From assembly GCA_028823995.1 (NCBI GenBank), contig JAPPFD010000020.1, positions 1 through 64,000 of the forward strand: 64,000 nucleotides of DNA, read 5' to 3'. Shown in pieces: positions 1 through 64,000 of this stretch. This DNA comes from a bacterium. GTDB lineage: Bacteria; Actinomycetota; Acidimicrobiia; Spongiisociales; ZC4RG35. Numbering within the stretch: the stretch's first letter is position 1; each line of letters begins with the position of its first letter. The notes beneath the pieces are model-generated. The model did not search any database, was not told the origin of the DNA, and saw only the letters and a list, made by a program, of their open reading frames with translations. The position numbers and the translations under genes are program-made.

Positions 1-51
1 GCCAGGTTGTGGCCCTGGAGGACGGGGGTTCAAGTCCCCTCGGTCGTCCCA
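1..51 (+). tRNA. tRNA-His (GTG), 5' end outside window
   Basis: Only the 3' part is present. The anticodon stem CCAGG/CCTGG (2-6, 14-18) closes a 7-nt loop with anticodon GTG at 9-11. The T-loop TTCAAGT follows, then the acceptor 3' strand CGGTCGT. The discriminator is C, the tRNA-His identity base that pairs with the extra G-1, and CCA is encoded at 49-51. Trigger factor starts 43 nt downstream. Confidence 0.93.
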
Positions 52-94
52 ATCGCCTATTTGTCGAGGTTCACATGAATACGATCCCGGTCTT

Positions 95-1576
95 ATGACG
101 GCTGGAAATTCCCTGGCGGATGCCGGTCCGTACGAGAAGATGGTCTCCTTCGAGATATCTCATTCGGACCTCGATCGGGCCATGAACCGCGCTTCGCGCC
201 AGATATCCCGCCAGGTGACCATCGCGGGCTTCCGTCCCGGCAAGGCGCCGCGACGGCTGGTGGAGAATCAGGTGGGTTTCGAGCGGATACGCGCAGACGC
301 CCTGGAGGAACTCGTACCTCCGCGGGTGGGGGAGATTCTCTCGGAAACCGAGATCGCGCCGGTGGTCCCGCCCCTCCTGGAGTCGGTGACCGACGGCGCA
401 AACGGATCGGTGAGGGTGGAGGTGAGGGTCACCACCTGGCCTCGCCTGGAGTCGGTCCCCGATTACCGGGGGAGAACCGTACAGGTGCAGGCCTTGCCAT
501 CGGTCTCCGAAGAGGTGGACGCCCGGATACAGCAACTTCGTCACATGTACGCCCCTCTGCAAACGGTCGACCGGGCCGTCGAGAAGGGCGATTACGTGGT
601 GATCGACATGACGGCGCTTGACGGAGAGCAGTCGGTCGAATCGTTGGCGCTCGACGGGTTCAGCTACGAGGTGGGCTCGGAGAGGCTGAACGCCCGCATC
701 GACGAGGGCCTCCTGGGACAAGAGGCGGGAGATGAGGTCAACATCTCCGCTCCCCTGCCCGAATGGCTCTCCTCGCAGGCCCACACCGCTGACGAGGAGG
801 GTCGGTCCGAGGCCTCCGAGGATAAGGACGGTGAGCCGGCGGAGGGCTTGTACCAGATCCGGATCGTCGAGGTGCAGTCCCGTTCCCTACCCGACCTTGA
901 CGATGCCTGGGCGTCGGAGTACACCGGGCACGACTCCTTGGAGGATCTCCGCCAGGAGATGGGCGGCGAGTTGGAGACCCAGCGTATGGAGACCCAGTGG
1001 AGACTGCTGGCTACCGGGACCTTGGCCGAACTCACCTCCGAGTTGGAACTGGATTTGCCGGAGCGTCTGGAAACGGCCCAGATGGAGTTGCTGTTTCGCA
1101 ATCATCTCTCTTCCCTGGAAAACGCCAAGACCGACCACATGACCTACTTGGAGAGGGTGGGGCTCAGCCATGAGCAGTTCCTTGAGGGATTGAGAGGCCA
1201 GGCGGTGGCAGGACTCAAGTCACGGATATTGATCGAGGCCGTAGTCGACACCGAGGACCTGGTGGTTGACGACGCCGAGTTGGCCGAGACCCTGGAGAAG
1301 GCGGCCCAGGAGGCGGAGGACTCCGAAGCCTTCCTGCGGCACATGGCGGAAAGTGGTCACCCCGAGCAGATCCGGAGTGATATGCTCAGAGCCAGGGCAC
1401 AGGCCTTCCTTGCCATGCAGGTCCAACCGGTCGATGTTGACGGTCAGCCGGTTGAGGTTGAGCCGCCTTCTTGGGTGAGGGCCTGGTTTGAGCCGGCCGA
1501 GAAACTAGACACTGGAGGCGGCTCAGGAGAGGCCGTCTACGAAGCGGAGGTAATAAATGACCCGGATCCCGACTGA
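95..1576 (+). CDS. tig: Trigger factor, ribosome-bound chaperone/PPIase
   Basis: Trigger factor binds near the nascent-chain exit tunnel and shields emerging polypeptides in the cytoplasm. The ribosome-docking signature GFRPGK lies at residues 45-50. An FKBP-like PPIase domain follows at about 165-265, starting around GDYVVIDM, and the rest is the long helical C-terminal chaperone domain. At 493 residues it is slightly longer than usual, because of an acidic tail ending NDPDPD. ATG at 95 is the first possible start in frame, since no ATG, GTG or TTG lies just upstream; a start at Met16 is also possible. The 3' end overlaps clpP by 20 nt. This tig-clpP-clpX order is common in bacteria and places synthesis, folding and degradation factors in one operon. 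Confidence 0.93.
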
Positions 1577-2213
1577 GCAGCCCTTCTCAGGCCATCCCAT
1601 CCACGGATACATCCCCCTGCCTCATGTGACGGAGCAGACCAGCAGGGGGGAACGCACCTCCGACATCTACAGCCGGCTGCTGAAGGACCGGATCGTCTTT
1701 CTGGGGACCCCGATCGATGACACGGTGGCCAACCTGATCATGGCCCAGATGTTGCACCTTGAAAGCGAGGACCCCGACAAGGACATCTTCTTGTACATAA
1801 ACTCGCCGGGCGGACAGATGACCTCGCTATTCGCCCTGTACGACACCATGCAGTATGTGAGACCCGATATCAGCACCGTCTGCATGGGGATGGCCGCTTC
1901 GGCGGCGGCGGTGCTGCTGGCCGGGGGCGCAGAGGGCAAGCGTTACGCCTTGCCCCACGCCCGGGTGATGCTTCACCAGCCCCACGGCGGGGCCCAAGGC
2001 CAGGCCACCGACATAGAGATCCAGGCCAGGCTGATTCTCCAGATGAGAGAGCAGACCAACAAGATACTCGCCTTCCACACCGGCCAGGGGTTGGAGAAGG
2101 TCGCCCAGGACACCGACCGGGACTTCTGGATGATGGCGGATGAGGCGGTCGAGTACGGGGTGATAGACAAGGTGCTCACCCGCCAGACGCTCACTGCGGT
2201 AAGCGACGCCTGA
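1557..2213 (+). CDS. clpP: ATP-dependent Clp protease proteolytic subunit
   Basis: ClpP forms the tetradecameric serine-protease barrel that degrades substrates unfolded by ClpX or ClpC. The catalytic triad is complete: Ser115 in GMAASAAA, His140 in MLHQP, and Asp189 in DTDRDF, with the same His-Asp spacing as in E. coli ClpP. The family motif INSPGG is at 81-86 and the handle-helix segment GQATDIEI follows the His. The length of 218 residues, including a propeptide-like N-terminus, is normal. The start lies inside the end of tig and clpX begins 12 nt downstream, so the three genes should be co-transcribed. Many actinobacteria carry two clpP genes; only one is present in this window. Confidence 0.95.
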
Positions 2214-2225
2214 GAGGTCGGTTCG

Positions 2226-3479
2226 GTGGTCCGAGAAGGAGCAGATCTCCTCAAGTGCAGTTTCTGCGGGCAGTCCCAGAAGCAGGTCTTGAAGTTGATC
2301 GCGGGTCCAGGCGTTTACATCTGCAACGAGTGCATCGATCTCTGCAACGAAATCATCGATGAGGAGACTTCCACCGAGAGCCACCGGATAGAGGAAGTAC
2401 CCAATCCCACCGACATTTACAAGTACCTCGACTCCTACGTAGTTGGCCAAGAGGTGGCCAAGAGGTCCCTGGCGGTGGCCGTCTACAACCACTACAAGCG
2501 TCTCCGGTTGGGAAGTCGCGCCCATTCGGACGTCGAAGTGGAGAAGTCCAACATTCTCCTGATCGGGCCCACCGGGTCGGGGAAGACGCTCTTGGCCCGG
2601 ACCCTGGCCCGCCAGTTGAACGTTCCCATCGCCATAACCGACGCAACCGCTCTCACCGAGGCGGGTTATGTGGGAGAGGATGTGGAGAACATCCTTCTGA
2701 GGCTGGTGCAGGCGGCCGACTACGACCTGAAACTGGCCCAGACCGGCATCGTTTACATCGACGAGATAGACAAGGTGGCGCGCAAGGCGGACAACCCATC
2801 CATTACCAGAGACGTGTCGGGGGAAGGAGTCCAGCAGGCATTGCTGAAGATCTTGGAGGGGACCGTGGCTTCGATTCCTCCACAGGGAGGTCGAAAACAT
2901 CCCCACCAGGAGTTCCTCCAACTCGACACCACCGACATCCTGTTCATCTGCGGAGGGGCCTTCGATGGCCTGGAGGACATCATCGCCCGGCGGGTGGGGA
3001 GCGGCTCGGTGGGATTCGGGGCCGACATCAAGTCTCGCAGTGATCGGGACAACGGCGATCTGCTGCGCCAAGTGCTTCCCGAAGACCTCATCAAGTACGG
3101 CCTGATCCCCGAGTTCATAGGGCGTTTGCCGGTGTTGAGCGCAGTGCATCCCCTTTCCGTCGAGGATCTCGTGAAGATTCTTCAGGAGCCCCGCAACGCC
3201 CTCGTCAAGCAGTATCGCCACCTGTTGGACCTCGATGACGTCGAGTTGATTTTCACCCCCCAGGCCATCAACGAGATAGCCGATCAGGCGCTGGCCCGCG
3301 GGACGGGCGCGCGGGGCCTGCGAGCAATCATGGAAGACCTGCTCCGCGACCTCATGTTTCAAGCTCCCACCCGCTCCGACATCCGGAGGGTGGTTGTGGA
3401 TCACCTGATGGTGCAAGAAGGAAATGTGGCTTCATTCAGGGACGCACGGTCACAGCGCCATCGTGAGCAAACCGCCTGA
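2226..3479 (+). CDS. clpX: ClpX, unfoldase subunit of the Clp protease
   Basis: This is an AAA+ unfoldase that recognises tagged proteins and threads them into ClpP. The N-terminal zinc-binding domain has four cysteines (C11, C14, C33, C36). Walker A is GPTGSGKT at about 114-121, the pore loop is GYVG at 147-150, and Walker B is IVYIDE at 175-180. The C-terminus has the sensor-2 region [15 protein letters not shown]. At 417 residues it has the usual length. The start is GTG, 12 nt after clpP. A small perfect hairpin (GTCGC-ttcc-GCGAC) begins directly after the stop codon; it has no T-tract, so it is unlikely to be a strong terminator before valS. Confidence 0.95.
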
Positions 3480-3509
3480 GTCGCTTCCGCGACCGGGAGC
3501 CTCCCCGCG

Positions 3510-6095
3510 ATGAATGACGTTTACGAACCCGCGGAGATCGAGTCCCGCTGGTACTCCCGCTGGGAGGCCGCAGGCGTCTTCCGACCCGAGTACCGGCCGG
3601 ACGGAGACCCGTTCTGCGTGGTGATCCCTCCTCCCAACGTAACCGGCTCACTGCACATGGGCCATGCCCTCAATCACGCCATACATGATGTGATAGCCCG
3701 GCGCCGGAGGATGCAGGGGGCGTCGGTGCTCTGGCTGCCGGGATCGGACCATGCCGGCATCGCCACCCAGAATGTGGTGGAGAAATCCCTGGCGGAGAAG
3801 GGCCTGAACCGGTTCGATCTCGGTAGAGAGGCGTTCATCGACCAGGTCTGGGAGTGGAAGGATGTCTACGGATCGCGGATCACCCAGCAGATCCGGAGGA
3901 TGGGCAACTCCTGTGACTGGACGCGGGAGCGGTTCACCCTCGACGAGGGTCTCTCCCGGGCGGTGGTGGAAGTATTCGTCCGTCTCTACGAACAAGGCTT
4001 GATCTATCGGGGGGAGCGGATCATCAACTGGTGTCCACGCTGTGAGACGGCGCTGGCCGAGATTGAGGTGGAGTACCGGGACACCGACGGCGAACTGGTG
4101 GAGATCTTCTATCCCTTCACGGACGGCGACGGGGGGATGACGGTGGCGACCACTCGGGCGGAGACCATGCTGGGAGACACCGGTGTGGCTGTTCACCCTG
4201 ATGACTCCCGCTATAGCGATGTGGTTGGCAAGACCGTCCGGCTTCCCCTGATAGGCAGGGTTATTCCGGTGGTGGCCGACCGGGGCGTGGACCCCGAGTT
4301 CGGGACCGGAGCGGTGAAGGTCACGCCGGCCCACGACCCCCTCGATTTCTTGATATCTGAACGGCAGTCGCTGGAGAAGCTGCGGGTGTTGGATGACAGG
4401 GGAGTGATAACCGATGCGGGGGGGCACTTTTCGGGAATGGACCGTTTCGATGCGAGGGAGGCCGTCATCGCCGCCTTGGAGAAAGAGGGGCGCCTGGTTA
4501 GTCGGGAGCCCTACCAGCACTCGGTCGGCCTGTGCTATCGGTGTGACACCGTGGTTGAACCGCTTCTCTCCACCCAGTGGTTCGTGAGCGTCGGCGACCT
4601 GGCGTGGCCCGCCATCGGGGCGGTTGTGGAGGGGAAGAACCGCTTCATCCCCGGCCACTGGCAGAAGAGCTACTTCCACTGGATGGAGCATCTCCGTGAC
4701 TGGTGTATATCCCGCCAGATCTGGTGGGGACATCGGATTCCGGCCTGGTACTGCGGCGCCGACCACATAACGGTGGCCCGCTCCGCCCCTGAGGCCTGCA
4801 GGGTGTGCGGAGCAGGCGAGCTTCGGCAGGACGACGATGTTCTGGACACATGGTTCTCTTCCGCCCTGTGGCCGTTCTCCACCCTCGGTTGGCCGGACCA
4901 AACCGAGGACCTCGCCAGGTTCTACCCGAACCAGGTATTGATCACCGGCTTCGACATCATCTACTTCTGGGTGGCCCGGATGATGAAGATGGGTCTGCGC
5001 TTCTTGGGAGAGGTCCCCTTCCGGGAAACTGTAATTCACGGCCTGGTGCGGGACAGCGCCGGGCAAAAGATGTCCAAGTCCCTGGGTAACACCATTGACC
5101 CCTTGGAGGTGGCCGACCGCTACGGAGCGGATCCCCTCCGCTTGGCTCTCATCCAAGCCGCCAATCCCGGCCAGGACGTCCCACTGGACATGGAGTGGGT
5201 GGAAGGGGCGCGCCGGTTCGGAAACAAACTGTGGAACGCGACCCGCTACGCCCTCCGGCACCTCCCTGGCCAGAGCGTTCCCGCTTTGGGGGGATATCCG
5301 GTCCATCCGGGTCCGGTGGACAGATGGGTCCTGGCCGTTTTGGGTGACGTCGCCGCCCGGTTCGACCGGTACTGCGACGAGTACCGGTTCTCCGACGCCT
5401 ACGGTCTCTTGTACAACTTTTCATGGGCGGAGGTGTTCGACTGGTACTTGGAGATGTCCAAGGTGGCGTTGGCAGGCGCCGAAGACGCAGAAACCACCCG
5501 CCAGACCCTGGGTGTGTTGATGAGGGACATCCTCAAGTTCTTTCATCCCGCCATACCTTTCCTGACGGAGGAACTGTGGTCGCATCTGGTGGGAGATGGA
5601 CTGTTGGCCGGCTCGGACTGGCCGGAGGTGCCGGCCTACGATCCCGCGCCCGAGATGGAGGACCTGAAAGCGCTCGTCTCCGGCGTTCGACAGTTCCGGG
5701 CCGCCCAGGGCTTGAGCCACCGCCGGACACTCCCCTTGGGTGTGACCGGGCTGCCTCCCGCGTGGGTGGCCACCTTGGTGGAGGAACTGGTCGGGGTGGA
5801 AATCAGCGCCTTGACCGAGGCGCCTGACGACGGTCACATCCATCTGCCCACCGGCCGGTGGGAGGGATACATCCCTCTGCGGGGACTGGTGGATCCCCAA
5901 GCTGAGCGCCAGCGGATCGACCGGTCCATCGCCCGGCTCGAGGCTCAGGTGTCCCGGTCCTCTCAAAAGCTGGCCAACCCAAATTTCACCGAGCGGGCTC
6001 CGGCTGAGGTGGTAGAGAAGGAGCGGGTGAAACTGGCCGAGGCTTCAGGTCAGCTAAGCTCCCTTCGTTCCCGACGCGAGGCGCTTAGCGAATGA
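3510..6095 (+). CDS. valS: Valyl-tRNA synthetase
   Basis: This class I aminoacyl-tRNA synthetase charges tRNA-Val. The HIGH-type motif is HMGH at 49-52, preceded by PPPNVTGSL as in ValRS. KMSKS is at 520-524. The long insertion between them (about 150-400) is the CP1 editing domain that hydrolyses mischarged Thr-tRNA(Val), with the zinc-like motif CPRC near its start. The C-terminal 65 residues form the arginine/glutamate-rich coiled coil that contacts tRNA. At 861 residues it matches the shorter (Bacillus-like) form of the family. It overlaps folC by 4 nt (ATGA), which implies translational coupling. Confidence 0.95.
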   Translation: MNDVYEPAEIESRWYSRWEAAGVFRPEYRPDGDPFCVVIPPPNVTGSLHMGHALNHAIHDVIARRRRMQGASVLWLPGSDHAGIATQNVVEKSLAEKGLNRFDLGREAFIDQVWEWKDVYGSRITQQIRRMGNSCDWTRERFTLDEGLSRAVVEVFVRLYEQGLIYRGERIINWCPRCETALAEIEVEYRDTDGELVEIFYPFTDGDGGMTVATTRAETMLGDTGVAVHPDDSRYSDVVGKTVRLPLIGRVIPVVADRGVDPEFGTGAVKVTPAHDPLDFLISERQSLEKLRVLDDRGVITDAGGHFSGMDRFDAREAVIAALEKEGRLVSREPYQHSVGLCYRCDTVVEPLLSTQWFVSVGDLAWPAIGAVVEGKNRFIPGHWQKSYFHWMEHLRDWCISRQIWWGHRIPAWYCGADHITVARSAPEACRVCGAGELRQDDDVLDTWFSSALWPFSTLGWPDQTEDLARFYPNQVLITGFDIIYFWVARMMKMGLRFLGEVPFRETVIHGLVRDSAGQKMSKSLGNTIDPLEVADRYGADPLRLALIQAANPGQDVPLDMEWVEGARRFGNKLWNATRYALRHLPGQSVPALGGYPVHPGPVDRWVLAVLGDVAARFDRYCDEYRFSDAYGLLYNFSWAEVFDWYLEMSKVALAGAEDAETTRQTLGVLMRDILKFFHPAIPFLTEELWSHLVGDGLLAGSDWPEVPAYDPAPEMEDLKALVSGVRQFRAAQGLSHRRTLPLGVTGLPPAWVATLVEELVGVEISALTEAPDDGHIHLPTGRWEGYIPLRGLVDPQAERQRIDRSIARLEAQVSRSSQKLANPNFTERAPAEVVEKERVKLAEASGQLSSLRSRREALSE

Positions 6096-7384
6096 ATTAC
6101 ACCGAAGCGGTGGCCTATCTCGATTCCTGTATAGGCCTGGGCAGGAAATTCGGATTGGAGCCCATGCGGTCGGTGATGTCACGGATGGGTGATCCGCAAA
6201 ACCGCTGTCGATCGATACACGTGGCGGGAACCAACGGCAAGACCTCCACGTCCAGGATGGCGGGACGGGTGCTCCTGACCCAGGGCTACAGCGCCGGTGT
6301 CTTCATCTCTCCCCACCTGCAGGCGGTGGAGGAGAGGATCGCGGTGAACGGTCGCGATCTCAGCCGAGCCCAGTTCGCGGAGGCCATATCCGAGGTGGCC
6401 GGTGTGGTTGCCGAGGAGGTGGCCGATGGCGGCCGTCCGCTCACCTACTTCGAGTTGACCACCGCCGCCGCTTTCGGCCACTTCCGTCGGGCCGGGGTCG
6501 ACGCCATGGTGATGGAGGTAGGCCTGGGAGGGCGGCTGGACGCCACCAATGTGATGTCGGCGGAGGTCGCGGTCCTTACCGGCCTGAGCTTCGACCACAC
6601 CGAGTACCTGGGTGACACTCTGCCCCAGATTGCAGCCGAGAAGCTGGGAATCGTGGGTCCGGGGGCGCGGCTCGTATGCGGGTCCATCCCCTCTGAGGCC
6701 GCTCCGGTGGTGGAGCGGAGAGCGCGAAACCTAGGCGCAGATGTGGTGTGGCTCGGGAAGGACTTCGGTGTCAGGTCGGTCTCACCCAGGCCGGCGGGCG
6801 GATGGACGGTCACGGTGGACGGGCTTTATGGGTCTTATGAGAACCTGGAGATCCCCCTCAGGGGCCGTCATCAAACCCGGAATCTGGCGGCGGCGGTGGC
6901 CGCCGCGGAATCCTGGCTTGAGGGAGGTCTCGACGGCGAGAGATTGAAGACTGGGCTTTCAGCCCTCTCCGTCCCGGGACGGATGGAACTGATCACGGTC
7001 GGCTCCACGCCCATTCTGCTGGACGGCGCCCACAATCCAGAGGCATGCTCGGTGCTGGCCAAGTCCCTGGCCGAAGAGTTCGGAGGCCGCAAGTGGGTGG
7101 GTGTCCTGGGGATGATGAAAGACAAAGACCTGGAAACGATGGTGAGACACCTGGCCCCCCATCTCGACAGGGTGGTGGCCACCCGGGTCGACTACTCCCG
7201 AGCGCTCTCCCCGCGAGCCATTGCCCAGCGGATGGAGAAGGTGTGTGACCTGGAGGTCATTGAGTGTAAGGACCCGGCCGAGGCGGTCCGGGAGGCGTGC
7301 GTGGCGGCCGGCGACCGGGGGCGGGTCCTGGTGGCCGGCTCACTCTACCTGGTGGGGGAGGTGCGAACCCTGGTGGGCCTGTAG
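6092..7384 (+). CDS. folC: Folylpolyglutamate synthase / dihydrofolate synthase
   Basis: FolC adds glutamate to folates and, in bifunctional forms, to dihydropteroate. The mononucleotide-binding loop GTNGKTS is at 46-52. The Mur-ligase-like motifs MEVGLGGRLDATN and LLDGAHNPEA mark the central and C-terminal domains. At 430 residues it is full length. I cannot decide from sequence whether it has both activities, so the bifunctional label is by family. The valS-folC pair is conserved in many Gram-positive bacteria. It is followed by tRNA-Thr after 46 nt. Confidence 0.92.
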   Translation: MNYTEAVAYLDSCIGLGRKFGLEPMRSVMSRMGDPQNRCRSIHVAGTNGKTSTSRMAGRVLLTQGYSAGVFISPHLQAVEERIAVNGRDLSRAQFAEAISEVAGVVAEEVADGGRPLTYFELTTAAAFGHFRRAGVDAMVMEVGLGGRLDATNVMSAEVAVLTGLSFDHTEYLGDTLPQIAAEKLGIVGPGARLVCGSIPSEAAPVVERRARNLGADVVWLGKDFGVRSVSPRPAGGWTVTVDGLYGSYENLEIPLRGRHQTRNLAAAVAAAESWLEGGLDGERLKTGLSALSVPGRMELITVGSTPILLDGAHNPEACSVLAKSLAEEFGGRKWVGVLGMMKDKDLETMVRHLAPHLDRVVATRVDYSRALSPRAIAQRMEKVCDLEVIECKDPAEAVREACVAAGDRGRVLVAGSLYLVGEVRTLVGL

Positions 7385-7430
7385 AAGCGGGATGAGTCAC
7401 GGGAAAAAAGCGCCTAACCTTGGCCCGTAG

Positions 7431-7504
7431 GCCGGAGTAGCTCAGCCAGGCAGAGCAGCTCACTCGTAATGAGCAGGCCAGGGGTTCGAATCCCCTCTCC
7501 GGCT
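7431..7504 (+). tRNA. tRNA-Thr (CGT)
   Basis: The full cloverleaf can be drawn. Acceptor GCCGGAG (7431-7437) pairs with CTCCGGC (7497-7503). The anticodon stem GCTCA/TGAGC closes loop CTCGTAA, with anticodon CGT at 7465-7467. The T-arm is AGGGG-TTCGAAT-CCCCT. The discriminator is T and CCA is not encoded. Confidence 0.95.
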
Positions 7505-7522
7505 CAAATAGAATCTTCTCCT

Positions 7523-7939
7523 ATGGTGTGTGAACGAACTTTCGTAATGGTCAAGCCCGACGGGGTGGAGCGCGGCTTGGTGGGTGAGATCATCCGTCGG
7601 TTCGAGTCGAAGGGCTTGCGGCTGGTGGAGGCCCGCATGCAAAGCGTCGATGCCGAACTGGCCGGCGATCACTATGCCGAGCACCGGGAGCGTCCTTTCT
7701 ACGAGGAGTTGATTGCCTTCATAACCGGAGGACCGGTGATGGCGATGGTGTGGGAAGGGGAGTCGGCCGTGTCGGTGGCCAGGCTTCTGATCGGCCCGAC
7801 CAACCCGGCTGCGGCGCCTCCGGGCACCATTCGCGGAGACTATGGATTGGAGACCACACAGAACCTGGTGCACGGCTCAGACTCTCCCACCAGCGCAAAA
7901 AGGGAAATAGGTCTGTGGTTCGGTTATCATCCTCAGTAG
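7523..7939 (+). CDS. ndk: Nucleoside diphosphate kinase
   Basis: NDK equilibrates NTP and dNTP pools through a phosphohistidine intermediate. The active-site signature NLVHGSDS, with its catalytic His, lies near the C-terminus. The N-terminal strand [15 protein letters not shown] is the classic family start, so I place the start at ATG 7523; a longer frame would begin inside the tRNA. This gives 138 residues, the normal length. No strong ribosome-binding site is visible in the 18 nt after the tRNA. It lies in the conserved valS-folC-ndk-mreB neighbourhood. Confidence 0.95.
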
Positions 7940-7975
7940 CCGTTTAGGGTTGCACCCGAAGATGAGAAGTTCTCC

Positions 7976-8989
7976 ATGATTTTGGGCAGCCAGGACATGG
8001 CAATTGACCTCGGGACTGCCAACACCCTGGTGTATTTGCGCGGGAAAGGGGTGGTGTTGGGCGAGCCATCGGTGGTCGCCATCGACTCCCGTTCGGGAGA
8101 ACTACTGGCGGTGGGCGCCGAGGCCAAGCACATGATCGGTCGTACTCCCGCACAGATTACGGCCATTCGTCCCCTGCGGGATGGCGTGATTGCGGACTTC
8201 GATACCACCGCCCGGATGATCCGCTACTTTGTCAAGAAGGTCCAGCCGAGGTGGTTCTATCGCCCTGAGATCGTGATTTGCGTTCCCTCGGAGAGCAGCA
8301 CGGTGGAGCGCAGGGCTGCGGAGGACGCCGCCTTCAAAGCGGGAGCGCGCAGGGCCTATGTCATCGAGGAGAGCATGGCCGCTGCTATAGGAGAGGACCT
8401 GCCGGTCTCCGAGGCCAAGGGCTCGATGGTTGTGGACATAGGGGGAGGAACCACCGAGATAGGGGTTTTGTCCCTGGGAGGTGTGGTCGCGGGCCGGAGC
8501 ATCCGCACAGCCGGATACGCAATGGACCAATCGATTATCGAGTGGATCCAGTACGAGAAGGGGCTTCGGATCGGGACTCGTACCGCCGAGGACCTCAAGA
8601 TCGCGATCGGTTCGGCCTGGCCCCGGGAGAACCGGATGGCCGAGATCCAGGGACACAACGTCCACACCGGCCAGCCCGACAAGGTGGTCGTCTCCACCTC
8701 CGAGATCCGGGAGGCCATCAAACAGCCGGTGGACGAAATTGTGGACGCGGTGAAGAAGACCCTCACCGTCGTCAATCCTGACATTGCCTCCGACATCATC
8801 GGCCAGGGGATCCTGGTGACCGGTGGAGGGGCCCTGCTGGCCGGGTTGAAGGAACTGTTGGAGAAGGAGATCAAAATCAAGGTGAGGGTGTCCGCCAACC
8901 CCCTGCTCTCCGTGGTCCTGGGCGCCGGCAAGTGTCTGGAGGAAAGGCAATCGTTCAGAAACGTGCTTTCTATCACGTCCAGCGTTTGA
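7976..8989 (+). CDS. mreB: Rod shape-determining protein MreB (actin homologue)
   Basis: MreB polymerises under the membrane and guides lateral wall synthesis by the elongasome. The actin-type ATPase motifs are visible: phosphate-1 DLGTANTLVY near the N-terminus, phosphate-2 DIGGGTTEIGV about mid-protein, and the adenosine motif VTGGGALLAGL near residue 285. At 337 residues it is typical. It heads a run of mreC, mreD, PBP2 and rodA with short gaps or overlaps, so the organism is expected to be rod-shaped. Confidence 0.95.
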   Translation: MILGSQDMAIDLGTANTLVYLRGKGVVLGEPSVVAIDSRSGELLAVGAEAKHMIGRTPAQITAIRPLRDGVIADFDTTARMIRYFVKKVQPRWFYRPEIVICVPSESSTVERRAAEDAAFKAGARRAYVIEESMAAAIGEDLPVSEAKGSMVVDIGGGTTEIGVLSLGGVVAGRSIRTAGYAMDQSIIEWIQYEKGLRIGTRTAEDLKIAIGSAWPRENRMAEIQGHNVHTGQPDKVVVSTSEIREAIKQPVDEIVDAVKKTLTVVNPDIASDIIGQGILVTGGGALLAGLKELLEKEIKIKVRVSANPLLSVVLGAGKCLEERQSFRNVLSITSSV

Positions 8990-9009
8990 CCTAAAACGAC
9001 GGAATAGCC

Positions 9010-9831
9010 GTGTATGAGTTCAGGTCCAGAGGACGGACCCTGGCGCTATCCCTATTGCTGGTGGTCTCTTTGTTGCTGGCCACTCTGGAGGTGAGGGCTG
9101 ACAGTTGGGGGGTGGTGAGAGTGGGTCTGGGAAGCTGGCTGGTGCCTCTGCAGAGACTGGCGGTGGAGGTCTTCGACCCGCTGGTGGCAACCGTAGAGGG
9201 GTTGGCAGGCATTGCCTCTCTGCGCTCGGAGAACGCTGCGCTGCGGTCACAGTTGGCCGAGACCCAGGCGGAGATGGCGGCGGTCGAGGACCAACTTGCC
9301 CGGCTGGACTCTTTGGAGCGGTTGGTGGACCTGGACCTCCCCGATGTGGAACAGACGAGGACTCTGGCGAACGTGGTGGGACGGCAGGTGGGCTTCGAGT
9401 TCCATCTGAGAATCGACAAGGGGCTGGAGGAGGGAGTGGTGGCGGGGAACCCGGTTCTCGATGAGAACGGCTACCTATTGGGGAGAGTCGGCGCTTCGAC
9501 CGAGGACTTCGCCACCGTGATACCCCTTTCGGCTGACGTGGAGGGCCTGACGGTGCTGGTGGCGGGTAGCGTGGGAGTCCTGCGGCCGCAGGTTGGATCG
9601 GAGTTGCTCAGCCTGGAGGTTTTCGACAGCCCACCGATAGTTGCCGAGGGCGAGGACGTGGTCACGTCCCAGCTGTCGGTGAGTTTTCCTCCCGGTCTGC
9701 CGGTTGGTTCGCTGGTGGGAGAGGCCCGAGTGGTGGGATCGGTGTTGCGCGGCGCGGTGAAGCCTTTCTCCGATCCTCAGAGAGCGAGGGCGGTATTGGT
9801 GGTGTCCTGGCCACCGGGGCCCAATGAGTAG
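9010..9831 (+). CDS. mreC: Rod shape-determining protein MreC
   Basis: MreC is the single-pass scaffold that links MreB to PBP2/RodA across the membrane. Here a GTG start gives a short basic N-terminus, a transmembrane helix at about residues 10-27 (LALSLLLVVSLLLATL), a coiled coil at about 70-100 rich in Ala/Glu/Leu, and then the paired beta-barrel domain typical of MreC, with GRVGASTEDFATV. The length is 273 residues. It overlaps mreD by 8 nt. An ATG 4 nt inside the gene is out of frame, so the GTG is required. Confidence 0.9.
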   Translation: MYEFRSRGRTLALSLLLVVSLLLATLEVRADSWGVVRVGLGSWLVPLQRLAVEVFDPLVATVEGLAGIASLRSENAALRSQLAETQAEMAAVEDQLARLDSLERLVDLDLPDVEQTRTLANVVGRQVGFEFHLRIDKGLEEGVVAGNPVLDENGYLLGRVGASTEDFATVIPLSADVEGLTVLVAGSVGVLRPQVGSELLSLEVFDSPPIVAEGEDVVTSQLSVSFPPGLPVGSLVGEARVVGSVLRGAVKPFSDPQRARAVLVVSWPPGPNE

Positions 9832-10423
9832 CCGGATTCGTCTTCGCCGCTACCGCTCCAGGAGGGACTCGGCCCGCAGCGTCGCCAGGTCCCTTCCCCG
9901 AGGGGTGTCGTTCCTGCCTTTCCAAAGGTCCGTCCGGTGGGGGCGTGGTCTTGCATGGCTGGCAGGGGTGGTGGGGGTGGTGGTATTGCAAACCTCGGTG
10001 GTGGGGAGGCTCCAGATCGGGGGAGTCTCTCCTGATTTGGTGCCCATAGTGGTGGCGTATGCCGCATTCCGCCTTCGGGACAACGGGGTCATTGTGCTGG
10101 GCTTTTTGAGCGGCTTGCTCCTGGACGTCTCCGGCACCTCCGTGATAGGGCTGCTGGCCTTCGCCATGACCCTGGTTGCCTGGGGGGCAACCCTCACCCG
10201 TGAACAGGGAGGCCGGGGAGTCCTCGTGAATGCCCTGCGAATTCTGCTGTTGACCCTGGCCGGCATCGCGGTTCACACGGTGATAAGCATCGCCTTCGGG
10301 GAGTGGTCCTTGGCTATCTGGGAGGGTTTGCGGAGAATGGCGCTGATTCCGGTCCTCAATTTCGTACTGGCCGTGGTGCTATTCCCCCTCTCGAATCGAC
10401 TTTGGGTCCCGTCCCTTAAATGA
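9824..10423 (+). CDS. mreD: Rod shape-determining protein MreD
   Basis: This is a small polytopic membrane protein of the elongasome. After an arginine-rich cytoplasmic N-terminus of about 40 residues it shows four to five hydrophobic segments, including LAWLAGVVGVVVLQTSVV, GVIVLGFLSGLLLDV, IGLLAFAMTLVAWGA and ALIPVLNFVLAVVLFPL. The motif LSGLLLDV is characteristic of MreD. It overlaps mreC and overlaps the PBP2 gene by 4 nt (ATGA). Sequence conservation in this family is low, so the call rests on topology, the short motif and gene order. Confidence 0.88.
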   Translation: MSSRIRLRRYRSRRDSARSVARSLPRGVSFLPFQRSVRWGRGLAWLAGVVGVVVLQTSVVGRLQIGGVSPDLVPIVVAYAAFRLRDNGVIVLGFLSGLLLDVSGTSVIGLLAFAMTLVAWGATLTREQGGRGVLVNALRILLLTLAGIAVHTVISIAFGEWSLAIWEGLRRMALIPVLNFVLAVVLFPLSNRLWVPSLK

Positions 10424-12411
10424 GAGGATCACAGCGGATCGTATTGGTGGCGGCGATCTTCGCCCTGCTCTTCGGGTTCTTGGGAATCCGGCTGTGGTTC
10501 ATGCAGGTCGCCGAAGGCGTGGCTGCCGCCGAGATCGTGTTCAACGAAGGGCTGGTATCGGTTGTCACGCCGGCGCCCCGCGGCGACATCCGGGATCGCA
10601 ACGGACAGTTGCTGGTGACCAGCCGGGTGGTTCCCATGGTGGTCATGGATCGCAAGCTTCTTCAATCCTCCCAAAAGGACGAAGCCATTGCCCGACTGTC
10701 CGCCCGGCTGGAGGTCCCCGCCGACTGGATAGAAGCGCTGTACGACGATGCGGGCGTCAACCAGCGGTTTCCCCTGGCGGTGGTTGACACGACGACCGCC
10801 TACCAGTTGGAAGAGCAACTTCGCTCCTTTCCGGGGGTGGTGATCGAGATCTTTCCGGAGAGGATCTATCTGGCCGGGGGTTCCCTTTCCCATGTGATAG
10901 GGCACCTGGGGTTCCCCTCTGCCGATGACTTGCAGCAGCGACCTCATCTCGATCCGAATATTCGTATAGGCAAGCTGGGAGTGGAGGGGTTCTACGACCA
11001 GTGGCTACAGGGTACGCCTGGAGAGCGCGTCTATCGGGTCAACCAGGCCGGACGGATAACCGAGGAGCGAACCGAAGTCCCCCCGCAATCGGGAGCCACC
11101 CTCTATCTGACCATCGACGAGGAGTTGCAGAGGGTGGTGGAGGACGCCCTCCTGGAAGGGATCGAGCTTTCCAACCTGATCAAGGACGAGGAGAGGGAGC
11201 AGCCGTTGGAGGAGGGGGAGACCCGGGCCGCCCTCAATCCGACCGAGCGAGCGGCGGGAGTGGTGATGGACATCACCAACGGCGAGGTGCTGGCGCTGGC
11301 CAGCTATCCGGACTTCGATCCCCAGGAGTTCGTGTGGGGGATCGACCGGGCCGACTTCGCCAGGCTCTCGGACCAAAAGGCCTTTCTCAACCTGGTGGTC
11401 GGGGGGCTCTACCCGCCCGCCTCTACTTTCAAGGCGATTACCTACGCGGCCGCCCTCACCTACGACATACCCTTTGCAGAGGCGATAGAGGGGGTGGACC
11501 TGGTCAACCGGCGGATCAACTGTGATGGGGAACTGGTATTGCCCGAGATCATCGACGAGGGAAGCCCGCAGGTTTTTCGTGACTGGTACTACCCGGCCGA
11601 ACTGGGATGGCTGGACATCCACGAAGCGTTTGAGCACTCCTGCAACATCTTCTTCTACAACGTGGCGCTGGGAGTCTGGCGGAACTGGGGCAACACCTCT
11701 CAAGAGGAGGTCCTCCAAGACATGGCGCGTTCTCTGGGTTACGGCGCCTTCACGGGGGTGGATCTCTCCGGCGATCAGGCCGGAATCGTTCCTGACCGGG
11801 AGTTGTTTGAAGAATGGAAGCAGATCCAACTCGAGGATCCGGCAGCTCCCGTCCGCCTGGATCCGGCTCGGCTGTCCCTGGCCAGTCCCTGGCTGGGAGG
11901 GGACTTGATGAATCTGGCTATAGGACAGGGCGACATGCTGGCCTCTCCTCTGCAGGTTGCCATCTCCTATGGCGCCCTTGCCAATGGGGGAACGGTGTGG
12001 ACGCCCAGGGTGGTCAGCCAGGTACGTTCCCCGGACGGTGAGCTGTTGTGGGCGGCCATTCCCGAGGCAAAGAGCCAGATCGACCTTCCCGACTGGGTGG
12101 TGGACTCACTGCTGTCCGACATGAACCTTGTGGTGGCCAGCGGCACGGCCCGTCGCGCGTTCTCGGACTTCGGGTCCTCGGGGAATCTGGTGGGTGGCAA
12201 GACCGGAACCGGTCAATCCTCCGCCAATCGGGATAGCCACGCCTGGTTTGTGGGAGTGGCGCCCATCAACAACCCGAAGTGGGTGGTGGTGGTGCTGGTG
12301 GATCAGGGTGGCTCGGGAGGAAGGGTGGCGGCGCCGATGGGACGCTACATAATGCAGTATCTGATGGGGGAGGAACTGGACCCGATCGAGGCCGGGGAAG
12401 AGACCAACTGA
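10420..12411 (+). CDS. mrdA: Penicillin-binding protein 2, elongation-specific transpeptidase
   Basis: This class B PBP cross-links peptidoglycan in the cell cylinder together with RodA. It has an N-terminal membrane anchor (about residues 6-25), a dimerisation/pedestal domain beginning with the PAPRGDIRDRNG motif, and a transpeptidase domain. The active-site triad is intact: SxxK at Ser335-Lys338, SxN at Ser407-Asn409, and KTG at 594-596. The 663-residue length is normal for PBP2. Its stop overlaps the rodA start, consistent with a stoichiometric PBP2-RodA complex. Confidence 0.93.
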   Translation: MRGSQRIVLVAAIFALLFGFLGIRLWFMQVAEGVAAAEIVFNEGLVSVVTPAPRGDIRDRNGQLLVTSRVVPMVVMDRKLLQSSQKDEAIARLSARLEVPADWIEALYDDAGVNQRFPLAVVDTTTAYQLEEQLRSFPGVVIEIFPERIYLAGGSLSHVIGHLGFPSADDLQQRPHLDPNIRIGKLGVEGFYDQWLQGTPGERVYRVNQAGRITEERTEVPPQSGATLYLTIDEELQRVVEDALLEGIELSNLIKDEEREQPLEEGETRAALNPTERAAGVVMDITNGEVLALASYPDFDPQEFVWGIDRADFARLSDQKAFLNLVVGGLYPPASTFKAITYAAALTYDIPFAEAIEGVDLVNRRINCDGELVLPEIIDEGSPQVFRDWYYPAELGWLDIHEAFEHSCNIFFYNVALGVWRNWGNTSQEEVLQDMARSLGYGAFTGVDLSGDQAGIVPDRELFEEWKQIQLEDPAAPVRLDPARLSLASPWLGGDLMNLAIGQGDMLASPLQVAISYGALANGGTVWTPRVVSQVRSPDGELLWAAIPEAKSQIDLPDWVVDSLLSDMNLVVASGTARRAFSDFGSSGNLVGGKTGTGQSSANRDSHAWFVGVAPINNPKWVVVVLVDQGGSGGRVAAPMGRYIMQYLMGEELDPIEAGEETN

Positions 12412-13604
12412 TGCATTTGCACTCTCGACCGACGCGCGGATGGTGGGTGACGGAGGAAGGCGTGGCCCGTCCCGATCTGGGCTTGATGGCGGTGGTGGTG
12501 GCGTTGTCAGGCTTCGGTCTGTTGATGATCTTCTCTGCGACCAGGACAGCCCTGGAGCGCCAGGAGTTGCTGCCTTCTGCTTCCACGGAGCGTCAACTGG
12601 TGTTCATGCTGATCGGTGTGGTCGGCATGTTCGCACTCAGCTATATCGACTATCGGAACTACCAGTTTCTTGCCCCCGTTCTGTACCTGGGCTGCATGGT
12701 TGCCTTGGGGGCTGCGTTCCTGTTCGATCCTGTGAAGGGCGTCCAGCGATGGATCACCATTGGTCCGGTGAACATCCAGCCCGCCGAGTTCACCAAGTTG
12801 GCGCTGGTCATGTCCCTGGCGTCCCTGCTCAGCCGCGGTCCCGAAGAGAGCTACCAGCAACTGCCCTGGCGGAAAGTCGGTTATGCCCTGGCTATGCTGG
12901 CTCCTCCCGTGGCGCTGATCTTCCTGCAGCCCGATCTGGGGACCATGATGTCGCTCCCCTTCATTCTCCTGCTTATGCTGTTCGTGGCCGGGGCAACCCG
13001 GACCCAGATGACCATCCTGGCGCTGGCGGCGGTGGGAGTTGTCACCACGATCTGGCGTTTCGACCTGTTGGCGGGGCATCAGATAGACCGGTTGCGGGTG
13101 TTCATCGATCCCGACCTGGACCCACAGGGTCTTGGTTGGAGTATCCGGCAAGCCAGGCTGGCAATGTCCTCGGGCCAGGTGACCGGCCAGGGACTCTTCC
13201 AAGGCGCCATTACCAACCAGGGTCTGGTACCGGAACAAGAGAGTGACTTCATCTTCACGGCGGTGGGCGAGCAGTTGGGATTCGTGGGAGGGTCGGTGGT
13301 TCTACTGGGGTTCGGCTACGTGCTGTGGCGATTGTTGCGGATCGCGGTCACCGCCTCCGATCAATACGGGTCCCTGCTCTCGATGGGGGTGGCGGCCTTC
13401 CTGATGTTCCATGTGTTCGTCAGCGTGGGGATGACCTTGGGTCTGGTGCCCATCACCGGGCTCCCCTTACCCTTCCTGAGCCGGGGAGGCTCCTTCTACC
13501 TCACTTCGACGGCCGGTGTAGGGATTGCTGTCTCGGTTTGGAGGTTGCGTTCCCGTGTCAGGTTCGGCGGCGTCGCCGGGGACCGGAGTCTCTTGGCGAG
13601 GTAG
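12411..13604 (+). CDS. rodA: RodA, SEDS-family peptidoglycan glycosyltransferase
   Basis: RodA polymerises lipid II into glycan strands and works with PBP2. The start at ATG 12411 overlaps the PBP2 stop; a longer frame reaching back to 12279 would lie inside PBP2. The 397-residue protein has about ten hydrophobic segments. SEDS signatures include QRWITIGPVNIQPAEF (with the FTKLA motif following) and ESDFIFTAVGEQLGFVG. The final stretch LPFLSRGGSFYLTSTAGVGI is the conserved C-terminal family signature. It closes the mre operon. Confidence 0.93.
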   Translation: MHLHSRPTRGWWVTEEGVARPDLGLMAVVVALSGFGLLMIFSATRTALERQELLPSASTERQLVFMLIGVVGMFALSYIDYRNYQFLAPVLYLGCMVALGAAFLFDPVKGVQRWITIGPVNIQPAEFTKLALVMSLASLLSRGPEESYQQLPWRKVGYALAMLAPPVALIFLQPDLGTMMSLPFILLLMLFVAGATRTQMTILALAAVGVVTTIWRFDLLAGHQIDRLRVFIDPDLDPQGLGWSIRQARLAMSSGQVTGQGLFQGAITNQGLVPEQESDFIFTAVGEQLGFVGGSVVLLGFGYVLWRLLRIAVTASDQYGSLLSMGVAAFLMFHVFVSVGMTLGLVPITGLPLPFLSRGGSFYLTSTAGVGIAVSVWRLRSRVRFGGVAGDRSLLAR

Positions 13605-13649
13605 CGCGCCGGTGAGTTTCCATCCTCCTGGTGTGCAAGAGATTTCACT

Positions 13650-13678
13650 TTGCAATCGAGGTGTGTGTAGCATATTGA
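13650..13678 (+). promoter_or_regulatory. Candidate promoter ahead of the RNase E/G-L21-L27 operon
   Basis: TTGCAA at 13650-13655 is followed, after exactly 17 nt, by TATTGA at 13673-13678. It sits in the 240-nt gap between rodA and the RNase gene, about 165 nt before the latter. The elements are only partly consensus, so this is tentative. Confidence 0.3.
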
Positions 13679-13844
13679 GTGTCGATGGGCTTGGCCGCGT
13701 TTGCGCTCAGCCCACGAAGAGACAAGTTTTGGAGTCGGACTCTCGGGTCCTCCCCCCTTCCGGCTGGGTTTAGGCCGAGGGACCAGGGGTTGCAGGTCGA
13801 GAGGGCGACACTTTCCTACGGCGATTAAATCAGGAGGGCTGTAA

Positions 13845-15413
13845 ATGGGAAGGTTTCGACGTCGGCGCGGAACCGAGGTAATCCGCCGGGTCGGCGGTGA
13901 CTTTGTAGAAACGCGAAAGAAGCGCCGGGTCAACGGCTCGGAGGTGGAGATCCGCCGCATAGCCGCGAAGGCGGCCGGCGGCGTGAAGACCGCCAAGAAA
14001 AAGAAGAAGACTACGAAGCCTCGGCAGCGGGGTCCGGGGAAGAGGCGCCCCAGCATTTCGACGACCCGAGGGTCAGCGCCGAGCCAGCGGGCGGGAACCG
14101 TCCCCGAGAGCGTTCCCGCCGCACCGGTGAGCCGGCCTTCCTCGCTGCGAAGCAAGATACTGGTGAGTGTGGGGGAAGGTACCAGGGTGGCCATCATGGA
14201 GGGTCCGGACCTGGTGGAGTATTACTCAGAGAGTCCCGGCAGCATCTCACTGGTTGGGAACATATACCTGGCGGTGGTGCGCAACGTGTTGCCGGGGATG
14301 GAGGCCGCGTTCGTGGATATCGGCGAGGGGAAGAACGGAGTGCTCTATGCCGATGACGTCTATGTCGATCCCGAGCGGTTCGGCAGGGGCGCCCGGCCCC
14401 GGGTGGAGCAGGTCATTTCCGAGGGAGACGAGGTGGTCGTGCAGGTCAGGCGGGACTCGATGGGCGCAAAGGGCCCTCGTCTGCGCGGCCATGTGTCTCT
14501 GGCCGGCCGGTTCCTGGTCCTGCAGCCCGGACTCTCCAATGTGGCCATTTCCCAGCGGTTGTCTCGGGCGGAGCGTTCCCGACTCAGGCAGGTTGTGGCC
14601 GAGATGGTGCCGCCGGGGTTTGGCGTCATCGCCCGGACCGCGGCCCGTCAGGCCACGTCCAAAGAGATCGAGTCGGAGGTGGCGAAGTTGGCGGACCGGT
14701 GGGAGAAGATCACCGATGAGGCGGCTCGAGGAGGGGGTCCCCGGTTGCTGCACCGGGACTCCGACCTGTTGATCCGGGTGATCCGCGAGCACCTCAGTTC
14801 GGAGACCCGACGCGTAGAAGTCGACGATAAGAATTCCCACAAGCGGGCTGTTGAGTACCTGCGGTCCGCCGATCCGGACTTGGTCTCCCGGGTACGGCGT
14901 TATGAGAACCCCATCCCGCTCTTTGAGCGTTTCCACGTGGACGATCAAGTCAGGAAGGCATTGAAACGCCGCGTGCCGCTGCCGTCTGGAGGACATCTGG
15001 TTTTTGACTCCACCGAGGCTTTGACCGTGGTGGACGTCAACACCGGGCGGTTCGTGGGGCGATCCAATCTGGAGGACACCATCCTCCAGAACAATTTGGA
15101 AGCTGCCGAGGAGATCGGGCGCCAGTTGCGATTGCGGGACATAGGAGGCATCATCGTCATCGATTTCATCGACATGACCCGGGAGTCGAACCAGCGGAAG
15201 GTCCTGGCGAAGTTGAATGAGGTACTGGCCAGGGACAAGACAAGGACGGAGGCATTTGAAGTCTCCCGTCTCGGCCTGGTGGAGATGACCCGCAAGAATG
15301 TCTCGGCAGGTCTGCTGGAATCGTTCTCCAAACCGTGCGACAGTTGTGGAGGCCAGGGTCGGATAGTGCAGGATCCGACCTCGTCCCGCCCCCAGGTCAC
15401 GGCCGGCATTTGA
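13845..15413 (+). CDS. rne: Ribonuclease E/G family protein
   Basis: This endoribonuclease is involved in rRNA and mRNA processing. Residues 1-100 are a very basic, low-complexity extension (runs of Lys and Arg) absent from E. coli RNase G and likely to bind RNA. The S1/sensor region follows, with SLVGNIYLAVVRNVLPGMEA. The metal-binding aspartates are Asp397 (VVDVNTGRF) and Asp440 (VIDFIDM), 43 residues apart as in E. coli RNase E. The zinc-link CxxC is Cys498/Cys501. The catalytic part is complete, but there is no long C-terminal degradosome scaffold. A good Shine-Dalgarno, AGGAGG, precedes the ATG. Its position upstream of rplU is conserved in actinobacteria. Whether it is closer to RNase E or G is not decided. 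Confidence 0.92.
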   Translation: MGRFRRRRGTEVIRRVGGDFVETRKKRRVNGSEVEIRRIAAKAAGGVKTAKKKKKTTKPRQRGPGKRRPSISTTRGSAPSQRAGTVPESVPAAPVSRPSSLRSKILVSVGEGTRVAIMEGPDLVEYYSESPGSISLVGNIYLAVVRNVLPGMEAAFVDIGEGKNGVLYADDVYVDPERFGRGARPRVEQVISEGDEVVVQVRRDSMGAKGPRLRGHVSLAGRFLVLQPGLSNVAISQRLSRAERSRLRQVVAEMVPPGFGVIARTAARQATSKEIESEVAKLADRWEKITDEAARGGGPRLLHRDSDLLIRVIREHLSSETRRVEVDDKNSHKRAVEYLRSADPDLVSRVRRYENPIPLFERFHVDDQVRKALKRRVPLPSGGHLVFDSTEALTVVDVNTGRFVGRSNLEDTILQNNLEAAEEIGRQLRLRDIGGIIVIDFIDMTRESNQRKVLAKLNEVLARDKTRTEAFEVSRLGLVEMTRKNVSAGLLESFSKPCDSCGGQGRIVQDPTSSRPQVTAGI

Positions 15414-15457
15414 CCTTGGCGTTCCGGCTTCCCGCAGCGTAGAATGACTGACTTAGC

Positions 15458-15787
15458 ATGTATGCAGTAATAGCCACCGGTGGGAAACAAGCCAGGGTCG
15501 CTCCCGGGGACGTGATCAGCGTGGAACGATTGTCCCGGGAACTCGACGACATCGCCTTCGATCCGGTGTTGGTCGTGGACGGGGACGGAAGGGTTTTGAC
15601 CGGCGCTGCGCTACGGGGGGCGCGGGTCACGGCCCGGCTGCTCGGGGAAGTGAAGGGGCCCAAGGTCCGCATTTTCAAGTACAAGTCCAAGACCGGCTAC
15701 CGGCGTCGCATCGGCCATCGCCAGAAGTACACCCAGATCGAGATCCTGAATATAGACCTGCCAACCGATTCTGAGAAGGAGAGCTGA
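15458..15787 (+). CDS. rplU: 50S ribosomal protein L21
   Basis: L21 binds 23S rRNA. The 109-residue protein has the typical start [11 protein letters not shown] and the basic C-terminal signature [19 protein letters not shown]. It is followed after 1 nt by rpmA; the rplU-rpmA-obgE order is nearly universal. The 44-nt leader upstream shows no obvious structured element. Confidence 0.96.
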
Positions 15788-15788
15788 G

Positions 15789-16040
15789 ATGTCCAAGACC
15801 AAAGCGGGAGGCTCCAGCCGAAACGGACGAGAATCGCACTCCAAGCGGCTAGGTCCCAAGGTGTTCGACGGGCAGGTGGTCCATTCCGGAGCGGTGCTGG
15901 TTCGACAACGCGGGACTCGCATTCACCCCGGACTCAATGTTGGTCGGGGGAGTGACGACACGTTGTATGCCCGCGCTTCAGGCGTGGTCAAGTACGGGGA
16001 ACGGAATCGTCGCCGCCTGGTGAGCGTTCTTACCGACTGA
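15789..16040 (+). CDS. rpmA: 50S ribosomal protein L27
   Basis: L27 reaches toward the peptidyl-transferase centre. The N-terminus [21 protein letters not shown] is the conserved flexible arm, with no cleavable leader of the Firmicutes type. [20 protein letters not shown] is the globular-domain signature. The length of 83 residues is normal. Confidence 0.96.
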
Positions 16041-16061
16041 TTCGGCTTCCGGCCGGTCGCG

Positions 16062-17318
16062 ATGTTCGTTGACTCGGTCAGGGTGCACCTTCGCGCCGGA
16101 GACGGCGGGAGTGGCATGGTCAGCTTCGAGCGGCGGCGCGGGAAACCCAGAGGAAAACCGGTCGGCGGCTCGGGGGGAAGAGGCGGGGATGTGGTGGTGC
16201 TCGCCGATCCGTCCATAGGAACGCTTTTCCGCTATCAGCGCCATCCCCATCATGCCGCAGAGAACGGCGGCAAAGGCGCTGATCGTCTTCGTCACGGCCG
16301 GAGGGGCGCCCGGTTGGTCGTCCCGGTGCCGCCGGGGACATCCGTGTACGACGATTCCGGGGCGCTTCTGGCGGACCTGGTGGAAGACTCACAACAGGTG
16401 GTGCTCCTGCGGGGAGGGAGGGGCGGACGGGGCAATGCCGGGTTGGTCAGCCCCCAGCATCGGGTACCTGCGGTGAGCGAGGAAGGGGAAAAGGGGCGCC
16501 AGGGATGGTTCCGGTTGGAGATGAAACTGCAAGCCGACGCCGCTTTGGTGGGGTTCCCAAATGCCGGCAAGAGCACCCTTTTGTCCCGTGTGTCTGCCGC
16601 CCGTCCGAAGGTGGCCTCATATCCGTTCACCACCCTCACTCCCAACCTGGGAGTGGTGGCGATAGACGATGAGGAGTTCACCCTGGCCGATGTGCCCGGG
16701 CTGATACAAGGTGCGGCGGAAGGCAAGGGGTTGGGGCACACGTTCCTTCGTCATGTCGAGCGGGCCTCGGTACTCGTGATCATGCTCGACCCTTCTCCGC
16801 TGGCCGAGATGGCGCCCGGGACACAAATGGATGTCCTTCTGGGCGAGTTGGAGAAGTACTCTCCCCGGTTGGTGGAACGTCCCCGGGTGATAGCGGTCAA
16901 CAAGGCCGACCTGCCGGAATCGGACGGGGTTGCCAAGGCGATCCCCGGCGCCTTTTTGATCTCGGCGGTGACGGGGTACGGGCTGGCGCCGTTTCTGCGC
17001 AGGGTCTCAGAACGGGTGGCGAGGGCGCGGGAGACCGCCGATCCGCGGGAGGGCTTCATCCTGCACCGCCCACATCACCGAGGCTTTGTGGTTACCCGGG
17101 TCGACGGAGGGTGGGCTGTGGCGGGGATGGCTGCGGAGCGGGCTGTGGCCCTAGGGGACCTCGAGGCTCCCGAAGCAGCCCGGCTTGCTTCCACCAGGCT
17201 GGATCGGATAGGCGTGGGCCGGGCTCTTCGGGAGGCCGGCGCCCGTCACGGCGACACGGTCCTGATCGGAGGAGTGGAACTTCAATACGAGGATCCCGAT
17301 TGGGAGGAGTCCAAGTGA
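16062..17318 (+). CDS. obgE: Obg/CgtA ribosome-assembly GTPase
   Basis: Obg is an essential GTPase in late 50S maturation and stress control. The N-terminal glycine-rich Obg fold (residues 1-155) has GGRGGRGN-type loops. The G domain carries the P-loop GFPNAGKST at about 163-171, G2/G3 segments FTTLTPNLG and DVPGLI, and NKAD as G4. A C-terminal OCT domain of about 100 residues follows, so it is the three-domain form at 418 residues. It overlaps proB by 4 nt (GTGA). Confidence 0.94.
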   Translation: MFVDSVRVHLRAGDGGSGMVSFERRRGKPRGKPVGGSGGRGGDVVVLADPSIGTLFRYQRHPHHAAENGGKGADRLRHGRRGARLVVPVPPGTSVYDDSGALLADLVEDSQQVVLLRGGRGGRGNAGLVSPQHRVPAVSEEGEKGRQGWFRLEMKLQADAALVGFPNAGKSTLLSRVSAARPKVASYPFTTLTPNLGVVAIDDEEFTLADVPGLIQGAAEGKGLGHTFLRHVERASVLVIMLDPSPLAEMAPGTQMDVLLGELEKYSPRLVERPRVIAVNKADLPESDGVAKAIPGAFLISAVTGYGLAPFLRRVSERVARARETADPREGFILHRPHHRGFVVTRVDGGWAVAGMAAERAVALGDLEAPEAARLASTRLDRIGVGRALREAGARHGDTVLIGGVELQYEDPDWEESK

Positions 17319-18406
17319 GACGGCCCATTGCCCCTGGAGGCGTACTGGTGGTGAAAATCGGTTCCTCCAGCCTGGTCGAAGTGGAGAAGGGGCTGGATCC
17401 GGCCGCCCTGGAACGAGTGGTGGAGCATGTGGCCCGGGCCTTCTCTTCGGGGTACCCCACCGTCCTGGTCACCTCGGGGGCGGTGGCGGCGGGGCTTCCC
17501 GCACTGGGACTCTCCAACCGGCCCACCGACCTGGCCGGACTGCAGGTGGCGGCGGCTGTGGGGCAGAGCCGGCTGATGGGCATGTACGCGGCCCAGTTCG
17601 CCAAGCGAGGGCTGGTGATCGGCCAGGTGCTACTGACCCGGGGAGTGCTGGCGAGCCGTACCCCTTATCTCAACGCCCGGACGGCCCTCTCCAGCATGCT
17701 GGAACGTCGCATAGTTCCCGTGGTCAACGAGAACGACACGGTGGGGGTGGAGGAGTTGCGGGTGGGAGACAACGATCGGTTGGCGGCGCTGGTGTCCCAT
17801 CTGGTCTCGGCCGACCTGCTGATCCTGCTGACCGACACTCCCGGGCTCTATTCGGCGGATCCCAACTCGAAGGACGCCAGCCTGATTAATGAAGTCTCGT
17901 CGGCAGACTGGACGCTCGACTCCATCGCCGGTCTACCCGGGGGACGGCTGGGATCGGGCGGTGTGTCCAGCAAGGTGGCCGCGGCGCGGATGGCCGCCTT
18001 CTCCGGGATCCCGACTGTGGTTGCGTCGTCGGCCGAACCCCGAGTGGTGGACCGGATTTGTCGGGGAGAAGCGATCGGCACCTGGGTGAATCCTGAAGCC
18101 CGGAAACTCAGCGCCCGCAAACTGTGGATCGCATTCGGCCAGGAGTCCGGTGGTCGGGTGACCCTGGACGCCGGAGCGGTGCGGGCGATCACACGACTGA
18201 ATGCAAGCCTGCTGCCGGTTGGGGTACGGGAGATCGAAGGCGGCTTCACCGCCGGGGAGGCGGTGGAGGTGCTGGATCCCGAGGGAAGGACCATCGCCAA
18301 GGGCATTGCCCGCATCTCCGCATCCGACTGCCGGAGCCTCCAGGCAAGCGCCCATCCCACGACAGAACTGATCCACCGCGACGATCTGGTGGTCTTGAGG
18401 GAGTAG
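17315..18406 (+). CDS. proB: Glutamate 5-kinase
   Basis: ProB phosphorylates glutamate in the first step of proline synthesis. The GTG start at 17315 overlaps the obgE stop and leads directly into the family N-terminus VLVVKIGSSSLV. The kinase domain (about 1-260) has VTSGAVAAG, VNENDTV and GDNDRLAALV. A C-terminal PUA domain (about 275-355) follows. At 363 residues it is full length. The usual partner proA (glutamyl-phosphate reductase) does not follow, although nadD and rsfS, its normal neighbours, occur 8 kb downstream. Confidence 0.93.
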   Translation: MRRPIAPGGVLVVKIGSSSLVEVEKGLDPAALERVVEHVARAFSSGYPTVLVTSGAVAAGLPALGLSNRPTDLAGLQVAAAVGQSRLMGMYAAQFAKRGLVIGQVLLTRGVLASRTPYLNARTALSSMLERRIVPVVNENDTVGVEELRVGDNDRLAALVSHLVSADLLILLTDTPGLYSADPNSKDASLINEVSSADWTLDSIAGLPGGRLGSGGVSSKVAAARMAAFSGIPTVVASSAEPRVVDRICRGEAIGTWVNPEARKLSARKLWIAFGQESGGRVTLDAGAVRAITRLNASLLPVGVREIEGGFTAGEAVEVLDPEGRTIAKGIARISASDCRSLQASAHPTTELIHRDDLVVLRE

Positions 18407-18494
18407 CCGCCCGAGCCCCTGCCCGGATCCGTGGCTTTCCGTTTCCTCTGTGCGGTCAGGTGTCGCCGAAGGCGACTACGGTGCAGCCTGATTC

Positions 18495-19985
18495 CTACCT
18501 GCGCCAGACGGAAGGCATGGTGAGCACCAGGATGGGGAGGATCTCCAAGCGTCCCACGATCATCAGCAGGGACAGGAGCCATTTGCCGGGAGGAGAGACC
18601 ATGGCGTAGTTGGCTGTGGGTCCCACCTCTCCCAACCCGGGTCCGATGTTACCCAGGCTGGCGACCACCGCCGACAGCGAGGTAAGCAGGTCCGAGGACC
18701 CGATGGACGACTCGATGGTGATGAAGACCAGCGCACCGGCCCCCATGAGGAACAGGTACAGGGCCAAGAAGGAAAAGATTCCCCGGATGATGTTGGTTGA
18801 AAGCGGGCGCCTATTGAGCCGGATGATGAACATACCTCGGGGGTGGATCACCCGTCGCAACTCGGTGAGGGCGGTGTTCGCCACCACCTTCAACCGGAAA
18901 CTCTTGATGCCTCCCGCGGTGGATCCTGCCATCCCGCCCAGGGTCATCAGGGCCAGCACCAACAGTTGCATGGGCGGCATCCACGATCCGAAATCGGCGG
19001 TGCTGTAACCGGTCGTGGTCACCATCGACACCGCCGTGAAGACACCCTCCCGCACCGCCTGCTCCCACCCGGCTCCGTGGTTGGCGAGAGCGATGGTGAG
19101 CCAGGCCGCGGCGGCCGCCACCACCATGAAGTACACCCGGAACTCCTCGTTGGCGAAGTATCGGCGGGGGTGGAGCAGGGCTCGGAAGTGGAGAGCAAAG
19201 GAGACTCCCGCCAGGACCATGAACACGATGATCACCCATTGGGTATAGGCGCTGAACCCGGTGATGGAAGTGGCTTCGGTGCTGAAACCCCCGGTGGACA
19301 GGGTGGTCAGGGAGTGATTGACCGCCTGGAAGAGGTCCATGTCGCCTGCCCAGAGCAACAGCGCCTCCGCGCAGGTGAGCATCAGGTAGATCAGCCACAG
19401 GCGCTTGGCGGTGTCCTGGAAACGGGGGGTCAGCCGGTCAGGGTCGGCTCCGGGGGACTCGGCGCGGGCCAACTCCAGCCCGCCCACTCCCAACAGGGGC
19501 AGAATTGCCACGAACAGCACGATTACCCCCATCCCCCCCATCCACTGGGTGAGCGACCGCCAAAAGAGTATGCCGTGGGAGAGTCCGCCGGGGTCGGCCA
19601 GCAGAGAGGAGCCGGTGGTCGTGAATCCGGAAACGGTCTCGAACACGGCGTTGGTGACATCGGGGATCGCGCCGGTGAAGAGATATGGAAGAGTCCCCCA
19701 GGCCGACATCATCAGCCATGCGACGCCTACTCCCGCGAACCCTGCCCGGGTGGTGAGAGCGGTGGGTTTCCCCACGGACCACCGCAGCAACGCCCCGACC
19801 GCGACCGTCACCGCGGCGGCCGCCCCGATCGCCCTGGCATCGGAGTATTCGCTGTAAAGAAGTGACACCCCTGCCGCCAGCAGCATCATCAGACCCACCG
19901 CCATGGCGGTCACGCCGGTCACCAGGAGCAGGGAGGTGAACATCCCGCGGCGACCCAGCCAGCCCACCGCGGAGGTCAATTTCAC
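18495..19985 (-). CDS. trkH: Trk/Ktr-type potassium transporter membrane subunit
   Basis: This is the ion-conducting subunit of a TrkH/KtrB-type potassium uptake system. The 496-residue polytopic protein contains four pore repeats with recognisable filters: VSGFTTTGSSLL, TLSTGGFST, VSMVTTTGYST and GGMAGSTAGGIKSFR. The GTG start at 19985 overlaps the trkA stop by 3 nt on the minus strand; a longer frame reaching 20399 is only antisense overrun through trkA. The pair forms a two-gene unit read away from the moxR pair. TrkH and TrkG are not separable here. Confidence 0.92.
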   Translation of the reverse strand: MKLTSAVGWLGRRGMFTSLLLVTGVTAMAVGLMMLLAAGVSLLYSEYSDARAIGAAAAVTVAVGALLRWSVGKPTALTTRAGFAGVGVAWLMMSAWGTLPYLFTGAIPDVTNAVFETVSGFTTTGSSLLADPGGLSHGILFWRSLTQWMGGMGVIVLFVAILPLLGVGGLELARAESPGADPDRLTPRFQDTAKRLWLIYLMLTCAEALLLWAGDMDLFQAVNHSLTTLSTGGFSTEATSITGFSAYTQWVIIVFMVLAGVSFALHFRALLHPRRYFANEEFRVYFMVVAAAAAWLTIALANHGAGWEQAVREGVFTAVSMVTTTGYSTADFGSWMPPMQLLVLALMTLGGMAGSTAGGIKSFRLKVVANTALTELRRVIHPRGMFIIRLNRRPLSTNIIRGIFSFLALYLFLMGAGALVFITIESSIGSSDLLTSLSAVVASLGNIGPGLGEVGPTANYAMVSPPGKWLLSLLMIVGRLEILPILVLTMPSVWRR

Positions 19986-21331
19986 GTCTCTTCCCCGTGG
20001 AAAAGGTTCTCGACAGTGGTGATGTGATCGGGAAGGCTGAACACGATGATCCGGTCCCCGGGCTCGATTACGGTCTCTCCGCGGGGCAGGATCGGGGACA
20101 TGTTCCGGACGATGCCCCCGACCATCGACCCCTCGGGGAGGTCGATGTCCATCATCCGCAGTCCGGCGACCGGGCTTTCGGGTCCCACGTCCAGCTCGAT
20201 GGCTTCCGCGTCCGAGTCGCTGAAGGTGACGACCGAGTGGACGACTCCCCGGCGGACGTACCGAAGGATGCTTCCCGCAGCCAGCAGACGAGGGGAGACC
20301 GCCGCGTCTATGCCCTTGCCTTCCAGCAACTCCACGTGGTGCTGATTGTGCAGTCGGGCGACCGCCATCTGCACGCCCAGCGCTTTGGACACCAGGCACA
20401 CCAGGGCGTTGCTGGCGTCGTCCTCGGAGAGGGCGAGAAGAGCGTCTCTCTCTCCGAGGTCCAGTCTCCCCAGGGTGTTGGGATGAACGGGATCATCGCA
20501 TATGGCCAGCGCCCGGGGGTTGTCCTCGGCCACCTTGCGACAGATCACGCGATCGGGGCTGATGTAAGTCACCGACAGCCGCGCCTCGCAGAGTTTCCGG
20601 ATGGCGACCCTGGACAGCCGGGAGTCGCCGGTCACCACCGCACGGGTGGCGAGCCGTGTCTTGATTCCCAGCAGCTTGGCCGCGAACTTGACATCCCGGG
20701 GATCCACCATCATCAGGACGTGATCGCCTTCCCGTACCCTGGTGTGATCCCTGGCCACCAGGGTGTCGCCGTCCCGGATGATGGCCACCACCAGGAAATC
20801 CCGCCTCTTGCTGAGATTGGCGAGGTCCCGCAGAGGCTTTTCCAGAAGGGGAGAGGAGGGTTGGGCGATGGCGCCCACCAACAGCAATCTCCCGTTGGCG
20901 AACTCCCAGTGTTCTGAGAGGCCGCTCAACCGGACCAGCCTCACCAGTTCGTCGGCGGTGGCTTCATCCGGATCGATGACCACCTTTACTCCCATGTTGT
21001 GGAGCCCCGACCTCAGGGCGGAATCGGATATCCGCGCCACGGTCTGGTTTATCCCCAGGGTGGTGGCCGAGTGGCATGCCAGTGCGTTGACCCCGTCCTG
21101 ATCGGTGACCGCGATTAGTAGGTCCACGGAGTCGCCCACCGCTTCCATGGCCTCCTTCAGCACGCGCTGACCTGCACCGTTGCCGGTGATCGTCAGTACG
21201 TCCAAACGGGAATTGAGAGCCTCTGCGGTGTGGGGATCCGCTTCGATGACCACCACCTCCTGGCCATCGGCTGAGAGGCGTTCGGCGAGATAGCTGCCGA
21301 CCGCCCCAGCCCCAACAATGATGATTTTCAT
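19982..21331 (-). CDS. trkA: TrkA, NAD-binding regulatory subunit of K+ uptake
   Basis: TrkA is the cytosolic ring subunit that gates TrkH in response to nucleotides. The 449-residue protein has two RCK units. The first begins MKIIIVGAGAVGSYLAERL with the GxGxxG Rossmann motif and a typical acidic residue after strand 2 (VIEAD). The second RCK-N starts around residue 225 (RAVVTGDSRLSR). TrkA-C-like segments follow each, including LRMMDIDLPEGSMVGGIVR. It lies directly upstream of trkH with overlapping ends. Confidence 0.92.
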   Translation of the reverse strand: MKIIIVGAGAVGSYLAERLSADGQEVVVIEADPHTAEALNSRLDVLTITGNGAGQRVLKEAMEAVGDSVDLLIAVTDQDGVNALACHSATTLGINQTVARISDSALRSGLHNMGVKVVIDPDEATADELVRLVRLSGLSEHWEFANGRLLLVGAIAQPSSPLLEKPLRDLANLSKRRDFLVVAIIRDGDTLVARDHTRVREGDHVLMMVDPRDVKFAAKLLGIKTRLATRAVVTGDSRLSRVAIRKLCEARLSVTYISPDRVICRKVAEDNPRALAICDDPVHPNTLGRLDLGERDALLALSEDDASNALVCLVSKALGVQMAVARLHNQHHVELLEGKGIDAAVSPRLLAAGSILRYVRRGVVHSVVTFSDSDAEAIELDVGPESPVAGLRMMDIDLPEGSMVGGIVRNMSPILPRGETVIEPGDRIIVFSLPDHITTVENLFHGEET

Positions 21332-22304
21332 AGTTGCGTTACTTAAGATTACCGATCGCGGGGGACAGTTGGCTAAGTCGCTGCGGGGACCCCCTGCCGG
21401 GTTGGGTAAACTGGGTGCTTCCGCACCAGGGAGATCCGCAATTCCCGACCCGTTCCAGTCCCCCGAGGCGATAATTGACGCCCTCGCGGCCCAGGGTTAC
21501 CTGCCGTCTGCACGGATCGCCCAGGTGATCTATCTTGCCATGCGCCTCAACAAGCCCGTGCTTGCCGAGGGTCCGGCGGGGGTGGGGAAGACCGAGTTGG
21601 CCAAGGCGATGGCCGCCGGCGGGGGACGCAGGCTGGTCCGGCTGCAGTGTTATGAGGGCCTCGACGAGTCGAAGGCCCTCTATGAGTGGAACTACCGGAA
21701 ACAACTACTTCGGATCTCCTCTGATTCCTCGTCCGGGTGGAAGGAGATGTCCGAGGACATTTTCTCGGAGAGCTTCCTGCTGCCCCGACCTCTCCTGACC
21801 GCCATCTCGTCGCCCGATCCGGTCGTGCTCCTGGTTGATGAAATCGACCGGGTTGAGATGGAGACCGAGGCGTTGCTCCTGGAGGTTCTCTCCGAGTTCC
21901 AGATCACCATCCCGGAGTTGGGGACGGTCAGGGCCGATTCCCAGCCCCTGGTGATCCTGACCTCCAACCACACCCGTGAACTCTCCGAGGCGCTGCGCCG
22001 CCGGTGTCTGTTCCTGCACATCCCCTATCCCAGCCCGGAACGGGAACGGGAGATCCTCCTGGCCCGCGCTCCTGGCTTGCCCGAAGCATTGGCCGATTCG
22101 ATCGCCCGGGTGGCCCGCAGCCTCAGGGGAATGGCCCTCAAAAAGCCCCCATCGGTCTCGGAGACCATCGACTGGGCGCGGACCCTGCTCACCCTTGGAG
22201 TGACGAGAGTCGACTCGGAGTCCTTCTCCGAAACGTCGCACGTCCTGCTCAAGTATCAGGCCGACATAGACATCGCCCTCAAGGAACTGGCCACCGAGAG
22301 CTGA
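21318..22304 (+). CDS. MoxR-family AAA+ ATPase (CoxD-like)
   Basis: MoxR ATPases act as chaperones that insert cofactors or assemble complexes, usually with VWA proteins. Walker A is GPAGVGKTE, Walker B is VVLLVDEIDR, sensor-1 is LTSN, and the arginine-finger region is ALRRRCLFLHIPYP. The sequence from AIPDPFQSPEAIIDALAAQGYL resembles CoxD of carbon-monoxide dehydrogenase clusters, but no CO dehydrogenase gene is in this window. The start is uncertain. The coordinate given is the first ATG, which overlaps the divergent trkA by 14 nt; TTG at 21369 is an alternative that frees that overlap. It is followed after 6 nt by the VWA gene. Confidence 0.85.
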   Translation: MMIFIVALLKITDRGGQLAKSLRGPPAGLGKLGASAPGRSAIPDPFQSPEAIIDALAAQGYLPSARIAQVIYLAMRLNKPVLAEGPAGVGKTELAKAMAAGGGRRLVRLQCYEGLDESKALYEWNYRKQLLRISSDSSSGWKEMSEDIFSESFLLPRPLLTAISSPDPVVLLVDEIDRVEMETEALLLEVLSEFQITIPELGTVRADSQPLVILTSNHTRELSEALRRRCLFLHIPYPSPEREREILLARAPGLPEALADSIARVARSLRGMALKKPPSVSETIDWARTLLTLGVTRVDSESFSETSHVLLKYQADIDIALKELATES

Positions 22305-22310
22305 ACCGCC

Positions 22311-23777
22311 GTGCTGGGTCTGCTCACCGACTTTGTGGAGGAGTTGAGAGCGGCCGGGATTCCGGTGTCAACCGTGGAGACCATCGACGCCCTGGAAGCC
22401 GCGGCCGTGGTGGACTTGGCCGACCGCGCCGCCCTCAAGGCCGCCTTGGGAGCCACCCTGGTCAAGTCAGCCCGGCACCTCGATGCCTTCGACACAGCCT
22501 TCGAGGTGTTCTTCGGCCTGGGCCGGCCTCCACCCCCGGCCGAGACCGACATCGGAGGCGGGTCCGTCTCCTCTGATGACCCTTCGCCGCAAGGAAGCTC
22601 CGGCGGGGCGGGTTCCCTTGCGGAGTTGTTGGCGGCGGCGATGGGCGGTCACGATTGGGAGACGGTCCGCGGCCTGGTGGAGCGGGCGGTGGAGGAGTTG
22701 GCGGGGATGACCTCGGGGCGCCCGGTGGGAGGCGCCTATTACCTCTACCGCACCCTGAGGCGGCTGGACGTCGATTCTCTGCGGCAGATGCTGATGGAGT
22801 TGGTAGAAGAACGGGGATCCCATCCGGGCCTCGGCGATGAAACACTGGAGAGGCGCCTCCGGGCCGAGGAGGTCGATGCGCTGATCGAGAGACTGAGGGA
22901 GGAACTGATGGCGGAGATTCGCCGACGGTTGGTGGCCGATCGGGGAAGCCAGGCGGTGGCGGCCACCCTGCGCGCCCCGCCGCTGGAGGAAATGGACCTC
23001 ATGCATGCCTCCGATGCGCAACTCCGCAGGATCGAGGAACTGATAGGGCCGCTCACCCGCAAACTGGCCGCCCGGCTCGCCCGGCGCGATCTTCACCGCC
23101 GCCAGGGTCGCCTGGACTTCCGCCGCACGGTCCGGGCCTCTCTGGCCACCGGAGGGGTCCCTCTGGATGTTCGTTTCCGCTCCATGCGACGGTTCCGTCC
23201 CGAGATATTCCTTCTGTGTGACGTCTCGGGCTCCATGGCGACCTTCGCCCGCTTCACCCTGCAGTTCACCTATGCGATGTCGGCCCGCTTTTCCAGTCTT
23301 CGAGCCTTTGCTTTCGTGGACGGGGTGGACGAGATCACGGACCTTCTCACACCCGGACTCCGTTTCGGAGAGGCCGCCCAGCGGATCTTTTCGGAAGCCG
23401 AGGTGGTGGAACTGGACGGCCATTCCGACTACGGGAATGCGTTCTCCCGGTTCTCCAACCGTTACGGAGGCGAACTGACCGCCCGCTCCACCGTCATCAT
23501 CGCCGGGGACGCTCGCAACAACTACCGGGATTTCACAGGCGAGGCCTTGGCGGAGATGGCGAGAGTGGCCGAAGCGGTCTATTGGCTGAATCCCGAGCCC
23601 CGGGCCTATTGGGACACCGGAGATTCCCTCCAGTCCCGGATGTCGGCGCACTGCACGGAGGTGTACGAGGTGAGAAACCTCCTCCAACTGGAGCAGTTCG
23701 TGGAGAACCTCGCCGACCACCGTCGCAAGCGCCCTGTCGGGCCGATCAGGGCGCCAGCTTCGCCAGTCGGTCGATGA
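22311..23777 (+). CDS. VWA-domain protein, CoxE-like partner of the MoxR ATPase
   Basis: The 488-residue protein has a charged helical N-terminal half and a C-terminal von Willebrand A domain. The domain has an intact MIDAS motif DVSGSMA and a second metal-site segment DGHSDYGNAFSRF. CoxE-type VWA proteins cooperate with CoxD-like ATPases. The GTG start lies 6 nt after moxR, which supports a two-gene operon. The C-terminus (RRKRPVGPIRAPASPVGR) overlaps the 3' end of the convergent gap gene by 32 nt, so each mRNA is antisense to the other at its end. Confidence 0.86.
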   Translation: MLGLLTDFVEELRAAGIPVSTVETIDALEAAAVVDLADRAALKAALGATLVKSARHLDAFDTAFEVFFGLGRPPPPAETDIGGGSVSSDDPSPQGSSGGAGSLAELLAAAMGGHDWETVRGLVERAVEELAGMTSGRPVGGAYYLYRTLRRLDVDSLRQMLMELVEERGSHPGLGDETLERRLRAEEVDALIERLREELMAEIRRRLVADRGSQAVAATLRAPPLEEMDLMHASDAQLRRIEELIGPLTRKLAARLARRDLHRRQGRLDFRRTVRASLATGGVPLDVRFRSMRRFRPEIFLLCDVSGSMATFARFTLQFTYAMSARFSSLRAFAFVDGVDEITDLLTPGLRFGEAAQRIFSEAEVVELDGHSDYGNAFSRFSNRYGGELTARSTVIIAGDARNNYRDFTGEALAEMARVAEAVYWLNPEPRAYWDTGDSLQSRMSAHCTEVYEVRNLLQLEQFVENLADHRRKRPVGPIRAPASPVGR

Positions 23778-24759
23778 GATCCACCACTCGGTTGGAATAA
23801 CCCCACTCGTTGTCGTACCAGGCCAGGGTCCTAGCCAGGTTGGCGCCCAGGACCTCGGTGCCTCCCGAGTCGAAGACGGTGGAATGGGGATTGCCGATGA
23901 TGTCGGACGAGACGACCGGGGCTTCGGTGTACTCCACGATCCCGGCGAACCGCCCTGCGGCCTCGGCCCGCACGGTGTCGTTCAGTTCTTCGGCCGTGAC
24001 GTCCGCCGACAGTTCCACCACCAGGTCCACTATCGACCCATCGGCTACCGGCACGCGCATCGCCATCCCGTCCAGCCTTCCCTCCAACTCGGGAAGCACC
24101 TTCCCCACCGCCTTGGCGGCTCCGGTGCTGGTGGGAATGATGTTCTCGGTGGCGGCGCGGCTACGCCGAAGATCGGCATGGGGAACGTCGGCCAGCCTCT
24201 GGTCGTTCGTGTAGGCGTGCACCGTGGTCATCAGCCCGCGGCGGATCTCGAAGTGGTCGTGGAGGATTTTGGCGAGAGGGGCAAGGCAGTTGGTGGTGCA
24301 GGAGGCATTGGAGATGAGGGAGGCGTCCGGCCCGAGCAGGTGATCGTTCACGCCCAGCACCAGGGTCAGGTCGAGGGCGTCCTTGGGGGGAACGGTGAGA
24401 ATCACCCGCTTGGCGCCCGCCTCCAGGTGTTTGGTCAGGGCGCGGCGGGTGCGGAACACTCCCGTGGACTCCACCACCACGTCCACTCCCAGTTCGTCCC
24501 ACGGAAGCCGGGAGGGATCCGGTTCGCACAGCATGCGGATTTCATGTTGGCCGACCGTCATCACACCCTCGGCCAAACCGACCTCCTGATCCAGGCGGCC
24601 CATCACCGAGTCGTACCGGAGCAGGTAGGCCAGCACGTCGTCGTCCGCCAGGTCGTTGACAGCCACCACCTCCAGATGAGGCAGGCTTCGTTGGATGAGG
24701 ATTCGCAGCACCGAGCGCCCGATCCTCCCGAAACCGTTGATCGCCACCCTGGTCGTCAT
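23746..24759 (-). CDS. gap: Glyceraldehyde-3-phosphate dehydrogenase, active form
   Basis: This glycolytic enzyme oxidises glyceraldehyde-3-phosphate with NAD(P) and phosphate. The Rossmann motif GFGRIGR is at 9-15. The catalytic cysteine is Cys154 in SNASCTTN and the catalytic His is His181 in TVHAYT. The phosphate-binding STG (211-213) and Arg235 are conserved. At 337 residues it is normal length. It is the second gene of a two-gene unit: its ATG overlaps the stop of the divergent paralogue upstream by 4 nt (ATGA). Among the glycolytic enzymes, pgk and tpiA, often linked to gap, are not adjacent. Confidence 0.93.
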   Translation of the reverse strand: MTTRVAINGFGRIGRSVLRILIQRSLPHLEVVAVNDLADDDVLAYLLRYDSVMGRLDQEVGLAEGVMTVGQHEIRMLCEPDPSRLPWDELGVDVVVESTGVFRTRRALTKHLEAGAKRVILTVPPKDALDLTLVLGVNDHLLGPDASLISNASCTTNCLAPLAKILHDHFEIRRGLMTTVHAYTNDQRLADVPHADLRRSRAATENIIPTSTGAAKAVGKVLPELEGRLDGMAMRVPVADGSIVDLVVELSADVTAEELNDTVRAEAAGRFAGIVEYTEAPVVSSDIIGNPHSTVFDSGGTEVLGANLARTLAWYDNEWGYSNRVVDLIDRLAKLAP

Positions 24760-25763
24760 GCTCCGCTCATCTTTTCCAGGACCTCCACAATGCGCGCCGC
24801 GTAACCCCAGCCGTTGTTGTACCAGGTCACGGTCTTGACTAGATGACCCCCGATAGCCATGGTGGCCAGGCTGTCGAACACCGCCGACTCGGTGACGTCG
24901 GTCACGTCGGAGGAGACAATGGGATCGGTGGAGTACTCGACGATTCCCCGGTAGCGGGTTTGGCAGGCCTCTTTCAGGGCCTGGTTCACCCGGTCGGCGT
25001 CCACCGCAGTCTCCAACTCGGTCACCAGGTCAACGGTGGAGCCGTCTGCGACGGGGACGTTGAGGGCAAGCGCCCTCAGTTTTCCCGAGAACTCCGGACG
25101 GATCGACGCCAGGATCTCGGCCGCCCTGGTAGGCGAGGGGATGATGTTGTCGGCGGCCGCCCGGCTTGAGCGGAAGCCCGAAGTGGGCACGTCGGCGAGC
25201 CGTTGGGCATTGGTTATGGCGTGGACGCTGGTGAAAAACCCCCGCCGGAGTCCGAAGCTGTCCGAGAGGGTGCAGAGGATCGGGGCCAGGGCGTTCGAGG
25301 TGTTGGAGCCCAAGGCGATCACCTCTGTGCCGGATTCCATGACGTGGTCGTTCACTCCCCGGAGGAGAATGGGGATGTCACCGAGCGTAAGGGGGGTGGA
25401 GGCCAGCGCGACTCCCCGCGCGCCGGCGGCGATGTGGCGGAGGCACTCCTCCATTGTCTGTTGCTGCCCGGTGGCCTGCACAACCACCGAAGCGTCCCAC
25501 TCCCGCCAGTCGGCGTCGCCGGGGCGACGGGCGTCGATGATCGGCGTTTCCTGCTCGTTGGCCAGCAACACGCCGTCGGCGTAGGAGACCCGTCCGGGGT
25601 ACCGGCCGTAAATGGAGTCGTACTGCAGGAGGTAGGCCAGCCCGACGGGATCGGCCACGTCGGCGATCACCCCCACTTCCAGGAAAGGATGGCCTGCCAG
25701 GAGCCGGAAGACGTTTCGTCCGATTCTCCCGAATCCCATCAAGGCCACTCTGGTCTTCTTCAA
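24756..25763 (-). CDS. GAPDH paralogue lacking the catalytic cysteine
   Basis: The 335-residue protein aligns with the adjacent gap without gaps through the catalytic region, including GFGRIGR, VPVADGS and WGY. Key residues differ. The catalytic Cys154 is Asn (GSNTSN), the substrate-phosphate Arg235 is Asn (ALNVPVADG), and the phosphate-loop Gly213 is Arg (SPTRAA). The catalytic His181 and the NAD-ribose Asp are kept. I checked the Cys and Arg changes in the DNA. It should bind NAD but not make the thiohemiacetal. The TTG start at 25763 is chosen because GAAAGGAAG lies just before it. It sits upstream of gap with a 4-nt overlap, so both are made together. A regulatory or heteromeric role is inference. 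Confidence 0.88.
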   Translation of the reverse strand: MKKTRVALMGFGRIGRNVFRLLAGHPFLEVGVIADVADPVGLAYLLQYDSIYGRYPGRVSYADGVLLANEQETPIIDARRPGDADWREWDASVVVQATGQQQTMEECLRHIAAGARGVALASTPLTLGDIPILLRGVNDHVMESGTEVIALGSNTSNALAPILCTLSDSFGLRRGFFTSVHAITNAQRLADVPTSGFRSSRAAADNIIPSPTRAAEILASIRPEFSGKLRALALNVPVADGSTVDLVTELETAVDADRVNQALKEACQTRYRGIVEYSTDPIVSSDVTDVTESAVFDSLATMAIGGHLVKTVTWYNNGWGYAARIVEVLEKMSGA

Positions 25764-25847
25764 GGCTTCCTTTCGGTGTATTACTGCTCGGTGTCGAAAT
25801 TTAGCGGTGTCCCGGGAACAGAAATCGCTTCGCAAACTGACGGAGCG

Positions 25848-26432
25848 ATGCGGAAAACCGGGGGGAGAGACTTGAAATCGGACCCGGTGCGGTGTCATCC
25901 TGTGGTGGTGAATGGATGTCGCTTCGGACTGGTCGGGTGGTGGGCCGCCTGCCTTTCGGTGGTGGTGTTGTTCTTGCCCTCCCCGGCTTGGGCCGCCCCA
26001 ACCTGTGACCTTGCATTGACGCCCCCCGTGCCGGGAGAGACGGTTCGCCGGTTCTCGCCTGCACACAGAGGGGGCCACTGGGGTGTGGACCTGGCCTCCC
26101 CCTGGGCCGGAACGGTGCGAGCGCCTGTCTCAGGGACCGTGACCTTCGCGGGCAGGGTGGCAGGCCGGTTGTCGGTGACGATCGCTCCCGACGACCGGCT
26201 GCGGGTGAGCGTCTCCTATCTGTCGTCCGTGAGGGTCTCGGCGGGCCAGTGGATAGAAGTTGGTGGGATGCTGGGCCGGTCGGGTGCCGACCACGGGCTA
26301 CCGGCAGTGCATCTGTCCCTGCGAGTCGACGGGCGGTATGCCAACCCCGAGCCTGCATTGGCCTGCGGGAGAAGAGCGAGCCACCCTTTGGGGAGGCTCA
26401 GGCTGGTCCCGGCCCGGGGAGCGGCTAGGTAA
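25848..26432 (+). CDS. Secreted M23-like (LytM/peptidase) domain protein with altered site
   Basis: The 194-residue protein has a signal peptide with hydrophobic core WWAACLSVVVLFLPSPAWA ending near residue 49; it should be exported. The rest is a compact M23/lysostaphin-like domain. The HxxxD zinc motif is present (His77, Asp81 in HWGVDLA). The second motif, usually HLH, reads AVHLSLRV, so the zinc-ligand His is kept but the first His is Ala. M23 enzymes cut peptidoglycan cross-links, and degenerate forms activate amidases. Activity is therefore doubtful. ATG 25848 is the first methionine that fits; internal GTG codons before the signal peptide are alternatives. It is divergent from the gap pair. 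Confidence 0.78.
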   Translation: MRKTGGRDLKSDPVRCHPVVVNGCRFGLVGWWAACLSVVVLFLPSPAWAAPTCDLALTPPVPGETVRRFSPAHRGGHWGVDLASPWAGTVRAPVSGTVTFAGRVAGRLSVTIAPDDRLRVSVSYLSSVRVSAGQWIEVGGMLGRSGADHGLPAVHLSLRVDGRYANPEPALACGRRASHPLGRLRLVPARGAAR

Positions 26433-26491
26433 CCGGAGCCGCCGCAAGTTCGACCGGCTCCGCCGCTTGGGCAACGGCTAAGGTAGGGGGG

Positions 26492-27076
26492 GTGATCAGG
26501 GCTCTGTTGGGTGGCACCTTCGATCCTCCTCACTTGGCTCATCTGGCACTGGCGGAGGCCGCCTACCGCCAACTGGGAGTTTCGGTGGTGGAGTTCATAC
26601 CGACCGGAATTCCCTGGTGGAAGCCCTCCCCGCCGCCGACCGCCGCTCATCACCGGCTGGAGATGGTGAAGCGAGCCACCGAGGGGGTCTCCCACTACAC
26701 GGTCAACGATTGCGAGACCCGGCGGGAGGGCCCCAGCTACATGGCGGACACCCTGGAGACTTTCCCATCCGCGGACGAGATCTACCTGGTGATGGGGTCC
26801 GATGCTGCTCAGGGGTTGCGCAGTTGGATGCGGTGGGAAGAGGTTGTCCGGCGCGCCCGCCTGGCGGTTGCCCAGCGGCCTGGAACCGACCGGGTTGAGG
26901 TGGAGGAGGCCGCCGGCCGCCAGCCGGTGTGGTTGGACTGCCCACGTCTGGAGATCAGTTCCAGGGAGGTCCGCCGGCGGGTTCGGTCGGGACTGAGCAT
27001 CAGTTCCCTGGTTCCCGGAGGCGTCGGGGAATACATCACCGAAAACCGGCTCTACCTACCTCCCCGAGGCTTATGA
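26492..27076 (+). CDS. nadD: Nicotinate-nucleotide adenylyltransferase
   Basis: NadD makes deamido-NAD from nicotinate mononucleotide and ATP. The nucleotidyltransferase loop GGTFDPPHLAHL is at the N-terminus and the C-terminal ISSREVRRRVRSG matches the ISST-x-IR motif. The 194 residues are a normal length. The GTG start follows a GGGGG-rich Shine-Dalgarno-like stretch. It is followed by rsfS, the usual neighbour. Confidence 0.92.
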   Translation: MIRALLGGTFDPPHLAHLALAEAAYRQLGVSVVEFIPTGIPWWKPSPPPTAAHHRLEMVKRATEGVSHYTVNDCETRREGPSYMADTLETFPSADEIYLVMGSDAAQGLRSWMRWEEVVRRARLAVAQRPGTDRVEVEEAAGRQPVWLDCPRLEISSREVRRRVRSGLSISSLVPGGVGEYITENRLYLPPRGL

Positions 27077-27110
27077 TGGAAGAACACATCGGTACCCAGG
27101 AGGTGTTTGA

Positions 27111-27491
27111 GTAGAGACGCTTGAGGCCGCTCGGCTGGTCGCAGACCTTCTGGCGCGGAAGAGCGCCACCGATGTCGTGCTGCTTCGGGTGGGGGAGGCC
27201 ATGGGCATCACCGATGTGTTCGTGATCGCCACGGGCCGTTCCCGCCTGCACATCCAGAGCGTGGCCGCGGAGTTGAAACACCTTCTTCGGGACAAAGGGC
27301 GTGACCGCGTCGGGGAGGAGGGTTTGGCGGAGGCCGAGTGGGTCCTGTTGGACTACGGCGACTTTGTGATACACATCTTCTCGCCGGACCATCGGCGGTA
27401 TTACGGCCTGGAGGGGTTGTGGGGGGACGCGCCCCGCATTCCCTGGACCGCGCCCTCCCCTCAAACGGCCTCCGAGCTCCAGTCCGCCTGA
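27111..27491 (+). CDS. rsfS: Ribosomal silencing factor RsfS, apparent GTA start
   Basis: RsfS binds L14 and blocks subunit joining when nutrients are scarce. Conserved segments include ATDVVLLRVGEAMGITDVFVIATG and YGDFVIHIFSPDHRRYYGLEGLWGDAP. The frame is open from TGA at 27108 and encodes the family's first helix (ETLEAARLVADLL), but no ATG, GTG or TTG occurs before GTG 27177. A start there would lose 22 conserved-looking residues. A strong AGGAGG at 27098-27103 lies 7 nt before GTA at 27111, exactly where a start is expected. Either GTA is used, or a G-to-A change or base error affects a GTG. Confidence 0.88.
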   Translation, partial: VETLEAARLVADLLARKSATDVVLLRVGEAMGITDVFVIATGRSRLHIQSVAAELKHLLRDKGRDRVGEEGLAEAEWVLLDYGDFVIHIFSPDHRRYYGLEGLWGDAPRIPWTAPSPQTASELQSA

Positions 27492-27511
27492 TATATACTC
27501 CGGGAAAACCG

Positions 27512-27585
27512 GGGGCTGTAGCTCAGCTTGGAAGAGCGCTTGCATGGCATGCAAGAGGTCACGGGTTCAAGTCCCGTCAGCTCCA
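27512..27585 (+). tRNA. tRNA-Ala (GGC)
   Basis: Acceptor GGGGCTG pairs with CAGCTCC, giving the G3-U70 wobble that identifies tRNA-Ala. The anticodon stem CTTGC/GCAAG closes ATGGCAT with anticodon GGC. The T-arm is ACGGG-TTCAAGT-CCCGT and the discriminator is A. CCA is not encoded. The 3' end is the integration site of the adjoining island. Confidence 0.95.
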
Positions 27586-27587
27586 CC
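27575..27587. other. attL core within tRNA-Ala
   Basis: CGTCAGCTCCACC forms the end of the T-stem and the acceptor 3' strand of tRNA-Ala plus two bases. It matches 38685-38697 exactly, so the tRNA stays intact after integration. The 232 nt from here to the first island gene (27588-27819) hold no gene I can support. Confidence 0.75.
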
Positions 27588-27819
27588 CGGGGGAAGAAGA
27601 TAGAGCAGGTCAGCAGCATGGTAGCTGGATTGGTTATCAGTTATGCTACCGGATATTCTCCTAAGCGTGTGATTCGCCGTAGGCCCGTTGCGCTCGCTCA
27701 GAAGGGGTTTCGATTGACAATGAGCCCATCGCCCACCTTCGCGGACCCTAACCCAAATCAGGAGATCTTCCGGGTTAGTCACCCAAGTGGCCGGAAATGC
27801 ACGACTAGGGTAACCCACT

Positions 27820-28875
27820 ATGGGGACGTCCTCCGAGTCCAGTGGTCCAGCAACGGTTGATCTGTTTTGTGGTGCGGGGGGCCTGTCCTACGGGATGCAG
27901 AAGGCCGGCGTCCACGTCGTTGCTGGAATCGATATTGATCCGGCCTGCCGTTATCCCTTCGAAGAAAACGTCTCGGCTCCGTTCCACCAGCGGGACATCG
28001 CTGATGTGTCGGCGGATTTCGTCGGGTCCCTTTTTCCCGAGACCGGCCCTCGGGTGCTGGCTGGTTGCGCACCGTGTCAACCTTTCTCGTCATACACCAA
28101 CGGTAGGGAACCCGACAGCGGGCAGTGGGGCCTGCTGGACCGCTTCGGCGCGCTCGTCGCCGAACTCAAGCCAGAAGTGGTCACGATGGAGAATGTCCCG
28201 CGTTTGACTGGTCGCTCGGTGTTCGAAGGGTTCCTGTCGGTTCTGAAGAAGGCTGGCTACCACTGCACACACAGTGTCGTTAGATGCGCAGCGTATGGGG
28301 TGCCGCAAACGAGGCCGCGTCTTGTGCTGCTGGCGTCGCAACTGGGGAGTATTGAGTTGGCTGCTCCCACTCACCCTGATGGCGGATGTGTAACTGTGAG
28401 GGACACCATTGGGCATTTGGAGTCGATACCCGCAGGAGGGGCTGACAAGGCTGATCCTATGCACAAGGCGAGTGGACTCTCCGAGAAGAACCTCCGGCGG
28501 ATACGCGCGGCGAAAGCCGGTGGAACGTGGCGTGACTGGGACGAGAAGCTGCGGGCTCCTTGCCACACCAGGTCCAGCGGTCGCACCTACACGGGTGTGT
28601 ATGGGCGGATGGAGTGGGACCTCCCCGCTCCCACCATTACTACCCAGTTCCATGGCTTCGGGAATGGACGATTCGGCCATCCCGAACAAGACCGTGCCAT
28701 TTCCCTCCGGGAGGGAGCCCTGCTCCAGACGTTTCCTTCGGACTACTCTTTCGTTCCCGAAGGTAACTCCGTGAAGATAGGCCCCATTGCTCGTCTGATT
28801 GGAAACGCTGTGCCTGTCAAACTAGGCGAAGCGATAGGTAAGTCGATTGTTGATCACCTAGAGGAGTTTTCGTGA
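27820..28875 (+). CDS. DNA (cytosine-5) methyltransferase, module 1
   Basis: This Dcm-type enzyme transfers a methyl group from SAM to C5 of cytosine in a specific site. Motif I is DLFCGAGGLS (14-23), motif IV is APCQPFS with catalytic Cys86, motif VI is MENVP, motif VIII is QTRPR, and motif X is LIGNAVP near the C-terminus. The target-recognition region lies at about 190-270. At 351 residues it is complete. Its stop overlaps the GTG start of the GHKL ATPase gene by 4 nt, so the two are coupled. The recognition sequence cannot be read from the protein. Confidence 0.92.
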   Translation: MGTSSESSGPATVDLFCGAGGLSYGMQKAGVHVVAGIDIDPACRYPFEENVSAPFHQRDIADVSADFVGSLFPETGPRVLAGCAPCQPFSSYTNGREPDSGQWGLLDRFGALVAELKPEVVTMENVPRLTGRSVFEGFLSVLKKAGYHCTHSVVRCAAYGVPQTRPRLVLLASQLGSIELAAPTHPDGGCVTVRDTIGHLESIPAGGADKADPMHKASGLSEKNLRRIRAAKAGGTWRDWDEKLRAPCHTRSSGRTYTGVYGRMEWDLPAPTITTQFHGFGNGRFGHPEQDRAISLREGALLQTFPSDYSFVPEGNSVKIGPIARLIGNAVPVKLGEAIGKSIVDHLEEFS

Positions 28876-30869
28876 GCGGCGACCCCAAGTATCAGATGAC
28901 CGTGAGCTTGAATGTGCTCCGCCATCTTGGCCTTGGGCTGTACTCGAACGTGGCCGCGGTTCTCTCGGAGGTGGTTGCCAATTCTTGGGACGCCGACGCG
29001 GAGCATGTTTGGATTTCCATCAATGCGCCGGAAGGCCGGGTGGTGATTGAGGACAACGGGCACGGAATGACAGTTGAAGACGCCAATCGGAAGTACCTAT
29101 ACGTTGGGTACGAGCGTCGGAACGACGCACCACTGACTCCTCGTTTCGGCCGAGCGGTTATGGGACGCAAAGGAATCGGCAAATTGTCCCTGTTCTCAAT
29201 CGCCCAAACAGTCCGCGTCGAAAGCGTTGCCGGTGGCCAGAGACACGGGTTTGTCATGGACGCGGTAGACATTGAAGAGAAGATTCGAGATGGCGGAGAA
29301 GGACAGTACGAGCCGCTCCCGGTGGCGACGTCTGAGATCGACCTGGGTAGAGGCACTCGTATCACCCTCACGGACATGAAACGTCAACTTCAATGGACGG
29401 GCAGAGCACTGCGGAGGCGCCTCGCCCGGAGGTTCAGCATCATCGGACAAGAGCACCGGTTCGCGATTACCCTGGACGACCACCCCATCACTGCGACCGA
29501 CCGTGATTACCAAGACAAAGTCCAGTACATTTGGACCTTCGGTGACCTCGGCAACGGCGTCGCCGCCACGGCCAGCAACCTTGAGCAGCAGGAGGAACGC
29601 TCTGGGGAGTTGGAAGGGCATCCCGACTGGGTGATTGATGGTTGGATCGGAACTGCCTCCATGGCCGGGCAACTCATAGACACGGAGACATCCGAAAGCA
29701 TCAACAAGCTAGTAGTCCTAGTGCGCGGGAAGCTCGCCCAAGAAGATATCTTGGAAGAGTTCGGCGAGGGCGGCCTATACACCAAGTACATGCTCGGCGA
29801 GATTCATGCCGATTTCCTTGACATGGACGACGCTGAAGACATCGCCACCACAAGTCGGCAGAAGCTCATTGAAGAAGATCCCCGCTACCAGGCCCTCAGG
29901 GAAAAGCTCCGAGAAGAGTTGAAACACGTCCAGAGTCAATGGACCAACCTGCGCAGATCACAGGGCACAGCAAGGGCCGTCATTTACCCGGGGATCAAAG
30001 AGTGGTTCACAGAATTGGACCCTGACCAGAAGGTCGCAGCTCGGCGGCTATTCGGTCGAATCAACGAGCTGCCGATTGAAGACGAATCCAACAGGCGACA
30101 ACTCATCGTGAGCGGTGTCCTCGCTTTCGAGAGCCTAAAGCTAAGGAACATGCTCCATAGACTTGATGAGATTTCGACGAAGAATCTCGACGTCCTTCAG
30201 CAGGTGTTTGTCCAACTGGATGACCTAGAGGCCAGCGCCTACTACCAGATAGCGAAGGAACGTCTACGGATTATACGGAAACTAACAGCGCTGGTTGATG
30301 AGGACGCCAAGGAGCGGGCGATACAAGAGCATCTATACAAGCACCTCTGGCTACTAGACCCATCCTGGGAAAGAGCGACTCACACCGAGCACATGGAGCG
30401 GAGCATCATGACCGCGCTCGACGAGGTATGCAATACGCTGACCGAAGAACAGAAGCGGGCGCGGGTGGACGTCAAGTACAGCACCAATGGGAACAAACAC
30501 GTCATTATTGAACTCAAACGTGCGGGGAAACGCATCAGTTCCACTGCCTTGAACGAGCAGGTGTCGAAGTATTACACCGCTGCCGAGAAAATCCTCTCCG
30601 ATGCCGGGCGGAGTAACGAGCCCGTTGAGATAGTCGTCGTTGTCGGCAGGCGGCTAAGCGATTGGGACGAAACCCCTGACAGTGAGAATCGTTTTCGCGA
30701 GATGCTCGCCGCGTCCCGAGCAAGGGTCGTGATGTACGACGAGCTAATCAACAACGCCCTGCAAGCTTACCAAGACTACGTCGATGGCGCGGAGGAGGCA
30801 GGCAGGGTGTACAGGCTGGTCCACAGCATCTCAGAACAGGACATAGAAGCGCTCAGCCCTACGGCCTAG
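28872..30869 (+). CDS. GHKL (Hsp90/MutL/MORC-like) ATPase with C-terminal nuclease-like region
   Basis: The N-terminal GHKL ATPase fold is clear. The N-box has Glu33 and Asn37 in EVVANSWDADA, the G1 box is EDNGHGM (60-66), and the G2 box is GRKGIGKLS (98-106). A long helical middle section follows. Around residues 525-560 a segment reads VDVKYSTNGNKHVIIELKR, which fits the D...E-x-K core of PD-(D/E)XK nucleases. MutL/MORC-like ATPases are known in restriction-modification operons beside C5 methylases, and are thought to drive DNA clamping or cleavage. The 665-residue protein is therefore the likely restriction component of module 1. Codons and length look intact. The nuclease assignment is motif-level only. 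Confidence 0.82.
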   Translation: MSGDPKYQMTVSLNVLRHLGLGLYSNVAAVLSEVVANSWDADAEHVWISINAPEGRVVIEDNGHGMTVEDANRKYLYVGYERRNDAPLTPRFGRAVMGRKGIGKLSLFSIAQTVRVESVAGGQRHGFVMDAVDIEEKIRDGGEGQYEPLPVATSEIDLGRGTRITLTDMKRQLQWTGRALRRRLARRFSIIGQEHRFAITLDDHPITATDRDYQDKVQYIWTFGDLGNGVAATASNLEQQEERSGELEGHPDWVIDGWIGTASMAGQLIDTETSESINKLVVLVRGKLAQEDILEEFGEGGLYTKYMLGEIHADFLDMDDAEDIATTSRQKLIEEDPRYQALREKLREELKHVQSQWTNLRRSQGTARAVIYPGIKEWFTELDPDQKVAARRLFGRINELPIEDESNRRQLIVSGVLAFESLKLRNMLHRLDEISTKNLDVLQQVFVQLDDLEASAYYQIAKERLRIIRKLTALVDEDAKERAIQEHLYKHLWLLDPSWERATHTEHMERSIMTALDEVCNTLTEEQKRARVDVKYSTNGNKHVIIELKRAGKRISSTALNEQVSKYYTAAEKILSDAGRSNEPVEIVVVVGRRLSDWDETPDSENRFREMLAASRARVVMYDELINNALQAYQDYVDGAEEAGRVYRLVHSISEQDIEALSPTA

Positions 30870-30899
30870 AGCCGCAGCAAAACAAGGACAGGAATCCAC

Positions 30900-31793
30900 A
30901 TGAAGCAATTGTCGGACTACAGCGACGCGCGTAGCAGGGTTACATGCACACACTGCGGTACCGGCCTTCATCCCCGTAACGAGAACAAGGATCACGTTCC
31001 ATCGAGATGTCTGCTTGATCGTCCGTTACCGGAAGACCTTCCCACCGTTTGGATATGCAGATCGTGCAACGCGTCGTTTTCCAAAGACGAGGAGTATTTC
31101 TTCGTCTTCTTAGCTGCCGTGCTCTCCGGCGACGCCCGCCCCGATCCAAGCCGTTTCCCCTCGGCAGCCTCGGCCACACAGCGGAGCCCTCGCTTCCGGA
31201 AGCTCATCGCACGAGCGCAAATACACCAGTTGCCGCTCAGGGACGAACCAGAGCTTCTCTGGCAGCCCGACATCGATCGGTTTGATCGCGTGATCACTAA
31301 GAACGCACGTGGGCACGTCCTTCACGAACTTGGCGAACCTGTGTTAGGCATGCCGTCCCGGATCCTGTATTGGCCTGTAAGCCGCATGTCGGCTGATCAG
31401 CGCGACACATTCGAGTTGGTATCGCTTGGACCCGGGTTGCCGGAGGTGGGGAGCAGGATGATGCAGCGCGTTTTGGGCCTGGAACCGCTCGTGAATGGTT
31501 GGGTTGTGGTGCAGGATGGCGTCTACCGGTACGCCGTCGTTCAAGGATCCGATGAACTGCTCGTTCGCACCCTAGTCAGAGATTACCTTGCGACCGAAGT
31601 CGCCTGGATCACTCGCGGGGGATGTTGTAGATCTCCCGAACCCCCGCAGAAAGCTGCGACAAAGGTGCAACGCATCGTCAAACAGAGTCACAGATGCAGT
31701 GCGGAGGGTGAGATACCATCAAGGTGGGTACCGAGTGTCTTCAATTGCTGCCACTGCGAGGGCGATGTGATTTTGCGAACTGCGTCTCGTTAG
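30900..31793 (+). CDS. HNH-like endonuclease-fold protein
   Basis: The N-terminal part has a treble-clef HNH-type arrangement: CTHC (Cys16, Cys19), DHVPS (Asp31-His32), then CRSCN (Cys53, Cys56, Asn57) with SKDEEYF. The remaining 200 residues are not recognised. Residues after about 237 (from ITRGGCC) look like low-complexity overrun, and the last codons lie in the left inverted repeat of the neighbouring cassette, so the native C-terminus may have been replaced. It lies 30 nt after the GHKL gene and probably belongs to module 1. Confidence 0.7.
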   Translation: MKQLSDYSDARSRVTCTHCGTGLHPRNENKDHVPSRCLLDRPLPEDLPTVWICRSCNASFSKDEEYFFVFLAAVLSGDARPDPSRFPSAASATQRSPRFRKLIARAQIHQLPLRDEPELLWQPDIDRFDRVITKNARGHVLHELGEPVLGMPSRILYWPVSRMSADQRDTFELVSLGPGLPEVGSRMMQRVLGLEPLVNGWVVVQDGVYRYAVVQGSDELLVRTLVRDYLATEVAWITRGGCCRSPEPPQKAATKVQRIVKQSHRCSAEGEIPSRWVPSVFNCCHCEGDVILRTASR

Positions 31794-32077
31794 GCGTTCT
31801 TGGTTGTGGGTGATCTCGACCACACGTTTGCACTAAAGGTGTGCCCACACCAGATTTCCCGTGGGCAGCCGCCACCAAATCGGGCGGGCAGGCAGGTTTG
31901 GGGTGGGGTTCGGATGTTCTCTGCCGAACGGTTGGTTTGCTTGCTGTTCCGACGCCTCATGGGGGATGCCGCCGGCGAACGGCACGCGAACGCTTGCTAT
32001 TGCGAGTCAGTGTTTCCCCAGGTCAGATGATAACGAACGCTTTGCGAACGTTTGAACGAACGGTTTGCGAACGTTTT
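31787..32077. repeat. Left copy of ~290-bp imperfect inverted repeat (IR-L)
   Basis: This stretch matches the reverse complement of 33924-34205. The outer ~85 nt are about 85% identical and include a 24-nt exact match (31814-31837 against 34155-34178). The middle is diverged. The inner ~90 nt match again, with GTGTTTCCCCAGGTCA shared and phased CGAACG iterons. The area from 31794 to 32333 has no gene I can support; its open frames are GC-driven and shift between the two copies. Confidence 0.8.
32032..32077 (+). repeat. Two tandem 23-bp iteron units with CGAACG every 11-12 nt
   Basis: Units 32032-32054 and 32055-32077 agree at 21 of 23 positions. CGAACG occurs at 32034, 32045, 32057 and 32068, one DNA helical turn apart. 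A further pair occurs at 31976/31987. The right repeat has the mirrored set: CGTTCG at 33928, 33940, 33951 and a pair at 33999/34010. The 47-48 nt gap between pair and array is kept on both sides. Confidence 0.8.
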
Positions 32078-32333
32078 GGACGGGCAATTCTGGGGGTTGA
32101 GGAGCAGATCGTCTTTTTCTGGCCGCTGCTCCTTGGGTGGGCTGTCCCTGGGCATCGTGGACTGGGGCCGTCTGGTGGTGGGTTGTCTCAGGTTTGCGGG
32201 ATGCCCGTTGTGGTGGCTGCTGGGCTGTCTCCTAGGACTATGTGGTGTCCCCGCCGGGCCGGTGAGTTCTTGATCCCTGTCCGGTTGGGCAGTGATGCCT
32301 CGGAGGTGGGCTAGGAGGTAGAGTGGGGAAGCC

Positions 32334-33266
32334 ATGGGGAATATCCATACGTTGGAGCCGGTCGATGTGCGGGTCTTTTGGCCTCATGAGGCCCACTGTT
32401 TCACGCCGTGGCTGGCCGAGAATCTGTCTTTGTTGGGAGCAGAATTAAACTTGGTCCTGGAGCGGGAGGGAGAGGAGATGACTCTGCCCGGCGCCGGGCG
32501 AGTCGACATTCTCGCAAGACAGGCCACCACCGGGGCCAGGGTGGTGATCGAAAACCAGTTGGGGTCATCTGACGATTCCCACTGCCTGCGCCTGTTGGGA
32601 TATGCAGCCAACGCGGAAGCCAACATTCTGGTGTGGGTGGCGCGGTACTTTAGCGACTACCACCGAAGCATCCTGTCATGGTTGAACGAGAGCGACAACA
32701 TCGCGGTTTACGCGGTGGAGGTGCGGGCTTTTTTGGTGGACGGTCGCAAGGTTGTGGACTTCGACCTGGTCGTCGAACCGCAAGCGGGAACAACCTCCAC
32801 TCCGCGCAGAAAGACGGCAAGCACCTACTATGCCGAGTTCTATCGCCCAGTGGTAGCGACGCTTCGGCGTTCGGGACTGCTTCCCGTGGGCCGGGGCGGA
32901 TTCCGGGGTCGGTATCGGTCGTTCCAGACTGGATACGAGGATGTTTATTACTCCGCTGAAATTTCCCAGGGACGGGCGGCGGCTGCGTTGGGAGTGTACG
33001 GGGACGACAGTCGGCACATCTTCCAAGCTCTCACTCGACACCGATACGAGATAGATGCGGAGCTGAACGGCGAGACTGAATGGCATCAGTACTGGGTGTG
33101 GCTTACAACCGAAGCGGCGGTTGATGACCCGAGTTCCATTCCCGATGAAGTTGGGGAGTGGCTCACTGAGAACCTGCTACGGCTAAGAGAAGTGGTACAG
33201 CCGTATCTGGACCGGGTGATGGCCGATCCAGTCACTTCGGGCGAGGATGCTGAGGAGCCAGGATGA
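32334..33266 (+). CDS. PD-(D/E)XK-like protein with DUF4268-type C-terminus
   Basis: The 310-residue protein has an N-terminal restriction-endonuclease-like fold. The pattern is GRVDILARQATTGARVVIEN-Q, giving Asp58, Glu73 and Gln75 as a D...E-x-Q variant core. Next comes LRLLGYAANAEANILVWVA and a His-containing helix, as in DUF4268-family proteins of defence loci. The C-terminal half (about 165-290), with TYYAEFYRPVV and ELNGETEWHQYW, also resembles DUF4268. The Lys of the classic motif is replaced by Gln, which some nuclease families tolerate. Gene and partner overlap by 4 nt and lie between the two inverted repeats. Function is inferred to be DNA binding or cleavage in defence; no known named system is recognised. 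Confidence 0.75.
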   Translation: MGNIHTLEPVDVRVFWPHEAHCFTPWLAENLSLLGAELNLVLEREGEEMTLPGAGRVDILARQATTGARVVIENQLGSSDDSHCLRLLGYAANAEANILVWVARYFSDYHRSILSWLNESDNIAVYAVEVRAFLVDGRKVVDFDLVVEPQAGTTSTPRRKTASTYYAEFYRPVVATLRRSGLLPVGRGGFRGRYRSFQTGYEDVYYSAEISQGRAAAALGVYGDDSRHIFQALTRHRYEIDAELNGETEWHQYWVWLTTEAAVDDPSSIPDEVGEWLTENLLRLREVVQPYLDRVMADPVTSGEDAEEPG

Positions 33267-33778
33267 GTGGGTTCCAGCGTTGGGCGTTGGGCAATCTCAC
33301 CGGAAACCTTAACAGAGGATTGTTTGCCGAGTGGCTTGTCGGGACGGCGCTTGGTGTCATCAAGGACGGCGACGCAAGGGCTGAGTGGGGTGCGTTCGAT
33401 CTGCGGTACGGGAATGTGACTATCGAGGTCAAAGCCTCTGGACGCAGCCAGGACTGGAATCGGGCCAGCAGGTCAACTCCGAGGTTCGATATCGCCCCCC
33501 GCAAATGGACATGGGACGCAGCGGCTGACACATGGAAACCTCTCAACCCGCCCCGTCGTCTCGCCGACGTATACGTTTTCTGTCTCCATAACGCAGAACC
33601 GGCGACCAATGAGAATGTTCAGGATCCGGACTGCTGGACATTCTGGGTAATCCCGACACGGAAACTCAACGAAGAACTCGGTGAACAGAAAAGCCTGGGG
33701 TTATCAACGCTGGATTCCCTCACGAACAAAACCCGCGTGGACCGGTCAGAGATCCGGTCTGTCCTAGACACTCTCTAG
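33263..33778 (+). CDS. Small PD-(D/E)XK-like protein, partner of the DUF4268-type protein
   Basis: I do not recognise the family. The 171-residue protein has GAFDLRYGNVTIEVKASGRS, that is Asp46 and Glu55-x-Lys57, an intact D...E-x-K core. Upstream Glu23 in NRGLFAEWLVG could be the fourth active-site residue. The rest is hydrophilic, with aromatic patches DVYVFCLH and WTFWVIPTRKL that look like beta strands of the same fold. The ATG overlaps the upstream stop (ATGA), so the two products are coupled and probably interact. No methyltransferase lies within the repeat-bracketed cassette. Confidence 0.72.
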   Translation: MSGFQRWALGNLTGNLNRGLFAEWLVGTALGVIKDGDARAEWGAFDLRYGNVTIEVKASGRSQDWNRASRSTPRFDIAPRKWTWDAAADTWKPLNPPRRLADVYVFCLHNAEPATNENVQDPDCWTFWVIPTRKLNEELGEQKSLGLSTLDSLTNKTRVDRSEIRSVLDTL

Positions 33779-33923
33779 GCCAGCAGCCAACCGAACGTCC
33801 CTCAAGTGGCACAGGACATCAGACCCACCCTCTCCGTGTAAACAGGGACATCCCACCCCTGGAAAGAACGGGCAGAACGGGATCTACGGTGTTCATGCCC
33901 ACCGCCATGCAACAACCCCAGCT

Positions 33924-34205
33924 AAAGCGTTCGTTAAAACGTTCGCAAAGCGTTCGTTTGGGGTTTGACCTGGGGAAACACCAACTCGAAACTGCAGGCG
34001 TTCGCAAAGCGTTCGCCGCGAACTTTACCCGTGAAGAGCAATGCGGGTATATGCACGAACGCTTCGAAAGGAAAGTCCGAACTCTTCCTGATGTCAGCCT
34101 GCGCGGCTGGGAATCGCGGGTGGTTGCCCACGCGAAATCGGGTGTGGGCACTGGTTTAGTGCAAACGTGTGGTCGAGACACCCCACAACGGAAAACGCCT
34201 TACGA
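33924..34205. repeat. Right copy of ~290-bp imperfect inverted repeat (IR-R)
   Basis: The reverse complement matches IR-L at 31787-32077 (see that entry). This copy keeps one complete 23-bp unit (33936-33958), identical to the consensus, plus a 12-nt partial unit. Phased CGTTCG sites are at 33928, 33940, 33951, 33999 and 34010. No target-site duplication is evident at the outer edges. From 33779 to 34456 I see no gene; apparent frames on both strands are products of the repeats. Confidence 0.78.
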
Positions 34206-34227
34206 CAGGCCATGTTCATGAGCCAAA

Positions 34228-34246
34228 CCGCCATTGACGGTGGCGG
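34228..34246. terminator. Perfect hairpin CCGCCA-TTGACGG-TGGCGG
   Basis: A 6-bp stem with a 7-nt loop is followed by CCTTT. It lies just outside IR-R and could act as a weak terminator for either direction. The T-run is short, so this is uncertain. Confidence 0.35.
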
Positions 34247-34456
34247 CCTTTCACATCCCTTTGGATCCACCTCGGTCGGATCCGGCCCGGCTACATGAAG
34301 GTGGTACGCTGTTCGTTACCTCTCTCGCTCTGCGGTAATGTCCAGCAGCATCTTCCGACACAGTTCAGGGAATCACGGTGGAAGGGTTAGTTGTTGAGGT
34401 GGCCTGCTCGCTGTACTCGGGCGGCAGGCTGGGCATATGCGTCATTCACATTGGGT

Positions 34457-34822
34457 TCATCCATCCTTCTCTCCTTCCGCCTTCTTTTCCCGTTTCCTCT
34501 TGGACCCCATTAGCCGGTCGGCCTCCTCCATCCCTTTGCGAGAGATGCCCAGACTGTTAGTAGACACGGGCTTTCCTCCCTGAATACGAGCCAGTTGGTA
34601 CATGATCTCAGCCTGGAAGACCAAATCTAGCCGCCCTTGGTGCTGTCCCGCCCGGAGCAGTAGGACGTGAGGGAGAACTGCTCCCACGCGACTCGCCTCT
34701 ATATGCGCCATCATCATACGTCTAACCCGTCGGCGGACCCACCAGCCCTTAATCAGGTCATAGACCATATGCACCATGACGCCCAACAGAAAGGCACCTG
34801 CCAGCACAGCCGATTCGTTCAT
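34457..34822 (-). CDS. Small membrane-anchored hypothetical protein
   Basis: I do not recognise this 121-residue protein. An N-terminal hydrophobic segment (about residues 4-24, AVLAGAFLLGVMVHMVYDLI) is followed by a strongly basic stretch WWVRRRVRRM, giving a typical N-out/C-in anchor. A helical cytoplasmic part and a Lys-rich tail (GSKRKREKKAEGEKDG) complete it. A strong Shine-Dalgarno-like GGGGGAGA precedes the ATG, which supports it as a real gene. It sits between the repeat-bracketed cassette and vsr and may belong to either. Confidence 0.6.
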   Translation of the reverse strand: MNESAVLAGAFLLGVMVHMVYDLIKGWWVRRRVRRMMMAHIEASRVGAVLPHVLLLRAGQHQGRLDLVFQAEIMYQLARIQGGKPVSTNSLGISRKGMEEADRLMGSKRKREKKAEGEKDG

Positions 34823-34898
34823 GTCTCTCCCCCTTCACCTCCTCATCTCAAATCGAACGGCCTTCCGGGGAGGCTGCCGATGGGCCTGGAGTGTGAAT

Positions 34899-35312
34899 CT
34901 ACGTGTTGCATACGATAGTCTCGACTCGGTCGGCTGCGGTGGCGGCGTCTTCGTGTTCCCAGATGCGTATCACTGTCCAGCCCGCCTCGGCTAGCAGGTT
35001 GTCGGTTTTCCGGTCGCGTTCTACGTTGGTGTCGAGCTTTCGGCACCACCAGTCCGCGTTGGATTTTGGTGAAGATCCGTGTTCGGGGCATCGGTGCCAG
35101 AAGCATCCGTCGACGAATACGGCCACTTGGGCTCGGGTGAAAACGATGTCGGGTCGGATTCTGCCGATCTCGGGGAGGGGCATGTTGACGCGGTACCGGA
35201 GTCCTCTCCGGTGCAGTTCGCGCCTGATGACCATTTCTGGGGCTGTATGCGCGCTCCGTACTCTGCTCATTTGGGCCGATTTGGCGGCTGTGGGTGGCAG
35301 TGGCTGTGGCAC
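34899..35312 (-). CDS. vsr: Very short patch repair (Vsr) endonuclease
   Basis: Vsr nicks 5' of the T in T:G mismatches that arise when methylated cytosines deaminate, so it protects the sites of a C5 methylase. The 137-residue protein has the N-terminal SRVRSAHTAPEMVIRREL signature, catalytic Asp55 in IRPDIVF, and the FVDGCFWHRCPEHG block with His73, Cys75 and His78. A conserved WEHE occurs near the C-terminus. It is full length. It is divergent from the adjacent methyltransferase, with about 95 nt between that holds both promoters; the likely partner is that enzyme. Confidence 0.93.
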   Translation of the reverse strand: MPQPLPPTAAKSAQMSRVRSAHTAPEMVIRRELHRRGLRYRVNMPLPEIGRIRPDIVFTRAQVAVFVDGCFWHRCPEHGSSPKSNADWWCRKLDTNVERDRKTDNLLAEAGWTVIRIWEHEDAATAADRVETIVCNT

Positions 35313-35408
35313 GACCCAGACGGTACCCGGTCGTGTCGGTGGGCCGTGCTATATTTGCAGCCATTGGAATGACATGAATGTGATTCTACTTTGGACGAGG
35401 GAGAGCCT

Positions 35409-36479
35409 GTGAGGCTGATTGATCTTTTTGCCGGGTGTGGTGGTCTCACCGAAGGTTTTCACCGGGCCGGGTTCGATCCGGTTCTGGCAGTGGAATGGGA
35501 CCGCTCGGCGGCGGCTACCTACGCGGAGAACTTCGGCGACCATGTGATCTGTGACGACATTGCTAAAGTGCCCGAAGAGGCTTTCGCCGGCGCGGATGCT
35601 GTGGTGGGTGGTCCTCCATGTCAGGGTTTTTCGAATCTTGGTACACGTAACCCTGACGATCCCCGGAATCTGCTGTGGCGCGAGTATGCGCGGGTGGTTC
35701 GTGTGACCCGACCGGCGGTGTTTGTGTTGGAGAATGTACCGCAGTTCCTCAAGTCCGACCAGTTCGGGATGCTGGTGGATTGGTCCCGGGACGGCCCCTT
35801 GCGTGGGTATGAACTCACGGCAGGGGTGCTGAACGCGGCGGACTATGGGGTGCCGCAGCGACGTAGCAGGGCTATTGTCGTCGGTTCCCTACACGGGCCA
35901 CCTTCTCTTCCGCCGCCCTCCCACGGTAAAGATAGTACGGTTGCCCGGTGGGCGACAGTACGCGACGCCTTTGCGGGTATTCCCCTCGAGACCGGTCCCA
36001 CGCTGCTACCAGCATGCCGGTTGGAGTCCGGGATACCCGGTCCGTTCAAGGTAACCGATCTGCACCTCTCGCGGAGACCACGGGAGCGGTCAATGAGACG
36101 CTACGAACTCATACCGCCCGGCGGGGGACGATTTGACCTCCCGGATCATCTTCTCCCCGACTGTTGGAGGAACAAACCGACTGGCACCGTCGACGTGATG
36201 GGACGGATGGAATGGGATAAACCGTCGCTGACTATCCGCACCGAGTTCTTCAAGCCGGAGAAGGGCCGCTACCTCCACCCCCAGTGGGATATCAATGATC
36301 CCGACAAGTGCGTGAACCGTTCGATAAGCCACTGGGAGGCAGCGCGGCTCCAATCTTTTCCTGACGATTTCGTGTGGTGCGGCAGCAAGATCGAAATCGC
36401 TAAACAAATCGGCAACGCCGTGCCCCCGCTTCTGGCAGAGGCGGTAGCACGCCACCTCATAACCACGGTGCTGGTCTAG
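35409..36479 (+). CDS. DNA (cytosine-5) methyltransferase, NgoMIV-type system
   Basis: This Dcm-family methylase has motif I LIDLFAGCGGLTEGF at the N-terminus, motif IV GGPPCQGFS with catalytic Cys71, motif VI LENVPQ, motif VIII PQRRSRA, and motif X QIGNAVPPLLA. The GTG at 35409 is taken as the start because GAGGGAGAG lies just before it and the protein then begins MRLIDLF as usual; a TTG 18 nt upstream is less likely. The 356-residue enzyme should protect sites from the endonuclease encoded 2 nt downstream. Vsr is divergent on its other side. Confidence 0.93.
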   Translation: MRLIDLFAGCGGLTEGFHRAGFDPVLAVEWDRSAAATYAENFGDHVICDDIAKVPEEAFAGADAVVGGPPCQGFSNLGTRNPDDPRNLLWREYARVVRVTRPAVFVLENVPQFLKSDQFGMLVDWSRDGPLRGYELTAGVLNAADYGVPQRRSRAIVVGSLHGPPSLPPPSHGKDSTVARWATVRDAFAGIPLETGPTLLPACRLESGIPGPFKVTDLHLSRRPRERSMRRYELIPPGGGRFDLPDHLLPDCWRNKPTGTVDVMGRMEWDKPSLTIRTEFFKPEKGRYLHPQWDINDPDKCVNRSISHWEAARLQSFPDDFVWCGSKIEIAKQIGNAVPPLLAEAVARHLITTVLV

Positions 36480-36481
36480 GT

Positions 36482-37204
36482 GTGAAGAACACCGTACCCC
36501 AGTCGATCCTTGACCTTCTCGGATGGCGCACCAACGGCAAGCCCAATATCGCGGACGGAGCCAGCAACCCCAGTGTGAATATCGCCAAAGCGGTCTTCGA
36601 ACAACTCGGGGTCTCCAGATCGACCACAGCTCCAGGCCAGACAGCCGGAAGCAGGTTCGAAGCAGCGATAAGACAGACTCTGGCCGACCGGCTACCTCTG
36701 ATAGATCCACTCCGCAACTGGGATGTTGGTAGTCGGGAAATCACTCACTTCGTGCAATACACGCATCTGGCCCGCATCAGGGAAGTAGCAGAATCGAACC
36801 CCACCCTCAGATCGTCACTGGGTACCGACTACCTCATCAAACCGGACATTACGATCGGAATCGGAACCGGTCCCCGTCTACATCTGCATGCTGCGGTGTC
36901 ATGCAAGTGGACCATTCGCTCGGACCGTGTCCAGAACATCCGCCACGAGGGTGTCGTGCTAACTAGACACAGACGAGGCCGCCAACCCCACTTTGTTGCT
37001 GTCACAGCAGAACCACTCCCCTCACGGCTGGCTGCCATCGCCAGAGGGACAGGCGAACTGGACTGCGTCTACCACATAGCACTACAGCAGCTCCAGAACG
37101 CCTGCAATAATAACCCCAGAGCATTAGACACCCTCCATGAGCTAATCGAACAGGGCCGACTCCGCCCGATCGGTGAACTGCCCGACGTGATCGCTCGCTA
37201 TTAA
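36482..37204 (+). CDS. Type II restriction endonuclease, NgoMIV-like
   Basis: The region DYLIKPDITIG (Asp122) and SCKWTIRSDRVQNIRHE (Ser140, Lys142, Arg146-Asp148-Arg149, Glu156) reproduces the active-site and recognition block of NgoMIV, including the 14-residue Lys-to-Glu spacing. TAEPLPSRLAAIARGTGELDCVYH is also characteristic. NgoMIV is a tetrameric enzyme that cuts G/CCGGC, so GCCGGC is the predicted target. At 240 residues it is shorter than NgoMIV, but the core is present. GTG start, 2 nt after the methylase gene. Confidence 0.88.
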   Translation: MKNTVPQSILDLLGWRTNGKPNIADGASNPSVNIAKAVFEQLGVSRSTTAPGQTAGSRFEAAIRQTLADRLPLIDPLRNWDVGSREITHFVQYTHLARIREVAESNPTLRSSLGTDYLIKPDITIGIGTGPRLHLHAAVSCKWTIRSDRVQNIRHEGVVLTRHRRGRQPHFVAVTAEPLPSRLAAIARGTGELDCVYHIALQQLQNACNNNPRALDTLHELIEQGRLRPIGELPDVIARY

Positions 37205-37303
37205 GGCCGAGTACCTGGGCAACAGGCCGCGAGTGTGCGATATCGGTTGGGAGATCGCTGGGGTCATCTCACGAGGACTCCGGGGTGGCTCGGATGTAGG
37301 TGT

Positions 37304-38515
37304 TTATGAAACCTGAGCGTCTGCGACATTAAGCGAGTCAGGTGTTTTGACAGGTTTGATGTATTCGGCCCATTGTTGCATGAGGGGTTGTCTGATTTCG
37401 TAGAGGTCGGATCGGGCGTAGGCTGCTTCGACGCCTTTGACGGTGTGGCCTAGGGCTTGTTCGGCTACTTCGCGTGGCACTTGGGTTTCGCTGCACCAGT
37501 CTCTGAAGCTGCTGCGCATGCCGTGGGGAACGCATCCTATGTTGTTTTCTTTGCAGAGTTTGCTCATTGTTGCGTCGGAGAGGGGACGTCCTGTTGGTGA
37601 TGGGAAAATAAGCCCTAGGGGGTTACGAAATTCGCTGTGGACCTGGTCGAGGATTTCTAGGGCGGGGGTGCTGAGGGGGACTCGGTGGGGTTTGCCGGTT
37701 TTGGTGCGCTGTCCTGGGATCGTCCATGTGGAGGATGGGAGGTCGATTTCGTCCCATGTGGCGAGGCGGGCTTCGCCGCTTCGAACCGCGCAGAGGGTTA
37801 GGAACTCGAAGCAGTAGATAGTGGCGGGCCATGCGTTGGTCGCGCGGATGGTTGCCAGTGCTTGGGAGACTTTGCTGTGGTGCAGGGCTTTGAAGTGTCG
37901 ACGTTGGGTGTTGTTGGTTCCTAGTGCTGCTCTGATCCGGTCGTCGGCTGGGTTGTCCGTCCGGTAGCCAGATGCTATGGCCCACTTCATGACGGCGGCG
38001 ACTCTCTGCAACAGCCGTCGGGCGGTTTCCGGTTTGGTGTGCCAAATCGGCGCGAAACAGGCCATGACATCGGCACTGGTGATGTCCGACACCAGTTTTC
38101 CTCCCAGTGTGGGGTAGGTGTAGGTTTGGAGGCTGGTTTCCCAGATTCTTCGGCTTCGGCTGCCCGGGCGCCATTTCGTGGAGTGAAGTTCTATCACCTT
38201 GGCAGCTGCTTCGCTGAAGGTGGGTGTGGTGGCACCGCGGGGGTTTCGGCCTTCTTCGACGGCTTGGCGGTTTTTGAGGGCTCGTTTTCGTGCTTCGGCG
38301 AGGGTGACGGCTGGGTAGCTGCCCAGTCCGAAGTTGGTTTCTTTGCCGTTGATGCGGATTCGTTGTGCCCAGGTTTTGGAGAGTCGGTTGTTGATTTTGG
38401 TGGGTTTGACTAGTAGCGTGAGGCCGTGTCCGCCGCGGCCGTCGCCGTATCGTCCGGGTCGTTTGACGGTTTTGACGAAGGTGGCTGATAGAGTGGAGGG
38501 TCGCTTCACCTCCAT
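37304..38515 (-). CDS. int: P4-type tyrosine integrase of the island
   Basis: This site-specific recombinase would integrate and excise the island at tRNA-Ala. The N-terminal DUF4102-like arm-binding region contains LTLLVKPT and WAQRIRINGKETNFGLGSYP, typical of P4-like integrases. The catalytic residues are complete: Arg245 (AVRSGEARL), His331 and Arg334 (HGMRSSFRDW), His357 (LGHTVKG) and Tyr366 (AYARSDLY). At 403 residues it is full length, so mobility may be retained. It is transcribed inward, away from the right att site. Confidence 0.93.
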   Translation of the reverse strand: MEVKRPSTLSATFVKTVKRPGRYGDGRGGHGLTLLVKPTKINNRLSKTWAQRIRINGKETNFGLGSYPAVTLAEARKRALKNRQAVEEGRNPRGATTPTFSEAAAKVIELHSTKWRPGSRSRRIWETSLQTYTYPTLGGKLVSDITSADVMACFAPIWHTKPETARRLLQRVAAVMKWAIASGYRTDNPADDRIRAALGTNNTQRRHFKALHHSKVSQALATIRATNAWPATIYCFEFLTLCAVRSGEARLATWDEIDLPSSTWTIPGQRTKTGKPHRVPLSTPALEILDQVHSEFRNPLGLIFPSPTGRPLSDATMSKLCKENNIGCVPHGMRSSFRDWCSETQVPREVAEQALGHTVKGVEAAYARSDLYEIRQPLMQQWAEYIKPVKTPDSLNVADAQVS

Positions 38516-38565
38516 GTTCTCCTGCTTCGGGGTATTGGTACAGTTATCAGTATAACAGTGGGATT

Positions 38566-38602
38566 GAGTGGTTATCTATGGTACCAGTTGAAACAACCAC
38601 TC
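38566..38602. repeat. Inverted repeat GAGTGGTT/AACCACTC between int and attR
   Basis: GAGTGGTT (38566-38573) is mirrored by AACCACTC (38595-38602). It lies upstream of int and about 80 nt from the right att core. It could be an arm-type integrase site or an int operator. The int-to-next-gene gap (38516-38771) holds this, attR and no gene. Confidence 0.4.
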
Positions 38603-38684
38603 TAGACTAATCATGGTGATGACCTGGGGCAACAGGATCATTGTGGGGCCGCAGGAGACGCTATGAAACCTCCAATGTGGTTGA

Positions 38685-38697
38685 CGTCAGCTCCACC
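38685..38697. other. attR core, copy of tRNA-Ala 3' end
   Basis: CGTCAGCTCCACC repeats tRNA-Ala positions 27575-27587 exactly and in the same orientation. It lies 170 nt past the integrase start, the usual layout for a tRNA-integrated island. A 17-nt context here (38681-38697) reappears at 57688-57704 with one mismatch. Confidence 0.75.
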
Positions 38698-38771
38698 ATC
38701 CTGACTCCGATAGGTGTCCTCAATCCAGGGTAGGCCAGCCTTGCGACATCATGTCGAGGACGATCTCCAAC

Positions 38772-39632
38772 CTACAACGGCACGCTTTGGTGGGCGGCCA
38801 CTTTCCTGATTCGTCCGGCGCTCTGTGCGTACGTCTCCCGATCGGGCAAATGCTCCATTATCAGGGGGACGTCTGAGTCGAGCCTGGTCATACATCGGAG
38901 AAAGGCGTTGTAATCCAGGTATCCCGTGCCGGGCGGCACCTCTTCCATCGCCACGATCGACGGGCTCCCCACAAAGGTCACGTCCTTAGCGTGACAGGCC
39001 TTGGTCCATTTGCCCAACTGATCGAACAGGTCCTCGATGACCGAGCCGGAGTTGAACAGGGCGCGGGGGGAAGTCATATGGTTGGCGGGATCGAGATGGA
39101 CGGCCAGTCCCGGATCATCGACCCGGTCCAGGATGTCCCGGTAGACCTCGGGGCGATCCACGATTGCCCAGGGGCACATCTCCAGGGTCAGGAAACTCCG
39201 GGTGGGCTTCACCGCCCCCAGCACATCCCGGATCCACTCGATCACCGCGTCAATGGCGGCAGGGGTGAAATTCTCGGGGTGGTGGCCCACATGGGAGTCG
39301 GGGGTGTCGGCAGAGGCCAAAGCTCCTGAAACCGTGGTACAGCAGGCCGCGCCCAACTCGTCCGCCAATGCCAGGGCCTGGGTGATTTCGGCGCGAGCCT
39401 GGCTTCTCAGACGTGGATCGGGGTCCATGGGGTTCACCCATGCCGCCACTTCCGAGATGATCACATCGGCCTTGGCGAACTCCTTCCGCACGTACCGCAC
39501 CACCTCGGTGTCATCGGGGTTGATAACCGGGCAGGGCGCGGACCGGTATCCCTGATCGGCGCACTCACGCAAGTACTCATCTACATCCACCGGACCCAGA
39601 TAATCAGTTATTGAAGCTCCCAATCGCGCCAT
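38772..39632 (-). CDS. Sugar phosphate isomerase/epimerase-type TIM barrel
   Basis: The 286-residue protein belongs to the xylose-isomerase-like/AP-endonuclease-2 superfamily. Metal-site segments are visible: TLEMCPWAI, HLDPANHM, CHAKDVTF and PLIMEHLPD, which supply Glu, Asp, His and Glu ligands. Such enzymes isomerise, epimerise or dehydrate sugars and inososes. It is divergent from the next operon and lies at the start of the catabolic cluster. The substrate is unknown. Confidence 0.78.
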   Translation of the reverse strand: MARLGASITDYLGPVDVDEYLRECADQGYRSAPCPVINPDDTEVVRYVRKEFAKADVIISEVAAWVNPMDPDPRLRSQARAEITQALALADELGAACCTTVSGALASADTPDSHVGHHPENFTPAAIDAVIEWIRDVLGAVKPTRSFLTLEMCPWAIVDRPEVYRDILDRVDDPGLAVHLDPANHMTSPRALFNSGSVIEDLFDQLGKWTKACHAKDVTFVGSPSIVAMEEVPPGTGYLDYNAFLRCMTRLDSDVPLIMEHLPDRETYAQSAGRIRKVAAHQSVPL

Positions 39633-40004
39633 ATGAACTCCTATCGCTCAGAACATTGCCTTATGTCCTGACAGGGCATGGCGCGACTGCGAGCGTCACC
39701 CCATGCCAACAAGTCACCGACTTGAACAGCCGGCAGAAAAGGGCAATCATGTGCCCGAACCTTTTGGAGATCGAATCAGCCTCCGGATAAGGCAGGTCGC
39801 CCGATCGGGAGGCCCGCACCGCGAGACCTGTTAACTGCTGGTTCCATCAGTGGGCGGGAGTATATACACTCGAAGACATTCTATGATTAGACCTCCCCTG
39901 CCTGGCTGCTCGCTCACAGTCTTCCCTGCGGGCGGTACCCGGTTCCTCATGGGCATCGGGACATTCGATGCGAAGTTCGCCGACGAACGCTGCTGTCTCG
40001 GACC
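39633..40004. promoter_or_regulatory. Divergent intergenic region with shared motif
   Basis: This 372-nt gap separates two divergent cluster genes and must hold both promoters. ATGATTAGAC at 39883-39892 reappears at 50073-50082, in the other divergent promoter region of the cluster. I see no gene and no RNA structure here. The nearby GntR regulator is the obvious candidate ligand, by inference. Confidence 0.4.
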
Positions 40005-41006
40005 ATGATGACTGTCTCTCCGGTAATACTCATCACCTGGCCTCGTTTTCGAGCAGACGATCCCGAAACCGGCGGCCGGCTCACATCGGCCGGCTACCAG
40101 GTCCGACACGCGCCCTACGGTGGCCGCCGATGCCCCGAAGAGTTGATCGAGCTGCTGGACGGAGCAGTCGGCGCAATAGTTAGCGGCGATCCTTTCACGG
40201 CCGAAGTCTTTGTAGCCTCCCCTCTGCTCAGGGTGGTGGCCAGGACCGGAGTGGGCCTGGACAGCATCGACACCGATGCGGCCGAGAAGGCCGGGGTAAC
40301 CCTGTTTACCACGCCGGGTCTCAACCACAATGCTTGCGCCGACCACACTATGGCCTTGATCCTTGCCCTGGTGCGCCGATTGGTGGAGAACGACGCGGCG
40401 GTGCGCAAAGGCCATTGGGACAGAGCGGGCCGCCTTTCGGGAGGAGAACTGACCGGGGCCCGCGTGGGGCTGATCGGATTAGGGCGAATCGGGCGCGCGG
40501 TTGCCCGGCGCCTGGAGGGCTTCGAAGTCGAAATCCGGGTATACGACCCGGAGACCACAGACGCCTCGCCCTATCAGTTGACCACCCTGGAGGATCTGAT
40601 GCATTGGAGCGATATCGTCAGCATCCACTGCCCCCTGACACAGGCGACTCGCAACATGATCGGTAGCCGCCAACTGGCAAGTGCTCGTCCGGGCCTGCTG
40701 CTGATAAACACGGCCAGGGGAGCAATCGTGGATGAAGTGGCCCTGGCCGCCGCGATCAGATCGGGGCAAGTGGCGGGCGCCGGGCTGGATGTCTTCGGTG
40801 TGGAGCCGCCTCATGACTCCGAGTTGCTCCGGTTTCCCGAAGTGGTCGTCTCTCCGCACATCGCCGGGCTCAGCGGGAAATCGATGCGCCTCATGCTCGA
40901 ACAATGCATAGACAACGTGCTGGAGTTCCTCGACGCCCCACCGGCGCCGGAAGGAACACCGACCATCCCGACATCCGACTCCGACCCTGTCCTACTGAGG
41001 AGGTAG
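40005..41006 (+). CDS. D-isomer-specific 2-hydroxyacid dehydrogenase
   Basis: This NAD-dependent enzyme resembles phosphoglycerate dehydrogenase. The Rossmann loop is GLIGLGRIGRAVARRL. Catalytic residues are Arg in NTARGAIVDE, Glu in DVFGVEPP, and His in VVSPHIAG. The catalytic N-terminal segment has VVARTGVGLDSID. At 333 residues it is a complete two-domain enzyme without the ACT domain of biosynthetic SerA, so a role in cluster catabolism is more likely than serine synthesis. It is followed after 3 nt by the next gene. Confidence 0.85.
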   Translation: MMTVSPVILITWPRFRADDPETGGRLTSAGYQVRHAPYGGRRCPEELIELLDGAVGAIVSGDPFTAEVFVASPLLRVVARTGVGLDSIDTDAAEKAGVTLFTTPGLNHNACADHTMALILALVRRLVENDAAVRKGHWDRAGRLSGGELTGARVGLIGLGRIGRAVARRLEGFEVEIRVYDPETTDASPYQLTTLEDLMHWSDIVSIHCPLTQATRNMIGSRQLASARPGLLLINTARGAIVDEVALAAAIRSGQVAGAGLDVFGVEPPHDSELLRFPEVVVSPHIAGLSGKSMRLMLEQCIDNVLEFLDAPPAPEGTPTIPTSDSDPVLLRR

Positions 41007-41009
41007 AAG

Positions 41010-41900
41010 TTGCCGAAGACAAGACTCAAACTCGGATCATCCCCGTGTTCCTGGGGGATCTGGTTCCCCGACGACCCCCGCCAGATGCCATGGCAACGAT
41101 GCTTGGATGAGATCAGCAAAGTAGGGTACGAATGGATCGAACTGGGTCCCTACGGATACCTCCCGACCCAGACCGAAGTCCTCAAAAAGGAGTTGGCGGA
41201 TCGGAGTCTGGCAGTGTCCGGCACTTTCACCATGGGGTTTCTCGATGATCCGGACCACTGGCCTGCGCTGGAAGCGGAGACAATCGGCGCCTGCCGGTCC
41301 CTGGTCTCGGTCGGGGCCGGCTATCTGATTGTGATCGACGGGGTCTACGCTGACCTCTCCACCGGCGAGATGCTGCGCAGCGACACATTGAACGATAGAG
41401 AGTGGCACGCCTTGATCGACACCACGCACCGGATTGCAAGAATTGCCGAACACCATGGGTTGAGAGCCGTGTTTCATCCCCATGCCGAAACCCATGTCGA
41501 GACCGAGGAGCAGATCGAGCGTTTTCTGGCCGATACCAATCCTGACCTGATCGCCCTGTGTCTCGATACCGGCCACCACGCGTATCGCGGCGGAGACCCG
41601 GTCGCGTTTTACAAGGCGCACGCCGACCGAATCGAATACTTCCACCTCAAGAACGTGGACCCCGAGATCATGGAGCAGGTGCGCCTGGAGGGCATCCCCT
41701 TTGCCAGAGCAGTTCAGATGGGCGTTTTCTGCGAGCCGGTACACGGCGCCGTTGACTTCGCGGAGCTGGCGCAGGCGCTGGCGGACACCGGTTTCGATGG
41801 TCATGCCACGGTGGAGCAGGACATGTACCCCGCACCTCCGGACAAACCGTTCCCCATAGCCCAACGGACTTACCAATACCTCAGGAGCCTCGGCCTCTAA
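41010..41900 (+). CDS. IolE-like inosose dehydratase/sugar isomerase TIM barrel
   Basis: The 296-residue protein begins with a PCSWGIWFPDD...MPWQRCLDEISKVGYEWIELGPYGYLPT pattern that closely follows IolE, which dehydrates scyllo-inosose. Metal-ligand segments include VFHPHAETHVE, CLDTGHHAY, FHLKNVDP and ATVEQDMYP. A TTG start at 41010, 3 nt after the dehydrogenase gene, is used; an AGGAGG Shine-Dalgarno just upstream supports it. With iolD downstream, an inositol-type substrate is likely, but the exact reaction is inferred. Confidence 0.78.
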   Translation: MPKTRLKLGSSPCSWGIWFPDDPRQMPWQRCLDEISKVGYEWIELGPYGYLPTQTEVLKKELADRSLAVSGTFTMGFLDDPDHWPALEAETIGACRSLVSVGAGYLIVIDGVYADLSTGEMLRSDTLNDREWHALIDTTHRIARIAEHHGLRAVFHPHAETHVETEEQIERFLADTNPDLIALCLDTGHHAYRGGDPVAFYKAHADRIEYFHLKNVDPEIMEQVRLEGIPFARAVQMGVFCEPVHGAVDFAELAQALADTGFDGHATVEQDMYPAPPDKPFPIAQRTYQYLRSLGL

Positions 41901-41988
41901 CCCCCCATGGGACTCCCTGGTGCGAGTTGGCCGCGACTCCATCCCTTCTGGGGCATGGGCTGGACATGCATTCGAATAGGATTGAAAT

Positions 41989-42162
41989 ATGATGATTGAA
42001 GGTCTGCAGGATCCGCGTTTGTCCGCCGGCCGGACACCGCAGGGTCCTCCGATCAGAGTGGTGAATCCCTACGACGGAGAAGCGATCGGGGAATCAATTC
42101 TGCGTCGAGGAGGAACGTCGACGATGCCCTGTCGGCCGCCGCCGCAGCCGCCAAACGGATGA
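41989..42162 (+). pseudogene. Displaced 5' end of the aldehyde dehydrogenase gene
   Basis: The reading frame from ATG 41989 gives an ALDH-like start (RVVNPYDGEAIGE), then runs into TGA at 42160. The continuation DDALSAAAAAAKRMRSLSGHER lies in the other frame. Adding one G to the GGGG run at 42088-42091 joins both into one open frame. This is either a true frameshift or a homopolymer sequencing error. Confidence 0.7.
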
Positions 42163-43421
42163 GATCGCTGAGCGGCCACGAACGGGCGGAGCTGTTGGAA
42201 AAGGCCGCGCTCAAATGCGACGAAGCCACCGAGTACCTGGCCGGGATCGTCGTAGCCGAGCAGGGGAAAACCATCACCGAGGCGCGCGGCGAGGCCGGGC
42301 GGCTGGGGTCTCTGCTCCGTTACTGCGCGGGTGAGGCCCGTCGGATCGAGGGAGAGGTGCTCCCCCTTGACGGAAGCCCGGGCGGCGAGGGCCGCCTCGG
42401 GTTCACCCTGAGACAGCCCGCCGGGGTGGTGGCGGCCATCACCCCCTTCAACTACCCATTGCTCCTCGTCGCCCACAAGGTCGGGCCGGCTCTGGCGGCC
42501 GGCAACCCGGTGATCGTCAAACCGGCTTCCTACACACCGCTCAGCGCCTTTGCGTTCATGAGACTGCTATTGGATGTCGGCTTCCCCGAGGGGGCGGTCC
42601 AGTGCATCGCCGGTGCGGGTGGCGTGGTGGGCGCCGGCCTCTGCGCCGACGAGCGGGTCAGGGTGGTTAGCTTCACCGGCAGCGCCGAGGTGGGAAGAGG
42701 CATAACCAGGATCGCCGGCGTGAAGAGGCTCCTGCTGGAGTTGGGCGCCAACTGTCCGGTGGTGGTGCTTCCCGACGCTGATCTGGATCTGGCTGCCTCG
42801 GTCACGGCCAAGGCCGGGACGGTCAACGCCGGACAGGTGTGCATCTCGGCGCAAAGGGTGCTGGTTGATCGCCGGTCCTACCCGGATTTCCTCAACACGC
42901 TGGGCGAGCACTTCTCCCGGATCAGAGCCGGGGATCCGTCCGATGAGAACACCGAAATGGGGCCCATGATCAGCCCGGCCGAGGCCGATCGGGTGCGGGA
43001 CGTTATAGCCCAAGCCGAGACCATGGGCGCCAAGGTGGTGGTGGGAGGCGAGGTGAACGGGTCTTTGCACCAGGCGACCGTGGTGGCGGACGTCCCCGAG
43101 AACACGACGCTCTTCTCCGACGAACTGTTCGGTCCGGCGGTGGGGGTCGTCCCTGTTGACAGCGTTGAGGAAGCCATTTCCCTTTGCAACCGGACCTCCT
43201 ACGGCCTGGGAGCCGGTGTATTCACCAGAGACATAGCCACCGCTGTCCGCTTTGCCCGTCAAGTGGACGCCGGAAACGTGCACATCAACTGGGGTCCGCT
43301 GTGGCGGGTCGATCCTATGCCTTACGGCGGATTGAAGGGAAGCGGGATCGGCAAGGAGGGGCCGAAATACGCCATAGAGGAGATGACCGAGTCCAAGACG
43401 GTGGTGATACATACCGGTTAG
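42159..43421 (+). CDS. Aldehyde dehydrogenase (frameshifted near its 5' end)
   Basis: This NAD(P)-dependent ALDH keeps the main motifs: the cofactor region TPFNYPLLLVAHKVGPALAAGN, SFTGSAEVG, catalytic Glu in LLLELGAN, catalytic Cys in GQVCISAQR, and the C-terminal NFGPL-like WGPLWRVDPMPYGGLKGSGIG. As it stands it has 420 residues. With the displaced 5' segment (41989-42162) it would be about 477, the family's normal size. ATG 42159 is only the first methionine after the shift and is unlikely to be the true start. In the cluster it may oxidise a semialdehyde, comparable to IolA. Confidence 0.82.
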   Translation: MRSLSGHERAELLEKAALKCDEATEYLAGIVVAEQGKTITEARGEAGRLGSLLRYCAGEARRIEGEVLPLDGSPGGEGRLGFTLRQPAGVVAAITPFNYPLLLVAHKVGPALAAGNPVIVKPASYTPLSAFAFMRLLLDVGFPEGAVQCIAGAGGVVGAGLCADERVRVVSFTGSAEVGRGITRIAGVKRLLLELGANCPVVVLPDADLDLAASVTAKAGTVNAGQVCISAQRVLVDRRSYPDFLNTLGEHFSRIRAGDPSDENTEMGPMISPAEADRVRDVIAQAETMGAKVVVGGEVNGSLHQATVVADVPENTTLFSDELFGPAVGVVPVDSVEEAISLCNRTSYGLGAGVFTRDIATAVRFARQVDAGNVHINWGPLWRVDPMPYGGLKGSGIGKEGPKYAIEEMTESKTVVIHTG

Positions 43422-43458
43422 GAATTTTCGAATCCGGAGGAAAGGAACCAAGAACATC

Positions 43459-45372
43459 ATGAACGGCAACCACACCGACAAAGCGATCAGGCTCACCACC
43501 GCGCAGGCCATCGTCAAGTTCCTTCAGGCGCAGTGGACCGAGTTCGACGGTCAGAGGGAGCGACTCTTCGCGGGAGTGTTCGGGCTCTTCGGACACGGCA
43601 ATGTGGTCGGACTTGGACAGGCCCTGGAGGAATACGGTCACGACCTTGCCTTCTATCAGGCCAAGAACGAACAGTCCGCTGTCCATCAGGCGATGGGTTA
43701 CGCAAAGGCCAAGAACCGGTTGTCGACCTTCGCATGCGCCGCCTCCACCGGCCCCGGTTCCACCAACATGGTGACCGGTGCAGCCACCGCCACAGCCAAC
43801 CGGTTGCCGGTCCTGCTCTTCCCGGCCGACACCTTCGTCCGCCGCCGCCAAGGGCCGGTACTCCAGCAAATCGAAGACCTGATGGGCGGTGACATCACAG
43901 TCAATGACTCCTTCCGAGCGGTCTCCCGTTTCTTCGATCGCGTCAGCTATCCGGAGCACCTCCTCTCCGCCCTTCCGGAAGCCTGTCGGGTCCTGACCGA
44001 TCAGGCCGATACGGGCGCCGTGACAATTGCCTTCCATCAGGACACGGAGGGGGAGGCCTGGGACTTTCCCGCCCACTTTTTCTCCCCCCGGGTGTGGTAC
44101 ATACCCCGCCGCCCTCCCGCGACGGACGAGATCGACCGGGCAGCGGCCTTGATCCGCTCCTCGCAAAGGCCGTTCCTGATCGCGGGCGGGGGCGTCCGCT
44201 ACTCGCGGGCGGGGGCGGCGGTGGCCGCATTCTCGGAGCGCTTCGGGGTGCCCGTGGGCGAGACCTTCGCCGGAAAAGGATCGGTTCCGGTCGGGCCCTA
44301 TCACCTGGGCGCGGTGGGTGTGACGGGGACGGGCGCCGCCAACGCCATGGCCTCCCAGGCCGACTTGGTGATCTGTGTCGGCACCAGGCTGCAGGACTTC
44401 ACCACCGCCTCCAACTCGCTGTTCCAGAACCGGGATGTTCGCTTCGTGTGCATCAATGTCGCGGGCCGCGATGCCTACAAGCTGGGAGCTTCGCCCGTAG
44501 TGGCAGATGCCCGACTCTCGGTCGAGCGGTTGCACCAGGCCTTGGGAGCAGGGGGTTGGCAGGCGACCGAGGAGCACCGGACCCAAGCGTCCGTGGAGGG
44601 CCGTATCTGGGCCGATCTGATAGATCGTCACCTGGAACGCCCACCGGGCCAGATCGTGAGCCAGGGGGAGGTGATCCGGGCCCTGAACCGTCATGCCCGA
44701 CCGGGAGATGTGGTGATGGCCGCGGCCGGATCTCCGCCGGCCGACGTTCACAATCTGTGGGATCACTCCAATGGCACGGAGGTGCACCTGGAGTTCGGTT
44801 ATTCCTGTATGGGCCACGAGGTACCCGGAGCGATGGGCTACAAGATGGCGCGTCCCGGCGAGGCGGAGGTCTACGTGATCCAGGGTGAGGGCGGTTGGCT
44901 CCTTTCCAACCCGGAGATTGTCTCCGCCGTCCAGGAGGGGATCAAGGTGACGGTGATCCTGGTCACCAACGACGGTTACCAGTCGATCCGGAATCTCCAG
45001 GAAGGCACCACAGGTGTCCTGTTTGGTACAGAGTTGCGTTACCGGGAGGGCGACACCGGTCGCCTAACCGGCGATGTGCTCCCCGTCGACTTTGTCCTCA
45101 ACGCTCAAAGCCTGGGTTGTCGGGTATTCCATGCGCCGGACATCCCCGAGTTGGAAGAGGCTCTTGCGGATGCTCGCCAGAGCACCCTCCCGGTGGTGAT
45201 CGTCTGCCCGGTGGAGCCCTACCGGATGCTCCCGGGGGGCGGGGCCTGGTGGGATGTGGGTATCGCCGAAGAGTCCGAAAAGGCCGAGATGCGCCTCATC
45301 GCCGAGTTGCACCTCAAGGGCCGCGAATCCCAGCGGTTCTACTATGCCGGGGCGGCGGAGCCCAGCGGATAG
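43459..45372 (+). CDS. iolD: IolD-like ThDP-dependent C-C hydrolase
   Basis: IolD cleaves the carbocyclic ring of 3D-trihydroxycyclohexane-1,2-dione in myo-inositol catabolism. The family signature FGLFGHGNVVGLGQALEEYG is at 41-60 and the ThDP-activating Glu is Glu71 (KNEQSAVHQAMGYA). The Mg-binding motif, usually GDG, is G476-E477-G478 here (IQGEGGWLLSNPEIV), an uncommon substitution. At 637 residues it is full length. It follows the aldehyde dehydrogenase by 37 nt with an AGGAGGAA... Shine-Dalgarno. Its presence is the strongest evidence that the cluster degrades an inositol-like ring. Confidence 0.88.
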   Translation: MNGNHTDKAIRLTTAQAIVKFLQAQWTEFDGQRERLFAGVFGLFGHGNVVGLGQALEEYGHDLAFYQAKNEQSAVHQAMGYAKAKNRLSTFACAASTGPGSTNMVTGAATATANRLPVLLFPADTFVRRRQGPVLQQIEDLMGGDITVNDSFRAVSRFFDRVSYPEHLLSALPEACRVLTDQADTGAVTIAFHQDTEGEAWDFPAHFFSPRVWYIPRRPPATDEIDRAAALIRSSQRPFLIAGGGVRYSRAGAAVAAFSERFGVPVGETFAGKGSVPVGPYHLGAVGVTGTGAANAMASQADLVICVGTRLQDFTTASNSLFQNRDVRFVCINVAGRDAYKLGASPVVADARLSVERLHQALGAGGWQATEEHRTQASVEGRIWADLIDRHLERPPGQIVSQGEVIRALNRHARPGDVVMAAAGSPPADVHNLWDHSNGTEVHLEFGYSCMGHEVPGAMGYKMARPGEAEVYVIQGEGGWLLSNPEIVSAVQEGIKVTVILVTNDGYQSIRNLQEGTTGVLFGTELRYREGDTGRLTGDVLPVDFVLNAQSLGCRVFHAPDIPELEEALADARQSTLPVVIVCPVEPYRMLPGGGAWWDVGIAEESEKAEMRLIAELHLKGRESQRFYYAGAAEPSG

Positions 45373-45435
45373 AAGGCGATTCTTCCGATATAGCATTACA
45401 GTCTCGAAGGTCCGAGTTCGCGAAGAAAGGAACCC

Positions 45436-46146
45436 ATGTCGAGGCTGAGCAGAGACGGTATGCGCGTCCTGATGGGAGACATCATCTCGGGCCGATACTC
45501 CGAAGGCGCCCGCCTCCCCAAGGAAAGCGACCTGACAGAGCGTTTCGGGGCCAGCCGGGGGACCATCCGGGAGTCGGTGCGAGCCTTGGAGGAGCGAGGA
45601 CTGGTGAAAGTCACCCACGGAGTCGGAGCAGTGGTGCAACCCTCGGATCACTGGAACATCCTCGACGCGGATGTCCTGGACATCACTCTGGCCACGGCTC
45701 GCCGCAACGACGTGCTGAGCGCTTTTCTCGAGGCGCGGCGGATCCTGGAAGTGGAAGCCGTGGCGATGGCCGCCCGGCGGGCTTCGGATGAGGACCTGCA
45801 AACCATCGAGGAGGCGTTCGAGCGTTTGAAGGTGGCCGCCGAAGCCGCGGTGACCAACCCTTTGGAGGAGGCGAACTACCTGAAGACAGACGCCGAGTTC
45901 CATTCGGCGATCTTCAGGGCTACGGGGAACATCATCCTCGGCAAGATGGTCGAGCCCCTGCAGAAGGCGCTTCAGACCGCCATGCGACCTCTGGCCAGCC
46001 CCCACCACCGCATCACGCGAAGCCTCCCGGAGCATGAACGCATCATGAAGGCCGTGACCAACCGCGATGAGGAGGGTGCCCGGACAGCGATGGAAGAGCA
46101 CTTGGCCACCTCCCTCGCATACTTGGAGTCGATCCGACCCTACTGA
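45436..46146 (+). CDS. GntR-family regulator with FCD ligand domain
   Basis: The 236-residue protein has an N-terminal winged helix (about 1-75) with GARLPKESDLTERFGASRGTIRESVRALEERGLV, the GntR signature. An all-helical FCD domain (about 85-230) follows, with metal/ligand residues in DAEFHSAI and HERIMKAV. FCD regulators usually repress sugar-acid or sugar catabolic genes and leave DNA when a pathway intermediate binds. It lies inside the cluster, between iolD and the SDR gene, and is the probable local regulator. Confidence 0.88.
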   Translation: MSRLSRDGMRVLMGDIISGRYSEGARLPKESDLTERFGASRGTIRESVRALEERGLVKVTHGVGAVVQPSDHWNILDADVLDITLATARRNDVLSAFLEARRILEVEAVAMAARRASDEDLQTIEEAFERLKVAAEAAVTNPLEEANYLKTDAEFHSAIFRATGNIILGKMVEPLQKALQTAMRPLASPHHRITRSLPEHERIMKAVTNRDEEGARTAMEEHLATSLAYLESIRPY

Positions 46147-46175
46147 GGGCAGTTGTCCGGTAATATAATCTCTTC

Positions 46176-46976
46176 ATGGGCATACCCAGTCATGCAGGAA
46201 AAGCCGCTTTCGTGACGGGGGCCAGCAAGGGGATAGGACAACGACTCGCCGTCGGCTTGGCCCAGCACGGGGCCTCGGTAGCGGTTGGATACCACAATGA
46301 CGCGCAGGGTGCGGCCGAAACCGTGGAGTCGATAGCCCGGGACGGCGGCGCTGCTCATGCCGTGCGACTGGATCTGGCCAGTCTCGACAACAGCCTGACC
46401 GCGGTGGATGAGGTCGCAGAACTTTTCGGGAGGCTTGACATACTGGTCAACAACGCCGCCCGTACCCGGTTCGGGCCCATTCACGAAACCACTGAGGTGG
46501 ACTTCGACGATGTGGTCAACACCGTGCTCAAGGGCCCCTTCTTCCTGTCGCTGAGAGCATCGGAGATCATGAACGCCCACGGAGGGGGCGCGATAGTGAA
46601 CATCTCCAGCATTGCGGTAGAAGGCATCATGCCCTTCCACGGCGCGTACACCATGGCGAAGGGCGGCTTGGAGTCCATGACCAGGCAGATGGCTCTGGAC
46701 TTGGCACCCGACGTCAGGGTAAACGCCGTGGCGCCCGGCGCCACTCTCACGGCCCGCAACCTCCGCTACAGCGAGGGCTACAGTGACGACTGGTCCAGGG
46801 TCACGCCGCTCGGCCGGGTGATGATGCCCGGTGACTATGTGGGGATAGTGAACTTCCTGACCAGCGACGCCGCCGAAATGATCACCGGCCAGATCATCTA
46901 CGTGGATGGTGGGTGGTCCATGCTCGGCCTGGGACCGGACATGGACGCTTTCGATTTCTCATCGGACAAGCCCTGA
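46176..46976 (+). CDS. SDR-family oxidoreductase
   Basis: This classical short-chain dehydrogenase has 266 residues. Cofactor loop TGASKGIG lies at about 14-21, then NNAA, catalytic Ser in NISSIAVEG and the YxxxK in AYTMAKGG. The end has GQIIYVDGGWSM, typical of the family. It probably oxidises a polyol or ketose of the pathway. It starts 30 nt after the regulator gene on the same strand. Confidence 0.87.
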   Translation: MGIPSHAGKAAFVTGASKGIGQRLAVGLAQHGASVAVGYHNDAQGAAETVESIARDGGAAHAVRLDLASLDNSLTAVDEVAELFGRLDILVNNAARTRFGPIHETTEVDFDDVVNTVLKGPFFLSLRASEIMNAHGGGAIVNISSIAVEGIMPFHGAYTMAKGGLESMTRQMALDLAPDVRVNAVAPGATLTARNLRYSEGYSDDWSRVTPLGRVMMPGDYVGIVNFLTSDAAEMITGQIIYVDGGWSMLGLGPDMDAFDFSSDKP

Positions 46977-47060
46977 TCGACAGCGGATCGTGATCTGTTC
47001 CGGGGGTGCCGGGCTAGGGGCTAATAGAGCGGGAGGTAAAACACGAGAAGGGAATGACAA

Positions 47061-47381
47061 ATGAAGGAAATCGGCTATTACGTCGAGTTGGACATCGATC
47101 CCGCCCAGCGGGAGGAATTCCATGTCAACATGCTGAACCACTCGGCGGCCACCCTCGATGGCGAGGAGGGATGCCTGGTCTTCGATGTGTTCGTGGACGC
47201 CCGCAACCCCAATCGCTACGCCCTCTTCGAACTCTACGCCGACGAGGCGGCAGTGGATGAGCACCGCTTCTCGAAGCAACTCGCCAAGCACCGCGCGGAG
47301 GTGGACCCCGCCATCCTCACCAGGGTCATCTGGGTGGTTAGCGGTCAGGTGGACGAGAGCAACTTCCGCGGCACCGAGTAG
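47061..47381 (+). CDS. Antibiotic-biosynthesis-monooxygenase (ABM) domain protein
   Basis: This 106-residue single-domain protein has the dimeric ferredoxin-like ABM pattern: KEIGYYVELDIDPAQREEF, GCLVFDVFVDARNPNRYALFELYADEAAVDEHRFSKQLAKH. Proteins of this kind include quinol monooxygenases and sugar-pathway mutarotase-like or isomerase-like accessory proteins, so function is open. It is the last gene of the plus-strand unit. Confidence 0.75.
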   Translation: MKEIGYYVELDIDPAQREEFHVNMLNHSAATLDGEEGCLVFDVFVDARNPNRYALFELYADEAAVDEHRFSKQLAKHRAEVDPAILTRVIWVVSGQVDESNFRGTE

Positions 47382-47464
47382 GCGGAGTCCCGACTCCTTT
47401 TCCACCGAGGCCAGGAATCGAGAGGGCCTGAAGAACCTTCCGCGATGTTCGTCCGGCGCCCTGT

Positions 47465-47845
47465 TCAGTTGGGCGGTTGGTTCAACTCGATGATGTTCCC
47501 ATCCGGGTCGCTGAGAAACGCCTGACGTCCGGCCGCAGGTACACGTGCCGATCGCTTCACAGCCACCCCACGCTCCTCGAGTAAGTCCAGGAGGCTCTCC
47601 AGATCCTCCACTTCCAGGGCGAAGTGGTTGTTGGGGTTCGGACCGAGAACGGCAACCTTACTGATGTGAATCGCGTTTTCTGGACCGGCGCCCACCCACA
47701 CCCCCGGCGTCTCGAACGCCGGCCGAGGGAGTTCGGGGAGGCCGAGCTTGTCGAGGTAGAACTCCCGGGACCTTTCCAGATCGGTCGCCGGAAGGTTCAC
47801 GTGTTGAAGACCCCTGAGATGCCCGAACAGACCGATGTCACTCAT
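47465..47845 (-). CDS. VOC-family (glyoxalase/bleomycin-resistance fold) protein
   Basis: This 126-residue protein has paired beta-alpha-beta units: LQHVNLPATDLERSREFYLDKLGL at the N-terminus and FALEVEDLESLLDLLEERGV plus AFLSDPDGNIIELNQ at the C-terminus. Metal ligands of the fold (His in QHVNL, His/Glu near FALEVED, Glu in IIELNQ) are mostly present. Substrate unknown. Its ATG overlaps the stop of the upstream Gfo/Idh gene by 4 nt on the minus strand. Confidence 0.8.
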   Translation of the reverse strand: MSDIGLFGHLRGLQHVNLPATDLERSREFYLDKLGLPELPRPAFETPGVWVGAGPENAIHISKVAVLGPNPNNHFALEVEDLESLLDLLEERGVAVKRSARVPAAGRQAFLSDPDGNIIELNQPPN

Positions 47846-48903
47846 ATCGTCACTACCTTCCGACGGTCGGCGGACTCGATCAGAGCGCGGATAGTAGCCA
47901 TATTCACCGCGCTCTCCTCGAGTGGGAAGATCTCGGGCTCGTGGTCAAGGATCATTCTCTCCATTGCCTTCACCTCTTCGAAGTAGGCGTTCGTGCCCTC
48001 GAAGGTGTGGAAGTTGGTGATCTGATCAGCCGCTTCGTCACCGAAGGCCCGGTTGTCATTTCCCGATTTAGAAAGAGGGGCCACTTCGGAGGTCTGAGTC
48101 ACCACTTCCACCGTGGAGGCCAACTCCACCTGGCTGAGCCACGGGTAGGAAACGCGGATGCGACCCCGCGAGCCGACGAACTCGCCGGACCAGGATGCCA
48201 CCGCCTCCATGCTGGTCACGAACTGGCCCATCACGCCTCCCTCATAGAGAATCTGGGCGGCGAAGGTCATGTCCGCCGGTTGGCCTGCTCTGCGGATAAA
48301 CCCCTCGACCTCGATCGGCCGTCTCTGCAGCACGGCCTGGAACAGGGTGACCGGATAGCAGCCCAGGTCCCACACCGAACCCCCGCCGCGGGCGTCCAAC
48401 CGGATGTCATCGCTGTAGAGCAAGGTGAAACTGAAGGTGCCCCGTGCCCAGCGGGGTACTCCGATCGCTCCTTCGGAGACCAGCCGACGCAGGAGGACAG
48501 TCTGGGGGTGGAAGCGCATCATCGATGCTTCCTGGATGATGACTTCATTCTCTTCGACAGCCTGCACCAGGCGTTCGACCTCACCCGGATAGATGGCGAT
48601 GGGCTTTTCGATCAGGGCGTGTTTGCCCGATCGCGCCACTCGCACTCCCCAGGGGACGTGCAACCAATTGGGCAGGGAGACATAGACCACATCCACCTCA
48701 TCGGATGCCAGCATCCGGTCGTAGCTGCCAAACCAGTGCGGGATCCCTTGCGAGACAGCGTAGGCACGAGCCCTATCCGGATCCCGGCTGGCGATGGCCG
48801 TGATCTCGGAGCGTTCGGACGTGGCCACTGCCTCGACGATGCGGTCGTTGATCCGGGCGGTACTCAACAGACCCCAGCGAAGCGGAGCGTTGCCTGACGC
48901 CAC
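47842..48903 (-). CDS. Gfo/Idh/MocA-family oxidoreductase
   Basis: This is an NAD(P)-dependent sugar or inositol dehydrogenase of 353 residues. The N-terminal Rossmann region is WGLLSTARINDRIVEAV, which lacks the full GxGxxG. The catalytic Lys lies in EKPIAI. The C-terminal domain contains GGGSVWDLGCYPV, the family Asp/Cys-Tyr signature. It belongs to a minus-strand unit of three genes (two Gfo/Idh and one VOC) with tiny gaps, divergent from the ABC transporter. Confidence 0.85.
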   Translation of the reverse strand: MASGNAPLRWGLLSTARINDRIVEAVATSERSEITAIASRDPDRARAYAVSQGIPHWFGSYDRMLASDEVDVVYVSLPNWLHVPWGVRVARSGKHALIEKPIAIYPGEVERLVQAVEENEVIIQEASMMRFHPQTVLLRRLVSEGAIGVPRWARGTFSFTLLYSDDIRLDARGGGSVWDLGCYPVTLFQAVLQRRPIEVEGFIRRAGQPADMTFAAQILYEGGVMGQFVTSMEAVASWSGEFVGSRGRIRVSYPWLSQVELASTVEVVTQTSEVAPLSKSGNDNRAFGDEAADQITNFHTFEGTNAYFEEVKAMERMILDHEPEIFPLEESAVNMATIRALIESADRRKVVTI

Positions 48904-48905
48904 CG

Positions 48906-50084
48906 TCAGTCAGAGATCCTTTCCCATCTGCCTCCCACCGACGAGTTCATCATCGCCTCTTGAGCATTGGCCACATATCGGGCGTCTTCAAAGGTGGGAA
49001 CCCAACCCTCCCCGGTCTCCATGTGGTGGATCATTGCCGCCGCCTGGATACTGACGATGTCCTCGTAGCCGATGCCCACTCCCGGACCGGGCCAGAATTT
49101 CGCCTGTCCGGGGTGACCGGGACCGCTCAGGATGGTCCGCTCACTGTCGGGATGGGAATCATGCATGATCACCAGTTCGTTCATCCGCTCCAGGTTCCAG
49201 GAGATCGCCCCTTCGGTTCCATGGACATCGAAGGCCATCCGGCAGACCGGACCATTGATCACCCGGCAGGCCTCCAGATGCCCTCGCCCTCCGTTCTCGA
49301 ACCGGATCAGGGCGGTTGCGTAGTCGTCGTTGGTCACGGGACCCCTTCTGTCGGTGGCCCGGGCGCCGAACACGTGGCTTTCGGAACGGGCGGGTATGGG
49401 ACGCTCCCCTATGAAGGTGTGAGTGTCGGCCACGACCTCTCTGATCTTCCCGGCCATGAAATGGGACATGTCCAGCACATGGGACATCAGATCCCCCAGT
49501 GCCCCGAATCCCGCCTCCTCCTCTTCGAACCGCCAGGACAGTGGCGTCGCCGGGTCCCTGCCGTATCCAACCAGGAAACGACCCCGATAGTGGGTGACGT
49601 CGCCGATCACTCCCTTCGCCACCAACTGCTGGGCGTATCTGGTCATCGGGGCCCATCTATAGACGTAGCCGACCATGGAACGCACCCCGTTCCGGGCTGC
49701 CGAGTCGGCGATGAGACGGGTTTCCTCAGGAGAGCGGCCCACCGGTTTTTCGCAGAAGACGTTTTTACCCGCCTCGCCGGCGGCTTGAGCAAACCGGGCG
49801 TGGGTGCCGTTCGGAGAACAGATCATCACCAGGTCCACGTCATCGGCCCTGATCACCTCCTGCCAGGACGCGGCGGCTCGTTCGAATCCGTACAGAGCTT
49901 TGGCTTCCTCCACCTGGTCCGCAGATTCATCTGCACATACCACCAGGCGGGGAGGATCGGCGCGCAACTCGTCAAAGCGTGTCGCGGCGCTCAAGATTGC
50001 CTGACAGTGCTTCGACCCCATCAGGCCCATACCGATCATCCCGATTCCTGTCACGAAGCGCCTATTGATGTGATGATTAGACAA
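48906..50084 (-). CDS. Gfo/Idh/MocA-family oxidoreductase
   Basis: This second family member has the Rossmann motif GMIGMGLMGSKHC, catalytic Lys in CEKPVGRSPEE, and a C-terminal domain with LMSHVLDMSHFM. The annotated TTG start gives 392 residues. GTG at 50051 would give 381 and place the Rossmann strand nearer the N-terminus, as usual; the shared ATGATTAGAC motif (50073-50082) would then be upstream of the gene. It likely acts on the sugar imported by the divergent transporter. Confidence 0.85.
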   Translation of the reverse strand: MSNHHINRRFVTGIGMIGMGLMGSKHCQAILSAATRFDELRADPPRLVVCADESADQVEEAKALYGFERAAASWQEVIRADDVDLVMICSPNGTHARFAQAAGEAGKNVFCEKPVGRSPEETRLIADSAARNGVRSMVGYVYRWAPMTRYAQQLVAKGVIGDVTHYRGRFLVGYGRDPATPLSWRFEEEEAGFGALGDLMSHVLDMSHFMAGKIREVVADTHTFIGERPIPARSESHVFGARATDRRGPVTNDDYATALIRFENGGRGHLEACRVINGPVCRMAFDVHGTEGAISWNLERMNELVIMHDSHPDSERTILSGPGHPGQAKFWPGPGVGIGYEDIVSIQAAAMIHHMETGEGWVPTFEDARYVANAQEAMMNSSVGGRWERISD

Positions 50085-50169
50085 CTTATCCTAGACCGAT
50101 GGGTCGAAATTCCTCCCGTGACGGCAGGACCGCCTCACGAAAATAATCCGACTCTTATGAGCTCACAAG

Positions 50170-50183
50170 ACATCATATGATGT
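50170..50183. promoter_or_regulatory. Perfect 14-bp palindrome, candidate operator
   Basis: ACATCATATGATGT is self-complementary over 14 bp. It lies about 70 nt before the binding-protein start and 85 nt from the divergent oxidoreductase. Its position fits an operator for the GntR-type regulator, but there is no independent support. Confidence 0.5.
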
Positions 50184-50250
50184 AATCTCTCGCTCAGCAG
50201 GAATTCGGAGAAGAGTCAACTCTGTCAGAAGAGTGAATGGAGAAGTGAAA

Positions 50251-52347
50251 ATGAGACTACGTGCAAATGTCCTGTTGACCGGACTTCTCATATTGGGATT
50301 GATAGCGGCGGCCTGCGGTGAGGATGAGGAAGTCACTACCACAACCGCCGCCCCGGCGGCGGAGGCGCCCGAGACTACCGCTGCTCCTGAGGATCCGATT
50401 GTGGTTGGGATTCCGGCGCTTATCGCCACCCACCCGTTCTATGTTGAGCAGTATCGATATTTCCAGCACGAGGCGGACCGGCAGGGCGCCGAACTGATAA
50501 TCGTGGACAGCGCCCCCACCGGGGAACTCAACGAGGTGCAGATGCTGGATGACGCCTATTCCCTGTTGGAAAGAGGCGTTGACGCGATCATCATGGAGTA
50601 CATCAACCCCGAGCCCTTCCTCGACTTCCAGGTGGAAGCGGCTTCGAGAGGCGTGTGCGTGCTCAACGAGTCGCAGACCCCTCTGACCGGAGCGCAGAAC
50701 TGGAACGAGGACAACTACGCGGGCGGCTTCGCGGTGGGCGTCGACGCCGGTGAGTGGGCGGCTGCCAAGGGAGACAATGCGCCCAAGATGGCCGTGATCG
50801 TACGTCCTGACAACCCGCCCATCCTGGCCCGCAGCAATGGTTTCGTGGCTGGGGTGCAGAGTGTTGTCTCAGGCGCCGAGGTGGTTGCCGAGGCCCAGGC
50901 GATCGGACCTGAAGAGCACGCCGCGGCCTTCGCCAACATGGCGGCAGCCAACCCGGACGCCAGTATCTGGTTCGCTCCTGAGATCGACTCAGGAGTGGCG
51001 GGACTGGCGGCGCTTGCAGAGCAGGGCCTGACCGACCCCAGCGAGGTCTTCCTGGCCGTGACCAACGTCTCCGAAGCAGGCCTTGAGGTGCTGGCCGCCG
51101 GCGACACACCGATGCAGGCCGCCTACATGTACTCCAAGAACAACCTGGCGTCGATCCAGATGTTCCGGGATGCCCTGGCTTGCGCCAGAGGCGAGACCAG
51201 GCCGCCCACCGTGTACATGCTGGGCAGCGTCGTGACCACTGACAATCTGGCAGACATCCAGCAGATGCTCCAGGATCTGGACAGTTCCGGCGAGTACCCC
51301 CAGTACCTGGAGGACCTGATCACCAGCGTTATCGACTACCGCGACGAACCCCAGACCACCCCGACGCCCGAGGATCCGATCGTGGTAGGGGTGCCGGCGC
51401 TTATCGCCACCCACCCGTTCTATGTTGAGCAGTATCGATATTTCCAGCACGAGGCGGACCGGCAGGGCGCCGAACTGATAATCGTGGACAGCGCCCCCAC
51501 CGGGGAACTCAACGAGGTGCAGATGCTGGATGACGCCTATTCCCTGTTGGAAAGAGGCGTTGACGCGATCATCATGGAGTACATCAACCCCGAGCCCTTC
51601 CTCGACTTCCAGGTGGAAGCGGCTTCGAGAGGCGTGTGCGTGCTCAACGAGTCGCAGACCCCTCTGACCGGAGCGCAGAACTGGAACGAAGACAACTATG
51701 CAGGCGGCTATGCGGTTGGCGTTGCGGCCGGTGAGTGGGCGGCTGCCAAGGGAGACAGTGCGCCCAAGATGGCCGTGATCGTGCGTCCTGACAATCCGCC
51801 CATCCTGGCCCGGAGCAATGGCTTCGTCGAAGGCGTGCAAAGCGTCGTTCCCGGTGCCGAGGTGGTTGCCGAGGCGCAGGCGATCGGTCCTGAGGAGCAC
51901 GCCGCGGCATTCGCCAACATGGCGGCAGCCAACCCGGACGCCAGCATCTGGTTCGCTCCTGAGATCGACTCGGGAGTGGCGGGACTGGCGGCGCTTGCAG
52001 AGCAGGGCCTGACCGACCCCAGCGAGGTTTTCCTGGCGGTGACCAACGTCTCTGAAGCCGGGCTTGAAGTTCTCGCTGCCGGCGACACACCGCTGCAGGC
52101 CGCCTATATGTACTCAAAGAACAACCTGGCATCTATCCAGATGTTCCGGGACGCCCTGGCCTGCGCCAGAGGTGAGTCGAGGCCACCCACCGTGTACATG
52201 CTCGGCAATGTGGTCGATTCTGATAACCTGGCGGATATCCAGCAGATGCTGCAGGATCTGGACAGTTCCGGCGAGTACCCCCAGTACCTGGAGGACCTGA
52301 TCCAAAGCGTGATCGACTACCGGGACGAACCACAAACCACTCCCTGA
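50251..52347 (+). CDS. Lipoprotein with two tandem sugar-binding domains (ABC transporter SBP)
   Basis: The 698-residue protein has a lipoprotein signal (LLTGLLILGLIAAAC, lipobox Cys22), an acidic/Thr-rich linker, and two successive periplasmic-binding-protein domains of the ribose/galactose type (Peripla_BP_4). Copy 1 spans 50389-51369 (327 residues) and copy 2 51370-52344 (325). The protein copies differ at only about 12 positions. Normal family members have one such domain. ATG 50251 is chosen over GTG 50233 because GGAGAAG lies just before it. It heads the operon with an ATPase and a permease. Domain linker TPTPEDP joins the copies. Confidence 0.88.
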   Translation: MRLRANVLLTGLLILGLIAAACGEDEEVTTTTAAPAAEAPETTAAPEDPIVVGIPALIATHPFYVEQYRYFQHEADRQGAELIIVDSAPTGELNEVQMLDDAYSLLERGVDAIIMEYINPEPFLDFQVEAASRGVCVLNESQTPLTGAQNWNEDNYAGGFAVGVDAGEWAAAKGDNAPKMAVIVRPDNPPILARSNGFVAGVQSVVSGAEVVAEAQAIGPEEHAAAFANMAAANPDASIWFAPEIDSGVAGLAALAEQGLTDPSEVFLAVTNVSEAGLEVLAAGDTPMQAAYMYSKNNLASIQMFRDALACARGETRPPTVYMLGSVVTTDNLADIQQMLQDLDSSGEYPQYLEDLITSVIDYRDEPQTTPTPEDPIVVGVPALIATHPFYVEQYRYFQHEADRQGAELIIVDSAPTGELNEVQMLDDAYSLLERGVDAIIMEYINPEPFLDFQVEAASRGVCVLNESQTPLTGAQNWNEDNYAGGYAVGVAAGEWAAAKGDSAPKMAVIVRPDNPPILARSNGFVEGVQSVVPGAEVVAEAQAIGPEEHAAAFANMAAANPDASIWFAPEIDSGVAGLAALAEQGLTDPSEVFLAVTNVSEAGLEVLAAGDTPLQAAYMYSKNNLASIQMFRDALACARGESRPPTVYMLGNVVDSDNLADIQQMLQDLDSSGEYPQYLEDLIQSVIDYRDEPQTTP
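50389..51369 (+). repeat. Internal duplication, copy 1 of the binding domain
   Basis: A 981-nt in-frame unit is repeated directly at 51370-52344. Bases 50413-50708 are identical to 51394-51689 (296 nt). Later parts carry scattered, largely synonymous differences. Confidence 0.9.
51370..52344 (+). repeat. Internal duplication, copy 2 of the binding domain
   Basis: This is the second unit of the tandem duplication, ending at the stop codon. Replacements against copy 1 include Ile/Val, Phe/Tyr, Asp/Ala, Ala/Glu and Ser/Pro changes, none in a way that suggests decay. Confidence 0.9.
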
Positions 52348-52383
52348 CCGGTAATACAAGAGAAAGCAAACGGATGGCTTACG

Positions 52384-53151
52384 ATGATGGTGGATTCCGC
52401 TAACAGCAGGTCCACCATCATCGAAGTCTCCGGAATATCTAAATTCTACGAGCGAGTACGGGCGCTCCACGGGGTGAGCCTCTCGTTGAGAGCCGGGGAA
52501 TGCCTGGGACTGGTAGGGGACAACGGAGCGGGCAAGACCACCCTGCTCCGGATTATGAACGGAGAGTTGGTGCCTGACATCGGTGAGATCCGCGTGCATG
52601 GCGACCGGGTGAAAGAGTGGTCGGTACGCGACGCTCGCCGAGTCGGGATCGCCACGGTCGCCCAGAACCTGGATCTCTGCGATGAGCTGGATGTTCCTGG
52701 CAATGTCTTCCTGAACGCCGAGATCCCCAAGTGGCGTTTCGGTCCGATCGGTTGGATGGATCGCCGCCGGATCCGCAGTGAAGCCAAGGATCTCCTGGCA
52801 AGCATCGGAGCATCGGTGCCGCACAGTGCAACCAAGGTCGAACGGCTGTCGGGCGGGCAGAGGCAGGCCATTGCCATTGCTCGCTCTCTTCGGGGAGATC
52901 CCCGGCTGGTGCTGATGGACGAACCGACCGCGGCATTGGGAATTCGCCAGGCGAACACCATTCTGAGCAGCATCAGACGGATGGTCGAAGGCGGAATCGG
53001 GGTGGTGATCATCTCCCACAACCTCGATCACGTCCTAAACGTCAGTGATCGCCTGGTGACCATGTTCCAGGGACGGATCACACTCGATGAACCGGCCAGC
53101 GCCATTCGCAGAGATAAACTCCTGGCCGCCATGATGGGTCATAGGGAGTGA
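52384..53151 (+). CDS. Sugar ABC transporter ATP-binding protein (single NBD)
   Basis: The 255-residue ATPase has Walker A GDNGAGKTT, signature LSGGQRQA, Walker B LVLMDEPTAALG and the switch His in IISHNLDHV. Ribose-type importers usually use a two-domain ATPase of about 500 residues; here there is only one domain, as in fructose-type Frc systems. It follows the binding protein by 36 nt and precedes the permease by 7 nt. Confidence 0.92.
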   Translation: MMVDSANSRSTIIEVSGISKFYERVRALHGVSLSLRAGECLGLVGDNGAGKTTLLRIMNGELVPDIGEIRVHGDRVKEWSVRDARRVGIATVAQNLDLCDELDVPGNVFLNAEIPKWRFGPIGWMDRRRIRSEAKDLLASIGASVPHSATKVERLSGGQRQAIAIARSLRGDPRLVLMDEPTAALGIRQANTILSSIRRMVEGGIGVVIISHNLDHVLNVSDRLVTMFQGRITLDEPASAIRRDKLLAAMMGHRE

Positions 53152-53158
53152 GGGGACC

Positions 53159-54181
53159 ATGCCGACCCGGGTAGGTAGGAGCAGCGCGCTGGCACTGGGG
53201 TTGATCATCGTGGTCACCGCCGTGCAGTTACAGGCCAGCCACTATCTGACCCCGACCAACATCCGGGTGATAGCAATTCAATTGGTGTCGTTGGGCATCG
53301 GAGCGTTGGGATCCGCCTTCGTGGTGGCTTCGGGCAATATCGATATCTCGATCGGTTCGATGTTTTCCCTGTGCGGGGTCATGGCATCGATGGCGGCCGC
53401 TGCCGGGATGCCCTGGCCCATGGCGCTCTTGGTGGGGCCGCTGATGGGGGCCCTCCTGGGAGGAGTCAACGGCGTGATGGTCCACCGTTTGGCGGTGTCT
53501 CCCATCGTGGTGACCCTGGGGGCCCTGACACTATATGCCGGGGTGGTAATCCTCATCACCCGGGGAAGGACTGTGGCAGGCGTTCCACAGGAATTCCGGA
53601 CGGTGGGTCGGGGTCAGTTCTTCGCCATTCCGGTCAATGTCTTGATTTTCATCGGTCTGGCTTTGCTGGCCTTCGCCTTTGCAAACCGGATTGATATCGG
53701 CCGTCGTTTGCTGGCAGTGGGCTCCAACGTCAGGGCGGCCGCGTCAGTGGGAATACCGATCCGAAAGTATGTGATCGGCGTGTTCATCGCCAACGGAATC
53801 ATGGTGGGTCTGGCCTCCACGTTGAGCGCCAGCCGATTCGGGACCGCTGCTCCCACCGCCGGCATCGGTTATGAATTGCAGGTGTTGACAGCTGTCCTGC
53901 TGGGCGGTGTGCTGTTCACCGGAGGTGTGGCCCCCATTGGGGGGGTCCTGTTGGCCGTGGGTCTGATCGGTACGATCCGATCGGGGTTGATAGCCATCGG
54001 ATTCGAGGTGACCTGGACCAACGTCGTTATAGGGGCCCTGCTGATAGGAGCCGTTGCCCTCAACCAATTCTCGGAGGAAAGAAGGGAGAGAGCCGTAACC
54101 AGATCGGCGCTGGCGGAAGCCTTGGAAGAGGAGGATGCCGGGATATCCGAACCCGGTGACCCTGATCCCGATAAAGAGTGA
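53159..54181 (+). CDS. Sugar ABC transporter permease (RbsC/BPD_transp_2 type)
   Basis: The 340-residue membrane protein has eight or more hydrophobic segments. The family signature lies in ASGNIDISIGSMFSLCGVMA, and the ATPase-contact region is RRLLAVGSNVRAAASVGIPI. It ends with an acidic cytoplasmic tail (about 35 residues). Together with the tandem-domain lipoprotein and the ATPase it forms a complete importer; two permease copies per complex are expected. Confidence 0.92.
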   Translation: MPTRVGRSSALALGLIIVVTAVQLQASHYLTPTNIRVIAIQLVSLGIGALGSAFVVASGNIDISIGSMFSLCGVMASMAAAAGMPWPMALLVGPLMGALLGGVNGVMVHRLAVSPIVVTLGALTLYAGVVILITRGRTVAGVPQEFRTVGRGQFFAIPVNVLIFIGLALLAFAFANRIDIGRRLLAVGSNVRAAASVGIPIRKYVIGVFIANGIMVGLASTLSASRFGTAAPTAGIGYELQVLTAVLLGGVLFTGGVAPIGGVLLAVGLIGTIRSGLIAIGFEVTWTNVVIGALLIGAVALNQFSEERRERAVTRSALAEALEEEDAGISEPGDPDPDKE

Positions 54182-54223
54182 CCAGCCGGCGGTTGGTTGA
54201 ACACCCCGAAAGGAGGCAGATCA

Positions 54224-56455
54224 TTGGGAGTATGCGGCTACCTTGACCAGTGGTCATATTTGCCCGGCGATGAAGTTCGCATGCACCTCGACACCGGCGG
54301 CCAACCCTTCTCCTTCGATCTGGTATCGCTTGATTCTGCCAGAGCACGCATAGCCTCCATCGGTCGGGATGGGATTCCGGGCAGCCAACCCTGCTCGCCG
54401 GTGGGATCGATGGTCTATGTTCCAAGCGTCGGACCGGAGACTCTGACGCAGATGGCCATCCAGCTTTGGATCTGGCCCACTCTGCCGCGGCGAGGTGAGC
54501 AACAGACGCTGGTGCATTGGCGGGACCAAGTCACCAAAGAAGGGGTGATGCTGGCTCTGGGCGAGACCGGCCGCCCCTTCTTTGAACTGTCTTGGGCCGA
54601 GCACCGGTGGAGAGTCTCGGTGGAGGTCGTGCTCACAGAAAGGACCTGGTTCCGGGTTCTCGGTGGGTTCGACACCGCTGCAGGCCGACAATCTCTTTGT
54701 GTTGAGGACCTCGACGGACGTTCCTGGGAAAGTAGCGCAGCTATCCAACAACTGCCGGACGCGGCCACTCTTGTAATCGATGGTCCGGTCATGATGGGCG
54801 CCGTCGGAACCTTCGACAGTGCGGGCAGCCACTCCATCGAACATTGCTATGACGGGAAGATCGAACAACCGGCGCTGTACCGCGAATGGACGCGGTCATC
54901 GTTCGAAGAAACCCGGCATGCCGAAGAAATCCCGCCCGATGCAGTGATCGGACGTTGGGACTTTGCCGGGATGGGAGCCACGACCCGCGTGCCCGATGTA
55001 GGACCGCACCATCGGGACGGCTGGACCGTCAACCTTCCGGCATTGCGGATGAAAGGACACGCCTGGAGTTGGCGTCAGTTATCCGGCGAGCAAGCCTCGA
55101 ACCGAAGCGCCATTCACTTCCATCATGATGATGTCGGGGATAAGAACTGGGCAGTGTCGGCTGCCGCCACTCTTCCTGAGGATCTGGGACCCGGCGCCTA
55201 TGCCATGCAAGTCGACAGCGGGGAAGTTTCGATAGAACTGCCCTTCTTCGTCCGCAGCGGGAGTGACAAGCCTGATCTGGCGGTATTGATGCCCACCTTC
55301 ACGTATCTGGCCTACGGGAACCTCCGGCCGGACCCCAATCCTGACTCGGTTGCTATCGAGGAGGCCCACGCCGAAGTGGGGATGCACCCCTTCGATGAGT
55401 CGAACCCCTTCGACAGTTTCCTAGCCACACGCCCCGATCTGGGCGCCGCGGTGTACAACCTGCATGCCGACGCCAGTGGGATTTGCTACGCCACCCGCAA
55501 CCGCCCCATCGTTTCCTTTGCGTCCGAGTATGAGTGGTGGGGAACCAGCGGTCCGCGCCACTTCTCGACCGACGTCATCCTGCTCCGGTGGCTGCGGGCG
55601 GAGGGGCGCCAATTCGACGTCATCACTGATGAGGACATCGACACGTACGGCGCTGACTTGCTCTCTTCCTACTCGGTGGTGATCACCGGGAGCCATCCCG
55701 AATACGTTTCGTCCGGGTGGCTGTCGGCGCTGGAGGATTGGCTGGAGGCTGGCGGAAGGCTCATGTATCTAGGAGGCAATGGTCTCTATTGGGTAACTGC
55801 CACCCACCCCGATATGCCCGGCGTCATCGAACTGCGCCGGGGCTTTGCCGGATCCCGAGACTGGACGTCCGAGGTTGGAGAAGAATGGCTCAGCTTCGAG
55901 GACGGAGTGGGCGGACTATGGCGTCACCGCGGCATCGCTCCCCAGCGGCTGTTGGGGGTGGGATTCACCGCAATGGGTTGGGGCACCTCCGCCGGCTACG
56001 AGAGATGTCCGGACTCGTTCGAGGATGATGTGGCCTTCGTTTTCGACGGCATAGGGGACGATGAGATCATCGGTGAGTTCGACAGCGGTCTGGGCGGGGC
56101 GCTCATGGGAGCAGCAGGCGATGAGATCGACCGACTCGACTATGAGTTGGGGACTCCCTCCCAGGCCAGGTTGCTGGCAACCTCCTCAGGCCGTCATGGG
56201 CAGTTCCAGCGCGCCATCGAAGACCTGATGCAGACCAACAACTTCTTCGGGTCGCCTCGGGACCCCGACGTAAGGGCGGACATGGTTCTCATAGAACGAG
56301 AAAACGGCGGATGCGTCTTCTCGGTCGGATCCATGAACTGGATTCCGTTCCTAGCCACTCAGAACGGGAACAGCAATGTGGCGAAGGTCACCCGCAATGT
56401 CCTGGCAAACTTCCTGTCACGACCGCGAATGGAAAGAGGAGGAACAAAGGAATGA
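54224..56455 (+). CDS. N,N-dimethylformamidase large-subunit-like protein
   Basis: The 743-residue protein resembles the catalytic large subunit of dimethylformamidase (an iron amidohydrolase). A lectin-like N-terminal half includes GKIEQPALYREW and GRWDFAGMGATTRVPDVGP. The C-terminal half contains PTFTYLAYGN, SEYEWWGTSGPRHFSTD, ITDEDIDTYG and TGSHPEYVS, which recall the family. The TTG at 54224 is chosen because AGGAGG lies 7 nt upstream. No small-subunit gene is adjacent. It overlaps the next gene by 4 nt. The natural substrate is more likely an amide of a sugar or polyol than DMF; this is inference from context. Confidence 0.75.
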   Translation: MGVCGYLDQWSYLPGDEVRMHLDTGGQPFSFDLVSLDSARARIASIGRDGIPGSQPCSPVGSMVYVPSVGPETLTQMAIQLWIWPTLPRRGEQQTLVHWRDQVTKEGVMLALGETGRPFFELSWAEHRWRVSVEVVLTERTWFRVLGGFDTAAGRQSLCVEDLDGRSWESSAAIQQLPDAATLVIDGPVMMGAVGTFDSAGSHSIEHCYDGKIEQPALYREWTRSSFEETRHAEEIPPDAVIGRWDFAGMGATTRVPDVGPHHRDGWTVNLPALRMKGHAWSWRQLSGEQASNRSAIHFHHDDVGDKNWAVSAAATLPEDLGPGAYAMQVDSGEVSIELPFFVRSGSDKPDLAVLMPTFTYLAYGNLRPDPNPDSVAIEEAHAEVGMHPFDESNPFDSFLATRPDLGAAVYNLHADASGICYATRNRPIVSFASEYEWWGTSGPRHFSTDVILLRWLRAEGRQFDVITDEDIDTYGADLLSSYSVVITGSHPEYVSSGWLSALEDWLEAGGRLMYLGGNGLYWVTATHPDMPGVIELRRGFAGSRDWTSEVGEEWLSFEDGVGGLWRHRGIAPQRLLGVGFTAMGWGTSAGYERCPDSFEDDVAFVFDGIGDDEIIGEFDSGLGGALMGAAGDEIDRLDYELGTPSQARLLATSSGRHGQFQRAIEDLMQTNNFFGSPRDPDVRADMVLIERENGGCVFSVGSMNWIPFLATQNGNSNVAKVTRNVLANFLSRPRMERGGTKE

Positions 56456-57588
56456 AACGGAAGGTCGGAGTGGGGGTGGTGGGCTGCGGTCATGTGAGTC
56501 TCCAATACCTGGAGGGATTCCAGGCAATGTCCTCTCTCGAGGTGGTCGGGTGTTTCGACGTTGATCGAACACAAGCGGAAACCCGCGCCGCGGAGTTCGA
56601 CATCCCCCGCATCTACCGCCACTTGGAGGAGTTGCTAGCCGACCCCGCGGTAGAGATTGTTCTGAACATCACCCCCCCATTGGTCCACTTTGAAGTCTCG
56701 GAGACCGCTCTCGAAGCCGGCAAGCACGTCTTCTCGGAGAAGCCTCTGGCCCCCACCCGAGAACAGGGGCAACATCTCCTCCACCTCGCCGCCGCCAACC
56801 AAGTCCGGCTGGCATGCGCCCCGGATACCTTCCTGGGAAGCGGACTCCAAACTTCGCGCAAGCTCCTCGACGACGGATGGATCGGAACGCCGGTGGGAGC
56901 GAGTGCCTTCTTCTTGTCCAATGGCGTAGAGCACTTTCATCCCAGCCCAGCCTTTTTCTACGGTCCGGCGGGAGGGCCGGTGCTGGACGTGGGTCCGTAC
57001 TACCTCACGGCGCTCATCAACCTGCTCGGTCCCGTGGCGCGGGTTGCTGCCATTTCCCGAATCAGTTTCCCCGAGCGGATGATCACCTCACCGGACCAAT
57101 ACGGTTCCCGAATCAAGGTGGAGACGCCGACTTATGTCTCTTCGGTTCTGGAATTCGAATCCGGAATCATCAGCCCGCTGCTCGCTACATTCGACGTGCA
57201 GGCCACCCGACTGCCCTTCATAGAGGTGTACGGCACGGAGGGCTCATTGAGCACCACGGACCCCGATCTCTGGAGCGGGAGTCCCGGGATTCGCCGATAC
57301 GGTGAGGAGGAGAAGGCCATGCTGGACTTGGAGCGAAATGTCCAGTGGACGGCTTTTCGATCCTCCCGGCCCCTCGCCGGGAGGAGAGGTGTGGGAGTCC
57401 ATGATCTCGCTCAGGCCATCATTGATGGTCGACCCCATCGAGTAGCGGCCGAAGTTGCTTATCATGTGCTGGACATTGCCCTTTCCGTTGCCGAAGCGGC
57501 GGAGGCGGGGGTCCATGTGGAAGTCGCCAGCACATGCACGCGACCGGCGCCGCTCCAAACGGGTGTGGTGCCGTGCCAGGCGCCCTGA
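56452..57588 (+). CDS. Gfo/Idh/MocA-family oxidoreductase
   Basis: The third cluster member of this family has 378 residues. Rossmann motif GVVGCGHVSLQYL is followed by CFDVD, the catalytic Lys lies in SEKPLAPT, and the C-terminal domain has GGPVLDVGPYYLTALINLLG. The ATG overlaps the stop of the dimethylformamidase-like gene and has GGAGGAAC upstream. A longer frame from 56311 would run inside that gene. It is the last gene of the transporter operon. Confidence 0.87.
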   Translation: MKRKVGVGVVGCGHVSLQYLEGFQAMSSLEVVGCFDVDRTQAETRAAEFDIPRIYRHLEELLADPAVEIVLNITPPLVHFEVSETALEAGKHVFSEKPLAPTREQGQHLLHLAAANQVRLACAPDTFLGSGLQTSRKLLDDGWIGTPVGASAFFLSNGVEHFHPSPAFFYGPAGGPVLDVGPYYLTALINLLGPVARVAAISRISFPERMITSPDQYGSRIKVETPTYVSSVLEFESGIISPLLATFDVQATRLPFIEVYGTEGSLSTTDPDLWSGSPGIRRYGEEEKAMLDLERNVQWTAFRSSRPLAGRRGVGVHDLAQAIIDGRPHRVAAEVAYHVLDIALSVAEAAEAGVHVEVASTCTRPAPLQTGVVPCQAP

Positions 57589-57687
57589 GCCGGGCGGGCC
57601 GCGGCGACTTGCAGACAGTCGGGAGCGGAAGCGTTGCACTAGCGGCAGAGCTTGACCAACATGGGCCTCAACGAGATCCAACCCGCT

Positions 57688-57704
57688 TTGACGTCAGTTC
57701 CACC
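57688..57704. other. att-like sequence at the far edge of the catabolic block
   Basis: These 17 nt match 38681-38697 except for one C/T change (TTGACGTCAGTTCCACC). Twelve of the 13 att-core bases of tRNA-Ala are kept. It lies in the 154-nt gap before the amidase gene, where backbone resumes. Confidence 0.5.
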
Positions 57705-57742
57705 GATTCGAGAGGGGGATGCAAGGCCAACGGTAGGTGCGC

Positions 57743-59293
57743 CTACGGTAGGTTGCCCTTTTTGTCGGCGGAGGGAGGTTGAGTCTTGGTGGTTGGGGTT
57801 TCGGTGGCACGATGCAAAAGCGCCGCGGTTTCGCCTCGGGAGGTTGGCAGGTGTGGACAATACCGAGCAGGATTGGTTGCACAGTAACCGACGACGCCTG
57901 CGGTGGTGGCCGCTTTTATGTTGACGGAGTGGGGGTTCCCAATAGTGTCGATGTATTCGCTGGCCGGCCCGCCTCCGAGTTGGAATGCGTGGACCGCAAA
58001 GGTTGCCATCTGGTCTCGTCTCACGTAGTCATGGGGACAGAACCGGGCAGGGCTGGTCGAGCATCCCTGGGTGATCCCGAGGGCGGCAAGCCGGTCCACG
58101 TAGGGCGCCCACCATTTGGAGGCGTCGATGTCTGCAAATCGGGAGACCTCGATCGGTTCGGGTTCATCACTGTCCAAGGTTCGCACCAACCACACGGCCA
58201 TCACCCATCTTTGCACGGGACCGTCCGGACAGAACAGCGCTGGGCCGCAGGCGGTGTTGCGCAAGACGCCTTGAGAAGCGAGGGCTTCGATGGCGGACGT
58301 CTCCTCGCCTGGTGTGACGTCTTTGTATAGGGATGTGCTGTCAGGCAGTGACTCGGCCCCGAGTGGCGGGTCGATGCATCCGCCGGGGCTTCCGCCGCGC
58401 AACCGTCGCGATGTGACGATGGTGCCGTTGTAGCCGGATCCGGGACTGTCGGTGGTCAGGTACTGGATGATGCCATGAGCGATGGCCAGGGCCTCGGTCT
58501 CCTGGGCGTCAGGGTCGGCCAAGAGTCGCGCTTCGGCCGGGTTGGACAGATAGGCGGCTTCGGTAATCACCGAGGTCAGACCCGGGGTGTATTGCAGGAT
58601 GCCGTAGAGATCCTTGCCGTCGCGGCGGCGGACTATGGCGTTGGCTCCCCGAAGGCCCGTGACTCGCCAGGTTATGCCGTACTGCGACAGAGCGCTGTGT
58701 ATCCGCTCGTACAGAATCCCCCCCAGGCGTGCAGAGTCGGGGTTGTGGGCCTGGTGGTAGGTCTCGGTTCCCGGACTCGACGACCGGCGTACCGCCCCTC
58801 CGTTGTGATGGATCGACACGAACACATCGGGGTCCACGGCGCGGGCTATCTCGGAGCGGACGACCACCGGCATGCGGACGTCGGTGGTGCGGGTCAGCAG
58901 CACGCTGTAGCCGTGGGCCCTCAACTCCGTGGCCGCCATCTGGGCGACAGACAGATTCAATTCCTTCTCGGAAAGACCATTGGACCCGATCGCTCCGTAC
59001 TCGCTGCCGCCGTGTCCCGGGTCGAGCACTACATCCACACTGCCCAGGTACGTACCTGAACTGACGAATCCCTCCCGCCAGCATGTGGTGGTAACCCGAA
59101 ATCCTCCGTCCTGAGCCTCCCGGACGGGCAACACAAGCCCCGAATCGGTGACTATCACCCCGCTGCCGGGCGGACCCGGTTCGATGTCCTGGGCCTGGAC
59201 CGGTCCCGCTGCCACCTGTGACGCCACCAACGCGGCCAAGAGCCAACGCAGGGCCAACTTTCCTGCCCGGGACGTCCTCAATCGAGCCACCAC
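57743..59293 (-). CDS. N-acetylmuramoyl-L-alanine amidase with SLH-like repeats
   Basis: This 516-residue secreted protein has a signal peptide (about residues 12-34), an Amidase_3 (LytC-type) domain at about 85-285, and C-terminal SLH-like repeats. Zinc/catalytic residues are His94 (DPGHGGSE), Glu109 (SEKELNL), His in SIHHNGG, and Glu in ITEAAYLSN. The repeats carry paired cysteines, as in GITQGCSTSPARFCPHDYVRRDQM, a form I associate with Acidimicrobiia-like actinobacteria. It trims or remodels peptidoglycan while attached to the wall. The start is GTG. Confidence 0.9.
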   Translation of the reverse strand: MVARLRTSRAGKLALRWLLAALVASQVAAGPVQAQDIEPGPPGSGVIVTDSGLVLPVREAQDGGFRVTTTCWREGFVSSGTYLGSVDVVLDPGHGGSEYGAIGSNGLSEKELNLSVAQMAATELRAHGYSVLLTRTTDVRMPVVVRSEIARAVDPDVFVSIHHNGGAVRRSSSPGTETYHQAHNPDSARLGGILYERIHSALSQYGITWRVTGLRGANAIVRRRDGKDLYGILQYTPGLTSVITEAAYLSNPAEARLLADPDAQETEALAIAHGIIQYLTTDSPGSGYNGTIVTSRRLRGGSPGGCIDPPLGAESLPDSTSLYKDVTPGEETSAIEALASQGVLRNTACGPALFCPDGPVQRWVMAVWLVRTLDSDEPEPIEVSRFADIDASKWWAPYVDRLAALGITQGCSTSPARFCPHDYVRRDQMATFAVHAFQLGGGPASEYIDTIGNPHSVNIKAATTAGVVGYCATNPARYCPHLPTSRGETAALLHRATETPTTKTQPPSADKKGNLP

Positions 59294-59399
59294 ATTGGGT
59301 ATCGTTTACCAATCAACCCTGCCCACCTTACAGGCCGATCCGTCCATTGCGGGGTAAGGTGTATCACATGCTACGGAGGAGCGTGACTGCCTGAAAGCG

Positions 59400-59693
59400 G
59401 TGCATGACATGGGCGGCGTGCCCAGCGAGGATCCCATCGACCGGTCGGAGCGCCAGTTGATGGAATGGGAGCGCCGGACCGGTGCGCTGGTGGATGTGCT
59501 GAGGGAGAAGCAAGTGATCAACACCGACGAGTTGCGTCGCGGTATCGAGGCGATCCCTCCCGATGAGTACCGTCGCCTCGGCTATTACGAGCGTTGGTCG
59601 TCCTCGCTTGAGATTCTCCTAGTTGAGAAGGGGCTGCTCACCACCCGGGAAATCGACGGACGAGCCGCCGCGGTCGGGGAGAGGTGGGGCTGA
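59400..59693 (+). CDS. Nitrile hydratase/thiocyanate hydrolase beta-type subunit, N-terminal half
   Basis: The 97-residue protein begins MHDMGGV, the signature start of nitrile hydratase beta subunits. RRGIEAIPPDEYRRLGYYERWSSSLEILLVEKGLLT is the helical N-terminal half of that subunit. Instead of continuing, it stops and the other half is encoded by the next gene, as in thiocyanate hydrolase (ScnB/ScnA) and three-subunit toyocamycin nitrile hydratase. The GTG start has no close Shine-Dalgarno; an AGGAGG lies about 19 nt upstream behind an 8-codon mini-frame. Confidence 0.82.
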   Translation: MHDMGGVPSEDPIDRSERQLMEWERRTGALVDVLREKQVINTDELRRGIEAIPPDEYRRLGYYERWSSSLEILLVEKGLLTTREIDGRAAAVGERWG

Positions 59694-59694
59694 G

Positions 59695-60003
59695 TTGGCG
59701 AGGTTCTGCCCCGGAGACCGGGTGAGGGTTTTGCCGAACGTGGTCGACACCCATCACAGGACACCTTCCTACGTCAAGGGCCGGATCGGGCGGGTGCATG
59801 CTCTGTCGGGCAGTTTCTATGACCCTGAGGATCGCGCTTACGGAGGGACCGGGCTCCCCAAACGAGAGCTTTACCTGGTTTGGTTCGGCATGCAGAGTCT
59901 TTGGGGACGGCGATACCGGGGGGGAGAAGAAGACAAGCTGCTGGTCGACATCTATGAACAGTGGCTGGAACCGGTCGGCGAGCCGGCGGGAAGCCAGGGC
60001 TGA
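59695..60003 (+). CDS. Nitrile hydratase/thiocyanate hydrolase beta-type subunit, C-terminal half
   Basis: The 102-residue protein is the SH3-like C-terminal half of a nitrile hydratase beta subunit: FCPGDRVRVLPN, HHRTPSYVKGRIGRV, ELYLVWF and VDIYEQWLEP. The TTG start at 59695 is chosen because AGAGGTGGGG precedes it and the product then begins at the domain edge. It directly follows the N-terminal half (1 nt) and precedes the alpha subunit (2 nt). It is not a frameshift product: both halves have their own start and stop and lie in different frames with natural ends. Confidence 0.82.
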   Translation: MARFCPGDRVRVLPNVVDTHHRTPSYVKGRIGRVHALSGSFYDPEDRAYGGTGLPKRELYLVWFGMQSLWGRRYRGGEEDKLLVDIYEQWLEPVGEPAGSQG

Positions 60004-60005
60004 CC

Positions 60006-60650
60006 ATGGGCGCTGACCACGACCACGGCGGGGACCACCGCCATCCCGGTCTGGCGGAGGACCTCTCCCTGAGCGATCCGGCCCGCCGGCTCCTGGCGAT
60101 GGAGGAACTCCTGGTCGAAAAGGGCGTGATAGACGCGAATGACGTCCGCAGGGTCATGGATGTTATTGCGGCCAGGGCGCCGGTCGACGGCGCCAGGGTC
60201 GTGGCGCGGGCATGGATCGACCCGGCCTTCAAGCTCCGTCTGCTTGAAGACCCGCGGGCGGCGCTGGCAGAGTTGGGGTATCCGGCGGTCTCGGGAGCAA
60301 TGCTGGCGGTGGTGGAGAACACCGAAGCTGTGCATCACCTGGTTGTGTGCACCCTGTGTTCGTGTTACCCGACCTCGCTGCTCGGCCCTCCTCCGGACTG
60401 GTACAAGAGTTTCGCCTACCGGTCGAGGGCAGTGGTGGACCCCCGGGGAGTGATGCGGGAATTCGGCCTGGAGGTGGGAGAGGCGGTCGAGGTCCGAGTG
60501 GTCGACAGTGCCGCCGACCTCCGCTACATGGTGCTGCCCCGGCGGCCGGAGGGAACCGAGGGGATGGCCGAGGAGGACCTGGTGGCGCTGGTTACCAGGG
60601 ACAGCCTGGTGGGTGTCGGGGCGCCCAACCAACCGGCCGTCAATTCCTGA
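60006..60650 (+). CDS. Nitrile hydratase/thiocyanate hydrolase alpha-type subunit, cobalt form
   Basis: The 214-residue catalytic subunit has the metal site Cys115-Thr-Leu-Cys118-Ser-Cys120. Thr at the second position is the mark of Co(III) enzymes; Fe enzymes have Ser. The conserved PPDWYKSFAYRSRAVVDPRGVMREFGL and LPRRPEGTEG follow. A His/Asp-rich N-terminus (DHDHGGDHRH) could bind metal. These enzymes hydrate nitriles to amides, or hydrolyse thiocyanate to carbonyl sulfide. The CYPTSLLG context suggests the three-subunit type; the substrate is undetermined. No activator/cobalt chaperone gene is visible in the window. Confidence 0.88.
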   Translation: MGADHDHGGDHRHPGLAEDLSLSDPARRLLAMEELLVEKGVIDANDVRRVMDVIAARAPVDGARVVARAWIDPAFKLRLLEDPRAALAELGYPAVSGAMLAVVENTEAVHHLVVCTLCSCYPTSLLGPPPDWYKSFAYRSRAVVDPRGVMREFGLEVGEAVEVRVVDSAADLRYMVLPRRPEGTEGMAEEDLVALVTRDSLVGVGAPNQPAVNS

Positions 60651-60782
60651 CAGTCATCGGCGTCACTTCATCCGCGGGCGCCGGCCTACCGTAGTTGTCG
60701 CTCTGGGCTCTCCCGGACGGTCTCCTTCATCCAGCGGCACACGCGCTGGCGAAGGTACCTGGCCAAAGAGTCACGGATTTAC

Positions 60783-60812
60783 TTGACAGGGGCTCTTCTT
60801 CGTGTCTAAAGT
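60783..60812 (+). promoter_or_regulatory. Probable sigma-70 promoter of rpoB
   Basis: A perfect TTGACA (60783-60788) and TAAAGT (60807-60812) are 18 nt apart, about 115 nt ahead of rpoB. The 276-nt gap after the hydratase genes contains no other gene. It indicates rpoB has its own promoter here. Confidence 0.65.
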
Positions 60813-60926
60813 AAAACCTTGGAGGGTGGCCGTGGCTGGCCATCAAACAGATTTGTGTGAATCGTCTTCACGCGTCTATACTTGGCTGTTCTTGTCCCGC
60901 TGCATGCCTTAAGGAGGAAACGCGTC

Positions 60927-63900
60927 TTGTCTGCGCGCCTGTCCGAGCGTTTTTCTTTCTCCCGCATTCCTACCGCCCATGAACTTCCCGATCTAATAGC
61001 CATCCAGCGAGATTCCTTCAACTGGTTTCTCCACGATGGAATCGACGAGGTCTTCCGGGAGATCTCACCCATAGAAGATGTCACCGGACAGTTGATCTTG
61101 ATGCTGGCCGACCACACATTTGGTGACCCCCCATTCGATGTGGAGACCTGCAAGTCCCAGGACAAGACCTATGGGCGTCCTCTCACAGTCACCGGTCGCT
61201 TCCTGAACCGCCACACCGGGGAGATCAAGGAGGAGAAGATCTATCTTGGCGACTTCCCCATGATGACCCCCAAGGGTGTGTTCGTCATCAACGGGACGGA
61301 GCGGGTGATTGTCTCGCAGTTGGTCCGCTCCCCGGGGGTGTATTTCAACCGCACCGCCGACAAGAACTCCGACGCCTTCTTCTACGCCGCCAAGGTGATA
61401 CCCGGGCGGGGAGCCTGGCTGGAGATGGACACCGACCGGAAGGACACGATCGGGGTGCGGGTGGATCGCAAGCGTCGACAGCACATGTCGTCTTTCCTGC
61501 GGGCCATCGGAGTGCCCAGCCGGGGGAAGAACGAAGAACTGACCGACGAGGAGATCCTAGAACTGTTCGAAGGAGCGGAGTCGGTGAGGAACACCCTGGA
61601 GAGGGACACGGTTCCTCCCAACCGCGAGGCGGCGCTGATCGATCTCTATCGCAAGCTCCGTCCCGGCGAGCCCGCCTCCGCGGAGTCCGCCCAGGGGCTG
61701 GTCAACAATTGGTTCCGCAATCCCAAACGCTACGACCTGAGCCGGGTGGGGCGCTACAAGCTGGCCCAGAAGTTCAACGACGAGATTCCCACCGAGTACC
61801 CGAGGGTCGTGAATGCCGACGGTGAGGAGGAGAACCTGCAGTTGCTCCGGGATGTGGACGTAATCGACACATTGCGCTACGTGGTGGCCCTGCATGCGGG
61901 CGACGAGGCGATGACAACTTACCGGGGGGTGGAAGTGCCGGTTCTCACCGACGACATCGACCACTTCGGGAACCGCCGCGTGAGAACGGTCGGAGAGTTG
62001 GTGCAGAACCAGTTGAGGATCGGTCTGGCGCGGCTGGAGAGGGTGGTCAAGGAACGGATGTCCACCAAGGACCATCACTCCATCACTCCCCGGATACTCA
62101 TCAACAGCCGGCCCGTTACCGCCGCCATCATGGAATTCTTCGGAACATCCCAGTTGAGCCAGTTCATGGATCAACCCAACGCCCTGGCCGGTCTCACCCA
62201 CCGGCGTCGGCTGTCCGCCCTGGGTCCCGGAGGGCTCTCCCGGGAGAGGGCCGGTTTCGAGGTGAGGGACGTTCACCCCTCCCACTACGGGCGGATGTGC
62301 CCCATCGAGACGCCCGAGGGCCCCAACATCGGGCTGATCGGCTCGCTGGCCACCTACGCGCGGGTCAACCGCTACGGATTCATAGAGACGCCATATCGAA
62401 GGGTACGAGACTCCACGGTGATGGAAGAGGTGGACTACCTGGCGGCGACCGAGGAAGAGCGGTTCGTCATCGCCCAGGCGAACGCCCCCATCCGGGAGGA
62501 CGGGACCTTCATCAACGACACCGTCCTGGTCCGGCGCGCCGGCGGGGAGGTCGATCGAGTACCTCCTTCGGAGGTGGACTACATGGACGTCTCCCCCAAG
62601 CAGATCGTGTCCCTCTCGACCTCTCTGATTCCATTCCTCGAGCATGACGACGCCAACCGCGCTCTGATGGGCTCCAACATGCAGCGCCAAGCGGTGCCCC
62701 TGCTGCGTTCCGAGGCGCCCCTGGTGGGTACGGGCATGGAAGAAGTTGCGGCCCGGGACTCCGGAGACATGATCATCTCCCCGGTGGACGGCAAGGTGGT
62801 GGAGACAACCGGGGATGAGGTTGCCGTGCGGGCGCGGGGTGGCAAGACACAGCGTCTGCGGATGGAGAAGTTCACCCGTTCCAACCAGGGGACCTGCATC
62901 AATCACAAGCCGATCGTGCGAGAAGGAGAAGTTGTCAAGACCGGCGACGTCCTGGCCGACGGGTCGTCCACCAACCAGGGAGAACTGGCATTGGGCAAGA
63001 ACCTGTTGGTGGCGTTCATGCCCTGGCAGGGATACAACTTCGAGGACGCCATCGTGCTGTCGGAGCGGCTTGTCAAAGATGACGTTCTCACCTCGATCCA
63101 CATCGAGAAGTTGGAGACCGAAGCCAGGGAGACCAAGTTGGGCGACGAGGAGATCACCCGGGACATTCCCAACGTTCCCGATGAGGTGCTGGCGCACCTG
63201 GATGAGGACGGCATCATCCGGGTGGGGGCCGAGGTGAGTCCCAATGACTACCTGGTAGGAAAGGTGACGCCCAAGGGCGAGACGGAGCTGACTCCCGAAG
63301 AGCGTCTGCTGCGTGCTATTTTCGGGGAGAAGGCCCGCGAGGTGCGGGACAGCTCCTTGAAGGTCAAGCACGGACAGGGAGGCAAGGTTATCGACGTCAA
63401 AGTGTTGCGTCGAGCCGATGGGGAGACTCACAAGTCAGGTGTGAACGAGCAGGTCCGGGTGTATGTGGCGCAGCAACGGAAGATATCGGAGGGGGACAAG
63501 CTGGCCGGCCGGCATGGCAACAAGGGTGTTATCGCCAAGATACTTCCCGAGGAGGACATGCCGTTCCTGGCCGACGGGACCCCGGTGGACATCGTTCTCT
63601 CGCCCTTGGGGGTGCCTTCCCGGATGAACCTGGGTCAGGTGATGGAGACTCACCTGGGATGGGTGGCCGCGGCAGGATGGAAGAATTTCGCGGAGGAGAA
63701 CAGCCCTCTGCCCTCCAACGGCGAACCGTGGAGCAGGATGGCCACCCCGGTGTTCGACGGAGCCCAGGAAGGGGAGATTCTGAAACTCCTGCGGAACTCC
63801 CTTCCCAACGACGACGGGAAAAAGCTCGTCGACCGGGCAGGCAAGACGACTCTGTTCGACGGCCGGACGGGCGAGCCCTTCGACAAGCCCATCACAGTCG

Positions 63901-64000
63901 GATTCATCTACATGCTGAAACTCGTGCACCTGGTGGACGACAAGATCCACGCCCGATCCACCGGTCCGTACTCGTTGATCACCCAACAGCCTCTGGGTGG
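60927..64000 (+). CDS. rpoB: RNA polymerase beta subunit, 3' end outside window
   Basis: The catalytic beta subunit of RNA polymerase; about 1024 residues are seen. The TTG start follows a strong AAGGAGG. Conserved blocks include [28 protein letters not shown], the rifampicin region [55 protein letters not shown] and [12 protein letters not shown]. In the rifampicin region the rpoB consensus NNPLS reads PNALA, so the positions equivalent to E. coli 518 and 522 differ, while 516, 526 and 531 are unchanged. rplJ/rplL do not precede it. Confidence 0.95.

Follow-up and report, generated by a model that had tools for sequence, protein, structure and literature searches.

Two genes overlapping by 4 nt, ORF1 and ORF2, lie between two long imperfect inverted repeats in the window, the stretch of 64,000 nucleotides that was analysed. 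Aligned over 286 bases, the repeat arms are reverse complements at 72% identity (E = 3e-33), which bears out the arrangement described in the first-pass annotation. They share an identical block of 24 nt (TCTCGACCACACGTTTGCACTAAA). Over the outer 92 nt, an ungapped alignment gives 83% identity, in line with the figure of about 85% over 85 nt given earlier, and three blocks further in, 53, 35 and 23 nt long, are 81, 94 and 96% identical. The repeat length of 280-290 bp first proposed describes real arms but not the whole repeat, since the unit reaches about 200-240 bp further out, giving an element of about 2.8 kb (Table 1). From outside to inside, an end is made up of an outer segment, a GTGGG arm, the core CTCGACCACACGTTTGCACTAAA, a hairpin (TGCCCAC..GTGGGCA), the block CCCCAGGTCAG, CGAACG iterons and alpA. 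In the window, the alpA gene inward of the left arm is decayed (52% identity, E = 2e-7 by tblastn), and intact relatives match Phage_AlpA (2.6e-14). As noted previously, no transposase is found inside the window cassette, nor any other mobility enzyme, and no structured RNA was detected in the repeats, all Rfam matches in the window and in three related loci being tRNAs.

Table 1. Positions of the cassette and its parts in the window.
Feature	Position	Strand	Evidence or remark
Host HNH gene, 3' end and stop replaced by cassette	30900..31607	+	alignment with three plasmid homologues
Whole cassette (best estimate)	31608..34434	.	left: HNH homologues stop at Trp236 = 31607; right: R2 match
Left outer unit, weakly conserved	31608..31814	+	R2 (outer-unit model) match 31556-31785; HNH homology to 31607
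Left terminal repeat unit, core to iterons	31814..32080	+	arm limits by profile (nhmmer) 31792-32066
Left invariant core CTCGACCACACGTTTGCACTAAA, candidate nic/recombination core	31815..31837	+	near-invariant in 31 ends; MOB-F motif
Left hairpin TGCCCAC...GTGGGCA	31842..31867	+	stem invariant in alignment
Left iterons, CGAACG, spacing 11-12 bp	32032..32077	+	
alpA remnant, PF05930-type regulator/excisionase	32135..32302	+	tblastn
ORF1, 310 aa, DUF4268 nuclease-type, PADLOC PDC-S11 candidate	32334..33266	+	
ORF2, 171 aa, PD-(D/E)XK-like (EVK motif)	33263..33778	+	
Right terminal repeat unit	33924..34178	-	arm limits by profile (nhmmer) 34201-33924
Right iterons	33924..34015	-	
Right hairpin	34125..34150	-	stem invariant in alignment
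Right invariant core	34155..34177	-	near-invariant in 31 ends
Right outer unit	34178..34434	-	R2 match 34206-34434

ORF1 matches DUF4268 in Pfam (E = 8e-7) and, over the whole protein (residues 3-293), PADLOC PDC-S11 (2.6e-54). It thus belongs to PDC-S11 by profile, the present case being distinguished by the second PD-(D/E)XK-like gene and by the mobile cassette that carries the pair. ORF2 has no match in Pfam and is considered PD-(D/E)XK-like on its EVK motif only, its AlphaFold model (pLDDT 37) being too poor for a structure search. The same pair is present on contig C27 of the same genome and on G005:C88. Between copies, dN/dS is 0.15-0.45 overall (ORF1, 0.15-0.26; ORF2, 0.26-0.30 against other copies), and by this measure both genes are under purifying selection. 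In the G005:C88 copy of ORF1 (L059 430-1392), a shifted stretch covers the predicted ENQ active-site region and this copy is probably inactive. An ORF2-like nuclease domain also ends a protein of 283-284 aa adjoining an HNH gene (L134 1168-2022, L122 1168-2019), an arrangement without DUF4268 that gives the domain a different partner. The two nuclease-type genes of the window are passengers and probably form an anti-phage system.

The cassette sits within a defence island extending from tRNA-Ala(GGC) to a P4-type integrase gene (window 27512-38515, integrase at 37304-38515) and carrying genes for Dcm, a HATPase restriction-type protein, HNH, Vsr, Dcm and NgoMIV. The same tRNA-Ala is found beside integrases with a different gene set in G002:C73 (L114). 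The genes for Dcm, the ATP-binding protein, HNH and Vsr (window 27820-31607) recur on alphaproteobacterial plasmids (L136, L137), a recurrence suggesting that these neighbours constitute one system with Vsr and Dcm.

A family of cassettes with common ends

The left window repeat alone matches 16 places in the host genome. With a profile built from 11 ends, the same ends were found in 5 of the 6 genomes of the genus (MAGs of Acidimicrobiia) and on one conjugative contig of G058, from another family of the same order; apart from this contig, no strong-scoring end was found in other genera in a 395-genome sample of the class. Matches in an exact-core scan of 84,980 species were confined to MAGs of this group, and viral contigs gave none. 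The paired ends are convergent in all 11 cases and lie 0.9-4.5 kb apart. Besides the gene pair of the window, their cargo includes another PDC-S11 gene together with a PDDEXK_4-like gene of 344 aa (L063), a HEPN-RES protein (L058), a Type IIG-type restriction enzyme (L060) and, in L018 and L056, an SLH protein of 655 aa. AbiEii-like genes and a Cas_GSU0053 (Csb1) gene are located just outside cassette ends (L021 668-1627, L023 3274-4119, L068 1205-2431). Two stretches, at G000:C1:35020 and G000:C4:86683, are identical on two contigs and perhaps represent an assembly duplicate.

The simplest copy, L062 (1.6 kb), holds alpA and a three-repeat ribbon-helix-helix-like (RHH-like) gene and nothing else. 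The RHH-like assignment is a weak one (phage repressor profile, 7e-6; low-confidence model with strand-helix-helix order), and the AlphaFold model of the protein (pLDDT 50) is too poor for a structure search. RHH remnants with stop codons are present within other copies, suggesting that alpA and RHH may be ancestral and that cargo was added later.

None of the family copies has a transposase of its own, the only ones present belonging to nested IS110 and IS21-type copies inside elements; one such IS110 lies just inside the L018 cassette end (1568-2808) and is absent from the orthologous L056. A search of the 6 genus genomes, 60 relatives and the 395 class genomes, in which MAG gaps are possible, gave no autonomous element or IS with the same ends. 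Within elements, left and right ends are mostly 61-83% identical, and an end usually resembles its partner no more closely than it resembles the ends of other elements, indicating that the ends reassort.

Insertion sites and element boundaries

Direct comparison of occupied and empty sites was possible at the locus between the genes for quinone oxidoreductase (qor) and ATP synthase, where G000 and G003 hold a decayed copy with one end left. This site is empty in G005:C45, with contiguous flanks at 24245/24246, as well as in G004 and G001, which have 58 and 249 bp there. In the window, the HNH gene beside the cassette has no stop of its own, its frame running 57 residues into the repeat past the Trp236 at which its homologues end. 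This truncation point implies that the outer segment (about 200-240 bp) is part of the insert in the window; the copy at the qor locus ends no more than about 31 bp from its core, and long and short forms of the ends therefore exist. With the same ends around varied cargo, no transposase of its own, an empty site in relatives and the truncated HNH gene, the window element is very probably a non-autonomous mobile cassette, as the first-pass annotation had put forward in one of its two readings.

The limits of the repeat unit were set from the near-identical left and right ends of L058, which differ by one mismatch over about 273 bp. The identical stretch opens precisely with TCTCGACC and runs to just past the iterons, with homology ending within the GTGGG...CTCGACC core; the unit so defined begins with TCTCGACC and ends with GCTTAG, and no inverted match is present between its tips. 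GTGGG is found just outside the core in 27/31 ends against a background of 2.3%. A target duplication of at least 4 bp at the core boundary is absent in 9 of 10 pairs, and the sole 4-bp match, GATC in L018, lies within the palindrome that spans this boundary. Since the element ends are old, as their mostly 61-83% identity indicates, target duplications could have eroded.

The L060/L020 pair was discarded as a case of recent transposition, its 99.5% identity ending within the outer unit at a contig end. The outer unit was likewise discarded as a separate insertion target, because its copies almost always adjoin a core, although several ends do not have it. No tRNA genes were found as targets at cassette ends.

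Origin of the ends and candidate modes of movement

By its gene content, contig G058:C47 is a conjugative element, encoding a TrwC relaxase (1.3e-63), a coupling protein, an AAA_10 ATPase of VirB4 type and ArdC. A repeat unit with alpA on this contig is 75% identical to L062 over about 560-570 bp and stands upstream of the TrwC (MOB-F) relaxase gene on the same strand, the unit being separated from this gene by 1.2 kb in which alpA lies; no RHH gene is present in G058. Further iterons precede the relaxase, the ribonucleotide reductase and the transfer operons of the contig. On these sequence resemblances, the source of the cassette ends appears to be the alpA/transfer control region of a conjugative element, although the G058 unit could instead be an isolated cassette end that inserted at this place. 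The possibility raised earlier that the repeats are fragments of a longer known element is thus retained for the origin of the ends and given up for the cassettes, which are not fragments of it. No MOB-F relaxase was found in the genus, and any such enzyme must therefore act in trans.

In this taxonomic order, two conserved motifs, GACAGACGRGTGCAC and GACACACGCATCTGCAAC, are found 26-51 bp upstream of MOB-F relaxase genes (L162-L182), and these are probable nic regions. The two motifs and the cassette core all fit the pattern GAC(C)A[CG]ACG-N1-4-TGCA[AC], which is matched in 14/21 MOB-F upstream regions (sense strand, with none antisense) and in 29 cassette ends, with one other match in 730,858 positions; 7/21 upstream regions do not have the motif. 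As the pattern was drawn up post hoc, after inspection of both sets, this correspondence is strong but is no proof. The nic site of R388 is GGTGCGTATTGTCT/ATAG (PMC4814116), and the cassette core on the opposite strand reads CGTGTGGTC. As in a MOB-F oriT (R388; PMC3264647, PMC4814116), a candidate core motif is accompanied by a nearby hairpin, helper repeats and an RHH-like gene. Unlike the R388 oriT, the cassettes have two inverted copies as element ends and no relaxase gene, and their hairpin lies about 20 nt or more from the candidate nic site, compared with 8 nt between the inverted repeat and nic in R388.

The leading mechanism, proposed tentatively and at less than even chance, is that a MOB-F relaxase acting in trans mobilises the cassettes at their inverted, oriT-like ends. 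The core would be the relaxase recognition and nic site, and AlpA and/or the RHH protein would bind the iterons. The relaxase would come from a visiting MOB-F conjugative element and would transfer the cassette after cutting it at the outer edges of its two inverted ends. A parallel exists in AAV, whose inverted terminal repeats are cut by Rep, an HUH nuclease, with integration at a look-alike target. The cassettes would share with these repeats inverted ends, a hairpin, iterons and HUH nicking, an analogy of mechanism only, the sequences being unrelated. In conjugation, one oriT is normally used, or two in direct orientation, and inverted pairs are not. Insertion by a relaxase is proposed because minimal nic-like targets are known to suffice for DNA integration by TrwC, which is helped by TrwA, a protein of the Arc-type (RHH) class (PMC3264647). 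Against the relaxase mechanism, an autonomous transposase-bearing partner may simply be missing from the MAGs.

Such a partner is the basis of the main rival to the relaxase mechanism, a mobile insertion cassette moved in trans by the DDE transposase of an unsampled autonomous element, with AlpA and RHH as passengers or regulators. Long terminal inverted repeats, dispersed copies, the lack of an internal transposase and the empty site would all be expected, and both mobile insertion cassettes and TIME composites move in this manner (PMC6542083; PMC13367494). It is nevertheless judged unlikely, as no transposase-bearing element with these ends was found in the 6 genus and 395 class genomes, the core boundary is without target duplication, and the most conserved block lies within a boundary-spanning palindrome, unlike typical IS tips. 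Mobile insertion cassettes such as MIC231 of Bacillus cereus (Chen et al. 1999, cited in PMC6542083) share with the present family passengers between inverted repeats, no transposase and an expected movement in trans, and differ from it in that the ends here are compound, about 270-500 bp long, with hairpin, iterons and alpA, and have no known partner transposase. Like TIME composites (TIME-COMP; PMC4133298, PMC13367494), the cassettes hold cargo flanked by two unit copies, roughly comparable in size to those of TIMEs, but the unit here lacks short inverted repeats at its own tips, is always convergent and shows no duplication.

Site-specific tyrosine recombination at att-like half sites, with AlpA as directionality factor and a P4-type island integrase acting in trans, has a small probability. 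It would account for alpA inside the ends, for P4-type integrases near several copies (at 3 kb in the window, at 340 bp in L020 and at about 1 kb in L069) and for the partly palindromic core, of which one arm falls outside the unit. However, the two ends of an element differ in the spacer between the arms whereas recombinase overlaps must match, and P4-type islands have direct, not inverted, ends. Less still can be said for a dispersed repeat that promotes only homologous recombination or gene conversion, with cargo swapped at fixed sites and no dedicated enzyme. The reassortment of ends, the near-perfect identity of the L058 ends, which could reflect gene conversion, and the occurrence of one left or right flank with different cargo (L018, L072) are in its favour, yet it explains neither the insertion at the qor-ATP synthase site, empty in relatives, nor the constant convergent orientation, and it is very improbable. 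Finally, the other reading of the first-pass annotation, that the repeats are paired regulatory or recognition sites of the two-gene nuclease system, has hardly any probability left and was rejected because, even if the exact ORF1+ORF2 pair has so far been found only between such repeats, most repeat pairs enclose unrelated genes, and ORF2 relatives occur elsewhere with neither the partner gene nor the repeats.

As a whole, the explanation combining a mobile cassette, ends of conjugative origin, a relaxase acting in trans and nuclease passengers is the best available and stands at about even odds of being right. It is doubtful, though possible, that these cassettes represent a new kind of element in which cargo between inverted oriT copies is inserted by a conjugation relaxase in trans. 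The cassettes are a genuine family of transposase-less mobile elements in which defence-type genes are enriched and whose ends are unusual and of conjugative origin. Turnover of defence genes is fast, and how single systems jump between islands is often unclear; here, each cassette contains one system between reusable ends, without a transposase. Conjugation relaxases would, if the ends are oriT-derived, be movers of chromosomal defence cassettes and, if this is true, conjugative elements would seed recipient chromosomes with small interchangeable defence cassettes.
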